Shown here in pieces: positions 1 through 64,000 of a stretch of DNA of 64,000 nucleotides. The notes under the pieces are model-generated. The model did no database searches, was not told the DNA's origin, and saw only the letters and a list, made by a program, of their open reading frames with translations. The position numbers were made by a program, and so were the translations under genes. The number at the start of each line of letters is the position of its first letter. Position 1 is the first letter of the stretch. Source of the DNA: Nanobdellota archaeon (lineage in GTDB: Archaea; Nanobdellota; Nanobdellia; Parvarchaeales; Parvarchaeaceae); NCBI GenBank assembly GCA_021818905.1, contig JAKASS010000001.1, positions 53,548 through 117,547 of the forward strand, read 5' to 3'.

Positions 1-75
1 GGGTCTGTCAGCGGATAATCGCTCTTAATCAAGAATAATAAGATATTTATATCCTAAGATTTATACTTAAACTTT

Positions 76-483
76 ATGGGGTCATTTAAGTACATAAGAG
101 ACAACGAAAGGCTGATGTTCAAGGATAAAGCTGCAAAAAGAGCTTTGCTTCTTAACGCGGAAAAAGGTTCGATATTAGAAAGAGTCGAAAGACCTACCCG
201 GCTTACAAGGGCGAAGATGCTCGGTTTCAAAGCTAAGGAAGGATACATAATAGTGCGGGCTAGAGTAGCTAAAGGAAGCTTTAGACGGCCCAGACCAGTT
301 CATGCACGAAGACCTAGCAAGACTGGCTTATATTTCAACCTTGCTGTTAGCAAGCAAAAAATCGCAGAGAATAGAGCGCAAAAAACCTATAAAAACATGG
401 ATGTTCTTGGTTCGTACTTTCTAGTTGAAAACGGCCAGTACAAGTGGTTTGAAGTAGTCATGCACGACTGGGCGATTAAATAA
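76..483 (+). CDS. rpl15e: Ribosomal protein eL15, C-terminally short
   Basis: Large-subunit ribosomal protein of the archaeal/eukaryotic eL15 family, an rRNA-binding protein. The family core is clear: VERPTRLTRAKMLGFKAKEG near residues 37-56, a basic RRPRP stretch near 70, the IAENRA segment and KWFEVVMHD near 123-131. Archaeal eL15 is usually about 190 residues. Here the reading frame stops at residue 135, just after the segment that normally reads EVILVD, so the arginine/lysine-rich tail of about 50-60 residues is absent. The next 60 bases do not encode that tail in any frame that I can see. A TATA-like atttatat at 46-53 lies about 26 bases before the ATG, which suggests a leaderless transcript. 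The identity is secure. Whether the short form is native or a truncation is open. Confidence 0.93.
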   Translation: MGSFKYIRDNERLMFKDKAAKRALLLNAEKGSILERVERPTRLTRAKMLGFKAKEGYIIVRARVAKGSFRRPRPVHARRPSKTGLYFNLAVSKQKIAENRAQKTYKNMDVLGSYFLVENGQYKWFEVVMHDWAIK

Positions 484-545
484 GCTACATTTTACATTTC
501 TCTGCTAAAATCAAAACTTAAATTATACGAGAATCAACTATACTC

Positions 546-1055
546 ATGACTGGAAACACCGAGGAATTCATATGGTACGAAGTGCTTTTCGCCCTCATAG
601 TCGCTCTTGTAGTATTCTTCATATTTTACCAGAATTTCTCGGAAGTGTTCCCTATAGGCTGCAATAATAACAACTTAGTAGAAAACCAATTCTCTCAGGC
701 ATTGTCCGGTACCCCAAATAGAGAGGAAGGCACGCCGCTTTTCAGATGCTACCTTACTAACGCGTGCTATGATCAGGCTACTGCAAATGTGACCTGCATA
801 ACTAATTGGTGCGCATACGATTATTGCATAGACGGTAAGTGTTCAAGCGCTTTCCAAACCTGTGTACAAAGTCCTACGACGAGCGTGCTTCAAAACTGTA
901 AAGTGCTTAATCCGTCAAATACCGCGGCCCTAGAAAACTGTGATCAAAGCACGATAATCGCTGACAATTCAACAGATATACAAAATTGTGACACGAGCAT
1001 ACCGACGTGTATAACCGGGGACGGCCCATCATGCTCCTCCTGTGTAGGCCAATAA
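546..1055 (+). CDS. Membrane-anchored cysteine-rich surface protein
   Basis: Unrecognised secreted protein of 169 residues. One hydrophobic helix at about residues 11-28 follows a short acidic N-terminus, so it is probably a signal anchor with the rest outside the cell. The exposed part holds 14 cysteines by my count, an even number, in closely spaced patterns such as CAYDYCIDGKC, which suggests a disulfide-stabilised ectodomain. Two N-x-S/T sequons are visible. A TATA-like ttaaattatac at 519-529 lies about 25 bases upstream of the ATG. It is the first gene of a plus-strand cluster of similar surface proteins. No catalytic motif is visible, so I assign no function. Confidence 0.75.
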   Translation: MTGNTEEFIWYEVLFALIVALVVFFIFYQNFSEVFPIGCNNNNLVENQFSQALSGTPNREEGTPLFRCYLTNACYDQATANVTCITNWCAYDYCIDGKCSSAFQTCVQSPTTSVLQNCKVLNPSNTAALENCDQSTIIADNSTDIQNCDTSIPTCITGDGPSCSSCVGQ

Positions 1056-1056
1056 T

Positions 1057-1215
1057 ATGGATAAGAAAGGAAGTGTAGAGTGGAGGATAATATGGATGAT
1101 TATAGTGATAGCCACCGCAATAGTCGCGATATTGATAGTATTGATTTTATATTACGCAAGTTCTAGCAGCGGTTCACCATTTACTTACTTTTCTGGATTG
1201 TTTGGTGGCCTTTAA
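1057..1215 (+). CDS. Small prepilin-like membrane protein (52 aa)
   Basis: A 52-codon gene starting MDKKGSVEW. It begins 1 base after the stop of the preceding gene, and its TAA shares one base with the ATG of the next gene, so it is almost certainly real. A short positive N-terminus (KKG) is followed by an acidic residue and about 22 hydrophobic residues. That is the arrangement of archaeal class III (prepilin-type) leaders, which are cleaved after the glycine. The remainder is a short Ser/Gly-rich tail of about 18 residues. It could be a tiny pilin or a membrane peptide subunit partnering the flanking surface proteins. Confidence 0.7.
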   Translation: MDKKGSVEWRIIWMIIVIATAIVAILIVLILYYASSSSGSPFTYFSGLFGGL

Positions 1216-2186
1216 TGGTAGAACAAGGCGTACTTCTTGTCCTTGTATCGCTGATTATAATAGTCATAGGCGGCGTCATACTTTTCGTCTTTAGTATCTC
1301 TTTTGCAACATCTATAGGCGCCACTGACTTCGGCGCTAAATGCTATTTCTCTTTCGTAGAATACAACGTCGTAGACTCGTTTTTGTATCCGGTCTCTTTT
1401 ATATCTTCCGCATTGGTAGGCAAGTCTCTAATAAGCGACCCGATCGCGGCTTCGCAGGTACAGGGAGCATGTACTCAAAATTCGAATGTAAATGCGCAGG
1501 ATACGTCCACTCTCGCCGAACAGATTTATACAAAAGCCGCTTCGTGTTTCAATCTTTTTCAGGGGTCTAATGCGGGTGAAGGAGCAGATATTATATATAG
1601 CGGATTAAACCAGTTGTTTGAATGTTACGCCGGTACGATACTTAACAGTGAGACTCCTGGCAGTGTTACGACTTACAATGAGCTTATAAATTATATAAAT
1701 CAAAACTACCCGAACAATGGAAATCCGCTGCAGATAGTATTCATAACCAATGGAACGGACGGCCTCGCAAATTATACGAACCCTAATGCGCCGGTAGCCA
1801 ATGGTTCTACTTATGTGATATATTATTTCGGTTATCCCAGTACTTTTTCCTTTAGCGCTTCCAAAATCACATTGAACGGGGTCTCCGGTACGGACTGCAC
1901 CCTTAACTTTAACACGCAGTGTGATTATGTCTCGCAGTTCAACGAGCCAGATATCGGTTCTGCGATATGCAATATCGATAATCCCACGGTATACAAGAAA
2001 CTAGGTTCCATAGACAATCCCGTGAGTTCGCTAAGCACGCCGAGCACGCTTTCATATGACCCAAAGGACAACGTTATAGGCGCATGTGAGGATTATGTAA
2101 TTGCTTTCTGTGGCAGATTACTTAATACCATGGTATTAAGCCAGAATAGGGTGTTTGTCTGTATAACAAACAGTGCGCTCGGTTGA
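1215..2186 (+). CDS. Membrane-anchored cysteine-containing surface protein
   Basis: Unrecognised 323-residue protein with an N-terminal hydrophobic helix (about residues 5-27) and a long Ser/Thr/Asn-rich exterior. I count 10 cysteines, an even number, and three N-x-S/T sequons. The C-terminal end, QNRVFVC followed by a few residues, resembles the end of the next gene's product (RNQIYVC). A segment with GADIIYSG and a nearby cysteine resembles GLDVLYNG in the same neighbour, so the two look like distant paralogues. Translation is coupled to the 52-aa gene by a one-base overlap. It is probably an extracellular structural or binding protein; no enzyme motif was found. Confidence 0.75.
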   Translation: MVEQGVLLVLVSLIIIVIGGVILFVFSISFATSIGATDFGAKCYFSFVEYNVVDSFLYPVSFISSALVGKSLISDPIAASQVQGACTQNSNVNAQDTSTLAEQIYTKAASCFNLFQGSNAGEGADIIYSGLNQLFECYAGTILNSETPGSVTTYNELINYINQNYPNNGNPLQIVFITNGTDGLANYTNPNAPVANGSTYVIYYFGYPSTFSFSASKITLNGVSGTDCTLNFNTQCDYVSQFNEPDIGSAICNIDNPTVYKKLGSIDNPVSSLSTPSTLSYDPKDNVIGACEDYVIAFCGRLLNTMVLSQNRVFVCITNSALG

Positions 2187-2221
2187 ACCATTATTTATAT
2201 TAAAGACAGTTTAAAATCTAT

Positions 2222-3718
2222 ATGGCTGAGACCGGTGGCGAGAATATTGTATTCCTAATACTCTTCGTCATATTCATATTCGTTATAGTACTTGTTTTTG
2301 CCTATTTCCTTCTTTTTGGTTTCGGATTTACTAATGCGACTTCGTGTTACGGCAGCTCCCAAGTCACAAATTTCTTTTATAACGACCTTTGCATAACCAA
2401 GTTCTTCTGCATAGCTACGACGCTAAATGCAATTGGCATTGGGCCGCCATCGATCGGTTGCACGCCCGCTACACAAAGTTATACGTCTAGTTCTACTACA
2501 GGTCAACTTTTTGCGGGTATAACTGACGCGCTTGGAAATTGTTGGTACCAGTATGGGGCTAATTCCGGCTTAGACGTATTGTATAACGGGCCAGGACTTT
2601 GTAGCATTGTCGGAGTTTCGTTTAACAACCAAAAAAACCTTACTTTTTATAATCTTACGCAATATCTTAAAAGCGCTGCATTCTCAAAACAGATAAGCTG
2701 TCTAAATCATACGTCTGTGCAATCGTGCGCCGATCCTCTAACTTCCTTTAATCCTAATGGATTTAGCTGCGATACCGCCTCGCCGAGCGAGTGTGAGGCT
2801 TACTCAACCGATTATTTTTCATGTGAGAGCCAGCAGGGTTATATTCCTACGTACAGCGGATATGTCCTTCGAAACATATTTCTCAATGATTCCACAAAGT
2901 ACAATATAACAACGGCCACTACTGCTGCAAATAATCTTTCTTCGTATCTTTGCGATGTTTCGCAGGGCTGCTACTTTAATAAGGCTACGCTTAGCTGCAC
3001 TAATGATACTGGCCAGTCGAATGGCTGCAGTCAGGTTTTCACCAATTTCTGTGCGGAGACATCGTATGGCTATGACAATTGCACCGCCCAATACGATGCG
3101 AATACGGGCGATTACGAAGCGCCAGTAGGCTGCACCCTTGTAGAGCCTGTAAATAACGACTCGACCGTTAATGTCTCTTATTTTGATTACCTTGCGCCCG
3201 GTGTAAACCTTATATACAACTACAAAAATAAGACCAGCGGTAAAACTGAATCGGTCGGCCCATATTCAAATGTGAGTATAAACGACGCAGAATTATACCT
3301 AGTCTATCTTAATAGCTTTTCAAATAGTGCGCTTCCACCAAACACCATCTCAATGCCACCAGAATGCGTACCGCAGACTTGGCTTAACAATTATCCGACT
3401 TCAGGGATAGAATATCAATGTACCGAAGCATTAGCGGTTTTCGGTTCGGCTACGACTGGTCTGGCTTTATCTGGCGGCCCGAGCATAGTTACTTTGGGTG
3501 GTCTAGCGGCGACTGGATATCTTTATGGCGCATGCCAGAGGAATAACCTTTGCAACCAGTATATAGATACTACCGCTACAAATGCTGCCTGGACGGCGAT
3601 ATACACGACAAGCGGGTTACAGGGGTGTATGGACTCTCTTTATGCCGGCTTACAAGAACTAGGGGGAGCTAACTTTTTAGGGAGGAATCAGATTTACGTA
3701 TGCGCAGTCGCGGCTTAA
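2222..3718 (+). CDS. Large cysteine-rich, sequon-rich surface protein
   Basis: Unrecognised 498-residue protein. A strongly hydrophobic helix at about residues 9-33 anchors a long exterior rich in Ser, Thr, Asn and Tyr. I count 24 cysteines (even) and about 13 N-x-S/T sequons, which fits a disulfide-bonded, N-glycosylated surface protein. The C-terminal RNQIYVC motif matches the preceding gene (QNRVFVC). A TATA-like atttatatta at 2192-2201 lies about 26 bases before the ATG, so it likely has its own leaderless promoter. Its end overlaps the next gene by 19 bases. Function unknown. Confidence 0.78.
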   Translation: MAETGGENIVFLILFVIFIFVIVLVFAYFLLFGFGFTNATSCYGSSQVTNFFYNDLCITKFFCIATTLNAIGIGPPSIGCTPATQSYTSSSTTGQLFAGITDALGNCWYQYGANSGLDVLYNGPGLCSIVGVSFNNQKNLTFYNLTQYLKSAAFSKQISCLNHTSVQSCADPLTSFNPNGFSCDTASPSECEAYSTDYFSCESQQGYIPTYSGYVLRNIFLNDSTKYNITTATTAANNLSSYLCDVSQGCYFNKATLSCTNDTGQSNGCSQVFTNFCAETSYGYDNCTAQYDANTGDYEAPVGCTLVEPVNNDSTVNVSYFDYLAPGVNLIYNYKNKTSGKTESVGPYSNVSINDAELYLVYLNSFSNSALPPNTISMPPECVPQTWLNNYPTSGIEYQCTEALAVFGSATTGLALSGGPSIVTLGGLAATGYLYGACQRNNLCNQYIDTTATNAAWTAIYTTSGLQGCMDSLYAGLQELGGANFLGRNQIYVCAVAA

Positions 3719-4164
3719 ACAAAAAGGGCAGTACCTCAGTAGAGAAGGTAGTGGTAATAATAATACTAGTGGCCTTCGTAGTGATAGCTTTCGTAATCTT
3801 AAGCAACGTTTTCCATTTTTCACTTCTTAGCCTTGGCAAAAGCGTGCCAACGCTTACCAGCCAGCCAGCCGATTGCGGCTTGACTATAATCAATCAGTTT
3901 AACACCAGCCAATCATGCATATACACGCTATCCGTATCGGATGGCAGCCCAGGGCTTACTTATACCCTATATAACAACGTAAGCGGCAAAATACAAAGCT
4001 ACGTCGCGGGGGCGAGCACGATAGAATGGAATGCTACGCTGACGAGGGGGCCAACGCAAAGATATTACTTGTATGTTTGCAACACGAGCGGTTCAAATGT
4101 ATCCATAGATGGGTCATTTTATTCTGCGGGCGGATCTGCAGATGTCCTTCTCCCATGCGGATAA
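3700..4164 (+). CDS. Type IV pilin-like protein with class III leader
   Basis: A 154-residue protein beginning MRSRGLNKKGSTSVEK and followed by about 20 hydrophobic residues. Cleavage after KKG would put glutamate at position +5, the classic archaeal prepilin arrangement that is processed by a FlaK/PibD/EppA-type peptidase and then packs as a filament helix. The mature domain is short and beta-like with four cysteines and five N-x-S/T sequons. It overlaps the upstream large surface protein by 19 bases, which suggests co-translation and a joint role, for example a pilin subunit or anchor carrying the cysteine-rich proteins. No assembly ATPase or platform protein is in the window. Confidence 0.75.
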   Translation: MRSRGLNKKGSTSVEKVVVIIILVAFVVIAFVILSNVFHFSLLSLGKSVPTLTSQPADCGLTIINQFNTSQSCIYTLSVSDGSPGLTYTLYNNVSGKIQSYVAGASTIEWNATLTRGPTQRYYLYVCNTSGSNVSIDGSFYSAGGSADVLLPCG

Positions 4165-4165
4165 G

Positions 4166-5695
4166 CTAAACGAAAGGGTTTAGAGTGCCATCATTTTTAA
4201 GGGTCTTAGGATTCTCTTTTATATTTTTTATAAGCTTTTTCATCTTGCTTTCTTTTCTTTTAGAGACCCAGTAATACCCCTCGTCATTAGTCCCTTCAGT
4301 TATAAGTATGAATATTTTGCCCGCATTAAATCTTCCTACCCGCCCTCTTCTTTGTATAGATCTTATACCGCTTGGGATAGTTTCGTAAAAGACCGCTAGA
4401 TCCACACCCTTTATCGACATGCCTTCCTCGCTTACGCTTGTAGAGACAAGTACGTTGTAAACTCCTGCTTCAAAGTCTTTTATTATATTAACCTGCTCCT
4501 TCTGCGAAAGGCCGCCTTTGCCTTGCCCGATGAACTTAACCGGCCTTATGCCTTTGACACGGCTTACCGAATCGTAAATTACGTCTACTGTGTCCCTATA
4601 CTGCGTGAAGACTATCGCCTTCTGATCTGTGGAAAAACCTCCAGAAAATATCTTGTTTATCTCCTCAAGCTTTGGGTGCTCAAGCCCTTCATCCAGTAAC
4701 TTCTTTGATTTTTCGTACATCCATTTTATTTCAACGGTTTTTACTAGTTCTTTGTCGGTTTTTGACGTGCCTTCCTTGATCATCTTTTCAAGAAACCTGT
4801 TGAATGCTCCTACGCTTTGCGTAGAGATTAGATTGAGTGCATGGTATAATTTCAAAAGCTTTGAAGTGATTATTATGCCTCTTATGGTATAGAAATTTCG
4901 TTTCCCAGAAAACATGCGTGCCTGCAGGCTTTTCTGCAGCATGAGTATCGTCCTTCTGTTTATCCTGTTCGGTGACGCATCCTTGAGAAGGCCAACGTTC
5001 TGAAGGGCAGCGACTTGTTCCTGTATGAATATCTTGAGATAAGAGATTATTTCCAGTATTTCATTTGGCAATTTTAATCTTATCTCCTCGACTGTTTTAG
5101 TTTTTACGTAGGGGGCTACGTCTGGATCGTCTTCTCCTCTTATTTCTACGTTAGAAATCCCGAGATTCCTGCAGATTAGACTTATCTTTTCCTGCTCCGA
5201 AGCCGGAGAAGCCGTCAACCCCAGAATCAAGGGGTGGGCAGATTTTAGCATGTATTCTTTGGCTATTTTTACGTAAGCATAATTCCCGACTGTGTGGTGC
5301 GCTTCGTCTACTATAAGCAAGCTGAAATCCGAAAAATTTATTATGCCGCGCTCTATGTCGTTCTCTACCGTTTGTGGGGTTGAGAAAGTCAGCTGTGAAC
5401 TTTCGTATACATTTTGCCTGTCGCCTTTTTTGGTTTCTCCGCTCGTCATGCCGAGCGAAACATCCATAAGACCGGAGAAAGTCTTGTAATGCTGGTTTAC
5501 AAGTGGTTTCGTAGGCGCCAAAAATAACGTCTTTGAACCCTTATATTTGCTCAGTCTGTAATCCACTACAAGTACGCTTATTACCGTCTTTCCCAAACCT
5601 GTAGGAAGCACGACGAGAGTATTGGAATCCTTTGCGGTTTCGAAGATGTTTTTCTGGTACTCGCGCTCCTCTATTTTTCCTTTTCTGATAAACAT
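4166..5695 (-). CDS. hef: Hef/FANCM-type DEAH helicase without nuclease domain
   Basis: Superfamily 2 helicase of the archaeal Hef family (Mph1/FANCM relatives), which processes stalled replication forks. Visible motifs are Q-motif-like REYQ near 11-14, Walker A LPTGLGKT at 30-37, TASPAS near 162, DEAHH at 130-134 and motif VI QRRGRVGR near 450. An insert between the RecA domains, as in Hef, spans about residues 200-320. Euryarchaeal Hef carries a C-terminal XPF-type nuclease plus helix-hairpin-helix region; this protein ends at 509 residues without it. The start codon overlaps the stop of the GINS gene by one base, so the pair forms a replication/repair operon. Confidence 0.88.
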   Translation of the reverse strand: MFIRKGKIEEREYQKNIFETAKDSNTLVVLPTGLGKTVISVLVVDYRLSKYKGSKTLFLAPTKPLVNQHYKTFSGLMDVSLGMTSGETKKGDRQNVYESSQLTFSTPQTVENDIERGIINFSDFSLLIVDEAHHTVGNYAYVKIAKEYMLKSAHPLILGLTASPASEQEKISLICRNLGISNVEIRGEDDPDVAPYVKTKTVEEIRLKLPNEILEIISYLKIFIQEQVAALQNVGLLKDASPNRINRRTILMLQKSLQARMFSGKRNFYTIRGIIITSKLLKLYHALNLISTQSVGAFNRFLEKMIKEGTSKTDKELVKTVEIKWMYEKSKKLLDEGLEHPKLEEINKIFSGGFSTDQKAIVFTQYRDTVDVIYDSVSRVKGIRPVKFIGQGKGGLSQKEQVNIIKDFEAGVYNVLVSTSVSEEGMSIKGVDLAVFYETIPSGIRSIQRRGRVGRFNAGKIFILITEGTNDEGYYWVSKRKESKMKKLIKNIKENPKTLKNDGTLNPFV

Positions 5696-6264
5696 CAGAC
5701 ACCTATAGCTTTTCCGCTCTTTATAAGAATATCGGCCACATCTCTATCTATTTCTACAACGTTCGGAAACGAGAAAGGCCCGTAGGTCTTATTGTTCTTC
5801 CACACGAACCGAGGGACGTCGGCTATAATCTTTATGACGACCCTATTTGCATTGTCTTCGGATTCGACTTTTTGCATCTCTTTTGGAGCGACTTCTTTCA
5901 CTTCCCTTATGATTTTGCTTTTATGTCCATTGACAAGCTTCAGCATATTATCGAATAATATCAGTTCTTCCGACGTAAGGTTATTTCTTGCCTGATCTAT
6001 GTTGGTCCCTTGTATGGTCATATTCGCTATCTTTCCCATCCTTGCGGTTATTATCTGGTCTAAGGTGTTTATCGCGTTCTTTATCTGTGTAGATATTTCT
6101 TCAGCCCTCTTTAGGTCATCCATTTTTTTTGCTTCTTCCAAAGACTTTTTATTGATCGCTATGTATTCTTTCATCTCTTCTAGGGTCTCATTAGTCAATT
6201 TTGTAAGCGTCCTATCTTCTTGTTCCTGTCTCCTTATGCGAATGAACTCGCTGTAAGTTATCAT
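5695..6264 (-). CDS. gins51: GINS complex subunit (Gins51/Gins15 type)
   Basis: Subunit of the archaeal GINS complex, which joins MCM and Cdc45/RecJ in the replicative CMG-like helicase. The 189-residue protein has the N-terminal alpha-helical A domain (FIRIRRQEQEDRTLTKLTNE near the start) followed by a small C-terminal B domain near 140-189. The B domain contains VPRFVWKNNKTYGPFSFPNV, the typical DVPxFV...YGPF pattern. A-then-B order is the Gins51 arrangement. It is the first gene of a pair with the Hef-like helicase, overlapping by one base. Confidence 0.87.
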   Translation of the reverse strand: MITYSEFIRIRRQEQEDRTLTKLTNETLEEMKEYIAINKKSLEEAKKMDDLKRAEEISTQIKNAINTLDQIITARMGKIANMTIQGTNIDQARNNLTSEELILFDNMLKLVNGHKSKIIREVKEVAPKEMQKVESEDNANRVVIKIIADVPRFVWKNNKTYGPFSFPNVVEIDRDVADILIKSGKAIGV

Positions 6265-6312
6265 ATCTAATTATTATCCTGTTCACTGAATATAAGTTTA
6301 TTCTGGTTTGTC

Positions 6313-6501
6313 TCAGCTCGTACTATTCAATCCGCCGGTGACCATATGCGCGAAGCCACCGAAAAAGTTCGATATATCCGTCACTATCGTACCCGGCCCC
6401 ACTAGAAGTATGTAAACCACTACTACCGTTATGCCTAACGCTATCGCTATGATATAATAAAGCGTGGCTTCAGTCACTCCCTTCTTATTAAGTCTCAGCA
6501 T
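6313..6501 (-). CDS. Small prepilin-like membrane protein (62 aa)
   Basis: A 62-residue protein that starts MLRLNKKGVTEATLYY, followed by about 20 hydrophobic residues and a short Gly/Ser/Thr-rich tail. The NKKG leader with a nearby acidic residue fits an archaeal class III signal peptide. It is the last of four consecutive small genes read from 6978 downwards, starting 4 bases after its neighbour's stop. It is likely a pilin-like or membrane peptide component; no enzyme features. Confidence 0.72.
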   Translation of the reverse strand: MLRLNKKGVTEATLYYIIAIALGITVVVVYILLVGPGTIVTDISNFFGGFAHMVTGGLNSTS

Positions 6502-6505
6502 ATCG

Positions 6506-6649
6506 TTATCCGAACGGGTTTGGAATGGGCGGGAATAGTTTTGCCGCCCCTCCGAAGACTATAAGGTAGAATATCACTATGACTATCCCTATTACGATTA
6601 TTATTATAAGGAGAAGCACGTAATCTGTCACGCCTTTTTTATTAAGCAT
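6506..6649 (-). CDS. Small prepilin-like membrane protein (47 aa)
   Basis: A 47-codon gene read from the reverse strand. It begins MLNKKGVTDYVLLL, continues with an unbroken run of about 20 Ile/Val/Leu residues and ends in a Pro-rich KLFPPIPNPFG. It has the same NKKGVT start as the next gene downstream (NKKGVTEA), so the two look duplicated. Its ATG at 6649 overlaps the stop of the upstream small gene by 8 bases. Class III leader by pattern. It is too short for standard gene calling, but its place in an overlapping series supports it. Confidence 0.7.
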   Translation of the reverse strand: MLNKKGVTDYVLLLIIIIVIGIVIVIFYLIVFGGAAKLFPPIPNPFG

Positions 6650-6812
6650 ATTTACCGCCGTTAATACTTGCAGCAGAGAAAAAAGAACTAAAAAGATTAG
6701 ATATCTTGTACGGAGAAAAGAATTCCAAGAATATTATTACAAGCAAAATCGCTATTATAAGAAGGATTATGTAAAGAAACGTGCTACCTTGTATAGATGC
6801 TTTCTTATCCAT
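6642..6812 (-). CDS. Small membrane protein of the prepilin-like cassette (56 aa)
   Basis: A 56-residue protein from an ATG at 6812 (MDKKASIQGSTFLY). An in-frame start further upstream would add 20 residues overlapping the previous gene and is less likely. A short KKA-containing positive start precedes a hydrophobic helix of about 20 residues (IILLIIAILLVIIFLEFF) and a tail of about 20 residues. It lacks the nearby acidic residue of a strict class III leader, so its processing is less certain than that of its neighbours. It overlaps both flanking small genes by 8 bases. Confidence 0.66.
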   Translation of the reverse strand: MDKKASIQGSTFLYIILLIIAILLVIIFLEFFSPYKISNLFSSFFSAASINGGKYA

Positions 6813-6978
6813 TGCCAAAAAGCCAGCTGAAGGAAAGCGCTTTGAATATCGAGTTCCCCAGACTTGCACCACCGCTGCTGAAATAAAGAGCTATGACTAC
6901 TCCGACAAGAAGCACGATTATCGCTATTACTATAGCTATTATTTCTGTTATCGGCATCTCTCCCTTTTTGTTTACCAT
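6805..6978 (-). CDS. Small prepilin-like membrane protein (57 aa)
   Basis: A 57-codon reverse-strand gene starting at 6978, 3 bases after the stop of the 571-residue orphan. It begins MVNKKGEMPITEIIAI, giving KKG then a glutamate before about 20 hydrophobic residues. The tail is short and Gly/Ser-rich (SSGGASLGNS). It is the first of four tiny membrane genes that overlap or abut one another, and its stop overlaps the next ATG by 8 bases. The pattern is that of an archaeal class III signal peptide. Confidence 0.7.
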   Translation of the reverse strand: MVNKKGEMPITEIIAIVIAIIVLLVGVVIALYFSSGGASLGNSIFKALSFSWLFGNG

Positions 6979-6981
6979 GAT

Positions 6982-8697
6982 CTAAAATAAAGGATTGTCA
7001 AAATTCGAAAGCGGACTCAATAATCTTTTCCTTCTCTTGAATTCCTCATAAATCAAGGAAGCGTCTTGGTTTGCTCTGAAAAGGCCTACCGCTATCGCGT
7101 CTTTCGTTCCAAGCCCCTTATACCTCCTGTGGCTTACTTCTATTTCGTATAGATCTGGGTCAAACGCCCTTTTTTCGCCGGTGCCTACTGCAAGTGACAA
7201 TGATTTGTTTATGCCGACGAGATCGTCCTTGAAAGACTGGTATATGTCGAAAAGTGCATAGTTAGAAGCCGGCTTCGCCTTGACATCTTTCTTTTCCGCC
7301 TCGGCTATATATCTATCCAGATCTTTCTTTATCACGTTCAATGAAGATACCGAGACCTGGTCCAGACTCTGAAAAACCGTTTTGTTTACGTATGTTTCTA
7401 GTGCTTTTTTGAAAAGGTACCATTCATCCAGTGTAAAGCAGAAAGGCTTTAATTTTATCCCAAGTGTTCCTGTGTACTGCGTTCTGTCCTGAGGTACCCC
7501 CTTAGGGAAGAACTGCTTCTCTGTAAAACTGAACGAAGTTTCTACCGCTGCTACGACCTTTGGACCGTGCTTCTTTAAACTTGTATACAAAAACGACCTG
7601 TTGCCTTCCCTAGGCCCTTCTGTAAGCAGCTTACCCAAAGGCGTTACTACGGAAGGCAGTTCTGGTCCTTTTACACCAAATGCTCTTTTGTACTCTACCT
7701 CGTACTCACGCCTATACATCGGTTTTGCCGCCATTAATTCTACCGAAAATTCGGCTGTCTCCATTATGTCGGGTCTTTTAGATGCATTAAGGTAGTCATT
7801 AGCGTTTGTAATCCCCTTGAGATTTATCCTGTTAAGTATGCTCAAAGATTCGGCAGCCCAGTTTTTATACATCTCATACGCGGCGGCCTGGCTCTTCAGG
7901 TATTGGAGAAGCATGTCCCTTCTGTTGCTAAGGTCTCCCTTGCTTATCTTTTTCCATTCTTCGTATTCTAAAAATCTGTTCCTAAGTATGTTCTTGTACT
8001 GCTCATTCTTTTGCATGGACTCTATGTCCTTCAGGCTATTGATAGGATAGAATACCGCCACTAGGTCTATAAAGCCGGCACCACCCTGTCCTTGCGTCGG
8101 TGCCCTTGACAATGCACTTAGACTTGCGCCGCCTTTTCTTGCATCAACGTTATCGATAAAAATCCTTTTTAACGCGAGGTCGGCTGCGCGCTTCTTTTGA
8201 GGATCGCTCGATTCTGCCAGTTTATAAAAAGAGTAGTTTCTATCAAGCTCTTTGAGCTCGTAAGTTATCGAGATTATTGATTTTACGACGGTGTTAACGC
8301 TGCCCAAAAGCTGCATTGCTCTATCTTCCAGCGCCTTTCTCTTCTCAAAAGCCATAGTCATAAGGTTAGAAAGCGCGGCTGGATCGACTGATTCCGCGGT
8401 TTTTAATTTGTCATTATACCCAAGCGCCTTTAGCTCCTGATTTATCATTTTGTATTCGGATTGGAACTGGTATGCGCCTTCTACGTCTAGCGAAAGAAAA
8501 AATCCTTCTTGGTTCCCAAGCAGACCTATATCGGGCCGGTTTATCCTCTTAGCGTATCTTAACTCTGACAGCTCCCCTCGGTAGCGACTATTCAAGCCTG
8601 CCGCCCTCAGTTTTAGCTCTTCTATCCAGTTTTTTGCCTCTCTAGGGCTTGATGCGGCTATTATTTTCTGGTATCTCCCGATCTCAGCCAAGTTCAT
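6982..8697 (-). CDS. Orphan helical protein heading the prepilin-like cassette
   Basis: A 571-residue protein that I do not recognise. It has no membrane helix or signal peptide and is rich in Lys, Glu, Leu and Ala with long helical stretches, so it is probably cytoplasmic and mostly alpha-helical. A Gly-rich break lies near 205-215 (APTQGQGGAGF). No nucleotide-binding or metal motif is visible. A TATA-like tttatatata on the reverse strand around 8720-8729 lies about 27 bases upstream of the ATG, suggesting a leaderless transcript. The four small prepilin-like genes follow directly, the first after only 3 bases, so it may serve their assembly or regulation. That is an inference from position alone. 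Confidence 0.75.
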   Translation of the reverse strand: MNLAEIGRYQKIIAASSPREAKNWIEELKLRAAGLNSRYRGELSELRYAKRINRPDIGLLGNQEGFFLSLDVEGAYQFQSEYKMINQELKALGYNDKLKTAESVDPAALSNLMTMAFEKRKALEDRAMQLLGSVNTVVKSIISITYELKELDRNYSFYKLAESSDPQKKRAADLALKRIFIDNVDARKGGASLSALSRAPTQGQGGAGFIDLVAVFYPINSLKDIESMQKNEQYKNILRNRFLEYEEWKKISKGDLSNRRDMLLQYLKSQAAAYEMYKNWAAESLSILNRINLKGITNANDYLNASKRPDIMETAEFSVELMAAKPMYRREYEVEYKRAFGVKGPELPSVVTPLGKLLTEGPREGNRSFLYTSLKKHGPKVVAAVETSFSFTEKQFFPKGVPQDRTQYTGTLGIKLKPFCFTLDEWYLFKKALETYVNKTVFQSLDQVSVSSLNVIKKDLDRYIAEAEKKDVKAKPASNYALFDIYQSFKDDLVGINKSLSLAVGTGEKRAFDPDLYEIEVSHRRYKGLGTKDAIAVGLFRANQDASLIYEEFKRRKRLLSPLSNFDNPLF

Positions 8698-8812
8698 ATT
8701 ATCTTATTTGATGAGAAGATATATATAAACTGCTAAAAAGCTGTTTATCTAAAATCGTTTTGAAATGTTTATAAGTGATTATAAATATAGATTTGAATAG
8801 ATTGATAATTTT

Positions 8813-8818
8813 GGAGGT
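8813..8818 (+). promoter_or_regulatory. Strong Shine-Dalgarno site
   Basis: GGAGGT lies 5 bases before the ATG at 8824, with a TATA-like ttataaata about 35 bases further upstream (near 8780). Most genes here look leaderless, so this leadered start stands out and fixes the start codon. Confidence 0.7.
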
Positions 8819-8823
8819 AAACT

Positions 8824-9912
8824 ATGCATCAGACTGAAAACAATAATCCAATCGAAGCTGCGCTTAACAGACTTTTCTCGACTATAGACGCCCTATCCGC
8901 TAAAATCGACGAATTGAACGAGCGGGTGGATTACATGGGGTCATTCGTAGGTCTAGAAGTAGGCGAGGAAGGAAAAACCGAACACATAGAACCGCCAGGA
9001 CAGCTAGCTGGTTTGTCTTTTGACGTCCTTAATAAACTTCTTCCCGCAAAAGACGCCAACAGCGTAAGGTCCTACTTTTTAAGGGTTTTGAGCCTTTTTA
9101 GAAAATACATAAAAGCTATAATAGTATTCGGTAGTTCCAAGACAAAAACTGGCATGACCAGTACCTCGGATATAGACGTGGCATTCATAGTCGACGATAC
9201 CGACATCCAGAAATTTACATTGGAACAGCTTAAGGACAGACTTTTTACTAAAATGGCAGAGATTGCAAGGGATTTCTCCGATAAAATACACGCACAAGCA
9301 TATCCTCTATCCGAATTTTGGGCATCGATAATAAAACCGAATCCGGTCATTTTAACGCTTCTTAGAGACGGCGTCGCAGTGTATGACACTGGTTATTTCG
9401 TCCCGATACAGATGCTTTACAAGACGGGGAATATAATCCCGACAAAAGAATCGATAGACTCCAACATCGAAAACGCAGAGGGTCTAATAATGCTCGCGGA
9501 AAACGTGCTTACAAACAAACTTTCACTTGACCTTTACAACGCTATCGTAGCTGCTGGACAGGCTTTACTTATGGAGTACGGATACTTACCTCCGGTGCCA
9601 AAGGAAGTTGGAAAAGATCTTCTTGCGATTGCTGTAGAGAAAGAAAAAGTGCTTACAAGAGAGGATGTTGAAAGAGTGGAAGACGTTGTAAAATGGTTCA
9701 AGAAAATAGACCATGGTGAACTTAAGAGCGTAACCGGCGATGAATTCTCGAAAAAGCAAAAAGAGACAAAAGAAGTTGTCGACAAAGTTTTAGGCATAAT
9801 AGAACGGCTAAGGGAAAAGAAAGGGCTGCCAAAGCCGGCTGTAGACAAAGATTTATTAAGACCTACAGATACTAATGTTGATAATAAATACCTGAAGCCC
9901 ACACCACAATAA
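8824..9912 (+). CDS. MNT-type nucleotidyltransferase fused to a HEPN-like helical domain
   Basis: A 362-residue protein. Residues 10-40 form a short coiled coil. Residues about 95-180 hold a minimal nucleotidyltransferase domain of the pol-beta superfamily, with VFGSSKTKTGMTSTSDIDVA (101-120), the GS...DxD metal-binding core. The helical region from about 205 to 330 resembles a HEPN-type partner domain but has no clear catalytic RxxxxH. MNT and HEPN proteins usually occur as two-gene antitoxin/toxin modules in which MNT adenylylates HEPN; a single-chain version could be a regulatory enzyme. It sits 3 bases before eL35 and so may be co-transcribed with it. The nucleotidyltransferase call is firm. 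The HEPN-like call is tentative. Confidence 0.75.
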   Translation: MHQTENNNPIEAALNRLFSTIDALSAKIDELNERVDYMGSFVGLEVGEEGKTEHIEPPGQLAGLSFDVLNKLLPAKDANSVRSYFLRVLSLFRKYIKAIIVFGSSKTKTGMTSTSDIDVAFIVDDTDIQKFTLEQLKDRLFTKMAEIARDFSDKIHAQAYPLSEFWASIIKPNPVILTLLRDGVAVYDTGYFVPIQMLYKTGNIIPTKESIDSNIENAEGLIMLAENVLTNKLSLDLYNAIVAAGQALLMEYGYLPPVPKEVGKDLLAIAVEKEKVLTREDVERVEDVVKWFKKIDHGELKSVTGDEFSKKQKETKEVVDKVLGIIERLREKKGLPKPAVDKDLLRPTDTNVDNKYLKPTPQ

Positions 9913-9915
9913 AAT

Positions 9916-10170
9916 ATGTCTATAAAAATAGTTTCTTTTAGGAGAGGTAGGAAGACGCAAAACCTGCACCAAGCAGTCCTGAGGCTAGACAACGTCAAAA
10001 ATAGAGAAGGGGCGAAAAGCTATATCGGCAAAAAAGTCGAGGTGACTTTCTCAAAGAATTCGATAAAAGGCGTCATAACGCGAGTCCACGGCGACAATGG
10101 CAGGGTGGTCGCAAGGTTTAGAAGGGGCTTGCCTGGGCAGGCGATAACAAAAGAAGTTAAATCACCCTAA
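9916..10170 (+). CDS. rpl35ae: Ribosomal protein eL35 (L35Ae)
   Basis: An 84-residue protein matching the archaeal/eukaryotic L35Ae family throughout: RRGRKTQNLHQAVLRLDNV, then YIGKKVEV and the signature ITRVHGDNGRVVARFRRGLP near 55-75. It is a large-subunit protein with a small beta-barrel. It starts 3 bases after the nucleotidyltransferase gene and its last 9 bases overlap the 3' end of the convergent trm1. Confidence 0.92.
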   Translation: MSIKIVSFRRGRKTQNLHQAVLRLDNVKNREGAKSYIGKKVEVTFSKNSIKGVITRVHGDNGRVVARFRRGLPGQAITKEVKSP

Positions 10171-11204
10171 ATTTTTGTATTCCTCTGCTAATTTCTTGAA
10201 GTCCTGATCGTATCTAAAACCTTTTTCGTTAAGTACCGTTCTCGTACCAAAAGAATCAATCCTTTTCTCCCTCACCGCTAAATACGATGCAAGTTCTGTA
10301 GTGGTGTAATAGGATACGCTGTCCTTTTCCTGCTTAAGCATGCTAAGGTATTTTTTAATTTCTTCGTCCTTAGCCAGGACAAGCATCCTGCTTACAAGGC
10401 CCCTATCAAATAGTCTGTCGAGCCATAATGGCCCTATCTCAATGTTTTTTGATCCGCAGAACGAACATGTCTCAGAAAACTTCATGACCCTGTTAGGACA
10501 CTTAGAACACTGGTAAATGTAACCTATGCTTCTTGTCGTATTCGCCTTCGACACGTGAAGATAAATCCTAACGTAATGGCGCCTAACATCAAAGAACATC
10601 GGTTTAACTGACCTCTCGTAAAGGTTCGCTATCTCTTCTGCGCGTTTTATCAATATCCTTAAACCTATCTCATTGAAATAACTCGTCTTCAGCGACCTCG
10701 CGCCATATTTCAACAAACATGCTTTTTTCGCTTTGCCATAAAGCGCAGCCGTGTCTGTTGCAGTAAGCGCTAGAAGTCCGCCGCGCTTCACTTTTGGCAT
10801 CGCTTGCAGTGCATATCTTATAGGCGAACCAAATGGGTCTATGTCAACGTAGTCATATCCCTCTTGGGCAGAGTAAATGTCCGATGCATTTAATGAAGTA
10901 ACCGTTATCTTAGCTTTGATTTTACTCCTGTTCTTTAATACGTTTTTCTTTATTACCTTACTGGTGTTTAGGTCGTTTATTGCGAACGACTTAAAAGCCT
11001 TGGTTTCGGCAACTAGCCTCAAGCTCCGTATACCACTGCCCCCAAAAAGATCGATTCCTTTAAGATCGTGTGCGCCGAGCGCATTGAAAAGTAAAACGTT
11101 TAGGTCTCTATCAAAATTTCTGGATGGATTAAAAAAACCTCAGAGTCCCTAGTTTGTTTATTCTCAGCGTAAAAATTTATGGCCCCTTCCTGGAATAACT
11201 CCAT
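10162..11204 (-). pseudogene. trm1: tRNA (guanine-26 N2)-dimethyltransferase, single frameshift
   Basis: Trm1 methylates G26 of tRNA using S-adenosylmethionine. The long frame (TTG at 11022 to the stop at 10162) shows the DPFGSP catalytic motif, a CxxC...CxxC zinc site (CSKC, CSFC) and the C-terminal domain. It lacks the beginning of the family. Upstream, the same frame continues FFNPSRNFDRDLNVLLFNAL and IDLFGGSGIRSLRLVAE, which are the missing Trm1 motifs, but no start precedes them. A second frame from ATG 11204 reads MELFQEGAINFYAEN and ends exactly at EVF, where the family reads EVFYNP. The frames join at a run of seven A at 11131-11137. One more base in that run would restore a 347-residue protein. 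A real decay mutation, a sequence error and a slippery site are all possible. Confidence 0.85.
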
Positions 11205-11211
11205 GTAAAAT

Positions 11212-11703
11212 TCACTTATATGGTGCTGATAAACGTTTCAAAGACTCTTCTGTCGTTGGAATGCCGTATAACGCCCTTTCTTCGTCTGTAGTTGCTGGAT
11301 CAATTGGCGTGGCTAACTCAAACTTGCCATCTTTATTTCTGACAAACTGAGTGCCCAACTTTTGAGGCTTGCCATCGTGTACAAATATCCTATCATAAGA
11401 CGCCGCATAAAGCCATCTCACCATTTGTAAATCTTTGTCGCCGTTATCGAGTCTCGCAATGGCATACCTACAAAGTTCATTTGCTGCTATGACGTATTTG
11501 TTTTCTATGTCGTGATGTAGTAGGATTGCTACGTGAAATGCGTCTCGTGGATCTATTAACTCGTTGTCTGTGCACAGCTTCGGGGCTGTGTCTGATATTC
11601 TTTTGCACTCCTGACAGCCCCCTTGAGTCTTTGCCGCCCGGTCCTTCCAGTGGGTGTTGTAAGAGCTTAGAAATGTCTCTAACCTCGAGATCAGGCCCGT
11701 CAT
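11212..11703 (-). CDS. Conserved protein resembling DUF6624
   Basis: A 163-residue soluble protein. The middle and C-terminus (LHHDIENKYVIAANELCRYA, then DRIFVHDGKPQKLGTQF and PIDPATTDEERALYGIP) follow the pattern of the DUF6624 family, in which a conserved histidine pair, a DRI...PQ.YGTQ segment and a final R..GL are typical. Function of that family is not established to my knowledge. An N-terminal CQEC motif is present. It starts 4 bases after the TFB stop, so the two are likely co-transcribed. Confidence 0.65.
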   Translation of the reverse strand: MTGLISRLETFLSSYNTHWKDRAAKTQGGCQECKRISDTAPKLCTDNELIDPRDAFHVAILLHHDIENKYVIAANELCRYAIARLDNGDKDLQMVRWLYAASYDRIFVHDGKPQKLGTQFVRNKDGKFELATPIDPATTDEERALYGIPTTEESLKRLSAPYK

Positions 11704-11707
11704 GCGA

Positions 11708-12631
11708 CTATTCCTCTATCTTGAATCTCTCTCTTAAGTTTAGAGCCTGATAAAGTTCCTTGTAGCGGTTTCTTATTGTTACCTCTGTTATTCCCGCTGC
11801 CTTTGCTGCATCGCGCTGTGTCTTTTTCTCCTTGTTTATTAAAGTCGCAACATAAAGGACCGCGGCTGCGATCCCCATCGGGCCTTTACCGCTTGTAAGC
11901 CCCCTTTCCTCCGCTTCTTTTAATAGCTTTACGGAATCGGCTACGGTCTTATTCGACACCTTAAGTTCTGCTGCAAATTTGTAAATGTAATCGTTTGGGG
12001 ATGTAGGCAATATCTTTATCCCTAATTCTCTGCATAGAAGGCGATACGCCTTTCCTACTTCTTTTCTTTCTACGTTAAATGTTTCAGATATCTCGTCCAA
12101 TGTTATCGGTCGCTGGTATTTTCTAGCTGCCGCGTACAATGCACCTGCTATTACGCTCTCCATTGACCTGCCCCTTACAAGTCTTCGACTTATAGCTTCC
12201 CTATACATCTTTGCAGCTTCTTCTTGTATAACGTTAGAGACATGAAGCCTGTTGCTTGCGTGTCTTAATTCTGTAAGCGCAAATTTTAGGTTTCTTTCGA
12301 ATGCGGTAGAAATCCTTGGCTGCCATTTTCGGAGTTTATAGAAAGTGCGCCTGTTTGAATTTGAAAGTTTTATAGATTCACTGGCCTTCCCTATTACAGT
12401 ACTTGTACCTTTGTCGTATTTTGCGTAGCTCAGAGGAGAACCCATTCTTCCCTTGCCTTCGTCCCTCTCGTCTTCGAATGAACGCCATTCTCGGCCGTAG
12501 TCAATCATGTCGCTCTCTAGAACATAACCGCATTTCTGGCATACCGATTCGCCCGTAGATTTATCGTAAAATACAGAATTGCTGCCGCAAGACGGGCATT
12601 TCGCTGTTGATTTACTTGTAATTACCTTCAT
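11708..12631 (-). CDS. tfb: Transcription initiation factor TFB
   Basis: The archaeal homologue of TFIIB, which binds the TBP-TATA complex and BRE and recruits RNA polymerase. The 307-residue protein has an N-terminal zinc ribbon (C12, C15, C31, C34 in CPSC and CQKC), a B-finger/linker region (DYGREWRSFEDERD near 48-61) and two cyclin folds (about 115-205 and 210-300). The second ends in the helix-turn-helix TQRDAAKAAGITEVTIRNRY, which reads the BRE. The upstream region has a reverse-strand TATA-like tatata near 12645. It is complete and of normal length. Confidence 0.95.
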   Translation of the reverse strand: MKVITSKSTAKCPSCGSNSVFYDKSTGESVCQKCGYVLESDMIDYGREWRSFEDERDEGKGRMGSPLSYAKYDKGTSTVIGKASESIKLSNSNRRTFYKLRKWQPRISTAFERNLKFALTELRHASNRLHVSNVIQEEAAKMYREAISRRLVRGRSMESVIAGALYAAARKYQRPITLDEISETFNVERKEVGKAYRLLCRELGIKILPTSPNDYIYKFAAELKVSNKTVADSVKLLKEAEERGLTSGKGPMGIAAAVLYVATLINKEKKTQRDAAKAAGITEVTIRNRYKELYQALNLRERFKIEE

Positions 12632-12681
12632 AGTAAGATTTATATAGGGTATATTGATTGAAATGAGTATATAAAGCTATC

Positions 12682-12690
12682 ATTTTTGTG
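12682..12690 (+). repeat. First copy of 9-bp target-site repeat ATTTTTGTG
   Basis: ATTTTTGTG directly abuts the left end of the first IS. Identical copies lie at 13815-13823 and 14955-14963, bracketing both tandem elements. This is a target-site duplication in three copies. Confidence 0.88.
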
Positions 12691-12759
12691 TATTCGGTTG
12701 CATAACTCATTAATAGAATAGCCGTATCTACAAGGATATGGCTTCTAACAAGCTAAAAA

Positions 12760-12784
12760 AAGGATCTTTGTGGAGGAGATCCTT
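12760..12784 (+). promoter_or_regulatory. Hairpin ahead of transposase A
   Basis: AAGGATCT (12760-12767) pairs perfectly with AGATCCTT (12777-12784) around a 9-base loop that exposes GGAGG. It ends 17 bases before the likely ATG. It may shield or present the ribosome site, or act as a terminator against read-through into the element. Confidence 0.5.
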
Positions 12785-12801
12785 CAAACCAGGTGAAAAA
12801 C

Positions 12802-13734
12802 ATGGAAAAGAAGGACTGCCTCCAACGAAGATCTGAGACGGTCATAGCTAAAATAGATTGCGTTTTGCATAAAGAACCGCAAAGACTTACCGTGATGAAT
12901 AAAGGAAAGGAAGGAAGACCATTCCTTTATTCGGACGACCTGATAATGGCGATAAGCTTCTTCAGGTTCTATTTCTGCCCAAAACTAAGGCAGACTGAAG
13001 CCCTGGTTCGGAGGATCTACGGCTACTCTCCCGACCATACCACTATAGACAGAAGGTTATCCACGATAAGACTCGAATGGACGGTCACTAAAAGCGAAAG
13101 GAAAGGCAGGCTCCTTGCTATAGACGCCACGGGGATATCGGTCTCCGATCGCGGAGGATACATGGACGCCAGATACGGTTCAAAGCCGAAGTTCCACAAG
13201 CTGCATGCGGTAGTAGATGTGGAGGACATGATAGTGGTAGCCTTCAGGCTGACTTCCGAACACGTGGCCGACAACAGGAAGTTTCTTCCCGCCATCAGGG
13301 AAGCCGCAAGAAGGGGCGATACCGTCTATGCCGACGGAGCTTATGATGCGAAGGAGAACTTCTCTTTTCTTGAGAAGAGAGGGATAAGGTCTGGGATAAA
13401 GATAAGACAGACCGCCTCTCCCACCGCCCCGGGCTGTCTTCCGAGGAAGAAGGCGGTGATGGAGCAGTTCTCCTTCCTGCCCCATTCCCACTTAGAAAAG
13501 ATACATCCGTTGGCGGAGAAAGGCGTTATGTTCTTCAATGAGACTGAAAGGATGAAATACTGGCAGCAGAAATGGAAGGACAAGGTAGGATACGGGAGAA
13601 GATGGCTCGTCGAATCCTTCTTCTCCGCCTTCAAACGGGTATACGGGAGCCACGCTTCTTCCCGCGTATGGAAGAAGGTGAAGAACGAGATGACCCTGAA
13701 GCTGCTGTTGTATAACGAATTGCTGGAGGCCTGA
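12802..13734 (+). CDS. IS5/IS4-like DDE transposase of element A
   Basis: A transposase of about 310 residues with an RNase H-like DDE core: LLAIDATGIS carries the first Asp, DTVYADGAYDAKE the second, and WLVESFFSAFKR the Glu of the typical Y...R...E motif. The N-terminus is a helical DNA-binding region. I take ATG 12802 because AGGTG lies six bases before it; a GTG at 12793 is also in frame. Residues about 168-268 are nearly identical to the middle of transposase B while the rest is only distantly alike, so the gene is mosaic. The frame is intact and the enzyme may be active. Confidence 0.88.
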   Translation: MEKKDCLQRRSETVIAKIDCVLHKEPQRLTVMNKGKEGRPFLYSDDLIMAISFFRFYFCPKLRQTEALVRRIYGYSPDHTTIDRRLSTIRLEWTVTKSERKGRLLAIDATGISVSDRGGYMDARYGSKPKFHKLHAVVDVEDMIVVAFRLTSEHVADNRKFLPAIREAARRGDTVYADGAYDAKENFSFLEKRGIRSGIKIRQTASPTAPGCLPRKKAVMEQFSFLPHSHLEKIHPLAEKGVMFFNETERMKYWQQKWKDKVGYGRRWLVESFFSAFKRVYGSHASSRVWKKVKNEMTLKLLLYNELLEA

Positions 13735-13814
13735 CGCAGACGCGTCGACGGCGCAAAGAAAGGAGGATCGCTATGATGATTTATAAGGTCATCACTGAGT
13801 TATGCAACGGAATA

Positions 13815-13823
13815 ATTTTTGTG
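13815..13823 (+). repeat. Second copy of target-site repeat ATTTTTGTG
   Basis: Lies between IS A and IS B. It serves as the right repeat of A and the left repeat of B. The last G may instead be the first base of B's inverted repeat, leaving an 8-bp duplication for B. Confidence 0.85.
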
Positions 13824-13876
13824 AGGCTGTTGCATAATTCGATTGCAGAAAGCTCAGGATAAGCGATAAATCAGAC

Positions 13877-13921
13877 AAATGCCTCCTGTTTTTTATTGAA
13901 GAAACAAAAAAGGAGGCATTT
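13877..13921 (+). promoter_or_regulatory. Hairpin sequestering the transposase B ribosome site
   Basis: AAATGCCTCC (13877-13886) is perfectly complementary to GGAGGCATTT (13912-13921), with a 25-base A/T-rich loop. The 3' arm contains GGAGG placed 5 bases before the ATG at 13922, so the folded RNA would hide the Shine-Dalgarno site. Similar masking limits transposase synthesis from read-through RNA in bacterial IS elements. Confidence 0.65.
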
Positions 13922-14875
13922 ATGGATAAACAAGCATCGACGGGATTTAAAGACTTAGTACAGAGGAAACTTCAGTCCGTAGTGGACGAACTGAAGAAAG
14001 TAGTCGGAAACGGCGCCATAGGACTCTTAAAGACGGACAAGGGAAAGATAGGAAGGCCGTATAGATATTCTGAGACGGAGATCGTCAATGCAAGCGCTTT
14101 CAAGTCCCTCATGAGACAGGGATCCAGGCAGACGGCAGTCCTGATAAAGGGCCTGGCCGGAAGCTGCGCTTCTTATTCGCAGCTTTGCAGAAGGCTTGCT
14201 TCTGCAGGGATAAAATGGCTCATAAACGGGACTAAGAGAAAGGGAAGGTATCTAGCCATCGACGGCACCGGGATATCTACACACTACCGAGGGGACTACA
14301 GAAGCAGCAAATATGACATAAGACAGCCGTTCTACAAGTTCCATGCGCTGGAGGACGCGGAGACCGGGGAGCCGGTGAACTACAGGCTCACCTCCGATCG
14401 CATAGGCGACAACGGGAAGTTCCTTGCCATTGTCAGGGAAGCCGCAAGAAGGGGCGACATCGTCTACGCCGACGGAGCCTACGATGCGAAGGATAACTTC
14501 TCTTTCCTGGAAAAGAGAGGGATAAGGTCTGGGATAAAGATAAGACAGACCGCTTCTCCCACTGCTCCAGGCTGTCTTCCGAGGAAGAAAGCAGTGATGG
14601 AGCAGTTCAGCCTGCTTCCCCACGGTCATCTTGAGAGGAAGCATCCTCTGGCGGAGAAAGGAAGGATGTTCTTCAGCGAGACGGAAAGGATGAAGTACTG
14701 GCAGCAGAGATGGAAGGATAAGGTAGGATACGGGAGAAGGACTTCCGTGGAGAGGTCCTATTCTACCTTCAAGGCATTGTTCGGAGGATATGCCTCTTCT
14801 AGAAAATGGAAGAGCCTGAGAAAGGAGATGCTTATCAAGTGCCTGACGTACAATAAGCTTCTCGAGATAAGGTAA
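13922..14875 (+). CDS. IS5/IS4-like DDE transposase of element B
   Basis: A 317-residue DDE transposase. LAIDGTGIS holds the first Asp, DIVYADGAYDAKD the second, and RTSVERSYSTFKALFGG the Glu. The start at ATG 13922 has an ideal GGAGG. The block from EAARRGD to VGYGRR (about residues 172-275) is almost identical to transposase A, while the N-terminal third and last 45 residues differ strongly, which points to recombination or gene conversion between related elements. The frame is intact. Confidence 0.88.
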   Translation: MDKQASTGFKDLVQRKLQSVVDELKKVVGNGAIGLLKTDKGKIGRPYRYSETEIVNASAFKSLMRQGSRQTAVLIKGLAGSCASYSQLCRRLASAGIKWLINGTKRKGRYLAIDGTGISTHYRGDYRSSKYDIRQPFYKFHALEDAETGEPVNYRLTSDRIGDNGKFLAIVREAARRGDIVYADGAYDAKDNFSFLEKRGIRSGIKIRQTASPTAPGCLPRKKAVMEQFSLLPHGHLERKHPLAEKGRMFFSETERMKYWQQRWKDKVGYGRRTSVERSYSTFKALFGGYASSRKWKSLRKEMLIKCLTYNKLLEIR

Positions 14876-14954
14876 AGGACCGGATCGGCCACGGCAAAAA
14901 GCATAGGGCGATGGCATGATCTGTAAACGGATCGGGTAATTATGCAACAGCCTC

Positions 14955-14963
14955 ATTTTTGTG
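14955..14963 (+). repeat. Third copy of target-site repeat ATTTTTGTG
   Basis: Directly abuts the right end of IS B and is identical to the copies at 12682-12690 and 13815-13823. Confidence 0.87.
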
Positions 14964-14970
14964 AGCTGTT

Positions 14971-15911
14971 GGCACTGTTACCAAATACGGTTGGTGAATG
15001 TTAATTACATCGGCTGCCATCTTTATTTAAGGTAAAAAATGGAAAACCGATGTAATTATTGTAAAAGCAGCAGTGTGGATTTAAATGGCTTTAGAAAGAC
15101 AAAAAGGAGGGGAAGCATACAGCGATACCGCTGTATGTCCTGCGGTAAGACGTTCGTGGAAAATGTCGGTTTCAGGTGGAAACACCATGCGAAACGCACC
15201 ATGATCGGCAGTATTCACCTCCATCTGATAGGATCGTCGCTTAGGGACGCTGCAAAGTTCCTTTCCGTGTCCGTAAATTCCGTGTCCAGGTGGTTCCTGG
15301 AATACGGAAAGATGATCATAGGATACGTAAAGGACATGAAGCCTTTCAGGGCGGAAAGGCTTCACATGGACGAGATGTCCGTAAAGACGCGTGGGAAGTC
15401 CTTTTACGCATGGGCTTCCATCTGCAGGGAAAGCAGGTTTGCCACGGCTTTTCTCGCTTCCGATAGGACGAAGAAGAACGCCAGACTGCCGATGAAGGAG
15501 TCTCCACCCGCCATGAACATCACCACGGACGGAGCCTTCGGATACGGATCCGTAATAAAAGACTTAAAAGGCTTGTGGTATTACCACGACCACTATCACC
15601 GCTGCGCTTCCTTCGAGGACAAGAAGGACAATGATCCCATGGAAAGACGGGACGATCCCTATCGCGCCGATACTCGCGAGCTTCGCGGCTTCAAGAAGCT
15701 CGCCACTGGAGACTTGTTCGTAAGATTATGGACGTTCTACTATGACTTCATAAGGCCGCATTCTTCCCTCGGCAGGACCCCTGCCGAAGAAGCGGGACTT
15801 GTAAAGTATTACAAAGACGATGATTGGTTCGGACGGTGGGAACGATGGGTCGAGAGAGCTTCGCTCTCTTTTTATTTGGCTTATATATCAACCGTATTTA
15901 GTAACAGCGCC
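14971..15911 (+). mobile_element. Third insertion sequence (941 bp, IS6/IS1-like with zinc ribbon)
   Basis: Imperfect 25-bp inverted repeats, GGCACTGTTACCAAATACGG and five more bases at 14971-14995 against the complement of 15887-15911 (22 of 25 match), bound one transposase gene. I see no flanking direct duplication, so one side may have been rearranged. It begins 7 bases after the third ATTTTTGTG repeat, and its right end abuts the promoter of the M1 aminopeptidase gene. Confidence 0.8.
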
Positions 15912-15920
15912 CTTATATAG
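15039..15920 (+). CDS. Zinc-ribbon DDE transposase (IS6-like)
   Basis: A 293-residue transposase. The N-terminal zinc ribbon (CNYC at 4-7 and CMSC at 32-35) is followed by a helix-turn-helix (SLRDAAKFLSVSVNSVSRWF) and an integrase core: LHMDEMSVKTRGK has the first Asp, NITTDGAFGYG the second, and DPMERRDDPYRADTRELRGF the Glu. YYDFIRPHSSLGRTPAEEAG closes the core. This organisation is shared by archaeal IS6- and IS1-like elements. The last residues run through the right inverted repeat and past it. A GAGAGAGCTTCGCTCTC hairpin followed by T residues at 15853-15873 inside the 3' end could be a terminator. Confidence 0.82.
   Translation: MENRCNYCKSSSVDLNGFRKTKRRGSIQRYRCMSCGKTFVENVGFRWKHHAKRTMIGSIHLHLIGSSLRDAAKFLSVSVNSVSRWFLEYGKMIIGYVKDMKPFRAERLHMDEMSVKTRGKSFYAWASICRESRFATAFLASDRTKKNARLPMKESPPAMNITTDGAFGYGSVIKDLKGLWYYHDHYHRCASFEDKKDNDPMERRDDPYRADTRELRGFKKLATGDLFVRLWTFYYDFIRPHSSLGRTPAEEAGLVKYYKDDDWFGRWERWVERASLSFYLAYISTVFSNSALI
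15913..15920 (+). promoter_or_regulatory. TATA box of the M1 aminopeptidase gene
   Basis: TTATATAG, centred about 27 bases before the ATG at 15944, is the right distance for a leaderless transcript. It lies 1 base outside the right end of the third IS. Confidence 0.55.
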
Positions 15921-15943
15921 GATAATGCTTCTAATAAAGTCTT

Positions 15944-18469
15944 ATGGCTGAGCACGAGACACTTCTGAAAAACGTAAGACCGATAAATTACCGATTGACG
16001 CTTGAGCCAGACATGTCTACTTTCAAGACACACGGAGAGGAAACTGTGGCTATGGAAGTAAATGAGCCCACCGATGCATTGACTCTAAACGCATCCAAAT
16101 TAGCGATAGAAGAGGCTTCTTTAGTTGTTGGTAAAAAGCGATTAGTCGCAGAAAAGATAGAGTTTAACAAGGAGGATGAAAGAGTGACATTCTTGTTTTC
16201 TGAACAGTTCAGTGGCCAAGTAAAACTAAATGTAAAATTTACAGCAGACAATAATGATAAACTATATGGCTTCTATAGAAGCACGTACAAAGAAGGCGAT
16301 CAAACTAAACACATACTTACAACACAGTTCGAGTCTGCGGATGCACGTTCGGCATTTCCATGCATAGATGAACCAGAAGCAAAGGCTACACTCGACGTTA
16401 CACTTAGAATTGATGAAGGACTTGATGCTATATCTAATATGCCAGAAAAGAACGTTAGGAGGTTGGACGGCATACTTAGTGGAAAGAAAGAAGTCACTTT
16501 TGAAAGGACTCCTAAGATGTCAACATATCTGCTTTATATGGGAGTCGGGAGGTTCAACCGCAGAATAGAGAACGACGAAACACCTGCGCTGGGATTAATA
16601 ACCACACCTGCAGCGCAATTTGACTCAAAGTTGCCACTCGAATACGCAAGGAAATTTTTGAAATTCTATGAACACTACTTTGAAATAAAATTTCCTCTTC
16701 CAAAAATAGACCTTATAGCCATCCCAGATTTTTCTGCGGGCGCGATGGAAAACTGGGGTGCAATAACGTTTAGGGAAACGTCACTGCTTAGCGATGAAAG
16801 CGCATCGCAGGCGGCACGTATGTACACCGCAGATGTCATAGCGCATGAACTTGCACATCAGTGGTTCGGAAATCTTGTCACAATGAAATGGTGGAATGAC
16901 CTATGGCTCAATGAGAGCTTCGCTACTATGATGAGAAGTAAAGCTGTTGACAGCGTATTTCCAAAATGGCAAGAAAGCTTAAAATATGTCCCAGACAACT
17001 TTGGCGAAGCCTTTGCTATCGATTCGCTTGCCAGCACACATCCAATAGAAGTCGAGATAAATAACGTCGCTGAATCAGAAGGCATCTTTGATGCCATAAG
17101 TTATCAAAAAGGCGGTAGCGTCCTTCATATGCTCGAAGACTATGTTGGCGCTGAAAACTTTAGACAAGGGCTAATAGACTATCTAAAAGCAAATGCCCAT
17201 TCCAATGCGACAAAATCCGATTTGTGGGATGCGCTGTCAAAGCACTCGAACGGGGCTGCAAAAGACATAAAACGAGTTGCACAGGCATGGATAGAAAAGC
17301 CAGGTCATCCAATAATTTACGTTGAAAGAAGACCTGATGGCAAATTACTTTTAAGACAGAAGCGCTTCATGTTTTCTGGAGCTGTCAGGGACGTTTGGCC
17401 TATACCAATACACTATAAGACAAACAAAAGTGAAGGGTTCATACTGTTGGACGAAGAAGAACGTTTAATTAATGAAGGAGGAGACTGGATAAAACTCAAC
17501 TATGGCCAACATGGCTTTTATCGAGTAAATTATGATGATGTGCTACTAGATGGCGTTGGAAAAGCTGTACTGGATGATAAGCTGTCCAGTTTGGATGCTT
17601 GGGGAGTAGAAAACGACCTGTTTGCATTTACTAGAGCGGGCAGTGTTTCTGTTAAGAAATATCTGGGGTTTATGGAGCGCTTTCTTATGTCCCAGGAATA
17701 CCCATTAGTAGAAAATACACTTGGACACGTTAGTAAATTAGAAATAAACAGTTATGGTATGGAAATTTCGCCCACTTTACTTGATATAAAGTCAAGATTA
17801 GCAAGACCATTAGTAGAGAAACTAGGGTGGAATAAGAAGGACGGAGAAACGACGCTCGATACACGTCTAAGAGGGGTAGCTATAAGCGCCCTTGGTGCAG
17901 TAGGGGACGCCGATACAGTAAACAAAGCCAGAGAATTGTTTCAAGTCTCTTGTAGCGGCCAGCAGATCGACAACGATCTATTGCTAGTAGTTTATGATGC
18001 TGTAGCGTGCAATGGCGATAGCGCTACATATAAACAGTTGGTCGAAAGATACAGAAACAGCGATACTGCCGATGAGACAAGGGCTTCTTTGTATGCACTA
18101 GGCTCGTTCAAGGACAAAAAGCTGCTTTTAGAAGCGTTGGACTTCGCCCACTCTTCTGAAGTAAGACCACAGGATTCATATGGAATGACCTCTTCGATTG
18201 CGGTGAATCCGGCTGGCGCGGGTTTGTTATGGGAATGGACGAAAAAGAACTGGAGCATGTTAAAAGAGAGATATAGTGGAAGCACACACCTTCTTGGCAG
18301 GTATATCGATAACTTATCTGCGGTTTATGACAGAAAACAAAAGGAGGATATAATCGCTTTTTTCAGCGATAAAAATAATATGCGTTTAGACTTAGAGCGG
18401 CCACTGAAGGAGACTTTAGAGTTTATAGATTTAAATATAAAATACAGAGAATTTAACGCATCGGCTTAA
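15944..18469 (+). CDS. M1-family zinc aminopeptidase (tricorn factor F2/F3-like)
   Basis: An 841-residue cytosolic aminopeptidase that trims peptides released by the proteasome or tricorn protease. The exopeptidase motif GAMENWG is near residue 265, and the zinc site HELAHQWFGN near 301 is followed by the second Glu in WLNESFA near 322. Domain order is N-terminal beta domain (1-190), thermolysin-like catalytic domain (190-440), small beta domain, then an alpha-helical C-terminal domain (about 520-841). Length is normal. It is a stand-alone gene with a TATA box at 15913-15920. It survived the insertion of three IS elements directly upstream. Confidence 0.94.
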   Translation: MAEHETLLKNVRPINYRLTLEPDMSTFKTHGEETVAMEVNEPTDALTLNASKLAIEEASLVVGKKRLVAEKIEFNKEDERVTFLFSEQFSGQVKLNVKFTADNNDKLYGFYRSTYKEGDQTKHILTTQFESADARSAFPCIDEPEAKATLDVTLRIDEGLDAISNMPEKNVRRLDGILSGKKEVTFERTPKMSTYLLYMGVGRFNRRIENDETPALGLITTPAAQFDSKLPLEYARKFLKFYEHYFEIKFPLPKIDLIAIPDFSAGAMENWGAITFRETSLLSDESASQAARMYTADVIAHELAHQWFGNLVTMKWWNDLWLNESFATMMRSKAVDSVFPKWQESLKYVPDNFGEAFAIDSLASTHPIEVEINNVAESEGIFDAISYQKGGSVLHMLEDYVGAENFRQGLIDYLKANAHSNATKSDLWDALSKHSNGAAKDIKRVAQAWIEKPGHPIIYVERRPDGKLLLRQKRFMFSGAVRDVWPIPIHYKTNKSEGFILLDEEERLINEGGDWIKLNYGQHGFYRVNYDDVLLDGVGKAVLDDKLSSLDAWGVENDLFAFTRAGSVSVKKYLGFMERFLMSQEYPLVENTLGHVSKLEINSYGMEISPTLLDIKSRLARPLVEKLGWNKKDGETTLDTRLRGVAISALGAVGDADTVNKARELFQVSCSGQQIDNDLLLVVYDAVACNGDSATYKQLVERYRNSDTADETRASLYALGSFKDKKLLLEALDFAHSSEVRPQDSYGMTSSIAVNPAGAGLLWEWTKKNWSMLKERYSGSTHLLGRYIDNLSAVYDRKQKEDIIAFFSDKNNMRLDLERPLKETLEFIDLNIKYREFNASA

Positions 18470-18496
18470 TAAGATCCTAACCCAACTTTCTGGGTT

Positions 18497-19237
18497 GGCT
18501 CTCTTCATGTGGTAAGCTGGAGCCTTTATTATCAGTCTTTCGTCGAAAGTCATCCGTATCCTTTCCTGAGCGAGCCTCCAGCGGACATCTCGTCCTCGAA
18601 AAGCGCAATCGTGTCCTTATCCATCGATCTTAGCGTTTTAAGCGTCCTCTTGGCGAATGCGAGCTGTTTTCTTTTGTCGGCTTCCGCATACTCGTGCACT
18701 GCTTTGACGTAGTGTCCTCCCATATCCGATAACGTCCTGCGTATGGTCTCCCTTGAGACCTTGACTCCCTTCCCTTCGAAGTAAAGCTGCAGGCTTTTCG
18801 TGTCTCACATCGTGGCGTCGAGACCGTGCTTTGAGGGGTCGCTTTCCTCTACGAGCTTCTTTATCTCTTTCTCCTCCTTCTCTCCAAAGGAAGGCGGTCT
18901 GCCTTCCTTCGGCTTGTCCGACAGCGTCTTCTCGTGTTTCCACTGCAGCATCCAGTCATAGATCGTAGAGCGGTCGACTATGAATGCCTTAGAAGCCTCG
19001 CTTATCGATCTGCCGATGCTCAAGAAATGGAGCGCGAAGTACCTTATCTTTTCGTTCGGGTCCCTGCACTCCTTCGCCCTTCTCTTCAATAGTCCTTCGT
19101 CTTCTTCTAACATCTGGAAAACCCCTCTCCATCCAACTTCGACTTTCCTCCGCCCCCTTATGTTATTATTAAGAACGCTACTTCCCGAAATACTTTTCGG
19201 TTCCCTATTTTGGTGTCGGATCACTTATGTGGAGAGC
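18497..19237 (-). pseudogene. Degraded IS630-family transposase
   Basis: The frame 19224 to 18805 encodes the N-terminal helix-turn-helix part of an IS630-type transposase (ISEASKAFIVDRSTIYDWML and EGRPPSFGEKEEKEIKKLVE). It is cut by TGA at 18805-18807, where this family normally has Trp. The same frame then continues as DTKSLQLYFEGKGVKVSRET and reaches DEMSAGG, the first catalytic Asp-Glu, before another TGA at 18550-18552. The rest of the catalytic domain is missing. End positions are approximate: only weak GCTCTC-type inverted ends are visible near 18498 and 19237. It is a dead remnant between two convergent genes. Confidence 0.8.
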
Positions 19238-19245
19238 TATAATAT

Positions 19246-19965
19246 CTATTCAAAAGCCGCTAAAGTATCCAGCGCTATGATTGCTACCACTTTCCCAAGT
19301 CGGTGCATTGTTTCAATGGATAAAAACGGCGCGTGATATTTAGGATTGTCTACTACTAGCAGGAGGGCTGCCGCTTTAAACCTTCGTATCCTGGCAAGCA
19401 TGAAAAGCGCGGCACATTCCATGTCTATCGCTGCGAAATTAACGCCTTTTAAAACCGGCAGCAACGCCATCTCCCTGTAAAAGGCGTCAACAGAAAACAC
19501 TGGCCCGCTAAGATGATTTATGCCCCGTTCATTTACGTTCTTCGTAATAAGATCTGCAAGTTGTCGGTCTGGTTTTTCCGGCTTGTCGGAATCACCGATA
19601 TAACCTCCTATGGTGCCCCCTTTTAGCGAATAAGCCGAATCCGGAATTACCAGATCGCCTCTTTTCTGCTCCGTAGTCAAGCCCCCACAAGTTCCGAACC
19701 TGATAAACGTTTCTCCTCCAAGTGCATGCAGTTCTTCAACTGCTATAGCTAAAGAAGGTGCGCCCATTCCATGAGAGGCAATAGTTACCGTTTTTCCCTT
19801 ATATTTTCCGCTGTAAATGCAATATCTGTAGGAATTTATTAATTTTGGGGAATCTAGCAATGTTGATATCTCTATTACCCGCTCTGGATCGCCGGTGATT
19901 AAAACGCATTTTGACACATCTCCTTTTTTCAGCTGGATGTGCACGGGTTTTATCATATCTTCCAT
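19246..19965 (-). CDS. Nucleoside phosphorylase (PNP/uridine phosphorylase family)
   Basis: Phosphorolysis of nucleosides in purine or pyrimidine salvage. Family motifs are present: ITGDPERV (phosphate binding) near 24, SHGMGAPS near 65, RFGTCGGL near 90 and the nucleoside-binding DMECAALF near 190. Starting at ATG 19965 (MEDMIKPVHIQL) gives 239 residues, the usual length of about 240. An upstream in-frame start would overlap the divergent prepilin gene. Substrate preference cannot be read from the sequence with confidence; uridine phosphorylase is as plausible as a purine enzyme. Confidence 0.88.
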   Translation of the reverse strand: MEDMIKPVHIQLKKGDVSKCVLITGDPERVIEISTLLDSPKLINSYRYCIYSGKYKGKTVTIASHGMGAPSLAIAVEELHALGGETFIRFGTCGGLTTEQKRGDLVIPDSAYSLKGGTIGGYIGDSDKPEKPDRQLADLITKNVNERGINHLSGPVFSVDAFYREMALLPVLKGVNFAAIDMECAALFMLARIRRFKAAALLLVVDNPKYHAPFLSIETMHRLGKVVAIIALDTLAAFE

Positions 19966-20040
19966 GTTTTTAGCAAAATGACGTATTTGTGTTATTACTT
20001 TAAGTCTTAAATCTTTACAATTAATAAGTATAAGATGCAC

Positions 20041-20733
20041 ATGAATAAAAAGGCGCAATTTATTACTGAATATATAATTGTAATTGGTATCGCACTCAGC
20101 ATAATAGCTGTATTCCTGGTCTATGTACTAGTTTATTATTCTGGCTATTCAAATTCCTCTAACTCTAACCAGATATCGACTATAACAAATTCTATTGTAC
20201 AGGAAGCCAATTATGTATTCTCTGAAGGAGTTGGCTCAAAGACTTCTTTTACACTGGGTTTCCCCGATCTACAGGTAATAAACTCATTTTTCTGTGGAGA
20301 TTATATAAAAGTCACTTCCTCACAATATTCTTCGGTGAGCCGGGCAGACGAGGAGCTTGAAGGACTGCTGCCTCTGAAACAGGGAACTTACGTTATGTAT
20401 GCAAGGTACAACCAGACCGGTATAGTACAGATAGGACTAGATTCGGGTGTTTCTTACATAAATTATACTTATTCGTATGACTCGAGCAAAGACCTTTTAT
20501 TTTACAATCTTACCTTCTTCGATAGCCAGTATCTTATCTCTAGCGGCGTAGCCGGTATAGTCCCTTATAATATAACCGTCTTTTCTGTGAACGGCGTTTA
20601 TCTAAACAGCAGCACCTCATTGAGCGTGGACGATTTTGCATACGGGGAATTGACTCTAAAGCCGACACCGTCAGAAGCTATAATAGATATTTTTGTAAAT
20701 GGTGCCGTTGCGCCCTCCTGCTTTTATCCATAA
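20041..20733 (+). CDS. Secreted protein with canonical class III signal peptide
   Basis: A 230-residue protein starting MNKKAQFITEYIIVIGIALS. Cleavage after KKA leaves Q at +1 and E-Y at +5/+6, the best match in the window to the archaeal class III (archaellin/pilin) signal peptide pattern QxxxEY, followed by a hydrophobic helix. The mature part is beta-rich, Ser/Tyr/Asn-rich and includes N-x-S/T sequons and two cysteines. ATG 20041 is preferred; an extra ATG two codons earlier is in frame. It is probably a pilin-like or surface subunit and stands alone, away from the other two pilin-like clusters. Confidence 0.78.
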   Translation: MNKKAQFITEYIIVIGIALSIIAVFLVYVLVYYSGYSNSSNSNQISTITNSIVQEANYVFSEGVGSKTSFTLGFPDLQVINSFFCGDYIKVTSSQYSSVSRADEELEGLLPLKQGTYVMYARYNQTGIVQIGLDSGVSYINYTYSYDSSKDLLFYNLTFFDSQYLISSGVAGIVPYNITVFSVNGVYLNSSTSLSVDDFAYGELTLKPTPSEAIIDIFVNGAVAPSCFYP

Positions 20734-20771
20734 TTGAGTTATAAATACTCCTGCGTTTAAATCATAATAAT

Positions 20772-21914
20772 ATGGTGGAAAAACCGAGAATTGCCTTATT
20801 CGTGCCTTGGCTAAAAAGCAAGGGGGGCGTAGAAAGAGTGATTTTGAACCTATTGGAAGATAAAAAATATAACATTGACGTCTATACATTCTCATACCAA
20901 AAAGAAAAAACCTTCGAAGAGTTCCAAAATTTTAAGATATTCCAAATAGGAAACCCGGGCGGCGGGACTTTCATTACAAAGGGATTAAACCTATTTCGCA
21001 ATATAATCTCTACAAAAATAGATGGCTTGGATAAATACGATGTATTCATCATATCGACTGCTGGCATAGCAGAGTTTTCTGTCTTCAGGAATCATCATAA
21101 AAAAACCGTGGCTCTTACGCACACGCCTTTGAGGGCGGCCCATACCATGTATGACTATTACAAAGGCAGGTCGTATTCGTATCGTTTGGTTATGCCAGGA
21201 CTGGTGTGGATTTACAGGATACTAGAACGGCGCGCGTGGAGAAAAATAAAATACGCAATGGTCCTGAGCGACGAAGTGAAAAACAGACTTTTGGGTTATG
21301 GCCTCATAAAAACTGATAAAATAATAAAACTAGGGCCGTGCGCAGATTATTCCGGAATACATGCAAACACCGAATCAAAGAAGATTATATTCTACCCTAG
21401 TCGATTCATAAGCTATAAGAGACAAGACTTGGCTGTGGCCGCTTTCAGAGCCTCCGGTCTTTCGAAACTTGGCTTTAAACTTGTACTTGGGGGGTTCATT
21501 GAAGATCAAAGATATTTTGATAGACTCAAAGATACCGTAGGAAAAGATGAAAGTATAGTCCTAAAGACTAATTTATCCGAAGAAGAGCTAAAAAAACTTT
21601 ATAGAGATTGTTATGCTACTATCTTCCTTGCGATAAATGAAGATACTGGTCTTGTGCCGCTAGAGTCCCTAGCTTACGGGAAACCTGTAATCTCAGTAAA
21701 CGAAGGCGGACCAAAAGAATTTATCAAAAACGGTATAAATGGTCTACTAGTAGAGGCCGACCCGGAGAGCGTCGGCGAGGCTTTGGATAAGATTACTGAC
21801 AAGAAGTTATATTCAAGACTTAAGAAAGGTGCGCTAAATTCTCCTAGGTACGATGGCAAAGGCATGCTAAAGAATTTTGACGCCGGTATAAAAATTATAC
21901 TTAGTGCAAAATGA
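20772..21914 (+). CDS. GT4-family glycosyltransferase
   Basis: A 380-residue retaining glycosyltransferase of GT-B fold. The N-terminal acceptor half starts RIALFVPWLKSKGGVERVIL, with the typical GG-x-E/R loop. The C-terminal donor half contains FYPSRFISYKRQDLAVAAF and the nucleotide-sugar motif EDTGLVPLESLAYGKPVISV near 300. No signal peptide is present, so it acts on the cytoplasmic membrane face or in solution. A TATA box (20739-20747) lies 25-30 bases before the ATG. The next gene makes nucleotide sugars, so the pair likely serves surface glycan or N-glycan synthesis. Confidence 0.88.
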   Translation: MVEKPRIALFVPWLKSKGGVERVILNLLEDKKYNIDVYTFSYQKEKTFEEFQNFKIFQIGNPGGGTFITKGLNLFRNIISTKIDGLDKYDVFIISTAGIAEFSVFRNHHKKTVALTHTPLRAAHTMYDYYKGRSYSYRLVMPGLVWIYRILERRAWRKIKYAMVLSDEVKNRLLGYGLIKTDKIIKLGPCADYSGIHANTESKKIIFYPSRFISYKRQDLAVAAFRASGLSKLGFKLVLGGFIEDQRYFDRLKDTVGKDESIVLKTNLSEEELKKLYRDCYATIFLAINEDTGLVPLESLAYGKPVISVNEGGPKEFIKNGINGLLVEADPESVGEALDKITDKKLYSRLKKGALNSPRYDGKGMLKNFDAGIKIILSAK

Positions 21915-21929
21915 CTTCAAGTAAAAAGC

Positions 21930-21964
21930 TTTAAATAGTATGATATGTTCATACTTTGTATGAA
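21930..21964 (+). promoter_or_regulatory. TATA box and palindromic operator at the RHH-nucleotidyltransferase start
   Basis: TATA-like TTTAAATA at 21930-21937 is centred about 27 bases before ATG 21960, as expected for a leaderless transcript. A perfect inverted repeat TTCATAC-TTT-GTATGAA at 21948-21964 spans the predicted transcription start and the ATG. Ribbon-helix-helix proteins bind such short palindromes, and the gene's own product begins with that domain, so autorepression is the natural inference. Confidence 0.6.
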
Positions 21965-22787
21965 GAAAGTGCGAGTAACTATAACTTTAACGCCAAATAT
22001 TCTCAGCGAAGTCGATAAACTCGTAGACGGCACGGATATAACAAATCGTTCAAATGCAGTAGAGACCATCTTAAGAGATCGTTTTCGTCCGGCTGAAAAG
22101 CCTATGGCATTCATACTCGCGGGTGGGAAAGGCACTAGACTTAGACCATTGACTTATGAATTGCCCAAGGCGATGATTCCGATAAAAGGAAAGCCTATCC
22201 TAGAGCACATAATAAACAAGCTAAAGGAAGCAGAAGTAACCGATATAATCTTATCTATAGGATACTTGGGCAGTAAAATAAGGGATTACTTCGGAGACGG
22301 AAGCAAACTTGGAGTAAACATAAGATATGCAGAAGAAAGCAAAGCTCTGGGTACCGGGGGGGCTGTCAAGGCTGCGCAAACTTTGTTCAAAAGTGACTCT
22401 CTCGTTCTAAACGGGGATAACTTATTTGATTTTGATTTAACAAAAATGTACGAATTCCATAAAAAACGAAAGGCTCTTGCAACTATCGCGGTCACAACTC
22501 GGAAAGACATCTCACAATTCGGCGTCGTGGAGATGGATGGGGATAAAATAGTTAATTTTATAGAAAAACCGAAGACTGAGCAGCGTTCAAATTTAGTTAA
22601 CGCTGGCATATATCTTCTAAACCCCCTAGCCATCTCCCTGATACCGGACGGAGAATCAAACATTAGCTCGGAACTCCTTACAAAGCTCGCGCAGAGAGGA
22701 AAACTTTACGGCTTTATATATTCAGGGCAGTGGTTCCCCTGCGATAGCATGCCGCTTTACGAGGACGCCTTAAAGAACTGGAATTAA
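21960..22787 (+). CDS. Ribbon-helix-helix domain fused to NDP-sugar nucleotidyltransferase
   Basis: A 275-residue fusion. Residues 1-45 (KKVRVTITLTPNILSEVDKL then NRSNAVETILRDRF) match the ribbon-helix-helix DNA-binding fold: a basic beta strand followed by two helices. Residues 50-275 are a sugar-1-phosphate nucleotidyltransferase of the RfbA/GlmU type: FILAGGKGTRLRPLTYELPK (signature), VLNGDNLFDFD (metal Asp), FIEKPK and NAGIYLL. It should make an NDP-hexose. ATG 21960 is favoured over an earlier in-frame start (21945) because the TATA box at 21930-21937 would place transcription at 21957-21960. A palindrome overlaps the start codon. Confidence 0.88.
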   Translation: MKKVRVTITLTPNILSEVDKLVDGTDITNRSNAVETILRDRFRPAEKPMAFILAGGKGTRLRPLTYELPKAMIPIKGKPILEHIINKLKEAEVTDIILSIGYLGSKIRDYFGDGSKLGVNIRYAEESKALGTGGAVKAAQTLFKSDSLVLNGDNLFDFDLTKMYEFHKKRKALATIAVTTRKDISQFGVVEMDGDKIVNFIEKPKTEQRSNLVNAGIYLLNPLAISLIPDGESNISSELLTKLAQRGKLYGFIYSGQWFPCDSMPLYEDALKNWN

Positions 22788-24499
22788 ATTCTCTTTATTT
22801 TCTGGATCTCTTTTAATATCTCCTGATAATCAGATGTGAATAGGTCCATAATGTCGTTGAACTTTATGATGTCTTGTATTTCCATATCCGAATAAAGGAC
22901 ATCCTCGTCTTTTAGATTTCTTTCGTATACCGCGTTGTCAACGCTTATCGCGACCTTGTCTCCTTTGACTGCCCGGTCTACTTTCTTCTTGTCTCCTTGT
23001 ATTTCGACTATCGACCCCAACCTTTCGCCATTTTTCTTAATCAACGGATAATTTGGCCTTATTTCCCCCCCTAAGACTTCGACGCCAAATACGCATGGAG
23101 AAGACCTCCTGAACATATTGCCTTTTATAAAAACTACTTTCGCGGGGAGTTTTAAATTTGCGGTGCGTGCTTCAAAGCGTCTCTTATTCACATCCTGTAT
23201 AAACACAGAGTATCTCTCAAAAAGGTCATATATCGAACTTGTGCTTATTATAGTAACTGCCTCTGATTTAGCTAGGATGTCTGTCTGCTTTTGTATCGAC
23301 ACATTAAAGCACAGTATTACGTTATTGTTCAATCTGGCGGTCATTATGTCGTTTTTTGATGGCTCGCCTATCTTTGTTTTCCCGATCTCTATGCCATTTG
23401 TCGCCCCTATCTTCTTTATGGCATCTATGCTTCCTATCGAATCTGCGCATACTACGACTCCTCTGGCTAAATCGTCGTTATAACCTATGTTTGATTTATT
23501 TATTTCCGAGATTATCTTTTCTTTCTCTTCTTGATTCTTGAAAACGGATACGGAGGTGCCTATCATCGCCAATGGATCTTGGACTACTAATCTTATCGGC
23601 GTAGCGGCGGATGCTGATTTTATGCTTTCGTACTTGCCGAAGTTTTCCCTGCTTTCTTCTAAAGGGATTAGCTTCATCATGCTTTTTATCTTGCTCTCTG
23701 CCGTGGAATCTTTTGTCTGCATTATTATCTTGTCTCCTACCTTTATTTCTCCAGAGTATACTATAGCATCATATACCGTGCCCATCCCTTTTACAACCTT
23801 CTCTTCGATTATGGCGGCTTGATTACCGGTAGCTTTTTCCAAGGCGATGTACCTCTGACTTAGACCTATTATCATGACTATCAAGTCCTTTATCCCGATG
23901 TTGTTCACCGAAGAAATCGGTATTACGGCTACTTCTTTTGTAAAATCTTTTATCCTATCGTATCTTTCTGCTTGAAAACCGTAATTAGAGACTTCAGAAA
24001 TCAAGTCGTATATCTTCTGGTCCAAGTTTTCGCTATAGGTCGTCCCCTCCTTTTCGAGGAAATCTATGAACGACAGGTCTTTGACCTGACGATATCCTTG
24101 TACCGTGTCTATCTTCGTTAAGGCGAGCAAAAACGGCGTCTTATAAGATTTCAGTATCTCTATCGATTCTATCGTCTGGTTTTGTATCCCTTCTGTGATA
24201 TCTATCGTTAGAATTGCTAAGTCGGCTATCGATGCGCCCCTTTCCCTCAAGGTAACAAAAGCCTCGTGACCGGGTGAATCGATGAATATTATGCTCGGAG
24301 TCTTTATCTCGACTTTGAATTTTTTAAGCAGGTCCGAAGCAATCTCGTTTATGCGTTCCGTTGGGACCTCTGTCGCGCCTATGTTTTGCGTCAACCCCCC
24401 CGTTTCCCGATAAGCAAAGAAAGTATCTCTTATCGAGTCCATGATACTGGTCTTACCAGCATCTACATGGCCAAGAAATGCGCAAATCGGGGATCTCAT
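22784..24499 (-). CDS. infB: Translation initiation factor aIF5B
   Basis: A GTPase that promotes subunit joining and initiator tRNA placement. The 571-residue protein starts at the G domain, as archaeal aIF5B does: GHVDAGKT (10-17), a switch I region containing GGLTQNIGATEVP, DSPGHEAF (usual DTPGHEAF, here Ser for Thr), and LALTKID for the G4 motif. Domain II follows near 225-330, then domain III (about 345-440) and a domain IV beta-barrel with VFGVEVLGG. Length is close to the family norm. Its stop overlaps the convergent nucleotidyltransferase gene by 4 bases. Confidence 0.93.
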   Translation of the reverse strand: MRSPICAFLGHVDAGKTSIMDSIRDTFFAYRETGGLTQNIGATEVPTERINEIASDLLKKFKVEIKTPSIIFIDSPGHEAFVTLRERGASIADLAILTIDITEGIQNQTIESIEILKSYKTPFLLALTKIDTVQGYRQVKDLSFIDFLEKEGTTYSENLDQKIYDLISEVSNYGFQAERYDRIKDFTKEVAVIPISSVNNIGIKDLIVMIIGLSQRYIALEKATGNQAAIIEEKVVKGMGTVYDAIVYSGEIKVGDKIIMQTKDSTAESKIKSMMKLIPLEESRENFGKYESIKSASAATPIRLVVQDPLAMIGTSVSVFKNQEEKEKIISEINKSNIGYNDDLARGVVVCADSIGSIDAIKKIGATNGIEIGKTKIGEPSKNDIMTARLNNNVILCFNVSIQKQTDILAKSEAVTIISTSSIYDLFERYSVFIQDVNKRRFEARTANLKLPAKVVFIKGNMFRRSSPCVFGVEVLGGEIRPNYPLIKKNGERLGSIVEIQGDKKKVDRAVKGDKVAISVDNAVYERNLKDEDVLYSDMEIQDIIKFNDIMDLFTSDYQEILKEIQKIKRI

Positions 24500-24610
24500 A
24501 TAACCTTCTTACTATTTTATAGATTATGAATGATGCGCTTGTATTTTAAGCCTTTAAGTCCAAGAAAAGCGATATTAAAAGTATAAATAAAAAGTTGACA
24601 AAATATTTTA

Positions 24611-25082
24611 ATGCTAACAATCGGTGAAAACACGCCGGAGTTTTCTTGCAAAGCGTGTGCTCCATCCAGTAAACAAGAGATAAGTCTTTCCGATTAAAAA
24701 AGGCGAATGGCAGATTCTTTTATTTTATGTAACCAACCTTTCGCCGATTTGTCCAACGGAGATTACAGAGCTTAACAAAGAACATGGAAAATTCAGTTCC
24801 CAAGGCTTTGAATTGCTAGGTATAAGTGTGGATACACCTGAAGTCCACAAAAAATTATCCGACACCGGCCTTGGTGGCAAGCTAAGGTTTCCTTTGCTAT
24901 CCGATGTCGATGGAAAATTAGGAAAAGCTTACGGGGTATTCAACGAAGAAAAGAAGAACGACAGGCGAGCAACCGTGATAGTGGATTCGAATCTAAAAGT
25001 AAGACGCTTCTACATATCGGACAACAAAATCGGCAGAAGCATCGAGGAGCTTTATCGTATTGCAATGGCGCTTAAAAGTTGA
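24611..25082 (+). pseudogene. Peroxiredoxin, frameshifted
   Basis: An AhpC/TSA-type peroxiredoxin in two frames. From ATG 24611 the frame reads MLTIGENTPEFSCKACAP and ISLSD, then stops at TAA 24698-24700. One frame over, the protein continues directly with KKGEWQILLFYVTNLSPICP, which contains the peroxidatic Cys in PICPTEI, and runs to 25082 through GISVDTPEVHKKL. The join falls in ttaaaaaa at 24697-24704; removal of one base would restore about 156 residues. A TATA box (24581-24590) about 26 bases upstream is intact. Either a recent pseudogene or an assembly error in an A-rich run. Confidence 0.85.
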
Positions 25083-25114
25083 GAAGCCTGCATGGTAAAC
25101 TGGGAACCTAAAAA

Positions 25115-25666
25115 TTAATCAAAAAATTCTTCTTCAAAAAGATGCGTTTCTATCGCTGCGCCTTCTTCATCCGAAGCGTGAACTAGGTTTCTAGTAGCCC
25201 TACGTTCTAGGTTCGCTTTTAGAATAGAATCTTCTCCAAAATCCCCCCTTATGGAGCCTTTTGTCGCCATAGATGGGTCTGTCTTGCCTATAAGCTCCCT
25301 TCCTTTAAGGATCGCATCTTCTCTTTCTAGTATCATTGCTATAACGTCTGAAGAACTCATGAACTTTCTGTTCCATTCTATTAGTTGCTCTCCTATTTTG
25401 TACGGGTCATTGGTGCCAAAAAGTTTCTCGATTTCCTGAGATTTACCAGCTGCGGTCATAGACTCTATTGTTTTTTTGCCCATTCCCGTCAGCTGGCTTT
25501 CCGTGCTTCGATATTGTTTTTCTACGAGTTCATGCGATAGGCGCCCCTTCTGCAATTTTACTATTGTAAACCCGGCCTCTTCAAATCTATTTAGAATTCT
25601 ACCCGCTAATTTTCTCTCGACGGCATCTGGTTTTATCATTACCAGTGTTCGCTGTTTTCCTGTCAT
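25115..25666 (-). CDS. ndk: Nucleoside diphosphate kinase
   Basis: Transfers the gamma phosphate from ATP to nucleoside diphosphates through a phospho-histidine. LVMIKPDAV opens the fold, GSIRGDFG gives the phosphate-binding loop and NLVHASDEE carries the catalytic His. At 183 residues it is longer than the usual 135-155, mainly because of an insert of about 25-30 residues (TAAGKSQEIEKLFGTNDPYK region, about 70-95) in the middle. Its start overlaps the stop of the upstream 169-residue gene by 4 bases. Confidence 0.92.
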   Translation of the reverse strand: MTGKQRTLVMIKPDAVERKLAGRILNRFEEAGFTIVKLQKGRLSHELVEKQYRSTESQLTGMGKKTIESMTAAGKSQEIEKLFGTNDPYKIGEQLIEWNRKFMSSSDVIAMILEREDAILKGRELIGKTDPSMATKGSIRGDFGEDSILKANLERRATRNLVHASDEEGAAIETHLFEEEFFD

Positions 25667-26172
25667 TTATTTTCACCTTGAATAGGTCCCTGAGATACGG
25701 TGCCTGAGCCTTTTTGCGTTATAATCCTTTTTCCTTCCGGCAAAGTCAATGTTGCATAGTACATCGTGTGCGCGCTTTCGTTTCTTAAAAACTCCGAATC
25801 AAATTCTGTATATTCAGATATGCTCATTGCTGCAGAATAAGCCGCTCCTATTACGGCATCAACGTGACTGCCCCAGCCATGTAAATATCTCCTATCAAAA
25901 GTTGTCTTAAGCTGTACTAAAACGTCATCTAAGTCGGATGCAGAGAGATATTTATCATAGATATTAAAGCCAAAAAAGTGCAGTTGGTCGGATATCTCCT
26001 CGTAAAGATTGCGAACCGACCTATCCATCGCCGTCTTAGCTTTATACGGTCGTATTAACCTAGTTGATTCAAATACCGCTTTTATCACATTGGATTTAAG
26101 GGTGCTTTTTACAAGAGAAACGATTTCTTTACTGCCTAAGACGTTTTCTAAACCGTTTTTAGATTCTGGCAT
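25663..26172 (-). CDS. Uncharacterised 169-residue protein upstream of ndk
   Basis: I do not recognise this protein. It is soluble, mainly helical, with aromatic-rich segments (LHFFGFNIYDKYLS, RRYLHGWGSHVDAV) and no metal or nucleotide motif. The C-terminal 25 residues are Gly/Ser/Gln-rich and probably disordered. Its ATGA junction with ndk (4-base overlap) shows an operon. A role in nucleotide metabolism would be an inference from position only. Confidence 0.7.
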   Translation of the reverse strand: MPESKNGLENVLGSKEIVSLVKSTLKSNVIKAVFESTRLIRPYKAKTAMDRSVRNLYEEISDQLHFFGFNIYDKYLSASDLDDVLVQLKTTFDRRYLHGWGSHVDAVIGAAYSAAMSISEYTEFDSEFLRNESAHTMYYATLTLPEGKRIITQKGSGTVSQGPIQGENK

Positions 26173-26216
26173 AATTTCTTATTATAGGGGCCCCCGACTA
26201 TTTAAATTTTCTAAAT

Positions 26217-27245
26217 TTAAGATATCTCGGCTTTTCCTACTACTCTTAAAACTCTTATAGAGAGATCTTTGTTTATCAACGTCAATCTATCGTCTTTATC
26301 GAAACAAAAGTTCTTATCAGATTCGAACGAGGCCGTAACTGCATCGTCTTCTCTCAATACATTGGTAAGAGAAAGGGTGGGGGTTTGCCAATTGCATATA
26401 AGAGTTAACTTTACTCCGTCCCTTATTTCTTGCTTGTAAAGCTTGTTTACGTGGACTTTTATTTTTCCCTCTTTCACGTCTCTAAAGCTCTTGTTTTGTC
26501 TTACTTCTACGCCTCTTGGAAGGTCCCATGGCCAAACTCCCTTTATTGCGATTCCTACCCTATCACCCGCTTCCGCAGATTGCGTCTCTTCCTGGTTTAT
26601 CTGGATACCATTCACAGATATCTCTTTTGTGAAGGGGGCCGGTGCTAAGACGCCTTCGGTATGTATGCCGACTTTACCCGCTGCCAAAGTACCTACAGCA
26701 ATGGAAAGGCCCTTAGATTCGAAAGCGTGGTCTATCAAAAGCTTAAATGGCTTGGTTATATTATTCGAATCATAATTCAGTGCTGAAAGCTTCGCTCTTA
26801 TGTCTGCTATTGTTTGATCGCTGTTTATGTCGACTCGCATAACTTCAAAATTCTCCATAGACGTACCCTTCAGTAGCTCAGCAAGATTTTTTGTGAGTTT
26901 ATCTAGTTCTCCACTTGTAGATATGTCGGCTTTTGTAATGCAGATTAAGCCCTGCTTTATTCCCATCGTATTAGCGAGTATAACTAGCTCACCTACCTGA
27001 AAATTGATTCCGATATCCGGCGAAATACAAAAGACGATTGCGTCCGAGATGCTAAGCACAGAGGCTATAATAGTCGGCGCATCCATGTCGCCTGGCGTAT
27101 CTATAAGCGTTATGTTTTTCCCGCCATATTTGAATGAGAAGAAAGATACGTCTTCTTCGGCGCCTTTTCTTTGCTGAAGCTTATTAACAAGGGTTGTCTT
27201 TCCGGACTTATACGGTCCGATAACACTTACTGAAAGCGAATTCAT
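26217..27245 (-). CDS. EF-Tu/SelB-like translational GTPase paralogue
   Basis: A 342-residue GTPase with P-loop GPYKSGKTT at 10-18, DTPGD near 49 and TKAD near 103 (G4), followed by EF-Tu-like domain II (about 165-245) and domain III (250-340). The overall plan resembles small archaeal EF1A/SelB-related proteins, but it is shorter than EF1A and lacks the long switch I. The Gly-His of the usual GHVDHGK P-loop is replaced by Gly-Pro-Tyr. It probably binds GTP; the substrate is unknown and a selenocysteine role is not supported by anything nearby. Confidence 0.75.
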   Translation of the reverse strand: MNSLSVSVIGPYKSGKTTLVNKLQQRKGAEEDVSFFSFKYGGKNITLIDTPGDMDAPTIIASVLSISDAIVFCISPDIGINFQVGELVILANTMGIKQGLICITKADISTSGELDKLTKNLAELLKGTSMENFEVMRVDINSDQTIADIRAKLSALNYDSNNITKPFKLLIDHAFESKGLSIAVGTLAAGKVGIHTEGVLAPAPFTKEISVNGIQINQEETQSAEAGDRVGIAIKGVWPWDLPRGVEVRQNKSFRDVKEGKIKVHVNKLYKQEIRDGVKLTLICNWQTPTLSLTNVLREDDAVTASFESDKNFCFDKDDRLTLINKDLSIRVLRVVGKAEIS

Positions 27246-27285
27246 ATTGCCTTTTTATGACTAACATTTAAATACTTTTCTTTGG

Positions 27286-27637
27286 CTATCTCTTTTTCTG
27301 CGACCGACCCAGAATAATCAAAGCTGCCAAGCCGTATAACGCAACCGAGATTATATACAGATATAATGACCTCGGGCTTGGGAAGTAGACTGCTGTCAAA
27401 GTTATCAGCACGCCGAAAGCCACCAAAAAACCCGCAACTATGGTCTGAAATAACCTCAATAGCTTCATCGACTTTGGTATAAGCCCTTTTGTCAATTCAA
27501 ACGATGCAAATTTGTGGCATTTCTAACACCGCATGTAAACGATAATGGCCAAGTCTTATCACCGCCACCGAAGCACCTAGTATGAATTTATATTTGAAGC
27601 TTTTCTTGCACTTTGGGCACGTTACCGTAGTTTCCAT
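27286..27637 (-). pseudogene. Zinc-ribbon two-helix membrane protein, broken
   Basis: From ATG 27637 the frame reads METTVTCPKCKKSFKYKF and then VIRLGHYR, the start of a zinc ribbon. An extra base in the AAA at 27537-27539 shifts the frame. In the shifted frame the sequence continues YMRC-stop-KCHKFASFELTKG, where the second CxxC is interrupted by TAG (27523-27525), and then encodes a protein with two membrane helices to the stop at 27286. The intact ancestor would be about 116 residues. It starts 2 bases after the rnz stop. The C-terminal 69-codon part is open and could still be translated from a TTG at 27495. Confidence 0.72.
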
Positions 27638-27639
27638 AA

Positions 27640-28557
27640 TCACATTTGGATTATATCGAGATCGTTTGGCAACGAGATTTCTGCAGGTAAGTGAAGCTTT
27701 TTCTTTAGTTCATCTATCTCAGAATTCATTAACTTTGTGTCTTCGTATCTTTGACTTGTATGCACGAGATAGACTTTCTTTACATTAGCGAGCTTAGCTA
27801 TCCTTAACGCATCACTTACTGTAAGATGAGAAAAGTTACTGGCCTTTTCCTGAAGAGCAGAGGAAAATGTGGCTTCTATCACCAATACGTCTGCGCCTTT
27901 AGCAAATTTTGCGAGATTCTTTTCGTAGGATAAATCTGTTAAATAAACGAACGACTTTCCTCTTTTCAGATAGGTAAACTCTTTTGCTTTTAAGAGCTTC
28001 CCCTTGTATCTTACGTTTTTACCTTTTTTTAGCACCTTAAGGAATGGTCCCGGTTTTATCCCCTCCTTTTTCAGAACGTCCCGCTTTATATTGAAAACAT
28101 CGTCTTCTTTTAATTTGTAGCCCAAACATTTGACAGAATGTTTTACATTCATGCCGTATACCGAATATTTTCCTATTTTCTCTATAAGCTTTTCTCTTTT
28201 TAGATCTAACGAGCGAGATTTTATCTGAAGATTCGGGTAGAATTTATAAGTCTGTAAAATATGTTTTATACTCGCATTTGTGCCTAGCGGTCCGATTATG
28301 TTTACCGGTTCTGACCTTCTCATCATATTCAGACTTTGAAGCACGCCGCCTATGCCTAGTGAATGGTCTCCATGCCAGTGTGTAACAAATATGTAGTCTA
28401 TGGCCGGGCTGAGATTAGCTATTCTTATCTGCCTCTGGGTTCCTTCTCCACAATCAAAAAGAACTTTTTTACCGTCCAAATTGAAATAAATCGAAGGGTG
28501 GTTTCTGGTTTTTGTCGGAAACGCAGACGATGTGCCAAGTATAGTTATTTTATCCAT
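27640..28557 (-). CDS. rnz: Ribonuclease Z (tRNA 3'-endonuclease)
   Basis: A metallo-beta-lactamase-fold endonuclease that removes tRNA 3' trailers. TILGTSSAFPTKTRNH opens the fold and HWHGDH (60-65) is the zinc motif. FDCGEGTQRQ (34-43), the exosite region near 160-190 with the GPFLKVLKKGK segment, and late SHLT and LVHTSQRY histidines complete the RNase Z set. The 305-residue length is typical. Neither tRNA gene in this window encodes CCA, so trailer removal plus CCA addition is required. The start overlaps the stop of the TatD gene by 8 bases. Confidence 0.92.
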   Translation of the reverse strand: MDKITILGTSSAFPTKTRNHPSIYFNLDGKKVLFDCGEGTQRQIRIANLSPAIDYIFVTHWHGDHSLGIGGVLQSLNMMRRSEPVNIIGPLGTNASIKHILQTYKFYPNLQIKSRSLDLKREKLIEKIGKYSVYGMNVKHSVKCLGYKLKEDDVFNIKRDVLKKEGIKPGPFLKVLKKGKNVRYKGKLLKAKEFTYLKRGKSFVYLTDLSYEKNLAKFAKGADVLVIEATFSSALQEKASNFSHLTVSDALRIAKLANVKKVYLVHTSQRYEDTKLMNSEIDELKKKLHLPAEISLPNDLDIIQM

Positions 28558-29374
28558 AAAAGACTCTTTGAAAGTTTTCCCACATCTTTTCTTTCAGTTC
28601 CACTTCGCCCATATCCCGTAAGGCTGCTACATAATTTAATAGCTTCCGGATATTTAATGGCGTATTCATCTTATCATCCGGACTAAGGGCGGGGGAATCC
28701 GTTTCCAAGAAAAGCCTATCCATCGCTATTTTCTTTATGAGGTTGTCGCGTTTAAACCTCATAAAACCCGTGGAGACACTGATATACGCGCCTCTGTCTA
28801 CCGCTTTTTCATATTGCAGCTGGTTGCCTTCGAAGTTGTGTATTATTATCTTTGTTTCGAACGATGCAATTATCCTTAAAAGCTCGTCCATCGATTTTCT
28901 GCTGTGGACTATACAGACTTTTCGTCTGAGTTCAGCCAGCTCCAATATCTCCGAGAATATTCTGCCCTGAAGCAGTTTTTGCGATTCGTCCTTGCCTCTA
29001 TAATCAAGACCTACTTCAGAGACAGCGAAAGCCTCATTAAGGTGCGCGGCTAGATAATCCACTCCGCCCTTTGCCTTTGCTTCACCTATCGCTGCTATTA
29101 CGTTGGGGTGAAGTCCAATGCATGGCAAAAAATTCGGGTGTTTTAACGCTTCGCTGAGTATCCCCGAGTCCTCGTCGGGCTCTTCTCCAGCGTTAAGCAC
29201 TATAAAGTCTGCTAGTTCCGAGTATAATCTGTCCCTGGACCCGTCAAATGCCTTATCGTTGATGTGTGCGTGGATATCCAAAAATTTTGCTTCCGTATTA
29301 GCGTTAAAACCCTCTTTAAATAATAAGTTTGATAAGCTTTTATACCTGCCATCTTCATAATTATTACTGAACAT
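28550..29374 (-). CDS. TatD-family metal-dependent hydrolase
   Basis: A 274-residue TIM-barrel hydrolase of the TatD DNase-like group. The metal ligands are visible in order: DIHAHI near 33, SEVGLDY near 120, IVHSRK near 150, IIHNFEG near 173 and ETDSPALSPD near 222. Family members act as 3'-5' exonucleases or other phosphoester hydrolases. It is the first gene of an operon with rnz. The N-terminal 25 residues before the barrel may be partly untranslated. Confidence 0.88.
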   Translation of the reverse strand: MFSNNYEDGRYKSLSNLLFKEGFNANTEAKFLDIHAHINDKAFDGSRDRLYSELADFIVLNAGEEPDEDSGILSEALKHPNFLPCIGLHPNVIAAIGEAKAKGGVDYLAAHLNEAFAVSEVGLDYRGKDESQKLLQGRIFSEILELAELRRKVCIVHSRKSMDELLRIIASFETKIIIHNFEGNQLQYEKAVDRGAYISVSTGFMRFKRDNLIKKIAMDRLFLETDSPALSPDDKMNTPLNIRKLLNYVAALRDMGEVELKEKMWENFQRVFYG

Positions 29375-29636
29375 GGAATTTGATGATACGGTAGCCTATT
29401 CGGTATAAATTTTCACGTTCGCAACCGGATAAACTGCCTCAGTGAGACCATCCTGAACGTTATGCCTTGGCGGTTCATAGCAGGAAAATAGAGGGGACTG
29501 GCAATTATATGCGTTTTAGATGAATGCCAGAACATTTTGATGAGGATGTGGTAACCTGTAGTGATACTGGCAGGTGGATATTCTAGATTTTTATAAGGAA
29601 AAAATTATTTAATAAAAGGAAAGTAATAGGAGATAT
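29375..29636. other. Gene-free stretch before tRNA-Thr
   Basis: 262 bases without a convincing open frame. It can fold TGCCAG (29524-29529) with CTGGCA (29567-29572) around a loop that itself contains ACAT...ATGT. C-box-like and D-box-like words occur but not with correct guide-RNA spacing. The last 50 bases contain the tRNA promoter region (tttttataagg near 29588). Confidence 0.4.
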
Positions 29637-29708
29637 GCCTCTGTAGCTCAGTGGTAGAGCACATCACTTGTAATGATGGGGTCGAGGGTTCAATCCCCTC
29701 CAGAGGCT
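29637..29708 (+). tRNA. tRNA-Thr (UGU)
   Basis: A full cloverleaf: acceptor GCCTCTG/CAGAGGC, D arm GCTC/GAGC, anticodon stem CATCA/TGATG with loop CTTGTAA (anticodon TGT), T arm GAGGG/CCCTC with TTCAATC. Discriminator U. No intron, CCA not encoded. Confidence 0.97.
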
Positions 29709-29714
29709 TTAAAG

Positions 29715-30314
29715 TTAAAATTTTGCCAAAGCAAAAATATTGATCCAGACGTCTCCGTCATTACCTGTATTTGTATAAGAGTCTATCAGGTTAAAATCTT
29801 TTTCGACTAGTTTCTCAAATTCCCCCTTACTGTAGTAAGAGAAGAATCTTTTTGTGCCATCTGGATAAACCTTTATCTCGTCACCGAAACCCTCTTTCAA
29901 GCTTATAAAAATGACTCCTCCCTTCCTCAACACCCTTCTGAATTCCGTAAGTACTTTTCCCACTTCTGATCTTTTTATATGCAAAAGACTTGCGTTGGCC
30001 CAAAGTCCATCGAAATGACCAGAATCGAACTCAAGTTCCTTCATGTCCATCTTCCTAAAATCGCCTTCTGTAAATCTTTTCCTTGCTTCTGCGAGCATGC
30101 CTTTGGATCTGTCCACACCGATTACATCGCAACCTTTCTCCATAAAATACTGGGTGTCTCTGCCCGGGCCGCAGCCAACATCAAGAATCTTTTTACCCTT
30201 GCAAAGTTTAAGGAATTCGCTATATTTTCTTATAAAACTCTCATCGGCAGTTATATGTTTTTCGGCGTATTTGTGTGCTATCTTATCGTAGGTAGAAATA
30301 GTTGGATCAAGCAT
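29715..30314 (-). CDS. SAM-dependent methyltransferase, class I
   Basis: A 199-residue Rossmann-fold methyltransferase. KKILDVGCGPGRDTQYF near 40-56 is motif I, VIGVDRSKGM near 65 carries the acidic residue that binds the ribose, and LWANASLLHI near 105 follows motif II. The fold resembles small-molecule or tRNA-wobble methyltransferases (UbiE/Trm9-like), but no substrate can be inferred. It is convergent with tRNA-Thr, its stop 7 bases from the tRNA end. Confidence 0.86.
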   Translation of the reverse strand: MLDPTISTYDKIAHKYAEKHITADESFIRKYSEFLKLCKGKKILDVGCGPGRDTQYFMEKGCDVIGVDRSKGMLAEARKRFTEGDFRKMDMKELEFDSGHFDGLWANASLLHIKRSEVGKVLTEFRRVLRKGGVIFISLKEGFGDEIKVYPDGTKRFFSYYSKGEFEKLVEKDFNLIDSYTNTGNDGDVWINIFALAKF

Positions 30315-30330
30315 ACTTGTTACTTTACTG

Positions 30331-31260
30331 TTACCCAGACGCTGCGATTTTCGTCTTTATCTGGTTGACTACGTTCTGTACGTTATCTTGCCCGCCTATG
30401 GCTGCTAAACCGGCTGCCGAAAGACCCGCCATCCCGCCAAGCGCGCCCATACCTTGCATAAATTGCATAGGTAATACTATCTTTGAAGAACTTGATTCTC
30501 CCATCTGTTTTAACGCCTGTAGGTATAGATACATCATAGACCTGTCATCCAAAGCATGTCCTCCTTCACCTACAGCTTCCATCACTATTTTCTGTGCATC
30601 AGCTTTGAATCTCTGTGCTTGAAGAAGGTTCGCGGCTATCTCTGGCTGTTGCATAGCTGTGATTACCTCGTCTGGAGGTGCTATGGTTCTTATCTGCACG
30701 GTTGGAACGTCGATTCCCCACTTCCATGTAAGGTGCCTTATCGAGTCTGCCAAAACGTCGTTGAGTTTATCTAAATTGCCAAAAAGTTGTCTCATCGTGA
30801 ACGAAGAAATCGCATTTCTTATCGCCGATTGAACTAGATTGCTAAGCCCCTGGCCATAATTGTCTATCTGTAATGTAGCTTTCTCCGGATCTGTTATCTG
30901 ATAATATATCGTGCCTTCAAGGCCCAATTTTATGTCATCCTGGGTAAATACTTCCTGTGAACTTATGTCCATCATCTTGACACGGACATCAACCCTTTGA
31001 TATTCTGACTCAAATCCTGGAACGACAATCACCCAACCTGGACCTACAACCCTGTTGAATTTGCCTAAACGGAATATTATACCCCTCTCAAACTGGCTGT
31101 ATTGTTTAACGGAAAACACTAAAAATATGATAAGTAATATAACAAATATCAATATGTAGACCGCAGGCAGCAATGCTGGGGCGGCGACAACGACAAACAC
31201 CACCAATAAAAGCAATACAACGATGCCTAACAATACCCCCCAAAATTCGCCTGGACTCAT
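30331..31260 (-). CDS. SPFH/band 7 protein (stomatin/prohibitin-like)
   Basis: A 309-residue membrane-associated scaffold. Two adjacent hydrophobic helices (about 8-28 and 30-50) are followed by a band 7 domain with RGIIFRLGKFNRVVGPGW and the conserved pattern YQRVDVRVKMMDI, then a coiled-coil helix near 210-235 and a Gly/Ala-rich tail (MGALGGMAGLSAAGLAAIGG). Stomatins organise membrane microdomains and often pair with NfeD or a protease; neither is adjacent here. Confidence 0.9.
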   Translation of the reverse strand: MSPGEFWGVLLGIVVLLLLVVFVVVAAPALLPAVYILIFVILLIIFLVFSVKQYSQFERGIIFRLGKFNRVVGPGWVIVVPGFESEYQRVDVRVKMMDISSQEVFTQDDIKLGLEGTIYYQITDPEKATLQIDNYGQGLSNLVQSAIRNAISSFTMRQLFGNLDKLNDVLADSIRHLTWKWGIDVPTVQIRTIAPPDEVITAMQQPEIAANLLQAQRFKADAQKIVMEAVGEGGHALDDRSMMYLYLQALKQMGESSSSKIVLPMQFMQGMGALGGMAGLSAAGLAAIGGQDNVQNVVNQIKTKIAASG

Positions 31261-31353
31261 ATTATTATTAGATTACATCGCTATATTAAAGTTTACTGAG
31301 TAATTTAATCACTGTTTTTTCGACGTGATAATCTAATTTTAAGTATTTATATT

Positions 31354-32409
31354 ATGGGTTATCTTAGAAACTATAGAGACACACTATATATGATAATTTT
31401 TAGTGCCGCTACAGCAGGTTCTAATCGTCCCGCGCTCGAAAACGCGGTGTTAAAGCTGGCCGCAAAAGACGGTAAAAAACTAAAAATCATAAATTTCATC
31501 GATGAGATGATAAAAAGCGCAAAAGACCTGAATAAATTTATAAGTCCTGCGACGCTCCCAAATCTAGACATAAAAACGCTTGAAATCTTGAAAAAGAGCG
31601 CTTTCCATAACATACGCGACCAGATAAAGGAAGCCCCTTCTTACGATTATCTTATAGACGGACATATGTCATTTTGGTGGAAAAGTGGGCCAATAAATCT
31701 TTTGAACGTCAACGATTTTAATGAGGTAACTCCGGATTTTTTTATAACGGTAATCTCCATGCCGGAAGACGTGCTGAAGTCGCTCAGCAGCAAAAAAGAA
31801 TGGATTGACAAGGACATAGATAGCTATGAGATAGCTATCTGGTCAGAGCTTGAAATATACACGACGGATCTCATAAGCGAGGCGCTTAATAAAAAGAATT
31901 ATCTGATTGCGGTAGGAGAAGACCCGCATACGCTTTATGATCTTATGTACGCCCCGCACAAGCCTAAGGTTTACATAAGTTTCAGCATGGAACACCGGGA
32001 TACGAGCTATGACCGGCTTGACAAGTTCATAGGGAAATTGAAGAAGCATTCAATAGTTTTCAACCCGCGTAAACTAGACATAGGCGCCTATCACCAAGTT
32101 GCGGATCAAAGATTAAAAGCGATAATATTCAATCAGACGGTTAGAAGGGATTACCATCTTATTGACCAGTCTGATCTGGTTGTAATACACATGTCGACGC
32201 TAGTTTATTCTAGTGGCGTGGATAGCGAAAGGATGCATGCACATACCAATGGAAAGCCGGTTTTGCTCTATTTCCCATTCGAAAGATACAGTCCGTTCAC
32301 CCCATACTTCGTTGACAAGATGTACAAAGATGAAAATGAGATAATAAAAGACGTCGCTAAGATCTCAAAAGATGCAATCGCAAGCGGCAGGAAAAGATCT
32401 AAACAATAA
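31354..32409 (+). CDS. Adenylate-kinase-like domain fused to a nucleoside deoxyribosyltransferase-like domain
   Basis: A 351-residue two-domain protein. The N-terminal half follows archaeal AdkA-type kinases (IINFIDEMIKSAKD, DYLIDGHMSFW, PDFFITV), but the P-loop position reads FSAATAGSNRPALEN and lacks GxxGxGKT, so phosphate binding is doubtful. The C-terminal half, from PKVYISFSMEH (about 208) through DQSDLVVIHM to DSERMHAHTNGKPVLLY, resembles the nucleoside 2-deoxyribosyltransferase fold including its catalytic Glu position. An alternative start at 31390 would begin at the kinase-like strand. It may act in nucleotide salvage or as a nucleotide-sensing protein. Confidence 0.68.
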   Translation: MGYLRNYRDTLYMIIFSAATAGSNRPALENAVLKLAAKDGKKLKIINFIDEMIKSAKDLNKFISPATLPNLDIKTLEILKKSAFHNIRDQIKEAPSYDYLIDGHMSFWWKSGPINLLNVNDFNEVTPDFFITVISMPEDVLKSLSSKKEWIDKDIDSYEIAIWSELEIYTTDLISEALNKKNYLIAVGEDPHTLYDLMYAPHKPKVYISFSMEHRDTSYDRLDKFIGKLKKHSIVFNPRKLDIGAYHQVADQRLKAIIFNQTVRRDYHLIDQSDLVVIHMSTLVYSSGVDSERMHAHTNGKPVLLYFPFERYSPFTPYFVDKMYKDENEIIKDVAKISKDAIASGRKRSKQ

Positions 32410-33115
32410 TAAGATCTGTGCTTAGCCTTCTAGTTAGTTTAGCATATCTCATCAACCCGTTCTTTCTTATCACATCCGTGCTGCCGATATATCTGTTAAA
32501 TTTTGGGAAGGCTATGCCGTATCTTACTTCCGATTCTTTATACCTCGTTTTCGGAAGTTTGATGTCAAAAAGGGACCAGCAGTCTTTCTTGTATACGACA
32601 CCATTATTGTCTACGGTGGTAACCGAGGGATGCAAGTGCCCGAAACACAAAGTTTTTACCTTCGACGCTACATCTTTTGAAGGTAATGTGTGCCCGTGCA
32701 GGAAACCCAGATCCTTGTATACGAATTCGTTTAAGAGCTTTACATTCTCTAGTCTATTTGTAAGCTTGAAAAGCCCGCCGTCGTGGTTTCCTTTGGTTAT
32801 TATTATCTCTTCAAATTTTGAGGACAGCCTCGCCAAAACCGTAAAAAGAATGCCTCCTTCTCTGGGCGAAATCTCGGTATAACCCGACCTTATATCACCC
32901 AACATTATAAGCTTCTTAGAACCCAAGGATAAGATTTCCTTTGTAAGTTCTTCTGTCTTGCTATGTACATTGTAACCCTTCATGTTTAGTTCTTCTTCGA
33001 AGCCGAGATGTAAATCACCTATTATAGCATATTCATCCATTAAACCGGCCCCGAGGTTTTTCTTTATTTTAAACGGTATATTGTCTATTTCCACAATTCT
33101 ATATGAAAACCGCAT
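32399..33115 (-). CDS. Metallophosphoesterase (ligase-associated/PdeM-like)
   Basis: A 238-residue calcineurin-like phosphoesterase with IIGDLHLG near 33, LGDIRSG near 74, KGNHDGG near 108, LHGHTLP near 138 and FGHLHPS near 155, the full dimetal set. The architecture is that of archaeal MJ0037-type enzymes. No DNA ligase is adjacent, so its partner is unknown. Its 3' end overlaps the convergent upstream gene by 11 bases. Confidence 0.86.
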   Translation of the reverse strand: MRFSYRIVEIDNIPFKIKKNLGAGLMDEYAIIGDLHLGFEEELNMKGYNVHSKTEELTKEILSLGSKKLIMLGDIRSGYTEISPREGGILFTVLARLSSKFEEIIITKGNHDGGLFKLTNRLENVKLLNEFVYKDLGFLHGHTLPSKDVASKVKTLCFGHLHPSVTTVDNNGVVYKKDCWSLFDIKLPKTRYKESEVRYGIAFPKFNRYIGSTDVIRKNGLMRYAKLTRRLSTDLIIV

Positions 33116-33160
33116 TTTAAATCAATGAGCGCAAAATTTTGCCAACGTTTCGTTAAACGC

Positions 33161-33169
33161 TTTTAAATA
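33161..33169 (+). promoter_or_regulatory. TATA box of the uL2 ribosomal operon
   Basis: TTTTAAATA lies about 30 bases before the ATG of rpl2 at 33195. An inverted repeat CGTTT-CGTT-AAACG (33146-33159) sits directly upstream, over the BRE position. Confidence 0.5.
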
Positions 33170-33194
33170 CGAAAAACATAATAAAAAGAGTTAT

Positions 33195-33899
33195 ATGAAA
33201 GTCCCGAGGTCTAGAAGACGCGGAAAGAGCAGGGTATTCAGAGTAAATGATTTCAGAGCCGTAGGCACGTCTAAAATCATAAAAGGCGATAAGCCTATGA
33301 ATGCCAAGATAACAAGATTTGTACACGATGCTTATAGAACCGCTCCCCTTATGGAGATAAAGTTTGAAGACGGAGCTACGACACTCCTACCTGCTTTTGG
33401 TGGCGCCTACGTCGGTAAAATAATAACATATCTAAAAGAGGGGCCGACTTCGGACGGCGACATAAGAAGACTAAAGGATGTTTCTCCGGGAACCGAAGTA
33501 TATAACATAGAACTAAAACCAAACGATGGCGGAAAACTTGTAAGGGCCGGCGGCTTGAATGCAAAAATAATCGAAAGCACGGCTGATAGAGTTACATTGT
33601 CGTTACCAAGTGGCTCTTCTGTAAATCTTGACCCAAACTGCAGAGTCATAGTAGGAAAAATCGCAAATGGGGGCAGAACTGAGAAACCTTTTTATAAGGC
33701 TGGAAATAAATACCATTTAATCAGGGCGAGAGGAAGATACTGGCCAATGAACGCGGCCGTAGCGATGAACGCTTACGAACATAAGTTTGGCGGAAAAAGA
33801 AGAAGCACGCAGCACAAGGCAAAAACTTCTTCTAGAAGAGCCTCGCCAGGTGGAAAAGTCGGTGCAATAGCGCCTAGAAGAACAGGTGCAAGGAGCTAA
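33195..33899 (+). CDS. rpl2: Ribosomal protein uL2
   Basis: Binds 23S rRNA near the peptidyltransferase centre. The 234-residue protein has the OB and SH3-like core and the conserved C-terminal region GNKYHLIRARGRYWPMNAAV and PGGKVGAIAPRRTG with the family's invariant region next to the active site. It is the first gene of the uL2-uS19-uL22-uS3-uL29 block. No uL3, uL4 or uL23 genes precede it, unlike in the usual archaeal S10 cluster. Confidence 0.96.
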   Translation: MKVPRSRRRGKSRVFRVNDFRAVGTSKIIKGDKPMNAKITRFVHDAYRTAPLMEIKFEDGATTLLPAFGGAYVGKIITYLKEGPTSDGDIRRLKDVSPGTEVYNIELKPNDGGKLVRAGGLNAKIIESTADRVTLSLPSGSSVNLDPNCRVIVGKIANGGRTEKPFYKAGNKYHLIRARGRYWPMNAAVAMNAYEHKFGGKRRSTQHKAKTSSRRASPGGKVGAIAPRRTGARS

Positions 33900-33900
33900 A

Positions 33901-34290
33901 ATGGTAGAAACTTATATTTACAGGGGAAAGACGATAGAACAATTAAAAGCCATGAGTAATGAAGAGCTCGCCAAAATAGCAAACTCAGACGTAAGAAGGA
34001 TACTTAAAAACGGTTTTTCTAAAGAAGAAAAAATATTGTTGACAAAGATAGCAAAAAGAGCAAAGGCTAAAAAAACTATAAGGACACACATAAGAGAGAT
34101 GCTTATCTTGCCTAATTTTGTAGGTCTTACATTCGGGGTGCACAACGGAAAAGAATTTGTGCCTGTCGAAATAAAGCCGCAGATGGTCTTCCATAGGCTG
34201 GGGGAATATTCTTTGACGACTAAGCAGGTCAAGCATGGTATGCCAGGACTAAGAGCTACACGTTCAAGTGGCTTCGTGCCTATTAAATAA
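33901..34290 (+). CDS. rps19: Ribosomal protein uS19
   Basis: A small-subunit head protein. The 129-residue product has the archaeal N-terminal extension (ETYIYRGKTIEQLKAMSNEE) and core motifs THIREMLILPNFVGLTFGVH and GEYSLTTKQVKHG. ATG 33901 is preferred: AGGAG at 33891-33895 sits five bases before it. A GTG 15 bases upstream is in frame but overlaps uL2. Confidence 0.95.
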   Translation: MVETYIYRGKTIEQLKAMSNEELAKIANSDVRRILKNGFSKEEKILLTKIAKRAKAKKTIRTHIREMLILPNFVGLTFGVHNGKEFVPVEIKPQMVFHRLGEYSLTTKQVKHGMPGLRATRSSGFVPIK

Positions 34291-34295
34291 ATGAT

Positions 34296-34853
34296 ATGTT
34301 AACAAAAGTCAGCGCAAACAGAGAAGGAATGGGGATATCCTTAAAGCACACGCATGAGATAATGGTGGCTATAACAAACAAAACTGCAAGCAAAGCAATA
34401 GAATATCTGAAGAACGTCCAAGCGAAGAAAAATTTTGTTCCTTTCAAAAGATATCCAAGCAAAGGTCACAAGGCTGGAGTACCTGCGGGCTATCCTATGA
34501 AGGCTAGTAAATATGTTATAGAAGTTCTTAATGAATTAAGGTTTAATGCAAAGGCTATCGGCGGTGATGTCGATAAGGTGATCGTGTCTGGTTTTGACCT
34601 GGGCAGGGCCGCTTACCCGCGAATGAGGGGCGGCGGAACATACAAGCAAGGAAAAAGAACTAATCTTAGAATTTTTGGAATGGTAGAAGCTGAAAAGCCA
34701 AAGGCAAGGGAAGAGAAACCTGTTAAGACCGAGGGAGAAAAGCCAGCGGAGCCTAATGCAGAAGAGAAGAAAACCGAGGATACAAAAAAAGAGATTCTGA
34801 CGCCGGGAGAAGAAAAATTGGTAGAAGAGGCTGCAGTATCTGTAAAAAACTAA
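34296..34853 (+). CDS. rpl22: Ribosomal protein uL22 with charged C-terminal tail
   Basis: Lines the exit tunnel. Core motifs are present (SLKHTHEIMVAI, AIEYLKNV, RYPSKGHKAG, DLGRAAYPRMRGGG). After about residue 130 there is a 55-residue Lys/Glu/Pro-rich tail that most archaeal uL22 proteins lack. Total 185 residues. Spacing to uS19 is 5 bases and to uS3 4 bases. Confidence 0.94.
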   Translation: MLTKVSANREGMGISLKHTHEIMVAITNKTASKAIEYLKNVQAKKNFVPFKRYPSKGHKAGVPAGYPMKASKYVIEVLNELRFNAKAIGGDVDKVIVSGFDLGRAAYPRMRGGGTYKQGKRTNLRIFGMVEAEKPKAREEKPVKTEGEKPAEPNAEEKKTEDTKKEILTPGEEKLVEEAAVSVKN

Positions 34854-34857
34854 ATAT

Positions 34858-35529
34858 ATGTTACCAAAGAAAATAATCGGTTCAAGAGTTAACGAGCAGA
34901 TAGCCAGAGAATACTTGCTTAAGAAGTTCACAAGATACGGTATAAGCGATATAAAGATAGACAAGACCCCGCTTGGGATGAAAGTAGTCTTAAAGACCCC
35001 TAAACCAGGAGTACTAGTAACGCGCGGTGGCCAGTCTCTCAAAGAAGCGTCTAACGAGCTAGGTACCTATTTCAAACAGGAACCGCCGCACATAGACATC
35101 GAACAAACAGAGGACCAGATGCTAGACCCAGAAGTTGTGGCAGATTCAATAGCTTTCAAAATATCGAAATACGGACCAATGAAGTACAAGATAATAGCGC
35201 ACAAGGCATTGGATGACATAATAAACGCTGGAGCTAGCGGCGCAGAAATAGAGATAGGTGGCGTAATAAAAGAGAGGGCCGCACACTTCAAGTTTAGACC
35301 ACACGGGAGCGTAATGCCAAAGACTGGGCAGCTTGAGGATTTCGGAGTAAGAAAAGCAAAGAAACAATTGATACTAAAAAGAGGTTCGATAGGGATAAAA
35401 GTCACTATCGTAGTGCCGACTCATGCAGTTGGCGGAGTTGAATTCAAAAATGGAAGAGAACTTGAAGGAGCTGGAGCTAGAGCTTCTGAAAATGAACATA
35501 AAAAGGACACAGGGGCTACAACCAGCTGA
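34858..35529 (+). CDS. rps3: Ribosomal protein uS3
   Basis: A small-subunit protein with an N-terminal KH domain (about 20-95: VLVTRGGQSLKEASNELG) and a C-terminal domain containing GASGAEIEIGGVI and AAHFKFRPHGSVMP. It has 223 residues. The last 25-35 residues (GRELEGAGARASENEHKKDT) are encoded by DNA that also encodes the start of uL29 in another frame. Confidence 0.95.
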   Translation: MLPKKIIGSRVNEQIAREYLLKKFTRYGISDIKIDKTPLGMKVVLKTPKPGVLVTRGGQSLKEASNELGTYFKQEPPHIDIEQTEDQMLDPEVVADSIAFKISKYGPMKYKIIAHKALDDIINAGASGAEIEIGGVIKERAAHFKFRPHGSVMPKTGQLEDFGVRKAKKQLILKRGSIGIKVTIVVPTHAVGGVEFKNGRELEGAGARASENEHKKDTGATTS

Positions 35530-35638
35530 TGCCGGAAAGTATAGACACTTAAAAAAGAAGATAGCTGCTTTGAAGAACAAGCTAAGACAAGAAGAATTAA
35601 AGGCTGCGACTAAAAAGCTAGCGCCAGCTAAGACTTGA
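35450..35638 (+). CDS. rpl29: Ribosomal protein uL29
   Basis: A small helical-hairpin protein at the tunnel exit. MEENLKELELELLKMNIKRT forms helix 1 and KYRHLKKKIAALKNKL helix 2. I take ATG 35450 (62 residues), since helix 1 needs this start; an earlier in-frame ATG at 35423 would add nine residues. Either way its first 80 or more bases overlap the 3' end of rps3 in a different frame. It is the last gene of the block; the usual uS17 and uL14 do not follow. Confidence 0.9.
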   Translation: MEENLKELELELLKMNIKRTQGLQPADAGKYRHLKKKIAALKNKLRQEELKAATKKLAPAKT

Positions 35639-35668
35639 TTCGGGAATAAAAATTAATAAAAAAAAATT

Positions 35669-37018
35669 TTAGAAGTTTACGAAGATTACACCTACGAATA
35701 AAGCTAGCGTCAGGATTATTATAAGCGCCTCTTTCACTCTGAGTGATGAGATTTTTATATTTAGTTTCTGGGTATCGCGCACTTCTGTCACATCTGTGTC
35801 TCTAAGCAAGCCAAAGTAATAGAAGGTAGAGAAAAGTATTATCGCAAAAAGCGCGACTACCAGATATACGTAGCCGTGAGCTAACAATGCGACAAATATC
35901 GCGAGTTTTCCGAAGAACCCTATTGTCGGTGGCAGCCCCGCAAGAGACAATATCCCTATAAAAAATCCGACAGTTGCTATTTTTGATATAGAGAACATTT
36001 TTGCCGCGTCCTTTTTGTATATTATCTTCTGGTCCTCAAATATTTTGTAAGCCAAGAACACGAGTGCGTCTGCTATTGCAAAAGTAAATATGTAAAATAT
36101 CGCAGCTTGTATACCGATATAGTTAAGCAGGGCTATAGCTACGAAAGCGAATCCTGCTTGGGCTATGCTGGAATAAGCCAAAAGCCTTTTTATCCTTTCC
36201 TGGACCGTCGCCAAGAAGCTAGCGAAGAATATCGTAGAGACGGCCAGTATAATGAACATCATGCTTACAAATGGCGATGAGACTGGAAATGCGAAGAAGA
36301 AAACTCTTATCATCGCGACCAATCCCGCAGCCTTGGAGATAGAAGAAAGGAAAGCCGTTACGACACTGTTGGATGCTTCGTATACATCTGGTGCCCACAT
36401 ATGAAAGGGTACTATGGTCGATTTAAACGCCAAGCCGACCATGACTAAACCAACACCCGCTATGAATGGAATATAGTCCACGCTCGTTAGCTGCGTAAAC
36501 GAAAGGGTGCCGGCCCCGCCGTATACTAGAGATACTCCGAATATCATTATAACTATCGATATAAAGCTAAGAGAAACGTACTTCGTAGCTCCTTCCATCC
36601 TGCGATTGTTTTTCTGGAAGAACACCAAACCATACGAAGATATCGAAATCATCTCTATGGCGATAACAAGCGATATAAAATTGCTAGATAATATGACCAG
36701 CATCGCTCCGAGCGTTGCCAGAATGAAAAGGAAGTCTATCGTCGTGCTGTAGTCTTTTGAATCAGACATCAGGAATGCGTATATCACCACGGCTAAGAAC
36801 AGTATAAACCCATTTACAAACTGGGAGTATTGCGTAGAGCTGAAAAAGCTTACATTCATATTGCCAAAGATTATCTCCGCGATAAATGCAGCTATCAAAA
36901 TGGCAAGCGTAAGGAAATGTATTATATTTTTATTGTTAATTTTTAGACGAAGCCGCAATAAGTCTATTAATATCAGGGCCAGCACCCCACCAAAAAGTAT
37001 GTATTCCGCGTTTATCAT
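35669..37018 (-). CDS. nuoN: NADH-quinone oxidoreductase subunit N
   Basis: An antiporter-like membrane subunit of complex I. The 449-residue protein has about 13-14 membrane helices. The Mrp/antiporter core is visible in SFISIVIMIFGVSLVYG, FKSTIVPFHMWAPDVYEASN (Lys-containing helix and PxHxWxPDxY motif) and KRLLAYSSIAQAGF. It is the last gene of the JKLMN operon; its ATG overlaps nuoM by 4 bases. Confidence 0.93.
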   Translation of the reverse strand: MINAEYILFGGVLALILIDLLRLRLKINNKNIIHFLTLAILIAAFIAEIIFGNMNVSFFSSTQYSQFVNGFILFLAVVIYAFLMSDSKDYSTTIDFLFILATLGAMLVILSSNFISLVIAIEMISISSYGLVFFQKNNRRMEGATKYVSLSFISIVIMIFGVSLVYGGAGTLSFTQLTSVDYIPFIAGVGLVMVGLAFKSTIVPFHMWAPDVYEASNSVVTAFLSSISKAAGLVAMIRVFFFAFPVSSPFVSMMFIILAVSTIFFASFLATVQERIKRLLAYSSIAQAGFAFVAIALLNYIGIQAAIFYIFTFAIADALVFLAYKIFEDQKIIYKKDAAKMFSISKIATVGFFIGILSLAGLPPTIGFFGKLAIFVALLAHGYVYLVVALFAIILFSTFYYFGLLRDTDVTEVRDTQKLNIKISSLRVKEALIIILTLALFVGVIFVNF

Positions 37019-38430
37019 ATTGTTAGGTTAAACGAATTTATCAATATACTTGGCATTACGCCCAATACGACTATAAAGATCGTGAATAATGAAAGCTGCA
37101 GCGCGTCTAGGGCTGAGATATCCGTTATTTTACCGAACGTTTTCTTGAGAGAATCGAAAAGTATTCTTTTGGCGGCAGAAAGATAATAATTTGTAGCTAT
37201 CAACACTCCCACCAAAGCTAGCAGAGACAACGGATAAACAGCATAGGCCCCCAACAAAACTAATAGTTCCGCTGGGAAATTGCTCAGACCGGGTACTCCC
37301 AAAGTCGCTATTATCGCCAACACTAGGAAAAACGCATACATCGGTATCCTACTCATTAGCCCCCCGAGCTTGTCTAGATCTCTTGTACCTGTCTTCTCTT
37401 TCAACATTCCTGCTAAAACGAAAAGCATGCCAACTATGAAACCATGACTTACTATAAGCACTATCGCGCCAGTTTCTCCCAAAGAATTCAGGGAAGCTAT
37501 CCCGATAAAGACAAGCGCCATATAAAATATGCTTGAGTAAGCGATAAGCCTCTTGAAGTCTTTTTGCGCTGAAGCGGCAAAAGTAGAATATAGCACGGTA
37601 AACAAACCGAGGATTATTAAAGGCACTTGAAAAGTCTTTACAACTCCAGGAAACAACAACACCGCGAACAGTATTAGAACATACGCTCCTAATTTAAGAA
37701 GGACCCCTGCAAGTAAAACGCTGCCGGCCGTCGGCGCACTCGTATGCGCATCTGGCAGCCAACTGTGCAAAGGGAACAATGGCATCTTTATTATCGCCGC
37801 TATAATAACGAAAAAGAAGATCACATCCTGTATCTGTATAGGAATGAGAGCGGTAGAGCTAGCTATCGTGTTAAGACTAAAAGATCCAGTATATACATAG
37901 AGAAGTATAAACGCGCCAAGGAGCACCATGCTCCCGAACTGCGTAAATATCAAAAACTTCATGCTCGCCTTTCTTTTTGTCTCCCTCTCTCCCCAGAATG
38001 CTATTATGAAAAAGAACGAGATCAGGATTATCTCCCAGAATATAAAGAACGATATAAGGTTTGACGACATGAAAACTGCTATCAATGAAAGGTAAGACAA
38101 AAGATAAAATATATAGAACAGCGCCTTATTTTCCTTTATTTCTTTGTAAGCCGACCACAACCCCAACCCAGGAAGTACTACTGCAAGCAAAAGAAAAGGT
38201 ATGCTTATGCCGTTAAGTTGCAGAGTGAACGAAAAGTCTATGGCGTTTACTAAAGTGATGGAAATCCCCTGGAATCCTATTATAAGGCCTAAAAAGAAAA
38301 CCATGGCTGTCGCTATCGTAACGCTCGTTACTATTTTTTCTTCGCTTATTGCAAGATGTAAAACTTTTTTTAGTATTAGGGCTATAATGCCTATCGCCGG
38401 TAATATCAAAAGTCCTGTTAGTTCTATCAT
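37015..38430 (-). CDS. nuoM: NADH-quinone oxidoreductase subunit M
   Basis: A proton-pumping antiporter-like subunit of 471 residues with about 14 helices. Signature stretches are WEIILISFFFIIAFWG (TMH5 Glu), KMPLFPLHSWLPDAHTSAPT (TMH7-8) and KRLIAYSSIFYMALVF. It overlaps nuoL and nuoN by 4 bases each, so the operon is translationally coupled. Confidence 0.93.
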   Translation of the reverse strand: MIELTGLLILPAIGIIALILKKVLHLAISEEKIVTSVTIATAMVFFLGLIIGFQGISITLVNAIDFSFTLQLNGISIPFLLLAVVLPGLGLWSAYKEIKENKALFYIFYLLSYLSLIAVFMSSNLISFFIFWEIILISFFFIIAFWGERETKRKASMKFLIFTQFGSMVLLGAFILLYVYTGSFSLNTIASSTALIPIQIQDVIFFFVIIAAIIKMPLFPLHSWLPDAHTSAPTAGSVLLAGVLLKLGAYVLILFAVLLFPGVVKTFQVPLIILGLFTVLYSTFAASAQKDFKRLIAYSSIFYMALVFIGIASLNSLGETGAIVLIVSHGFIVGMLFVLAGMLKEKTGTRDLDKLGGLMSRIPMYAFFLVLAIIATLGVPGLSNFPAELLVLLGAYAVYPLSLLALVGVLIATNYYLSAAKRILFDSLKKTFGKITDISALDALQLSLFTIFIVVLGVMPSILINSFNLTI

Positions 38431-40169
38431 ATGTAAATCGATGCTACTGCAAGTATCGCGATGATGCCTATCATTATCGCGAAGATGTAGGTCTGCGTGT
38501 CGCCGTCCTCTATCCTTCTCGACTTGGAAGACAAGAACAGCGAACCGTCTGCAAGCTTATCATAAAATATTGACAACTTTGAATCGAAAAGCCCGACCAG
38601 GTAGCCTATCCGGGCAACGGATCGCCCCGCAGCCGCTAGTATTGAATCGTAGCTGTGCCTCGATAGATAGATTGCTAGGTTTTTGGCTTTCATAGAAAAG
38701 ATTTGATATTTTGATCTGTAAAAGAACTCGAAGGCAACAAATACGCCTAATAAGGCGGCTAAAACGTCTATAAGTGTAAAGATGTCTAAAATGTAGGTGA
38801 AACTTGCGACTATATTTGTGAAAGAGAACATTAACAAGCCGCCTACAACCGATATCGCTGAAAGGAGGTACATAGGTATGGCGCTTTCCTTTTGTATTTC
38901 AAGTTTTTCTTCCGCTTTCTGATTGAACACCAAGAAAAACATCCTAAACGCAAACAACGCAGTCAAGAAAGACAGGGCGACGAAAAGTAAGTTTTCATAG
39001 ACGTTGAAGCCTGCTGCTAGGGAGAGGTGCGCAAAGAAACTCATAAACGGGGGGAGCCCAGCCAAAGATATTATCCCTATCAACGCTGGTATCGCTATCC
39101 AGGTATTAGCTAGTTTCTTAAGTTTTAGTGCATAGATGTCTTGTACCCCAAGCAAAACGGCGAACACCCCGCTCATAAGGAATAGCAGAGATTTGAAGAA
39201 TGCATGCGCAAAAAGATAGAAGACTGCGCCGCCCGTGTTTGCGGTCCCGACCGCAATGAACATGAACGCAAGACTCTCTATAGTAGAATACGCGAGTATT
39301 CTCTTAATGTGTCTATGATTCAACGCCAAGAAGGTTGCTATAAACGCGGTCAACAAACCTATCGCAATGAGGACCATATTTAACCCCGCTGCGGTTAGCA
39401 ATGGGGACATCACAATAATTAGGTAAGCCCCAGCCGCTACCATCGTAGCCGAATGTAAAAGTGCACTTACTGGTGTCGGACCTTCCATGGCGTCTGGCAG
39501 CCAGGTATAAAATGGGAACTGGGCAGATTTAGAAAGAGCTGCTATGAGTATGAGACTCCCCGATAGAAGTAGCAATGGCTGCGAAAGAGAAGTAGCTGCA
39601 GCGTTTATCGAAGGAATGGAGAACGTACCTAAGCCAATAAAAAGTATGACAAGTGCTGCGAAGAAAGCCATGTCACCTATTCTAGTCATGACGAGGGCCT
39701 TTTTGCCGGCAGCAGACGCACTTTCTTTTTTATACCAGAAACCTATTAGAAGATAAGAACTGACCCCCACGAGTTCCCAAAATATATAGAACAAAAGAAG
39801 ACTATTTGAAAGTACAAGCCCTAGCATTGCTAGGATAAAGATCGACATTTCCGTGTAGTACCTTTCCTGTGGTTCTTTTTTCATGTAAAAGACGGAAAAA
39901 ATAAGGACTATCAATGATATGAAAGAAACCAACACTGCAAATGAAAGCGTAAGGTTGTCGCCTATAAATGAAAGCGAAAAACCGCCTAAAAACCAGCTAT
40001 ACGATTCCACAACTGATTTTCCAAAGTAGGTGAAAAGATAGTATAACGACAAAACCAAAGAAACAAACGAACCTGCTATCGCGATGGTAGAACTTTTTAT
40101 CCTCCTTTCGCCAAACAGCGGTATCAAACACAACGAAACCAGAACTGGCAAAAGAATTAGGTATAACAT
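38427..40169 (-). CDS. nuoL: NADH-quinone oxidoreductase subunit L
   Basis: The distal antiporter-like subunit with the lateral helix. Its 580 residues include FYIFWELVGVSSYLLIGFWY (TMH5 Glu), KSAQFPFYTWLPDAMEGPTP and KRILAYSTIESLAFMF. The C-terminal lateral region is present but a little shorter than in typical NuoL (about 600-660). It begins 1 base after nuoK. Confidence 0.93.
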   Translation of the reverse strand: MLYLILLPVLVSLCLIPLFGERRIKSSTIAIAGSFVSLVLSLYYLFTYFGKSVVESYSWFLGGFSLSFIGDNLTLSFAVLVSFISLIVLIFSVFYMKKEPQERYYTEMSIFILAMLGLVLSNSLLLFYIFWELVGVSSYLLIGFWYKKESASAAGKKALVMTRIGDMAFFAALVILFIGLGTFSIPSINAAATSLSQPLLLLSGSLILIAALSKSAQFPFYTWLPDAMEGPTPVSALLHSATMVAAGAYLIIVMSPLLTAAGLNMVLIAIGLLTAFIATFLALNHRHIKRILAYSTIESLAFMFIAVGTANTGGAVFYLFAHAFFKSLLFLMSGVFAVLLGVQDIYALKLKKLANTWIAIPALIGIISLAGLPPFMSFFAHLSLAAGFNVYENLLFVALSFLTALFAFRMFFLVFNQKAEEKLEIQKESAIPMYLLSAISVVGGLLMFSFTNIVASFTYILDIFTLIDVLAALLGVFVAFEFFYRSKYQIFSMKAKNLAIYLSRHSYDSILAAAGRSVARIGYLVGLFDSKLSIFYDKLADGSLFLSSKSRRIEDGDTQTYIFAIMIGIIAILAVASIYI

Positions 40170-40170
40170 A

Positions 40171-40473
40171 TTACCCTTTAAAGTTCCTCAATTTTGAAAA
40201 TGACAACGAGCCGGTCCTTCTTGAAAATATTATAAGCATACCTACTATCGCGACAGTCTCCAAGACGGCTATTACAAGCGTAATCAAAGCATAACTTGCA
40301 CCGTCGTAGGAATTAAAAACGTTTGAAGCGCCGACGAAATTTATAAGGGCGGCGTTTATTATTATCTCCGCCGCGACTATGAAAGTTATGCCGTTTCTTC
40401 TAGAGACTATACCGTATATAGCTATTGCAAAAAGTATCCCTGATAGTATCAAGATATAGTTATATGGTATCAT
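40171..40473 (-). CDS. nuoK: NADH-quinone oxidoreductase subunit K
   Basis: A three-helix membrane subunit of 100 residues. NGITFIVAAEIIINAALINF carries the TMH2 Glu and ALITLVIAVLETVAIVGMLI carries the TMH3 Glu, both needed for proton transfer. It overlaps nuoJ by 4 bases. Confidence 0.92.
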   Translation of the reverse strand: MIPYNYILILSGILFAIAIYGIVSRRNGITFIVAAEIIINAALINFVGASNVFNSYDGASYALITLVIAVLETVAIVGMLIIFSRRTGSLSFSKLRNFKG

Positions 40474-40946
40474 GGAGCATCCTCCTTGTTTATGAAGTAA
40501 ATGGTCGCAAGAAGGCTGGCTACGGATGTGACTGCAAGAACGGCTAGGACTACCGCGTAATTCTGGAAGAAGTATAAGCCGAAGTTTGTGTAGCTCAAAC
40601 CGGCCCCGGTATTTACAGAATTGTAGTTTAAGAGCAAGAAAGATAGTATACCCAATATCGCTATCGGGATGATTACAAGATATTTTTTGTCTATTGGGTT
40701 TATGGCTCCTTCCGGCATTATGCTTATACCTATCGCCAAAAGAAGCACTATGCCCCCATTATAGATTATAAGCTCGGCTACGCCCAGAAACACCGCGTTT
40801 AAGTAAAGAAACATGGCCGCAACGGTGACTAGGAACATAAACAGAAATAGGATATAGTGTACTAACCTTTTGCTTTCTATCGTCATTATCGCCGTACCCA
40901 CCAAAACGGCCGATATGGCCAAAAACCCTATAGTGTCAATATCCAT
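40470..40946 (-). CDS. nuoJ: NADH-quinone oxidoreductase subunit J
   Basis: A 158-residue membrane subunit with about five helices. The TMH3 pi-bulge region reads LGVAELIIYNGGIVLLLAIG, the conserved AxxQIxVYxGA-like position (here AELIIYNGG). It is the first gene of the operon J-K-L-M-N. The soluble arm (B, C, D, I, E, F) and H are not in the window. Confidence 0.9.
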   Translation of the reverse strand: MDIDTIGFLAISAVLVGTAIMTIESKRLVHYILFLFMFLVTVAAMFLYLNAVFLGVAELIIYNGGIVLLLAIGISIMPEGAINPIDKKYLVIIPIAILGILSFLLLNYNSVNTGAGLSYTNFGLYFFQNYAVVLAVLAVTSVASLLATIYFINKEDAP

Positions 40947-41015
40947 GAAATGCTTGTTTTTGATATAACTTGCCTATAGAATACTAATAATCGCGATGTA
41001 TTTAATTTTATGCCA

Positions 41016-41027
41016 CCCTCCGGAGGG
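41016..41027. repeat. GC-rich perfect palindrome
   Basis: CCCTCCGGAGGG in the nuoJ / 41113 intergenic gap. It could fold as a CCCT/AGGG hairpin with a CCGG loop. No poly-T follows, so terminator function is unsupported. Confidence 0.35.
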
Positions 41028-41112
41028 CAGTAGGGCTGCTGAAAACCACTAATGCATACCAGTTTTATTTACACAAAAAAGCTATATATTTAAGTGATTG
41101 TCTAATTATATT

Positions 41113-41979
41113 ATGTTCGGTTTTAATATCAGAAAGTACGAGAAAGAGTTCACAACCGACACGATGGAGAGCCATCACGTGTTCTATGACTTATACGTAA
41201 AGAGCGACGATCCCCAGGAACTAAGAAATGAAGTTTCCGAATCGATGACGGATCTTGACTATAAAATCCTTCTAAATGAGATGGCAAAGTTTGAGGACAC
41301 CGAGCTAGAAGAAACCTTTCGCGGTGGCAATGCAAAGCCCATACGCGTGCTGGTAAAAGCGGCAAAAGACATGAAAAAGGGCTCAAAGTACCCTACGCTA
41401 TGGAAAGCTTGTCTGATAGTCGGTATACTATTTTTAATCGCCCTACTAGTCGAATACGGCGGCAGCTTATCGGCGAACTTTTCGTCTTTTTCGACTCAAC
41501 CCTCGTCGTTATTGCAATATGCGACGGTTGCATTGTTTGTTCTCGCGTTTTTATTCTGGGTTATAAAAGAAGTAGTCCCGATATTCTTATGGTCTAAGAT
41601 AATCGGCATATACGATCCTACCGAAGAATCGGCAAATGTTAGGATTGTCTTGGCAGGTGATTGCCAGTTCAAAGACAAGGATGCATATGCAAGGTTAGAG
41701 AGCGATATGACTGAACTTTATAGCGAATTATCTAGAAAGTATGCGAACAAACTAAACAAGAGACAGATGACACAAAGCGTATCGGCTGCATTTTCTGTTG
41801 GTTCCAGAGGCTCACAAAACGTAACTGCAAAATTAAGAGACATCGAAAAGCAATCTGCAGATTTAGAGCGTAATTTTGTAGCGGGCAAGATAAGTGAAGA
41901 GCAGTATAAGGAGCTAAAGACTAAATTTGAGGCCCAAAAGACCCAATTAGAAACGATGTTCGACCTTCTTTCTGGATAA
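41113..41979 (+). CDS. Membrane protein with C-terminal coiled coil
   Basis: An uncharacterised 288-residue protein. Its N-terminal 95 residues are soluble and acidic. Two membrane helices follow near 100-120 and 135-155, then a soluble region ending in a coiled coil (about 235-285) with the SHOCT-like pattern DLERNFVAGKISEEQYKELK. ATG 41113 is chosen because tatatattt at 41083-41091 lies 25-30 bases upstream, fitting a leaderless message. Function unknown. Confidence 0.75.
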   Translation: MFGFNIRKYEKEFTTDTMESHHVFYDLYVKSDDPQELRNEVSESMTDLDYKILLNEMAKFEDTELEETFRGGNAKPIRVLVKAAKDMKKGSKYPTLWKACLIVGILFLIALLVEYGGSLSANFSSFSTQPSSLLQYATVALFVLAFLFWVIKEVVPIFLWSKIIGIYDPTEESANVRIVLAGDCQFKDKDAYARLESDMTELYSELSRKYANKLNKRQMTQSVSAAFSVGSRGSQNVTAKLRDIEKQSADLERNFVAGKISEEQYKELKTKFEAQKTQLETMFDLLSG

Positions 41980-42062
41980 GAAAGTCAATTTAAGTTTATT
42001 TAAACGTTTTTCTTTAAGCTTCTGGCTAATAGGTTTAAAAACTAAAAAAACGTATTAAGTTT

Positions 42063-42356
42063 ATGGCCTTGCCAGATTTGAATAACTGCGAATTTTTTAA
42101 GAAAACGACTTTATTCTCGGGGAATAAAAATGAAAAAGCGTTTATATTCAAATTAAAAGATGACCCACAATACACCTTTCTTTTTAGCTGCCCTAACTGC
42201 GGTGACAAAAATGAATTCGGGGGCGCATTGAATCTAAAGGAAGTAAAAGAAAAGGGTAAAAAGATAAACTACATAACTTTTAACTGCAAAAAATGCTCCG
42301 CCGAATTCTTGACAGAAAAATTCAAGGTAAAAAAGATGAGCAAGGGCGGCGGTTAA
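42063..42356 (+). CDS. Small zinc-ribbon protein
   Basis: A 97-residue protein with two CxxC motifs (CPNC near 47 and CKKC near 80) separated by a charged loop, giving a zinc ribbon; the C-terminus is basic (KFKVKKMSKGGG). It may bind nucleic acid or protein. No named family is recognised. It precedes ksgA by 17 bases and is probably co-transcribed with it. Confidence 0.75.
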   Translation: MALPDLNNCEFFKKTTLFSGNKNEKAFIFKLKDDPQYTFLFSCPNCGDKNEFGGALNLKEVKEKGKKINYITFNCKKCSAEFLTEKFKVKKMSKGGG

Positions 42357-42373
42357 AAGATGCAAGTTTCGGT

Positions 42374-43177
42374 ATGAATGAACTGCTTAATAGGACTTCT
42401 TTGCTAATCAAAGACTTCAAACTCGATCAATTAAATGATTCTGGACAAAATTTTTTGGTCGATGAGGAGATAATAAAGAAGGAAATCGGCGCCGCAGAAC
42501 TAAGTAAAGATGACATAGTTCTAGACATAGGCGCTGGATTCGGCTATGAGCTTGCGGAGATAATAAAAACATGCGCAGCAATCGGCGTGGAGAAAGACGT
42601 CAAGATTTTCTCTTATCTTATAAATAAATACGAGCTAAATCCGAACGTGAAATTAGTAAACGGCGACATATTAAAACTTGTACTGCCAAAATTTACTAAA
42701 TTGATAACAAACCCGCCTTACAACATAGTCGATAATATATTAAACAAATTAATCCGCTATGATTTTTTATCTGGCGTCATGATACTCCCAAATACTATCT
42801 CACAAAAACTTCTGTCTGGTACTGCTTCAAACAAGTTTTCTATGATACAAAAGATCTTTTTCGATTTTTCAGATGTGATGGTGGTCCCGAAGGAAGCGTT
42901 CTATCCGATTCCGAGGGTAACCAGCCGGATGCTGCTCATAAAGAAGAAACCTGCCGACTTCATGCAGAGTGTAATGCTAAAGGACGAGATGACGGTTAAA
43001 AACGCAATATTAAGGACGCACCAAGAACTTTCTAACAAAACAAAGCGGGAGAGTCGTGGACTATTCTCTGGTGTTGACAATAGTTCTTTGACATTTAAAG
43101 ATAAGGAAATCAAAAAACTTAATTTCGAAGAACTCAAAACACTTTTGGACTTTTTAAGGGAAAATTACACTAACTAG
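42374..43177 (+). CDS. ksgA: rRNA adenine dimethyltransferase KsgA/Dim1
   Basis: Dimethylates the two adjacent adenines near the 3' end of 16S rRNA. QNFLVDEEIIKK near 25, VLDIGAGFGYELAEI (SAM motif I), KLITNPPYNIV (catalytic NPPY) and YPIPRVTSRMLLI are all typical. The 267-residue product starts at ATG 42374; an earlier in-frame start at 42293 would add 27 unrelated residues overlapping the zinc-ribbon gene. Its stop overlaps the convergent smc by 8 bases. Confidence 0.93.
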   Translation: MNELLNRTSLLIKDFKLDQLNDSGQNFLVDEEIIKKEIGAAELSKDDIVLDIGAGFGYELAEIIKTCAAIGVEKDVKIFSYLINKYELNPNVKLVNGDILKLVLPKFTKLITNPPYNIVDNILNKLIRYDFLSGVMILPNTISQKLLSGTASNKFSMIQKIFFDFSDVMVVPKEAFYPIPRVTSRMLLIKKKPADFMQSVMLKDEMTVKNAILRTHQELSNKTKRESRGLFSGVDNSSLTFKDKEIKKLNFEELKTLLDFLRENYTN

Positions 43178-46100
43178 ACGCTTTTGCCGTTTCTTTTGGC
43201 GGCTTTACGCTTACTACTTTACTAACCCCGCTTTCCGTCATTGTGACGCCGTATATTACGTCCGCGTTTAGAAGCGTTGTCTCATTGTGCGTTATCACTA
43301 TAAATTCAGTAGTTTCAGAATACGCTTTCACTAAGCTTGAAAATTTAGAAGAATTCATCGAGTCGAGAGCCGCATCTACTTCGTCTAGCACATAAAATGG
43401 AACGTCTATATACTTGGATATAGACATTAAAAGTGCAATTGAAAGTATCGACTTTTCGCCGCCACTTAGCCCGCGTATGTTGTGAACTTTCTTGTTCGGC
43501 AGGTCTACCTTTATATCTAGCCCCGCTCCGAATACGTCCTCTGGGTTTTCTGGGGCCAGCTCCGCCTTTCCGTTGGTTATAGAGTTGAAAACGCTCGAGA
43601 ATATGCTGTTTATATCTGATAACGTCTTCATGAAAGTCTCAAGTTTCTTATTTTCTATGTCTTTTATGACAGAAAGTATCCTCTCTCTTTCTTCCGTCAA
43701 TTTGGCCGACTTTTCATTCCCTTCGTTGTATTCGACAAGTATTTTGTTGAATGTTTCCAATGCTAATTCATTTATTGGCCCAAAAGAATCTACCTTTGAT
43801 TTAATCGATGATAATTTTCGGTTTATTGACTCTAAAGATTCGTTCTCTTCCAAAACCGTATCGGGTATGGCATATTTTTTGAATTCCTCTTCTGCCATAT
43901 CGAATTTAGCCTTCAAGCCCGCCTCATCGACGCGCAATCTATTTATCTTTTCATAAACTTCTCTCTCCGATTTTCCTATCTTCCCCAAGTTTTCTTCTGC
44001 TAAGGTAGATTCTTTTAACAGGTCTTCTCTCCTCTTTCTTAGGGCTACAAGCGCTTCGGATTTCTTATTTAAGTCGGCTTGTGACGCTTCTAGGTTCTTT
44101 TCGTCTTCCCCAATCTTTTTCCTGACCTCTGAGATGTCCTTATCGAATCTCGACTTCTCTTTCTCTAATGCCGAGGTTCTTCTGAGCAGATCATCTACCT
44201 CTGATTTGAATATCCTATCGACTCTGGTAGTCGCAGTGCCAAGTTTTACCTGTATTTCGTTTATCTGCCGGTCCAGCGCTTCTATGTCCTTTTTGTAGTC
44301 TACTCTTTCTAATTTATTGCTGTCAATGTCGCTTATCCGTTTATTCAGAGATGTCTTCTCCTCTTCTAATTTATTTATTACAGCTATTATATCGGCTTCT
44401 GAACCCTGGAAATTAGATAGTTCTTTTGTAACAGAATTTATATTGTTCTTTATGTCTAGCAAATCCTTTTCATAAGATTTTACTTTGGACAGCAAAAAGG
44501 TTAGTGTAGCTTCGCTCTCTGTATATTCCGCCTCGTATTTTTCCTTTAATTTAGAATGCTCCTCTAAGCCGTCAGATAATTCCTTTTGTTTTTTGTTTAT
44601 TGTGGAGAAACTGACATGTTCCTTGTAGCCCCCCGATATTACACCTGTTTTCTCAAAGACGGTGCCGTCTATTGTTACAATTCGATATTTATTTATCAAC
44701 GACTTAGCATTATCAAAAGAATCGACAAGCAGCGTATCCCCAAACACAAAGCGCATTGCATTCAAAAATCTGTTGTCAAATCTTATAAGGTTTATTGTGT
44801 AGTCTATAACGAACGGCATGCTGGGCTTATCTCCATGATCGAAAGATACTATCTTGTTTAGAGGTATAAAATTGTAGCTTCCGAGCTTGTCCTTCTTAAG
44901 TTTTTCTATGCACTTCGATGCAACGATTTCGTCTTCTACGACTATAAAATCCCCGCGCCTTCCTATAGAGCTTGAAATAGCCTCGGAATGTCTATCGTCT
45001 TTTATAGAGAAAAGTCCATTTATTGTTCCGTAAACTCCACTTATGTCTTTTTTTAGTCTATCCGCGGTTTCTATTGCGCGGTTCTGAGACGCTAATAACG
45101 CCTTCTGCGCCAGCAGGTTTTCCTTTAGCCAGTATATCTTATCCGATTCGGTCTTAATATTGGCTTTAGCCTTTTCTACTGCTCTTTTTATTTCAGAATA
45201 ATGTAATGTCATGTCTCTACTTTCCGTTTCTACTTTTGCCCGGTTGTTGTTTAACTCGCTCAACTTTGATTGCAATTCTGCGCTCTTCGGGTAATTTGCG
45301 AGAGCCAACCTATAATCAGACATTTTCTGGTTGATTTCGTTGGCTTTTCTTTCAAAATCATCCTTGTCCTTGAAATACTTCTCTGCCTTTAACGTTGTCT
45401 CAGTAAGCTCATGTCTCTTGGAAGTTAGCTCGCCTAATTTTTCTCTTAGATTTTTTATTTCATTATTCTCTTTTGTAGAAGACTCAGAAAATTCCTGTAT
45501 AGATTTGTTGACCTCACTTATACTTTCGCTTATCCTTTCGAGCTGTTGAATGTCAGTAGAAAGAACCAATCTAAGCTTAGAAAGTTCTATATCTAGACTC
45601 TTCGACTTTGTTTCCGCTTCGGATATTCCTCTCTCACCGGCGGATTCTGCCTGCGTATTAATCTCATTGATTTCCTTTCTTATCTCCGAAAGCCGCGCTA
45701 AAAGTTTCTCTTTTTCTATGGACATTCCTTTGTTCTCTTCGTCTATCTCCTTTATTGCCTTTACAACCTTACTGAGAGCATCATAAGCCTGGTTCTTTCT
45801 TATCGTAACCTGCTTAGACTGCAGAGTCTCCAGGTCATTTTTGAGTTTCTTGAAATCTTCAGCGCGTTTCTTTTCGTTTTCCAGTTGCTCCATTGTTTTC
45901 TTTTTCTCTTTTAGAACGGTTTCTATGGTTGAAATATTCTCTTGGACTTTTTTCATCTCATTCATCGCTTTTGATTTCTTTTCTTCGAAGATGCTTATGC
46001 CAGAAAGATCATTTATTATCGCTAGCTGTTCCTCGGGGGAGGATTCGGCTATCTCTGATATTTTGTCTTGTGGGATTATGTTAAAACTATCTTGTTTTAC

Positions 46101-46502
46101 CTTTATCACAGAGAGTATATTCAGTATTTCTTCTCTTGTGGAGGATTTGCCATTTATCCTGAAAACGCTTTTACCTCCACTATCTACCTTCCTGCTTATT
46201 GATATTTCATTTTCTTCGTAAGTTGAAAACGTCTTATCTGAGTTGTCGAGTATAATGTTTACCTTCGCGAATTCCGCTGGCTTCTGTGATTTCCCCCCAT
46301 TGAATATTAGATCTGTAAGAACCTCGCTTCGCATCTCCTTCTTTGACGATGCCCCCAGAACGAACATCATCGCGTCTATTATGTTACTTTTACCAGAACC
46401 GTTCGCGCCGGCGATTATATTGAAACCTTTTATGAAACTGAACTTCGTATGGCCAGCAAAAGATTTAAAATTATCTAGTTCTACTTCTTTGATATAAGTC
46501 AT
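43170..46502 (-). CDS. smc: Chromosome segregation protein SMC
   Basis: A condensin ATPase of 1110 residues. Walker A is GANGSGKSN near 32-40, and two long coiled coils flank a hinge near 490-640 (GVYGTINGLFS, VFEKTGVISGG). The signature LSGGEKSILSIALLM near 1013 and Walker B VLDEVDAALD near 1040 are complete. Its partners ScpA and ScpB are encoded at 48928-50098. Divergent from the DNA glycosylase gene 40 bases away. Confidence 0.95.
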   Translation of the reverse strand: MTYIKEVELDNFKSFAGHTKFSFIKGFNIIAGANGSGKSNIIDAMMFVLGASSKKEMRSEVLTDLIFNGGKSQKPAEFAKVNIILDNSDKTFSTYEENEISISRKVDSGGKSVFRINGKSSTREEILNILSVIKVKQDSFNIIPQDKISEIAESSPEEQLAIINDLSGISIFEEKKSKAMNEMKKVQENISTIETVLKEKKKTMEQLENEKKRAEDFKKLKNDLETLQSKQVTIRKNQAYDALSKVVKAIKEIDEENKGMSIEKEKLLARLSEIRKEINEINTQAESAGERGISEAETKSKSLDIELSKLRLVLSTDIQQLERISESISEVNKSIQEFSESSTKENNEIKNLREKLGELTSKRHELTETTLKAEKYFKDKDDFERKANEINQKMSDYRLALANYPKSAELQSKLSELNNNRAKVETESRDMTLHYSEIKRAVEKAKANIKTESDKIYWLKENLLAQKALLASQNRAIETADRLKKDISGVYGTINGLFSIKDDRHSEAISSSIGRRGDFIVVEDEIVASKCIEKLKKDKLGSYNFIPLNKIVSFDHGDKPSMPFVIDYTINLIRFDNRFLNAMRFVFGDTLLVDSFDNAKSLINKYRIVTIDGTVFEKTGVISGGYKEHVSFSTINKKQKELSDGLEEHSKLKEKYEAEYTESEATLTFLLSKVKSYEKDLLDIKNNINSVTKELSNFQGSEADIIAVINKLEEEKTSLNKRISDIDSNKLERVDYKKDIEALDRQINEIQVKLGTATTRVDRIFKSEVDDLLRRTSALEKEKSRFDKDISEVRKKIGEDEKNLEASQADLNKKSEALVALRKRREDLLKESTLAEENLGKIGKSEREVYEKINRLRVDEAGLKAKFDMAEEEFKKYAIPDTVLEENESLESINRKLSSIKSKVDSFGPINELALETFNKILVEYNEGNEKSAKLTEERERILSVIKDIENKKLETFMKTLSDINSIFSSVFNSITNGKAELAPENPEDVFGAGLDIKVDLPNKKVHNIRGLSGGEKSILSIALLMSISKYIDVPFYVLDEVDAALDSMNSSKFSSLVKAYSETTEFIVITHNETTLLNADVIYGVTMTESGVSKVVSVKPPKETAKASS

Positions 46503-46542
46503 ATTACTTATTGTAGATTAGGATTTAAAAGTGTAATTCGGT

Positions 46543-47049
46543 ATGATAAAATATTACCTTCCAAAGCACGCCAAAATACTTTTCATCGGGATAAATCCAC
46601 ACCATGGGTCATTCAGAAGAGGCGTGCCATTTTCTAACAATAAAACCTTCTGGTATCTGCTAAATCAAAGTGGAATAATAAATGAAAAACTGGAAGACCT
46701 TAGAGATGATGCTAAGCTAAAGGAAATATATTCAAGGAAATTTTCGAGCGTTTACCGGCTCGGTCTTATAAATGTAATAAGCCGTCCATCAAGGAATGTA
46801 AGTGAACTAAAAAAAGGCGAAGAAGCTGCCGGAAAGAAAAGAATACTTTCTGCTATAAAAGAAAGTAAACCGTTTGTTGTTTGTTTTGTCGGTAAAGTCA
46901 CGTTTCAGAAATTCTCTGGAGAAAAAGAAGTAAATTTTGGCTGGCAAAAAGAGATATTTGGCTCTAAAGTGTTTGTTATGCATTTCCCGATAAGAGGCGC
47001 GGCAAGCATAAGACTTAAAGACTTATCGATAATTTCAAACCTATTATAG
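46543..47049 (+). CDS. Mismatch-specific uracil/thymine-DNA glycosylase (TDG/Mug-like)
   Basis: A 168-residue uracil-DNA glycosylase-fold enzyme. LFIGINPHHGSFRRGVPFSN near 13-32 has the GINP motif of the Mug/TDG group, with an N-containing catalytic segment, and FWYLLNQSGI follows. FVGKVTFQKF and a late MHFPIRGAASIRL stretch form the second catalytic loop. It removes U or T from G mismatches. Gene is intact. Confidence 0.8.
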   Translation: MIKYYLPKHAKILFIGINPHHGSFRRGVPFSNNKTFWYLLNQSGIINEKLEDLRDDAKLKEIYSRKFSSVYRLGLINVISRPSRNVSELKKGEEAAGKKRILSAIKESKPFVVCFVGKVTFQKFSGEKEVNFGWQKEIFGSKVFVMHFPIRGAASIRLKDLSIISNLL

Positions 47050-47132
47050 GTATGGGTCCAATCTTTTTGTCTTCTCCTGTATATAAGTCTTCGAAGGCTT
47101 TTATTCAAAAATTTACCAATCTAAATGTTCTT

Positions 47133-47927
47133 TTAGACGGTATGCACAGCTGCTAGTCGTTTTATCTTTTCTGGTAGATATTTACCTTTTATGTGTAGAA
47201 CTATCTCGTTGCTTGGATGGGTTTCTTCTTCATTCTCGGTGAACATGAAGATCTCATTCTCATCGACTATAACGAAACGGCCTATGTCGAGGTTAGTCTT
47301 ATTGAACTTTCCAAATTGTTTTATCTCGCTTGCTAGCGCCCCGGTCAGGTCTTTGACCGGCGCGTAGACGTGCACCGTAATGTTATTTGCCTTAGCCTGT
47401 TTAAGCGCTCTACTAAGTGACTTTATTTTCTTCTCGAGTGAACCAGCCGTACTTATCACAATGATCTCTTTCTTTGCGTTCTTTATGCTTTTCTTTATTC
47501 TAAAGTAAGCGGTATCTGCGCCTTGATATGATGTGGCTACCTTATTTTCCTCTACGAACTTTATTCCCTTGTCATATAGTAGTTGGAGGTCCTTCATTAC
47601 TGCGCTATCTTTAAGCTTGTTAAGTTTTTCGATTTTTAAATCTAGGTCCTCTTTTGCTTTCTCATCGAGTTTTTCAATCAGCTCCACGGGCGGGATTGCT
47701 CTGTAACTTATTGGCTTGCCAAGGTCTCTTACTATGAAACCGCCATTCTCTAGAGAAACTAGTATGTCATATGATCTCGATTTAGGAATGTTCGCTATGT
47801 CGCTAAGTCTACCTGAAGTCGATTTACCCTGAGATAGGAGCGCGAGCCACATTTTGGCCTCGTAAAGATTAAGACCAAAAAGCCTTCTAATCTTACCTAT
47901 GTAGTCTTCCCCAAATGATAATGCCAT
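47133..47927 (-). CDS. TrmB-family transcriptional regulator
   Basis: A 264-residue regulator. The winged helix at residues 12-75 (LFGLNLYEAKMWLALLSQGK, IANIPKSRSYDILVSLENGG) is the TrmB DNA-binding domain. A coiled linker near 85-110 precedes a PLD-like effector domain (about 120-255) that usually binds sugars. GGAGG (47931-47935 region, reverse strand) precedes the ATG, so this message has a leader. Targets are unknown. Confidence 0.87.
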   Translation of the reverse strand: MALSFGEDYIGKIRRLFGLNLYEAKMWLALLSQGKSTSGRLSDIANIPKSRSYDILVSLENGGFIVRDLGKPISYRAIPPVELIEKLDEKAKEDLDLKIEKLNKLKDSAVMKDLQLLYDKGIKFVEENKVATSYQGADTAYFRIKKSIKNAKKEIIVISTAGSLEKKIKSLSRALKQAKANNITVHVYAPVKDLTGALASEIKQFGKFNKTNLDIGRFVIVDENEIFMFTENEEETHPSNEIVLHIKGKYLPEKIKRLAAVHTV

Positions 47928-48083
47928 AAAACCTCCGCTTTTAATTTTACTTTATAGTAGTATTGTATAAATCATTAGTATATAAAGATTTCTATATTTT
48001 CACTTAGAACTATAGTGATGTTTATCAGTACTAAAATATAAACCTTTCGAAAATAAAAGAAAGAAAATAAAAAAATTAAAAAT

Positions 48084-48299
48084 CTACATGCTTACCTTAA
48101 ATACTGCTACGCCGACACCGAATGTTAGAGCACCTATTACCACTGCTGCTCCAGCCCATGTCAACGAAGGCAAGACATGATTTAACATCCAAACGAATCC
48201 AAGTGCAAGTAGGACTACTCCTACGCTAAATAGCACTAGACCCATTACGACATCTGCCATCTTTCTATCCGCATCGGATAGTCTTGCTGCTTTTGCCAT
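48084..48299 (-). CDS. Small two-helix membrane protein
   Basis: A 71-residue protein with a charged N-terminus (MAKAARLSDADRK) and two hydrophobic helices (about 17-40 and 46-68). It is not recognised. It is divergent from the HIT gene, and an A/T-rich tttttatatttataagg at 48313-48329 may serve both promoters. Confidence 0.68.
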   Translation of the reverse strand: MAKAARLSDADRKMADVVMGLVLFSVGVVLLALGFVWMLNHVLPSLTWAGAAVVIGALTFGVGVAVFKVSM

Positions 48300-48361
48300 A
48301 GTATAATAAATGTTTTTATATTTATAAGGCTTCTCTTCTTTGTGAATGTTTTTACCCCTAA

Positions 48362-48931
48362 ATGGAAGAAAATCAATGTGTTTTTTGTCAAATCGTATCC
48401 GGCACCATAAAATCTAGTGTTATATATCAGGATGAAAATCTGGTAGGCATACTCGACATAAATCCTGCTACTATGGGACACGTCATATTATTGCCTCGTA
48501 CCCATTATAGCAGTCTTTATGAAATGCCACAAAACCTTTCTCTTGGGTTTTTTAACGTGGCTAGGGTAATCGGTTATTCTTTGCTTATCTCCATGGGGGC
48601 CACTAACGTCGACCTGATATACAGCCAGGAATTAAGGTCTGGAAACTTCACGCCACATGCGCTCATACACATAATCCCCAGATACAAGGATGATAACGTT
48701 AATTATGCCTGGCAGCCTAACACGATGTCCGAAGAGGATATAAAGATGGTTTCACAGGCTGTGATTGGGGCGATAGATAAGATTAGGAACCAAGAAGCGC
48801 CGGCCCCCGCCACGCCTGTCCAGCAGACAAGGCCTGCGCCTGCCCCCGTTGTAAAACCTGTACAATCACAGCCGGAGCCCAATAAAGAAGAAAAACTTCT
48901 TGAGCTAAAGAAAAAAATCGTCGTATTCTAA
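48362..48931 (+). CDS. HIT-family protein lacking the nucleophilic histidine
   Basis: A 189-residue protein. The N-terminal CVFCQIVSGTIKSSVIYQDE and HVILLPRTHYSSL are clear HIT-fold features. The active-site triad normally reads HxHxHxx before IPR, with the middle His as nucleophile; here the segment is PHALIHIIPRY, so the middle His is Leu. Nucleotide binding may persist but hydrolase or transferase chemistry should not. After about residue 145 comes a Pro/Ala/Gln-rich linker of about 30 residues and a short basic end, ELKKKIVVF, which suggests a docking peptide. It is convergent with scpB, overlapping by 4 bases. Confidence 0.82.
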   Translation: MEENQCVFCQIVSGTIKSSVIYQDENLVGILDINPATMGHVILLPRTHYSSLYEMPQNLSLGFFNVARVIGYSLLISMGATNVDLIYSQELRSGNFTPHALIHIIPRYKDDNVNYAWQPNTMSEEDIKMVSQAVIGAIDKIRNQEAPAPATPVQQTRPAPAPVVKPVQSQPEPNKEEKLLELKKKIVVF

Positions 48932-49461
48932 TTAGGTCTATATTCTACAGTCCGTTCAGATTCCTTCTTAAGCTCTTCCTTGACTTCGTTAGTGACTTCT
49001 TTTAATTCTTTGCTATTAACATCAAAATAATCATAAAAAGTGGGCGAAATCTTTATTACCTTTCTGTTTTCCTCGGTATACTTCGTCACAAGGCCCCTGG
49101 ATACTAGCTCTTTAACGTGTTGGTAAGAAAGGCTGCCTCTTAATTTTACAAGCTCTGACTGGTTTATTTTTCCTTTAGCCGCGATAAGACTCAAGGTCAT
49201 TAAAACGCCCTTCTTTAGGTCTGTTTTAAGCGTGTCCTCTACGATAGACGCAAGGTCGCTTCTAAGTCTCATTCTATAAAAAGTGCCTTCTGTAACTATA
49301 TTGAACGCCGCTTTCCTTTCCGTATATTCTTTATTGAGCTCTGCGACCGACTTCTTTATTATGACTGGGTCTGCTCTGGTCTTTTTCTCCAATTCATCTA
49401 GGGATATCCCATCCCCGAACGCGAATATTAACGCTTCAACGGATTCTTTTGTTTTTGACAT
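48928..49461 (-). CDS. scpB: Condensin subunit ScpB
   Basis: A winged-helix kite protein that binds the kleisin ScpA. The 177-residue product starts at ATG 49461 (MSKTKESVEALIFAFGDGIS). Two wHTH units span about 1-70 and 85-150, with the second containing INQSELVKLRGSLSYQHVKE. The Glu/Lys-rich tail is disordered. An in-frame TTG 12 bases upstream is less likely. It overlaps scpA by 26 bases. Confidence 0.86.
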   Translation of the reverse strand: MSKTKESVEALIFAFGDGISLDELEKKTRADPVIIKKSVAELNKEYTERKAAFNIVTEGTFYRMRLRSDLASIVEDTLKTDLKKGVLMTLSLIAAKGKINQSELVKLRGSLSYQHVKELVSRGLVTKYTEENRKVIKISPTFYDYFDVNSKELKEVTNEVKEELKKESERTVEYRPN

Positions 49462-50098
49462 AAATCTCCGCAAAAGGCTCCTCTTGCTCCAATTCTACCC
49501 TGCCCATGTTCGACAAAAATAGGAGGGGCAAGAACGTGTAAATAAATTCTTTCCTATCTTTTTTATTCAAAAGCTCGGAAAACGCTATAACCTCCTTATA
49601 ACCAAACATTCTTATAAGTTTTTCTATAAGGAAATTTATTCTCTCTTCTATTTTTATCTCCTTTAATTCTATCTTAAAATTTATTTTTTCTTTTATATTA
49701 TATCTAAGCGCCTCTCTTATCGTGCTTATGAGCTCAGAAAATGTTATTTTCCTGTTCCTTATAAGGGGCAGCTTTGGGGTAATAGATATATCGTACGGTA
49801 TCGCCCTGACATAATTGCTGCCATTTTCGCTTTCCGCCACCGCTATATTTTTCTTGAGTATTTCATCTGTAGCCATATCGGACTTCATTCTCAATAGTAT
49901 AGCCGCCGTGTATACGAATTTTCCGCCATATCTAAAATCTATTCTGTTATTTTTGATTATAGACCAAAAACGATCTGTTATTTTTATAATGTCTATATCC
50001 ATCGGGTTCATGCCTTCTTCTCTTATTATAGAGGATATAAGGTGCTCCCAGCCTAGCTCGTCATCGAGTATAAGCTTGTAGAGGTCTTCGTACTCCAT
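49436..50098 (-). CDS. scpA: Condensin kleisin subunit ScpA
   Basis: A 220-residue kleisin that bridges SMC heads. The N-terminus (YKLILDDELGWEHLISSIIR) binds the SMC neck, the central helical part includes AAILLRMKSDMA, and the C-terminal winged helix (KEVIAFSELLNKKDRKEFIY and FLPLLFLSNMGRVEL) binds the SMC cap. It starts 3 bases after the cdc48 stop, linking chromosome folding to that operon. Confidence 0.86.
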   Translation of the reverse strand: MEYEDLYKLILDDELGWEHLISSIIREEGMNPMDIDIIKITDRFWSIIKNNRIDFRYGGKFVYTAAILLRMKSDMATDEILKKNIAVAESENGSNYVRAIPYDISITPKLPLIRNRKITFSELISTIREALRYNIKEKINFKIELKEIKIEERINFLIEKLIRMFGYKEVIAFSELLNKKDRKEFIYTFLPLLFLSNMGRVELEQEEPFAEIYVKNKRIR

Positions 50099-50101
50099 TG
50101 T

Positions 50102-52402
50102 TTAACCGAAGTAGGTAAGTTCCCCAGATTTAGTCTTTCGTGTGTAAACCTTGACTGCTGTCTCTTCGTACCTCTTTACTTCATCAGCTGTAAGACTTGG
50201 CTTGACTATATCAAATGCCTTTTCAAGATCGTCTTTGCTGATTTTTTCGGCCCCTATGTCGTTTCTGAGCGCTACCATGCCCGCTTCTTTTGTAAGTCGT
50301 TCGATATCTGAACCGACGTATCCCTCAGATCTAGATGCAAGAGAATCGATTAATTTCTCCTTGTCCCCTTCTATCGGCATCCTATCTAGGTATACTTTAA
50401 AGATAGCTTTTCGTTCTTTTTCGTTCGGGGGCGGCACAAAAACCACGCTGTCAAATCTACCCGACCTCAAAATCGCGGAATCTATCCTGTCTATTCTATT
50501 TGTTGCTGCGATAACAACCACATTTTTAAGCGGTTCTATTCCATCTAGTTCTGTCAGAAGCTGGTTTACTACCTGTTCATTTGCATTGCTGCCTTCAAAA
50601 CTTGACCTTGAGGAAGCTATGCTGTCTATCTCATCGATAAAGATTATTGCGGGCGATACTTGTCTGGCTTTGTCGAATATTTCTCTTATCCTTTTTTCGC
50701 TTTCGCCGACGTATTTGTTATATATCTCCGGCCCCTTTATCGCAATAAAATTGGATTCTGTCTCATTGGCAATCGCTTTAGCAAGCATAGTCTTGCCGGT
50801 CCCCGGTGGACCGTAAAGCAGTATGCCCTTTGGCGGCATTATTCCGACTTTCTTAAATGCTTCTGGGTGTTTTATTGGCCATTCGATTGCTTCTCTTAAC
50901 TGGTCTTTAACCCTGTCAAGACCGCCAACATCGTTCCAGCTTACGTTTGGTTTTTCTACCAAAACCTCACGCATGGCGCTAGGCCTTACAAATCTTAATG
51001 CTTCAATAAAGTCATCCATCTTTACTATTAATCTTTCTAGAACGGTCTTCGGAATATTCTCGTGCTCCTTAAGATTTAAATCATTTATGTTGCGCCTTAT
51101 AACGTTCATTGCAGCCTCTTTGATCAGCGATTCGAGATCTGCACCGACGAAGCCGTGTGTTATTTTTGCCAAGTGTTCTAATCCATCCGGACCAACCGAT
51201 TTGTCCAAAGGCATGTTTCTTGTGTGTATTTTTAGTATTTCCAGCCTCCCCTTTTCGTTTGGAACCCCTATGATTATCTCCCTGTCAAAACGTCCGGGTC
51301 TTCTCAGAGCTGGATCTATAGCATTTGGCCTGTTTGTGGCGGCTATCACGATAACTTTTCCTCTTCCTTTAAGGCCGTCCATTAGCGTGAGAAGCTGCGA
51401 CACCACGCGATGTTCTACCTCGCCTATGCTTTCCTCTCTTTTTGTCGCTATAGCGTCTATTTCGTCGATGAAGATTATTGATGGGGCATTCTTCTCTGCT
51501 TCTTCAAATAATTCTCTCAGTTTCTTTTCTGCGTCGCCGACCCACTTGCTCATTACTTCTGGTCCGTTTATCGAGATAAAGTGCGCGTCACTCTCGTCTG
51601 CGACTGCTCTAGCTAAGAGGGTCTTACCGGTTCCTGGCGGACCGTAAAGCAATACTCCTTTAGGAGGAGTTATTCCCAAGCGCATGAAAATTTCCGGATG
51701 TTTCAATGGCATCTCGACCATCTCCCTTATCTTGCCCACGGCGTCAGAAAGACCGCCGACATCTTCGTAACTTATGTGTTTTACTCTTGTTTCTTCCGAC
51801 ATTTTCACCGGTTCCAGGGAAATATTTATCTCGGTATCTTCGGTTATTAAGACGTTTCCCTTCGGTGAAGTAGCCGTTACTACAAATCTAAATTCGGAAA
51901 GACCAAAAAAGGCGCCCCCGGGGAATCCCCCGCCCTGGAAAAAGGCGTTAAAAAGATCCTCACCAAAAATAGAGCCCATGCTGCCGCCTTTATTGCTATT
52001 GCCTACAGTGACTAGGTCTCCTTTAGACACGGCCCTGCCGTTCAAAAGTCTTCCTACGAGTTCTTCTCCCCCCTTTATAGAAGTATTCGATACCGGGGCG
52101 AGATTTACGACATCTGCTTCGGTTATATCAGCTTTTCGCACCGTGATATTTTCGCCTATCGCAGCCTTAGCGTTCTTTCTCGTAGTTCCGTCCATCCTTA
52201 CCAGTCTTAAATTTAAATCGGATGGATAAGCTCGTTCCACCACTGCGACAGTCTTGCGGTTTCCTTCTATTTCAACGTAATCACCGACTCTTACACCTAT
52301 CTCTTTCATCGATGCCGTGTCTATCCTTACAGAGTTAAAACCTATATCGTCTTGGTGCGCCTCTGCTACCCTTAATTCTACCCCGCGATTTTCATTTTCC
52401 AT
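50102..52402 (-). CDS. cdc48: Cdc48/p97-family AAA ATPase
   Basis: A double-AAA unfoldase that feeds substrates to the proteasome. The 766-residue protein starts at ATG 52402 with GAGGAGG nine bases upstream; a start 30 bases earlier is less likely. It has an N-terminal double-psi barrel (about 5-85) and a second N subdomain. An unusual Gly/Phe-rich insert (NAFFQGGGFPGGAFFG near 155-170) interrupts the latter. D1 and D2 each carry GPPGTGKT, IIFIDEID and the second region of homology. The C-terminus ends LTYFG, like the hydrophobic proteasome-binding HbYX-type tail. It follows the 163-residue gene with a 5-base gap when counted from that gene's stop. Confidence 0.94.
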   Translation of the reverse strand: MENENRGVELRVAEAHQDDIGFNSVRIDTASMKEIGVRVGDYVEIEGNRKTVAVVERAYPSDLNLRLVRMDGTTRKNAKAAIGENITVRKADITEADVVNLAPVSNTSIKGGEELVGRLLNGRAVSKGDLVTVGNSNKGGSMGSIFGEDLFNAFFQGGGFPGGAFFGLSEFRFVVTATSPKGNVLITEDTEINISLEPVKMSEETRVKHISYEDVGGLSDAVGKIREMVEMPLKHPEIFMRLGITPPKGVLLYGPPGTGKTLLARAVADESDAHFISINGPEVMSKWVGDAEKKLRELFEEAEKNAPSIIFIDEIDAIATKREESIGEVEHRVVSQLLTLMDGLKGRGKVIVIAATNRPNAIDPALRRPGRFDREIIIGVPNEKGRLEILKIHTRNMPLDKSVGPDGLEHLAKITHGFVGADLESLIKEAAMNVIRRNINDLNLKEHENIPKTVLERLIVKMDDFIEALRFVRPSAMREVLVEKPNVSWNDVGGLDRVKDQLREAIEWPIKHPEAFKKVGIMPPKGILLYGPPGTGKTMLAKAIANETESNFIAIKGPEIYNKYVGESEKRIREIFDKARQVSPAIIFIDEIDSIASSRSSFEGSNANEQVVNQLLTELDGIEPLKNVVVIAATNRIDRIDSAILRSGRFDSVVFVPPPNEKERKAIFKVYLDRMPIEGDKEKLIDSLASRSEGYVGSDIERLTKEAGMVALRNDIGAEKISKDDLEKAFDIVKPSLTADEVKRYEETAVKVYTRKTKSGELTYFG

Positions 52403-52406
52403 TTTC

Positions 52407-52898
52407 TTATTCCTCCTCAAATAAAAGTACACGTCTCTTGCTGTACTTTACATTCCATTTTCTTATGAAACTTTCAAGTTCCTTTTCGTTTTCTGAAGGA
52501 AGCGCTATTACGCTTTTGCTTAGTCTTCTTCCCCCAAAATTCTGAAGTATGCCGCTGTTTCCTCTTCTGCCTAGAAGTGCATAATTAAAAAGCACCTTTC
52601 TGGTCTGGTCGAGCTTTGTAAGATCGTAAAATATTTCGGTAGTTTGATCAAAGCCCATTTTTTCCAGCAGCGGTTCGTTATCGAATATGCTTTTGGTATC
52701 GCTCAATTCCTTCAATAGATGATTGTGGACCATAGCAAAAAGGTCTGTAAACTCTAGGTTGTTGCCACCAAGTGCTTCTCTCACCTTTTCTTCTGAAGTC
52801 GTGGTGTCCTCCTTAAATATTATATATATTTTATCTTCTTTTTTGACGATGTCAAAAACGGTATCCATTATATCCGTGGGGAGTTCATTGAAGTCCAT
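52407..52898 (-). CDS. Uncharacterised 163-residue protein leading the cdc48 operon
   Basis: I do not recognise this protein. It is soluble and acidic with a short basic stretch near the end (KWNVKYSKRRVLLFEEE). A GRRGNSGILQNFGGRRLSK loop near 112-130 looks like a possible phosphate or nucleic-acid contact. No helix-turn-helix is convincing. It is the first gene before cdc48 and its promoter has two palindromic operators, so it could be a stress protein, a Cdc48 cofactor or an unusual regulator. Confidence 0.7.
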   Translation of the reverse strand: MDFNELPTDIMDTVFDIVKKEDKIYIIFKEDTTTSEEKVREALGGNNLEFTDLFAMVHNHLLKELSDTKSIFDNEPLLEKMGFDQTTEIFYDLTKLDQTRKVLFNYALLGRRGNSGILQNFGGRRLSKSVIALPSENEKELESFIRKWNVKYSKRRVLLFEEE

Positions 52899-52901
52899 GG
52901 T

Positions 52902-52950
52902 GTTTATAGTAAACCATTGGGTGTTATTGTATATAAAGTTTACTGTAAAC
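52902..52950 (-). promoter_or_regulatory. Promoter of the cdc48 operon with two palindromic operators
   Basis: Reverse-strand TATA element TTTATATAC (52937-52929). Inverted repeat GTTTA-TAG-TAAAC at 52902-52914 covers the predicted transcription start; GTTTAC-T-GTAAAC at 52938-52950 abuts the TATA box at the BRE position. Both are followed by CCA (on the + strand), and their centres are 36 bp apart, so they are two copies of one site. Repression by blocking TBP/TFB and initiation is the likely logic. Confidence 0.62.
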
Positions 52951-53033
52951 CAATTTAGGCCATAAAAAGCTATATATATTGTATAGTGAAAAGCAAAATC
53001 GATTAATAAATAATAGAAAAGACTGTACTCATA

Positions 53034-53789
53034 ATGGCTAAGCTAGTATTCATAGGAACCGGTTCTGGCGGTTTTGTAGGCAGCGAGAGACAGAATCCTT
53101 CTGTTTATTTTGACGGAATACTTTTTGATTGCGGCGCAGGTACGAATGGCAGGCTATATGATCTAGAGCTTCTAAACAAAGTAGAAGTGATTCTTATAAG
53201 CCATCTTCACAGCGATCATATAAGCGGTATTTATGACTTGCTTGTGCAGATTGCGATAGACGGTTCGCTAAATAAAACGGAAAGGGCTATCGAAATATTT
53301 TCGCCGCCTGGACTTTCTAAGCTTATAACCGATTATGTGAAAACTGAAGCCATATCCAGTGATCTTCTAAAATTCGCTAATTTCAAGCTGCACGAAACAG
53401 AAAGTTTAGATATAAAAATAAAAGGTAAACATATAATTGGTGTAAAGCTCGACCATCTCGCCTTTAATTTGGGCTATCCTATTGACAACGGAAAAACTAA
53501 GGTTGCTTATTCTGGCGATACTAGGGTGCCTAGTGCTATAGAAAAACTTAAAACTGACTATTTGATACACGAAGCTTCTTTTCCAGAAAAGTATAAAGAT
53601 CTCGCAATCAAATTCGGACACAGCACTGCGAAAGATGCCGCTAAAACCGCTGTAAAAATGGGGGCTAAAAGACTTTTTCTTACACACTTAAACAACAGGT
53701 CCGGTCCTGCAGACGAGATAGAATCTGAAGCAAAAGAAGTCTTCAAAAATTCAATAGTAGTAAATGATTTTAATAGCTTTGAGATCTAA
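53034..53789 (+). CDS. MBL-fold metallohydrolase (RNase Z-like)
   Basis: A 251-residue metallo-beta-lactamase-fold enzyme. FIGTGSGGFVGSERQNPSVY and LFDCGAGT open the fold; ISHLHSDHISG near 59-69 is the zinc motif, with VAYSGDTRVP, HEASFPEK, FGHST and FLTHLN as later ligands. It resembles tRNase Z and related phosphodiesterases, but the window already holds a standard RNase Z (27640-28557) and this copy lacks that exosite. Substrate is unknown. It is divergent from the cdc48 operon, so the shared intergenic operators might also affect it. Confidence 0.84.
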   Translation: MAKLVFIGTGSGGFVGSERQNPSVYFDGILFDCGAGTNGRLYDLELLNKVEVILISHLHSDHISGIYDLLVQIAIDGSLNKTERAIEIFSPPGLSKLITDYVKTEAISSDLLKFANFKLHETESLDIKIKGKHIIGVKLDHLAFNLGYPIDNGKTKVAYSGDTRVPSAIEKLKTDYLIHEASFPEKYKDLAIKFGHSTAKDAAKTAVKMGAKRLFLTHLNNRSGPADEIESEAKEVFKNSIVVNDFNSFEI

Positions 53790-53794
53790 AGTTT

Positions 53795-55585
53795 CTAATT
53801 CAGAGACTTCAATTTATCGACAAGCCCTCTGACTATGTCGAACCCGCCATCCCAGAATTCCTGCGAGTTTATGTCTATGCCTGTTTTCTTAAGTATGTTT
53901 TCAGGGGTTTCTGAGCCGCCGGCTGCAAGTATGCCCAATATCTTTGGCTTGAAGCTTTCTCCTTCCTCTTTGTATTTTTTGTAAAGTGAAAGCGTCAAAA
54001 GTCCTCCAAAACTGTAAGCATAACAGTAAAATGGTGTATGGTATATGTGGGGTATCATCGACCATTCCCACCTAAATTCATCCGGTATTTCTGATAAAGA
54101 GTCTCCAAACTGCTCTTTAAGATTCGACATGTATAGATCACATAGTTCTTTTGTTGTAGCACCTTTCGCCACGGCTTCGTGCGCTGCATTCTCAAAAAGT
54201 ACGAAGTAAGCTTGCCTTTGTATTGTTGCGTATAGGTCACCGAGCCTATCTACCAAAAGCTCTGTCTTTACTTTATCGTCATTTTCTCTGTCCATCAACT
54301 TTTCAGACATGACCATCTCTCCGAGTATAGAAGCAGTTTCTGCCATTGGCAGTCCGGGATTTTGGGTAAGTACTGAATGAGAAGACGCAAGCAATGCGTT
54401 TATACCATGACCCGATTCGTGCGCCACTGTAAACACGTCTCTCACACGGCCAGTATAATTTAATTTGATGAAAGGTACTATATTTGGACCTACATTCATA
54501 TTGTATGCCCCAGACTGCTTTCCAGGTCTTATTTCAGAGTCTACATGGTCGCTATCGAAGATTTTTCTAGCAAGCTCACTGAATTTTGGATCAAACTCCT
54601 GGAATACGTCTAATACTAGATTAACTCCATCAGAATATCTGAATTTTTTGTCTGATTTAGTTGTAGGTGCGTAAATATCATATCTGCTAAGCTTGTCGAC
54701 GCCTAAGAGCTTTGCTTTAAGTTTAAAGAAATCCTGGAATGCGCCCACGTTCTTTCTACAAGAAGATAGTAAAGCATCAATTGCAGAGTCCGATATCCCG
54801 TTTTTCATGTTCCTAGACGAGATGGGCGAAGAATAATTCCGCAGTTTAAGATTTTCATTCGACCAGTCTCTAACTACATTCATGTAAATCGCCCCTAGCA
54901 AGTCTCCATTTTCTGCATTTTTAGATAAAATCGCGTGATACGCGGCCCTTCTCTTTTTTGGATTTGTGCTCTGAAACAAAGACAAAAGTTCTCCCTCTGT
55001 AAACTTTTTAGATTTTCCTTTGCCATCTTTTTCCGTTTTGCCATCTATTTTAAGTACATAGCTAAAGCCGTTTGTGACCTGGTCATATAAGTCTGACCAT
55101 GCTGATTCACTCGTGATATTTTTTAGGTTTATAGCCTGTTCGACTTTTTCGTCTAAAGTATGCGATGTTAGTTTTCTCATTTTTGTAAGATAGAATCTAT
55201 GGTCTGTGTTTTCAGGTAGCAAGTCGCTCGCGGTTTTTTCGTCCAGCCCTAACCACCACAACTTAAGGAAAAGCCTCTTATTCTGCATTTCAGTCATTAT
55301 GTCTTCCGCTTTGTCTAAAAATGCCTTTGCCTCCTGAGAAGAAGTATTCTCCGTGAACCGCATTTGTGCATAGCTTATTAAGCGAATAGCTGATGCGGTT
55401 ATGTCTTCTTCAAGCCGCACAGCTCCTGCTACGTCTTCCCTTGATAGGTGCCCTAGATTAGTCCTTAATGTCTCAAATTGTGATACTTTTTTATTTAAGT
55501 CTGCTAAGAAGCTGTCAAATTTCTGGCCTTCTGTCGCTTCTAAAACATCGCTAAGGTCCCATTTCTTCTGCTTATATTCTGTCAT
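53795..55585 (-). CDS. pepF: M3-family oligoendopeptidase F
   Basis: A cytosolic zinc endopeptidase that cuts short peptides. The 596-residue protein starts at ATG 55585 (MTEYKQKKWDLSDVL); a TTG two codons earlier is also in frame. The zinc motif HESGHGINALLA near 387 is followed by the third ligand in MAETASILGEMVMSE and the substrate-closing HIYHTPFYCYAYSFGGLL near 530. Complete. It may act on the same proteasomal peptides as the M1 aminopeptidase. Confidence 0.93.
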   Translation of the reverse strand: MTEYKQKKWDLSDVLEATEGQKFDSFLADLNKKVSQFETLRTNLGHLSREDVAGAVRLEEDITASAIRLISYAQMRFTENTSSQEAKAFLDKAEDIMTEMQNKRLFLKLWWLGLDEKTASDLLPENTDHRFYLTKMRKLTSHTLDEKVEQAINLKNITSESAWSDLYDQVTNGFSYVLKIDGKTEKDGKGKSKKFTEGELLSLFQSTNPKKRRAAYHAILSKNAENGDLLGAIYMNVVRDWSNENLKLRNYSSPISSRNMKNGISDSAIDALLSSCRKNVGAFQDFFKLKAKLLGVDKLSRYDIYAPTTKSDKKFRYSDGVNLVLDVFQEFDPKFSELARKIFDSDHVDSEIRPGKQSGAYNMNVGPNIVPFIKLNYTGRVRDVFTVAHESGHGINALLASSHSVLTQNPGLPMAETASILGEMVMSEKLMDRENDDKVKTELLVDRLGDLYATIQRQAYFVLFENAAHEAVAKGATTKELCDLYMSNLKEQFGDSLSEIPDEFRWEWSMIPHIYHTPFYCYAYSFGGLLTLSLYKKYKEEGESFKPKILGILAAGGSETPENILKKTGIDINSQEFWDGGFDIVRGLVDKLKSLN

Positions 55586-55659
55586 AACCAAATCGCATTA
55601 AATCCATTAATTTTACTATATTAGAGTGATAATACCGCATATAAATACTTTTAATCTAC

Positions 55660-56334
55660 TCATGACTTTACCGACTTGTCGTATTCTACTTTGGATATGG
55701 CCCCTTTAGAGAATTTTAGACGATAAGGATATCTGCCAAATTCATTTATGACATAAAGATTTCCTGAATCGGATAATAGTGCCCCTCTTGGGCGTTGTCT
55801 AATCGATTCTTCGACTTTTCTTATTAAAGAATCGTTCCCGTTCTTATGGAGATTTTCTGCGTTTAATAAAATTATATTTTCTACTGTTAAACTTCTCTGG
55901 CATTCGTCACATGAGTATTTATCACCCGGAAAGAATTCGTCAACTTTTAGTTCTTCCCAGCATTCGCATCTAAAATATACGTCTGGAACCGTCCCTTTAA
56001 ATCCCGTAAATACCCCGAGCCAGACTTTATCGTGGAGCGTGTAGCCGCTGTACATCTCGTCAGAGACGTGTTTTGCTAGGTAATTTATTCTGTGCGCTTC
56101 TTCGTGCTTTAGCGTATTCTTTATTTTAGCTTCGTCTTTGCTAGATAGATAGCTTTCGCTGATCGCAATCGTCTTTCTTCTCTTGCTCCAGTTAGGAACG
56201 CAGTTACCCTGCACTAGCGTATAATTCTTTGGATCAAAACACTGATATGTTTGTATAATCTGTATTGATTCGCTCGTTTCGGATAGCTCTTCTCTAAGCT
56301 CGCCAAGCAGCCTTTCCAATGTTTCTATGGCCAT
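55660..56334 (-). CDS. SprT-like HExxH zinc protein
   Basis: A 224-residue protein. A helical N-terminus leads to KHEEAHRIN near 77-85, an HExxH zinc-metalloprotease motif, with a further His in TLHDKVW as the likely third ligand. CECWEELK...CDEC near 125-145 forms a zinc ribbon. This HExxH-plus-zinc-ribbon order is that of SprT/Spartan-type proteases, though overall similarity is weak. A TATA element (reverse strand, near 56358-56366) is about 27 bases upstream. Confidence 0.68.
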   Translation of the reverse strand: MAIETLERLLGELREELSETSESIQIIQTYQCFDPKNYTLVQGNCVPNWSKRRKTIAISESYLSSKDEAKIKNTLKHEEAHRINYLAKHVSDEMYSGYTLHDKVWLGVFTGFKGTVPDVYFRCECWEELKVDEFFPGDKYSCDECQRSLTVENIILLNAENLHKNGNDSLIRKVEESIRQRPRGALLSDSGNLYVINEFGRYPYRLKFSKGAISKVEYDKSVKS

Positions 56335-56378
56335 TTAGTCTTATAGAAGTGTTCCGCTATATAAAAGGTATTATAACA

Positions 56379-57998
56379 TCATTTTATCAAAGATTGACTC
56401 TGTTCGTGCATGAATTGTTCGAGATAGAACCTACTGCCCGTGCCTTTTCCAGTCAATCCACTATTTTTCCAACCGACAAAACTGTGTAAGCCGACTATGG
56501 CCCCTGTTGTAGCGCCTATTTCTCTATTAACGTAAGTGACGCCTGCTTGTATTCCGTTGAAGAATTTCTTTATCTCGCTACGTTTTTTACTGTATAATCC
56601 GGCGGTCAATCCGTATTCCGTTTCATTCGCCTTTTTCATGGCTCCGTCGAATGTCTTGTAAGTAGCCAAGACTAGGAATGGCGTGAATAGTTCTTCGTGA
56701 AACAGTCGGTTCTTTTCATCTACTTCTGCTATAGTCGGCTCTACATATATTCCTTTAAGACCTACATCGACTTGTTTGCCACCGAAAAGTGCCTTTCCAG
56801 ATTTTCTTACCTCTTCTACCGCGTTATTATATTTTTTTTGGGCTTCTTCGCTTATGAGCGGCCCAATGTAAACTCCCTTATTCAGAGGATTGCCTATGTT
56901 TAATTTTTTGACTTTTTCTAAAAGTCTCTTAACAAATTCTTCTTTAACCGATTCCTGGACGTAAACACGAGAAGTCGCACTGCATTTTTGTCCACAAAAA
57001 CCGAATGCGGAACTGGTTACTCCTTTTGCGGCTATGTCTAAGTCTGCATACTTTGAGACTATTACGGGGTTCTTTCCGCCCATTTCCACGACAAAAACCT
57101 TGTGCAAACCGAGTTCATTGCTCTTCTTTATCATGCTTAATCCCACTGCTCTCGAACCTGTGAAGGCTATTCCGCTGACCTTTGGATTTGTGACGAACTC
57201 GTCTCCTATCTCAGAACCCGGGCCGCTAAGATAATTAAAAACTCCTGCAGGCAAACCTGCTTCTTCGAATATCTCGTATATTTTAAAACCGGAAAGCATC
57301 GTCATGTTGCCTGTGGATGAAGGCTTAAACACTACAGTGTTTCCTGTTATCAAAGCACCGGTAGACATGCCTACAGATATAGAAATCGGGAAATTGAAAG
57401 GCGCTATAACCCCGAATACACCATACGGCTTCATTCTTACCGTAACCTCTTCCCGCATGCCGGGCGCTCCTTGAAAACCTGCCGCGGTCTTTACAGTGCT
57501 TTCGGCCGACTTATTCTTTGATATGTAACCTTTATTGGACTCTACGAGATCTGAATAATATCTAATAAAATCTATCGCTTCGTCTACTTCGCCTACAGAC
57601 TCGTACCTACTTTTACCGTTTTCTATGCTCAAAATTGCCGCCATGGTGAATTTTTCCTTCGCAAAAATACGGGCGGCTTTTCTGAATATCCCGATCCTTT
57701 CCTTATAATTTAGAACGCCCCATCCACTAAAGGCATCAAAGGCCGCGTCTATCGCTATATGTGTAAGCTCTCTTGTGCCCTTCTGAAAAGTGCCTACATT
57801 CGCCTTGTCTATCGGAGAAAGTTCGACAAGTTTTTCCTTTGAGTGAACCTCTTTGCCGCCTATGTAAACCGGAAATTCTTTTCCGAGGACCTCTTTTTTT
57901 ACCTTTTCTACTGCTCTATCAAAAAGGCCATCGAACTCGGCTTCTTTGCCGGCTTCTAGAAATTTTTGAAAGGTAGACTCATTCACGAACTTTTTCAT
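56379..57998 (-). CDS. NAD(P)-dependent aldehyde dehydrogenase
   Basis: A 539-residue ALDH superfamily enzyme. GVIAPFNFPISISVGMSTGA (substrate/NAD region), IAFTGSRAVG (Rossmann GxxxxG), VEMGGKNPV (catalytic Glu) and AFGFCGQKCSATSR (catalytic Cys) are present, followed by EELFTPFLVL. Similarity is strongest to 1-pyrroline-5-carboxylate dehydrogenase-like enzymes by the FCGQKCSA motif, but no proline gene is nearby to support that. Stand-alone gene with a leaderless-type TATA box. Confidence 0.9.
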   Translation of the reverse strand: MKKFVNESTFQKFLEAGKEAEFDGLFDRAVEKVKKEVLGKEFPVYIGGKEVHSKEKLVELSPIDKANVGTFQKGTRELTHIAIDAAFDAFSGWGVLNYKERIGIFRKAARIFAKEKFTMAAILSIENGKSRYESVGEVDEAIDFIRYYSDLVESNKGYISKNKSAESTVKTAAGFQGAPGMREEVTVRMKPYGVFGVIAPFNFPISISVGMSTGALITGNTVVFKPSSTGNMTMLSGFKIYEIFEEAGLPAGVFNYLSGPGSEIGDEFVTNPKVSGIAFTGSRAVGLSMIKKSNELGLHKVFVVEMGGKNPVIVSKYADLDIAAKGVTSSAFGFCGQKCSATSRVYVQESVKEEFVKRLLEKVKKLNIGNPLNKGVYIGPLISEEAQKKYNNAVEEVRKSGKALFGGKQVDVGLKGIYVEPTIAEVDEKNRLFHEELFTPFLVLATYKTFDGAMKKANETEYGLTAGLYSKKRSEIKKFFNGIQAGVTYVNREIGATTGAIVGLHSFVGWKNSGLTGKGTGSRFYLEQFMHEQSQSLIK

Positions 57999-58062
57999 AT
58001 TTACTTAATTCCCTCTTTGTTATTATATATTATTTTATACTGTCTTCAAGAGATTTTAAAAT

Positions 58063-58135
58063 TAGCCCTGACCGGATTTGAACCGGTGTTACAGGCTCCA
58101 AAGGCCCATGTACTTGGCCACTATACTACAGGGCT
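58063..58135 (-). tRNA. tRNA-Gln (UUG)
   Basis: On the reverse strand: acceptor AGCCCTG/CAGGGCT, D stem GTAT/GTAC, anticodon loop CTTTGGA (anticodon TTG), T arm ACCGG/CCGGT with TTCAAAT, discriminator A. No intron and no encoded CCA. Confidence 0.95.
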
Positions 58136-58227
58136 ATAAGAAGCCTTAACCCATGATTATTCTTAAACGTTAAAAAATTACGCTAAAATATTTGAAGATT
58201 TAAATATCAAAGTTAATATAAGACTAA

Positions 58228-59268
58228 ATGATAATCGAGGTTCTAGTTGCGGCGGCACTAGGATCCGTTGCTGTACTTCTTGGCGGGCAATTTCTTCTCC
58301 CTATACTCTACCAAAGCGGCTTCGTAGCTCAGGACATAAACAAGAAGAACCGTCCGATTCTTCCGGCCAGCGGCGGACTCGTCCTCACGCTCGGATTTTT
58401 TGTCGGTATAATGGCTATACTATTTTCTGTGAATTTTATCGAAGCTGACAATATAAACGTAGAGTTGCTTTTGATTACGCTGATAAGCGTGATTGCTATC
58501 TCTTTTGTCGGGTTTCTTGATGACCTTCTTGGAAGCCGTGTCAGGACTTCGAAAGAGGACGTTAAAAAAATCGCCAAGAACTATTCGTTTTTTAATGGGG
58601 GGATAAAGCAATGGCAAAAACCCATGTTAACTTTAATCGCCGCGGTACCTTTGATGGTCATAAATTGGGGCGCGCCAGTTCTTAATATCCCATTTATCGG
58701 AAATGTTGCGATAAACCAGGTAATATATACACTAATAGTGATACCGCTCGCAGTTGTATTTTCTTCTAATGTATTCAATATGCTGGAAGGCCTTAACGGG
58801 ATATCAGCACAGATGGGTCTTGTGGCCTTCGCCGCGTTAGCTATATTTTCTTACCACCTGCAAGCCTATACGGGATTCGCCATAGCAACGGTAATGTCGG
58901 GGGCTTTGCTCGCTTATCTCTACTATGGTTCTTATCCTGCAAAAATCCTGCCCGGGGACAGTCTTACTTATCTTATAGGTGCTTCTTTTGCTGCCACGGT
59001 AATAGTGGGCGGTATGCAAATACTCGGCGTTCTTCTTATTCTTCCATGGATAGCAGAATTTTTCCTTAAGGCCAGGAAGAGGTTCCACGCCAATTCCTGG
59101 GGATTGATACAGAAGGACGGACGACTAAAATCTCCGCACGGTGATAAAATCTATTCTTTAACCCACATTTTCTTGAGAACTGGTCGCTTTAAAGAGTGGC
59201 AGATAGTGGCGCTGCTTACGCTCGTAGAGGTGATGGTTGCAGGGTTAAGTCTGGCAGTACTTTGGTAA
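58228..59268 (+). CDS. Polyprenyl-phosphate GlcNAc-1-phosphate transferase (AglH/Alg7/MraY family)
   Basis: A 346-residue membrane enzyme with about 10 helices that moves a sugar-1-phosphate onto dolichyl phosphate, the first step of N-glycan assembly. RPILPASGGLVL near 43-54, FVGFLDDLLGSR (catalytic Asp-Asp), NVFNMLEGLNGISAQMG (NxxNxxDG-like, here EGLNG) and YPAKILPGDSLTYLIG (PAKIxPGDxG) mark the family. A TATA box at 58198-58206 lies about 26 bases before ATG. It would prime glycosylation of the sequon-rich surface proteins at the other end of the window. Confidence 0.88.
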   Translation: MIIEVLVAAALGSVAVLLGGQFLLPILYQSGFVAQDINKKNRPILPASGGLVLTLGFFVGIMAILFSVNFIEADNINVELLLITLISVIAISFVGFLDDLLGSRVRTSKEDVKKIAKNYSFFNGGIKQWQKPMLTLIAAVPLMVINWGAPVLNIPFIGNVAINQVIYTLIVIPLAVVFSSNVFNMLEGLNGISAQMGLVAFAALAIFSYHLQAYTGFAIATVMSGALLAYLYYGSYPAKILPGDSLTYLIGASFAATVIVGGMQILGVLLILPWIAEFFLKARKRFHANSWGLIQKDGRLKSPHGDKIYSLTHIFLRTGRFKEWQIVALLTLVEVMVAGLSLAVLW

Positions 59269-59345
59269 CATTGTAAAACTGCAAAAATACCTACCTTGCA
59301 GTAAAAAGAAAGCTTTATATTTGGGTTTTAATCTATTATAATACA

Positions 59346-60458
59346 ATGGAAAGTAAAACTGTCGCAGGAAAGGATTCTACGCTAGAGCGGGTGTTAAGCA
59401 AAACTGGAGAACTTTCAGAAATAATCGATGCAAAGGTATTGGACTTGGATAAATTAGAGCACGCTTTATCCCCCTATCTAAGAACCTCATTTCTTGTTCA
59501 ATACGATGACGATAACAAAATGATATCCGGCAATCAGGTATACGAGATGCTAGCGCCTTTCATGACGGAGAACATGAAACCCTCCGAAGTCCTAAGTTTG
59601 GAAGAAAAATTGGCGCCGGCCGTTTTAAAGAACGCCGAGACTGAGATGTTGAACCTTAACGCTCAGGGCGCTTCAATGTCCGATAGCAAACCGAATGGCT
59701 ACGCGGCCGGAAGAAGCATAGTTGGTTTAGACATAAGACTATCCGAGATGCTTAGCGAGGCGCCGGAAACTTCATTTGTTTTTGAAAAAATCGGAAAGGC
59801 ATTCGCCGTAAAGAAAGTTATTTCAAACGTTTACAGACTCAGTGAAGTCGATAAAGGGGCCAAATTCTTTTTCGCTACAGATTCCGCCGGGTCTGCCGGC
59901 TACTTATTATCTTTAGATTCTGCCGATGAATTTGACATTTCTTCACAAAATCTTTTGTCGCTATCTTTCTCCAAAGATAAAACTGACTACGTTAAATCCA
60001 CTTCGCAGAGCCGGCGCGCTGCTAGACTATATGAAATAAAAGATGGCGGGCAGACAAAAAGAAAGATACCTACCTCAAGCCAGGAGTTTAAAACGATATT
60101 CCCGGCTCTTTCTGAACTCCAGAACAAGCTTTTCGATACTAAACACAGATATGAAACTCGTGCGATAGAGGCATTCCTAAACGGGGGCAAAGTCGATGTG
60201 GTGGGTTGCCTCAAGGACTTTAGAAATGGGCTTATACAGAATGGGAAAGTCTACCTAAAGCAGGTTAAGCCTCGACTAAATAACGGAAAGGTAGAATATA
60301 CCAACGGCGAGATTCAAGTATCTGAAGATTTTGATAGTTTTCTTGATAAAATAAAAGTTTTGTATGGTGGTGACAAGAACGCGGCAAAAGGCGACTTATT
60401 TTTAGCTGTTCCAAAGATACCGCCACCAAAAAATGACATCTCGTCGATGTACGGGTAG
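59346..60458 (+). CDS. Uncharacterised 370-residue protein
   Basis: I do not recognise this protein. It is soluble with no signal peptide, a mixed alpha/beta pattern, and a Lys/Arg-rich middle (KSTSQSRRAARLYEIKDGGQ). C-terminal YLKQVKPRLNNGKVEY and KIPPPKNDISSMYG look partly disordered. A TATA element (59313-59321) lies about 28 bases before the ATG. It begins a plus-strand row with the 156-residue gene and rqcH, each starting 5-40 bases apart. Confidence 0.7.
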   Translation: MESKTVAGKDSTLERVLSKTGELSEIIDAKVLDLDKLEHALSPYLRTSFLVQYDDDNKMISGNQVYEMLAPFMTENMKPSEVLSLEEKLAPAVLKNAETEMLNLNAQGASMSDSKPNGYAAGRSIVGLDIRLSEMLSEAPETSFVFEKIGKAFAVKKVISNVYRLSEVDKGAKFFFATDSAGSAGYLLSLDSADEFDISSQNLLSLSFSKDKTDYVKSTSQSRRAARLYEIKDGGQTKRKIPTSSQEFKTIFPALSELQNKLFDTKHRYETRAIEAFLNGGKVDVVGCLKDFRNGLIQNGKVYLKQVKPRLNNGKVEYTNGEIQVSEDFDSFLDKIKVLYGGDKNAAKGDLFLAVPKIPPPKNDISSMYG

Positions 60459-60490
60459 GTGCTTAAATATTAGTAAATAAAATAATCAAT

Positions 60491-60961
60491 ATGGAAATAA
60501 TCCCGCTTGGTGTAACTGTAGTGCAATATCAGGGCACGATGGATGACCAGCAAACATACAACTTCGTAAAAACGACATTGCAGGGGCTCGGCTACAAAGT
60601 CGCAGAAAATTCTTATATCCAATTCGCTGGCGGAAACTACGCCATAGAATGGACAGCTAAGAGAATGATAGATGATTACATGGCTTATAGATTAACAATA
60701 AAACTTGATTATCGCAATATCAGCGAAGCCGCCGCAGTGAAAGACGGTAAACAGGTAAAAATAAAAACGGGGGATTTAAAAGTCCAGATAATAGCAGACC
60801 TCGTGTTGGATTATCTAGACAAATGGACTGTCGGGATATCAAAATTCATAAGACCAATTTATGATAAAATGAACCAAGAGGTCATAAATCAGAGAAAGAC
60901 GGCGTTTGAAAACGAAATACAAAATTTGAAGACCGCAATACAATCGCATTTCGGGCAATGA
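60491..60961 (+). CDS. Uncharacterised 156-residue protein upstream of rqcH
   Basis: Not recognised by name. It has a compact alpha/beta start (MEIIPLGVTVVQYQGTMDDQ, EWTAKRMIDDYMAYRLTI), a beta strand KIKTGDLKVQIIADLVLDYL and a long C-terminal amphipathic helix (YDKMNQEVINQRKTAFENEI). No membrane helix. It lies 4 bases before rqcH and is probably co-transcribed, so a role linked to ribosome quality control is possible but unproven. Confidence 0.7.
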   Translation: MEIIPLGVTVVQYQGTMDDQQTYNFVKTTLQGLGYKVAENSYIQFAGGNYAIEWTAKRMIDDYMAYRLTIKLDYRNISEAAAVKDGKQVKIKTGDLKVQIIADLVLDYLDKWTVGISKFIRPIYDKMNQEVINQRKTAFENEIQNLKTAIQSHFGQ

Positions 60962-60965
60962 GCCT

Positions 60966-62765
60966 ATGCCCACTAGAAGCATATCCTCTTTTGACCTTTA
61001 CAAGCTTACAAAAGAGCTTTCATTTCTTAACGGCGGGTTTGTAAGAAACGTAAAAAGTCGAAAAAATGAGATTTATATACTTATCTTCAGCGGTCAGGAA
61101 TATTGGCTGAAAATAGTCCCTGGCAAATATGTCTCTGTTTCGAGGGAGAAGCCAGATGAAACGATAGACTTTCCTTTTACAGCAAAGTTAAAAAACGAAT
61201 TATTGGGCAAAAAAATAGTAATATCCGTGCATGGGTCGGATAGGATAATAGAACTCGACGCGAGGGATGCAAAACTCATAATAGAACTTTTTTCCAATGG
61301 GAACATATCAATAGTTAAAGACGGGATAATAGAGCAAGCTCTATTCAATAGATCTTACGGGACTAGGAAAATCGCTTCAGGTATACCATTCCAATATCCG
61401 CCAGAAGCGTTGGACGTTTTTAATATGGAACTAAAAGACTTCTCTAGGTCTCTTATTGAATCTAAAAGAGAAAACCTGGTAAAGGCCCTTGCAGTAGATT
61501 TCTCGCTCGGGGGGCTTTACGCCGAAGAAATCTGTTATCGGGCAGAGTTGGACAAGAACACAAGACCAAAGAACCTTGAGAAGACTGACGCAAATAAGAT
61601 ATACACTATCGCAAAGGCTATGTTTAACGAAACCGTAAAACCAAGCATAATAGAAAACAAATTTCTTGCGGTAGTAGAGATAAGGGACATCTCTGGTGAG
61701 AAGAAAAGCTTCAAGACGATTAATGATGCAATAATCGCTTTTTTTAAGGGGGATGAGAAAAGTGAAAACGCGGCTAGAGTTTTTAATCCAGCGAGCATAG
61801 AAAATAAAATTGCCGAATATTCGGGATTTGTGAATTATATAACAGAAAATTATGAAAGCATTAAAGATGTGATAAGAACGATAAGAAACTCTGACGAAAG
61901 CCTGGACAGTAGAAAATTGAAGCTTGATTCTGTTGGTTGGGGGGTCAGAGACAAATTCATATACAGAACGGATAATCCCGAAATACAGATAGATATGACA
62001 AAGCCGATTAACGATACCCTATCTGAGAATTATCAAAAGATAAAAAGACTTAAAGCAGCTTTACTAAAAAAGCCCGAGGCAAGGGCGCCGGCAAAGAGAT
62101 TAAAGTTCCATTACGATGAAGCCTGGTATTCAAAGTTCAGATCGTTCTTTACATCTTCTAATAAATTGGTAGTAATAGGCCGGGATAATAGTCAAAACAT
62201 CGTGCTTGTGACAAAACATACCGAACCGAGTGATTTACTTATTCATGCGGATGTTTTCGGGAGTCCTTTTGGTTTATTAAAGCTCGAAGGGGGGGCGGTC
62301 CCGAGTGAAAGCGACGTACGTGAGGCCGCTGAGATGGTCGGTTCATATTCATCCGCATGGAAAGCCGGCGCAGGCAGCATAGATGTTTATTTAGTAAAAC
62401 CGGGACAAGTGACTAAAACGCCGCCATCGGGTGAATCTTTAAAGAAAGGGGCATTCTACATAGGGGGCGAAAGAACTTACGTCAAAGACGTAGATCTTAA
62501 AGTTTACATAAATTTGACCTTCGACGCTTCTGAGTATAACCTTAGAAGTTTACCATATCGACCAGACGGAGATTTTGTGCTGATTCGACCCGGCAATACC
62601 AAAAGAGAAGACATCTTAGACCGAATAATAAAAACCTTTTCCCAAAAAGCGGGCATAATAATCGACAGGAACCGCTTGGACAGGCTTATACCAACGGGTC
62701 GGTCGGCTATAGAAAAGATATTCGTACCTACTGAAAGCCCAAAAATTAGCGAATCTAAGCTATAA
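60966..62765 (+). CDS. rqcH: Ribosome quality control protein RqcH/NEMF homologue
   Basis: A NFACT-family protein that binds stalled 50S subunits and recruits tRNA-Ala for C-terminal tailing. The 599-residue protein starts SSFDLYKLTKELSFLNGGFV (NFACT-N), passes through a helix-hairpin-helix and coiled-coil middle (about 170-390) and ends with NFACT-R, which contains YSKFRSFFTSSNKLVVIGRD, LLIHADVFGSPFGLLKL and PSGESLKKGAFYIGG. The domain order is complete. Archaea share this system with bacteria and eukaryotes. Confidence 0.9.
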   Translation: MPTRSISSFDLYKLTKELSFLNGGFVRNVKSRKNEIYILIFSGQEYWLKIVPGKYVSVSREKPDETIDFPFTAKLKNELLGKKIVISVHGSDRIIELDARDAKLIIELFSNGNISIVKDGIIEQALFNRSYGTRKIASGIPFQYPPEALDVFNMELKDFSRSLIESKRENLVKALAVDFSLGGLYAEEICYRAELDKNTRPKNLEKTDANKIYTIAKAMFNETVKPSIIENKFLAVVEIRDISGEKKSFKTINDAIIAFFKGDEKSENAARVFNPASIENKIAEYSGFVNYITENYESIKDVIRTIRNSDESLDSRKLKLDSVGWGVRDKFIYRTDNPEIQIDMTKPINDTLSENYQKIKRLKAALLKKPEARAPAKRLKFHYDEAWYSKFRSFFTSSNKLVVIGRDNSQNIVLVTKHTEPSDLLIHADVFGSPFGLLKLEGGAVPSESDVREAAEMVGSYSSAWKAGAGSIDVYLVKPGQVTKTPPSGESLKKGAFYIGGERTYVKDVDLKVYINLTFDASEYNLRSLPYRPDGDFVLIRPGNTKREDILDRIIKTFSQKAGIIIDRNRLDRLIPTGRSAIEKIFVPTESPKISESKL

Positions 62766-62801
62766 ATACGACTTGCAATCTAACTAACATTAAGTGATTT
62801 G

Positions 62802-63158
62802 ATGATACCCAACAGAGTCGCGCTAGAAAGTGTTATAACTGACCTATCGGCGGATAATGGCTGTATAATAGTCGAAGGCAAGAGGGACATAAATGCTCTC
62901 GTGGCCCTCGGGGTAGATAAGAGCAGAATAATACAAACGGCTCAGATAAGATATTGTGATCTTGAGGCCAAAATTCAACCTTGCTACAAAAAGCTTATCC
63001 CTATCTTTGACAATGACAGGACTGGCAGCAATAGATTATCCTCATTTATGGCATATTTTTCTGCGAATGGGGTGCCGATAGACTTATCATATTCTAACAG
63101 AATAAAAAACTCCGGACTTATCTGTTTAGAAGACATAGACAACGTTCTCTGCCCATAA
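62802..63158 (+). CDS. Small Toprim-domain protein
   Basis: A 118-residue stand-alone Toprim fold. IIVEGKRDINALVALG near 22-37 carries the catalytic Glu, and IPIFDNDRTGSNRL near 67-80 carries the DxD pair. Similar small archaeal Toprim proteins resemble RNase M5 or the DnaG catalytic core and bind Mg2+. An ATG one codon earlier is in frame. The end, EDIDNVLCP, is short of the usual C-terminal helix. Confidence 0.78.
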   Translation: MIPNRVALESVITDLSADNGCIIVEGKRDINALVALGVDKSRIIQTAQIRYCDLEAKIQPCYKKLIPIFDNDRTGSNRLSSFMAYFSANGVPIDLSYSNRIKNSGLICLEDIDNVLCP

Positions 63159-63360
63159 AAGATCGAATTATACCTAAATGTGAAATCACTGTCGTTTCGT
63201 CTAGTTTACGCTTGTCGTTTAAGGACAAGAAACTCCCGAATCTTTTCTTGGGTCGCCCGGTAATCGACATCGCTCGAATCAAGTTTTATGGCCACGCGAT
63301 GATATTCTTGGCTATAGCATCAAAGATCGGGGAAATAAAGAAGTATTTGCAATAATTCTT

Positions 63361-63623
63361 GATAAGGGCACTAGTAACAATAATGATAGAATCGCTAGAA
63401 GAGGTATTCAATAGGCACTAGACGCAGCGAAAGCAAAGGGGCATTTACTTTAGCTCTTACGGACAGAAGCGGCGGAAAAGCGAAAGACCATGCGGATAGT
63501 ATCATACGTGCAGAATCAGATACAATACCGATAATACAGGAAGTCCATGTCGCGGTAATACATCTGCTTTGCCTTGTACTTGATAGACTGCTTAAAAAAG
63601 ACGGCAAAAAGTGGTCGAAGTAA
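63361..63623 (+). pseudogene. SIS-domain phosphosugar isomerase fragment (GmhA-like)
   Basis: The stretch from 63361 reads DKGTSNNNDRIARRGIQ, a TAG stop, then ALDAAKAKG. After a one-base shift in GGGG near 63439 it continues FTLALTDRSGGKAKDHADSI, ESDTIPIIQEVHVAVIHLLC and ends at TAA 63623. ADSIIRAESDTIPIIQE followed by HVAVIHLLC is the C-terminal signature of GmhA/SIS sugar-phosphate isomerases. The N-terminal half, expected near 63170-63360, is not readable as this family. Inactive remnant. Confidence 0.7.
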
Positions 63624-63673
63624 AACGCTTAAGAAACACCCATTCTGTGCTCAGTAATAATGCGAAGGCTCCC

Positions 63674-63871
63674 TTAATTTTTTGTAATACTTATATACCA
63701 CATAACTGCAGCGATAACAGTAGCAACGGCCAGTCCGCCAAAAGCGACGTAACCCGTGTTTTCTATGTTGCTTATCTGCGAATCAGCAAAAAGACCACCG
63801 GCCATTGCAATCGGAAGCGTTTCTTTTGCGGCTTCTGTAAATCCAAGTACTCTATCCAATCTAGATACCAT
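63674..63871 (-). CDS. Small membrane protein (65 aa)
   Basis: A 65-residue protein with a soluble N-terminus (VSRLDRVLGFTEAAKETLPI) and a C-terminal membrane helix (about 40-60). Unrecognised. It is the only convincing gene in the last 370 bases; nothing is seen from 63872 to 64000 apart from A/T-rich, promoter-like sequence for this gene. Confidence 0.55.
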   Translation of the reverse strand: MVSRLDRVLGFTEAAKETLPIAMAGGLFADSQISNIENTGYVAFGGLAVATVIAAVMWYISITKN

Positions 63872-64000
63872 GTCTTCTCTTAGCTAATATCACCGTATAA
63901 TATTATACGCGCACAACATATTAATACTTTACTATTACTGGATAGTGATGTTATCCATATTAATCCGATTTGAGCTTTGCAAGGACAGTTTAACGCAGCA

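Follow-up and report, generated by a model that had tools for sequence, protein, structure and literature searches.

A conserved cassette of tiny class III prepilin-like genes in Parvarchaeaceae, predicted subunits of a Tad-like pilus

Gene content of the locus

The window, the whole 64,000-nt stretch of DNA that we analysed, covers positions 53548-117547 of contig C4 in a genome of 0.94 Mb and 25 contigs. Four tiny genes follow one another on its minus strand, with 8-nt overlaps between g1 and g2 and between g2 and g3 and a 4-nt gap between g3 and g4, just as an earlier sequence-only reading had described. Two neighbours outside the pilus system flank this cassette, and a cluster on the plus strand faces it (a slash marks the end of the predicted leader):

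546-1055, plus strand: 169-aa protein with an N-terminal transmembrane (TM) segment and 14 Cys; predicted operon start of the same system
1057-1215, plus strand: p0, 52 aa, MDKKG/SVEWRIIWMI...FTYFSGLFGGL; a fifth tiny class III prepilin-like protein
1215-2186, plus strand: 323-aa protein with an N-terminal TM segment and a Cys-bearing ectodomain; predicted minor (tip) pilin-like subunit, whose position is kept in outgroup operons
2222-3718, plus strand: 498-aa protein with an N-terminal helix and an ectodomain; predicted tip or adhesin subunit
3700-4164, plus strand: 154-aa class III prepilin-like protein, NKKG/STSVE(+5)KVVVIIIL
5695-6264, minus strand: GINS51 (Pfam Gins51_C, 1.2e-7); neighbour, outside the pilus system
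6313-6501, minus strand: g4, 62 aa, MLRLNKKG/VTEATLYYI...VGPGT...; tiny class III prepilin-like protein
6506-6649, minus strand: g3, 47 aa, MLNKKG/VTDYVLLLI...IPNPFG; tiny class III prepilin-like protein
6642-6812, minus strand: g2, 56 aa from ATG, MDKKA/SIQGSTFLYIILL...LEFFSPYK...; tiny class III prepilin-like protein
6805-6978, minus strand: g1, 57 aa, MVNKKG/EMPITEIIAI...ALSFSWLFGNG; tiny class III prepilin-like protein
6982-8697, minus strand: 571-aa DPANN protein; neighbour, outside the pilus system, adjoining the cassette within the genus only

The g2 protein thus begins MDKKASIQ. Earlier, two of the four ORFs had been called too short for usual gene callers, which was overstated, as the ORFs measure 144-189 nt; the lower length limit of Prodigal is 90 nt. 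The predicted mature lengths of g1, g2, g3 and g4 are 51, 51, 41 and 54 aa, and beyond the hydrophobic stretch only about 4-18 residues are retained, so that the mature forms, like that of p0 (47 aa), are nearly all one hydrophobic helix. An ORF scan of the whole 0.94-Mb genome found 13 ORFs with a leader, a TM segment and a mature length of 70 aa or less, and four of them are g1-g4.

Profile comparisons (g2-g4 and g3-g4) showed that g2, g3 and g4 are mutually similar with their leaders in register, and most of their members have Pro at mature position +28/29. Similarity between such short TM helices points weakly to common descent, and the case is strengthened because the leader register is shared. 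The g1 protein, with a conserved SFSWLFG motif at its C-terminus, is more distant from the other three. None of g1-g4 has a Pfam, NCBIfam or PHROGs match over the cut-off. We also considered a viral origin and rejected it, since g1-g4, p0 and the 498-aa protein have no PHROGs match with E <0.06.

The plus-strand cluster at 546-4164, which faces the cassette in this genus, encodes mostly Cys-rich ectodomain proteins. The 498-aa ectodomain carries 24 Cys and 13 N-glycosylation sequons; its predicted model, which is weak (mean pLDDT 64.5, pTM 0.50), has no PDB match. In the outgroups (G030, G028 and G023) the order p0-323-498-154-g1-g2-g3-g4 lies on one strand, with the 154-aa gene immediately upstream of g1, and is followed by GINS51. 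The outgroups thus carry these genes as one operon, from which it follows that the cassette belongs to a set of nine genes that became separated in this lineage.

In almost all family genomes inspected, even those with the cassette at another location, the gene immediately after g4 is GINS51, a replication gene stably hitched to the putative pilus operon. The 571-aa gene belongs to a different cluster that is conserved throughout the class and is therefore a secondary neighbour of the cassette. A functional link between the two was rejected because the class-wide neighbourhood of this gene lacks tiny TM genes and the outgroup cassettes lie elsewhere. Across the class, its homologues often stand beside a similar gene of ~260-300 aa, proteins of ~190 aa and ~500-600 aa and a membrane protein. 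Two copies, 79% and 66% identical to the one in the window, occur in one congener assembly (G012:C94 and G012:C41), which possibly contains mixed strains. Further along, a nucleotidyltransferase-like protein at 8824-9912 (PF18765 1.4e-5, just below the cut-off) adjoins the 571-aa gene and may correspond to the DPANN-specific MNT-HEPN cluster listed in PMC6393860. Two adjacent ORFs at 12793-14875 (313 and 317 aa) share long near-identical stretches and look transposase-like by eye.

Conservation, leaders and leader loss in g4

The cassette was found, with its gene order kept, in all 32 family genomes searched (Parvarchaeota MAGs), 28 of the same genus and four from two other genera. It has the same neighbours in 26 congeneric genomes, counting the present one, and is located elsewhere in the genome in the two remaining congeners and in the four genomes of the other genera. 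We then calculated dN/dS by the Nei-Gojobori method for ten pairs per gene. The values for g1-g4 ranged from 0.01 to 0.20 in the informative pairs, that is, where dS can be estimated, and were zero in pairs without amino acid change. Lack of conservation in relatives and lack of coding constraint had been named beforehand as observations that would speak against the cassette, and neither was made: g1-g4 are real genes under purifying selection. The short length of the ORFs and their lack of family-database matches are what chance ORFs without function would display, and the presence in 32/32 genomes together with the dN/dS values refutes this explanation, which we regard as practically excluded. 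In one congener (G007; L012 reverse complement 3713-3899) a spacer of 185 nt separates g3 and g4, where the others have a few bases at most.

Next, we examined the leaders. In each of g1-g4 in this window, a basic residue, then Gly/Ala, and then an N-terminal hydrophobic helix are present, as in a class III leader; the KK(G/A) start described previously stands, and it fits this leader in all four genes rather than in three. Position -1 is Gly/Ala in 31/31 distinct family members for each of g1, g2 and g3, and in 15/15 of the leader-bearing g4. Position -2 is Lys/Arg in 31, 26 and 30 of the 31 members of g1, g2 and g3, respectively, the last count including one g3 row (L005) that was read by eye as NKKG. 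An invariant -1 with a laxer -2 is the pattern that would be expected if processing maintains the leader. In the outgroup G028 the leader consists of only three residues, Met-Lys/Arg-Gly, in all four genes. Leaders of three or four residues are reported to be substrates of the Sulfolobus peptidase PibD, and FlaK to depend critically on the -1 Gly (PMC4187195, PMC4307647). Even so, a short, Lys-rich and Gly-bearing N-terminus could partly reflect topology and not cleavage. Glu+5 is absent from g1-g4. Acidic residues are found instead at +6 in g1, at +2/+3 in g3 and at +3 in g4, with none fixed in g2, and the +1 residue of g1 is Gln/Glu, Gln+1 being usual only in this gene.

The g4 gene in the window still has its leader. 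In 16 other congeners it is leaderless and starts with Met-Glu, where Met is mature +2 and Glu is the conserved +3. On the tree of the 571-aa neighbour this loss is a single event (support 97/95), and dN/dS indicates that the leaderless g4 is still under purifying selection. An upstream start that would extend the gene was rejected, since the sequence ahead of g4 holds no KKG-like stretch and an in-frame stop precedes g4 by one or two codons in L011, L012 and L015. In this clade g4 could be made directly in a near-mature form, or could stay as a membrane-embedded part. A leaderless gene in 16 genomes is odd for an obligately processed pilin and counts against the pilin reading. It introduces the alternative that the tiny proteins never polymerise but remain in the membrane for good, as components of the pilus machine or of a static adhesion complex, where they would anchor or seal the base or form bundles with the TM helices of the large ectodomain proteins. 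In favour of this, g4 keeps its helix and Glu+3 in the 16-genome clade after loss of the leader, and a single operon interleaves the five near-bare helices with single-pass ectodomain proteins. However, anchoring alone does not need the -1 Gly/Ala, which is invariant in g1-g3 over 31 genomes even where the leader has three residues, and the register from cleavage site to Pro+28 is common to g2-g4. We therefore consider a purely membrane-embedded role rather unlikely.

The predicted pilus machine

All parts of a pilus machine are encoded in this genome. The ATPase (747 aa, FlaI/CpaF-like; C17:30579-32822; PF00437 8.5e-18) is 46% identical to that of G114 over about 750 aa and matches the archaeal secretion ATPase 2oap, CpaF and FlaI. 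The adjoining gene (C17:28483-30600) encodes a double-repeat PilC/GspF-like platform of 705 aa, about 30% identical to that of G114 (E 5e-108); the platform gene is present in 270/280 class genomes. The 705-aa protein has no Pfam match over the cut-off, and T2SSF was matched weakly below it (0.017). In its AlphaFold model (mean pLDDT 75.3, 10 sequences), the six best PDB matches were cytoplasmic domains of PilC, OutF and EpsF, with Z of 9.7-11.4 over 102-116 residues, and the next, unrelated match had Z 5.8. A prepilin peptidase (A24) lies at C7:355-1197 (PF01478 1.4e-13, over the cut-off), with the Asp motifs SDIKTREVP and WAGGDVKL recognised by eye, and adjoins three further leader-bearing genes.

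Other pilin-like genes were also seen: a QGLPIN pilin in the same genome (C13:307-666), two KKG/KRG-AISLGL prepilin-like genes of 59 and 181 aa (G000:C13:10203-10382 and 10899-11444) that resemble tiny members of the class arrays, and in the window, at 20035-20733, a class III prepilin-like gene of 232 aa (NKKA/QFITEYIIV).

The cassette in this genome is unlinked to the ATPase and platform genes, whereas a homologous operon in G053, from another family of the same class, is linked to them. The order there is ATPase (T2SSE, 751 aa), platform (690 aa), 169-aa homologue (E 1.9e-9), a tiny gene (44 aa), a 287-aa gene, 498-aa homologue (E 3.6e-20), g1 homologue (51 aa, E 1.7e-7), g3/g4 homologue (61 aa, E 2.2e-6) and QGLPLN pilins, and then further tiny genes. 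The 169-aa homologue adjoins the platform gene on its 3' side in G053, G056 and G043. This synteny of the ATPase and platform in other families, the conservation of the cassette and the peptidase of the genome support the previous description of a real, prepilin-like cassette.

To see how general the arrangement is, we considered 20 loci picked by the platform gene alone. At least one tiny leader-helix gene follows the platform gene on the same strand in 16 of them, and in two of the other four the contig ends just past the platform gene. When five loci found through matches to tiny genes, a biased subset, are included, 24 loci have 53 tiny leader ORFs on the array strand and 2 on the opposite strand. 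This strand count leaves out four further loci: two whose prepilin genes are on the opposite strand or distant from the platform gene, L167, set aside although one tiny gene is present, and L192, without an ATPase match or leader ORFs. Some of the tiny proteins in the class arrays have a mature form of just 30-31 residues.

A second, canonical type IV pilus (T4P) set is located on C2, with a 506-aa FlaI-like ATPase and two T2SSF proteins. This set is intact and neither machine is linked to the cassette in this genome, so that the four genes might serve the C2 set and not the 747/705-aa pair. Yet the homologous operon lies directly 3' of a 747/705-type pair in other families, and tiny-helix arrays generally follow such a pair; synteny in other families thus points to the 747/705-aa machine, and service to the C2 set seems to us quite improbable. 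The same gene orders bear on the idea that the four ORFs have nothing to do with pilins and encode small membrane proteins that belong with the GINS51/helicase or 571-aa genes, their leaders marking only an N-in topology. GINS51 is indeed 3' of g4 in nearly every family genome inspected, and both genes are immediate neighbours of the cassette here. However, in outgroups the 571-aa gene does not adjoin the cassette, its class-wide neighbourhood is without tiny TM genes, and the genes upstream of the cassette in outgroups encode ectodomain proteins whose homologues follow the pilus ATPase and platform. The gene orders of G053, G028 and G030 largely refute this idea, to which we attach very little weight.

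Comparison with known filaments and proposed function

The best explanation, which we hold to be likely, is that g1-g4 and p0 encode Flp-like pilins made of a helix only, which serve as subunits of a type IV/Tad-like pilus or short endopilus in DPANN archaea. Several features recall Tad/Flp (type IVc) pili: the helix-only pilin of about 45-50 residues, to which g1-g4 and p0 conform, the CpaF/TadA-type ATPase, and the large minor pilins, which in the Myxococcus Kil system form tips with associated small Flp minor pilins (PMC12075869). In contrast to Tad/Flp, there are several different tiny pilins per operon here, with short archaeal class III leaders and a single fused double-repeat platform; the acidic residue is not at +5, the Glu+5-Tyr+6 pair is absent, and g4 is leaderless in one clade. 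The best match to Flp families was Flp1_like at 0.04, below the cut-off and for the g1 of a relative only. Because there is no Glu+5 and no Flp match over the cut-off, we class g1-g4 as proteins that may work like Flp pilins, not as Flp members.

Two statements of the sequence-only reading do not hold against this background. The subunits are not far shorter than known pilins, nor would a filament of near-bare helices be new: the mature Tad pilin of Caulobacter (PilA) has 45 residues, one helix and no globular domain, and its all-helix filament has been solved (PMC11067988), and the pilins of M. maripaludis (MMP1685 and MMP1283; DUF361 family), which include the major and an essential minor pilin, have 54-63 aa when mature (PMC3875500, PMC4187195). 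The latter are also very small archaeal pilins, and their genes may lie far from those of the ATPase and platform (PMC3875500, PMC4187195). They differ in having both Gln+1 and Glu+5, whereas here Gln+1 is usual only in g1 and Glu+5 occurs in none. We do not assign g1-g4 to DUF361, as they have no Pfam match over the cut-off and g1, with Gln/Glu+1, has its Glu at +6.

Makarova et al. (2019, PMC6393860, Fig. 2A) described DPANN genomic islands that encode FlaI, TadC and dark-matter proteins with signal peptides, which they predicted to be diverse pilins. These islands are loci of the same kind as the present ones, in which a pilus ATPase and TadC are accompanied by numerous uncharacterised leader-bearing proteins. 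The text of that paper does not draw attention to the tiny subunits made of a helix only, to how they are conserved or to the loss of a leader. With archaeal T4P and the archaellum (FlaI/FlaJ, UpsE/UpsF, PibD) the system shares the class III leader, the FlaI-type ATPase, the FlaJ/PilC-type platform and the A24 peptidase, but its mature tiny subunits leave no room for a globular domain. Membership is proposed solely in the broad type IV filament sense. Within the open-licence literature, we found no previous account of an operon with several different near-bare helices, or of a pilin-like gene whose leader was lost while its mature register was kept; the variety of helix-only subunits in each operon and the leaderless g4 look new.

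We propose that the C7 prepilin peptidase would remove leaders of 3-8 residues on the cytoplasmic side, and that the 747-aa ATPase and 705-aa platform would extract the mature helices from the membrane to build a thin filament or short endopilus. Bare helices would form the shaft or base, and the Cys-rich 169, 323, 498 and 154-aa products the exposed tip, which probably contacts an archaeal host. Cleavage, polymerisation, the choice of major subunit, tip location and host contact are inferred. A bolder version, which we offer only tentatively, is that throughout DPANN the filament core is built of four or five different near-bare helices in place of one repeated pilin, that disulfide-rich heads are confined to the tip, and that g4, translated from the mature N-terminus, has dispensed with processing by the prepilin peptidase and is a naturally leaderless pilin.

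DPANN archaea in culture grow attached to other archaea, and their mode of contact is a main open question. The loci described here define a short, testable list of subunits, among them tiny genes that are easily dropped from annotation, for a candidate pilus-type machine present in nearly all class genomes examined. In addition, the loss of the leader from g4 offers a natural test of whether a pilin-like helix can function without prepilin processing.
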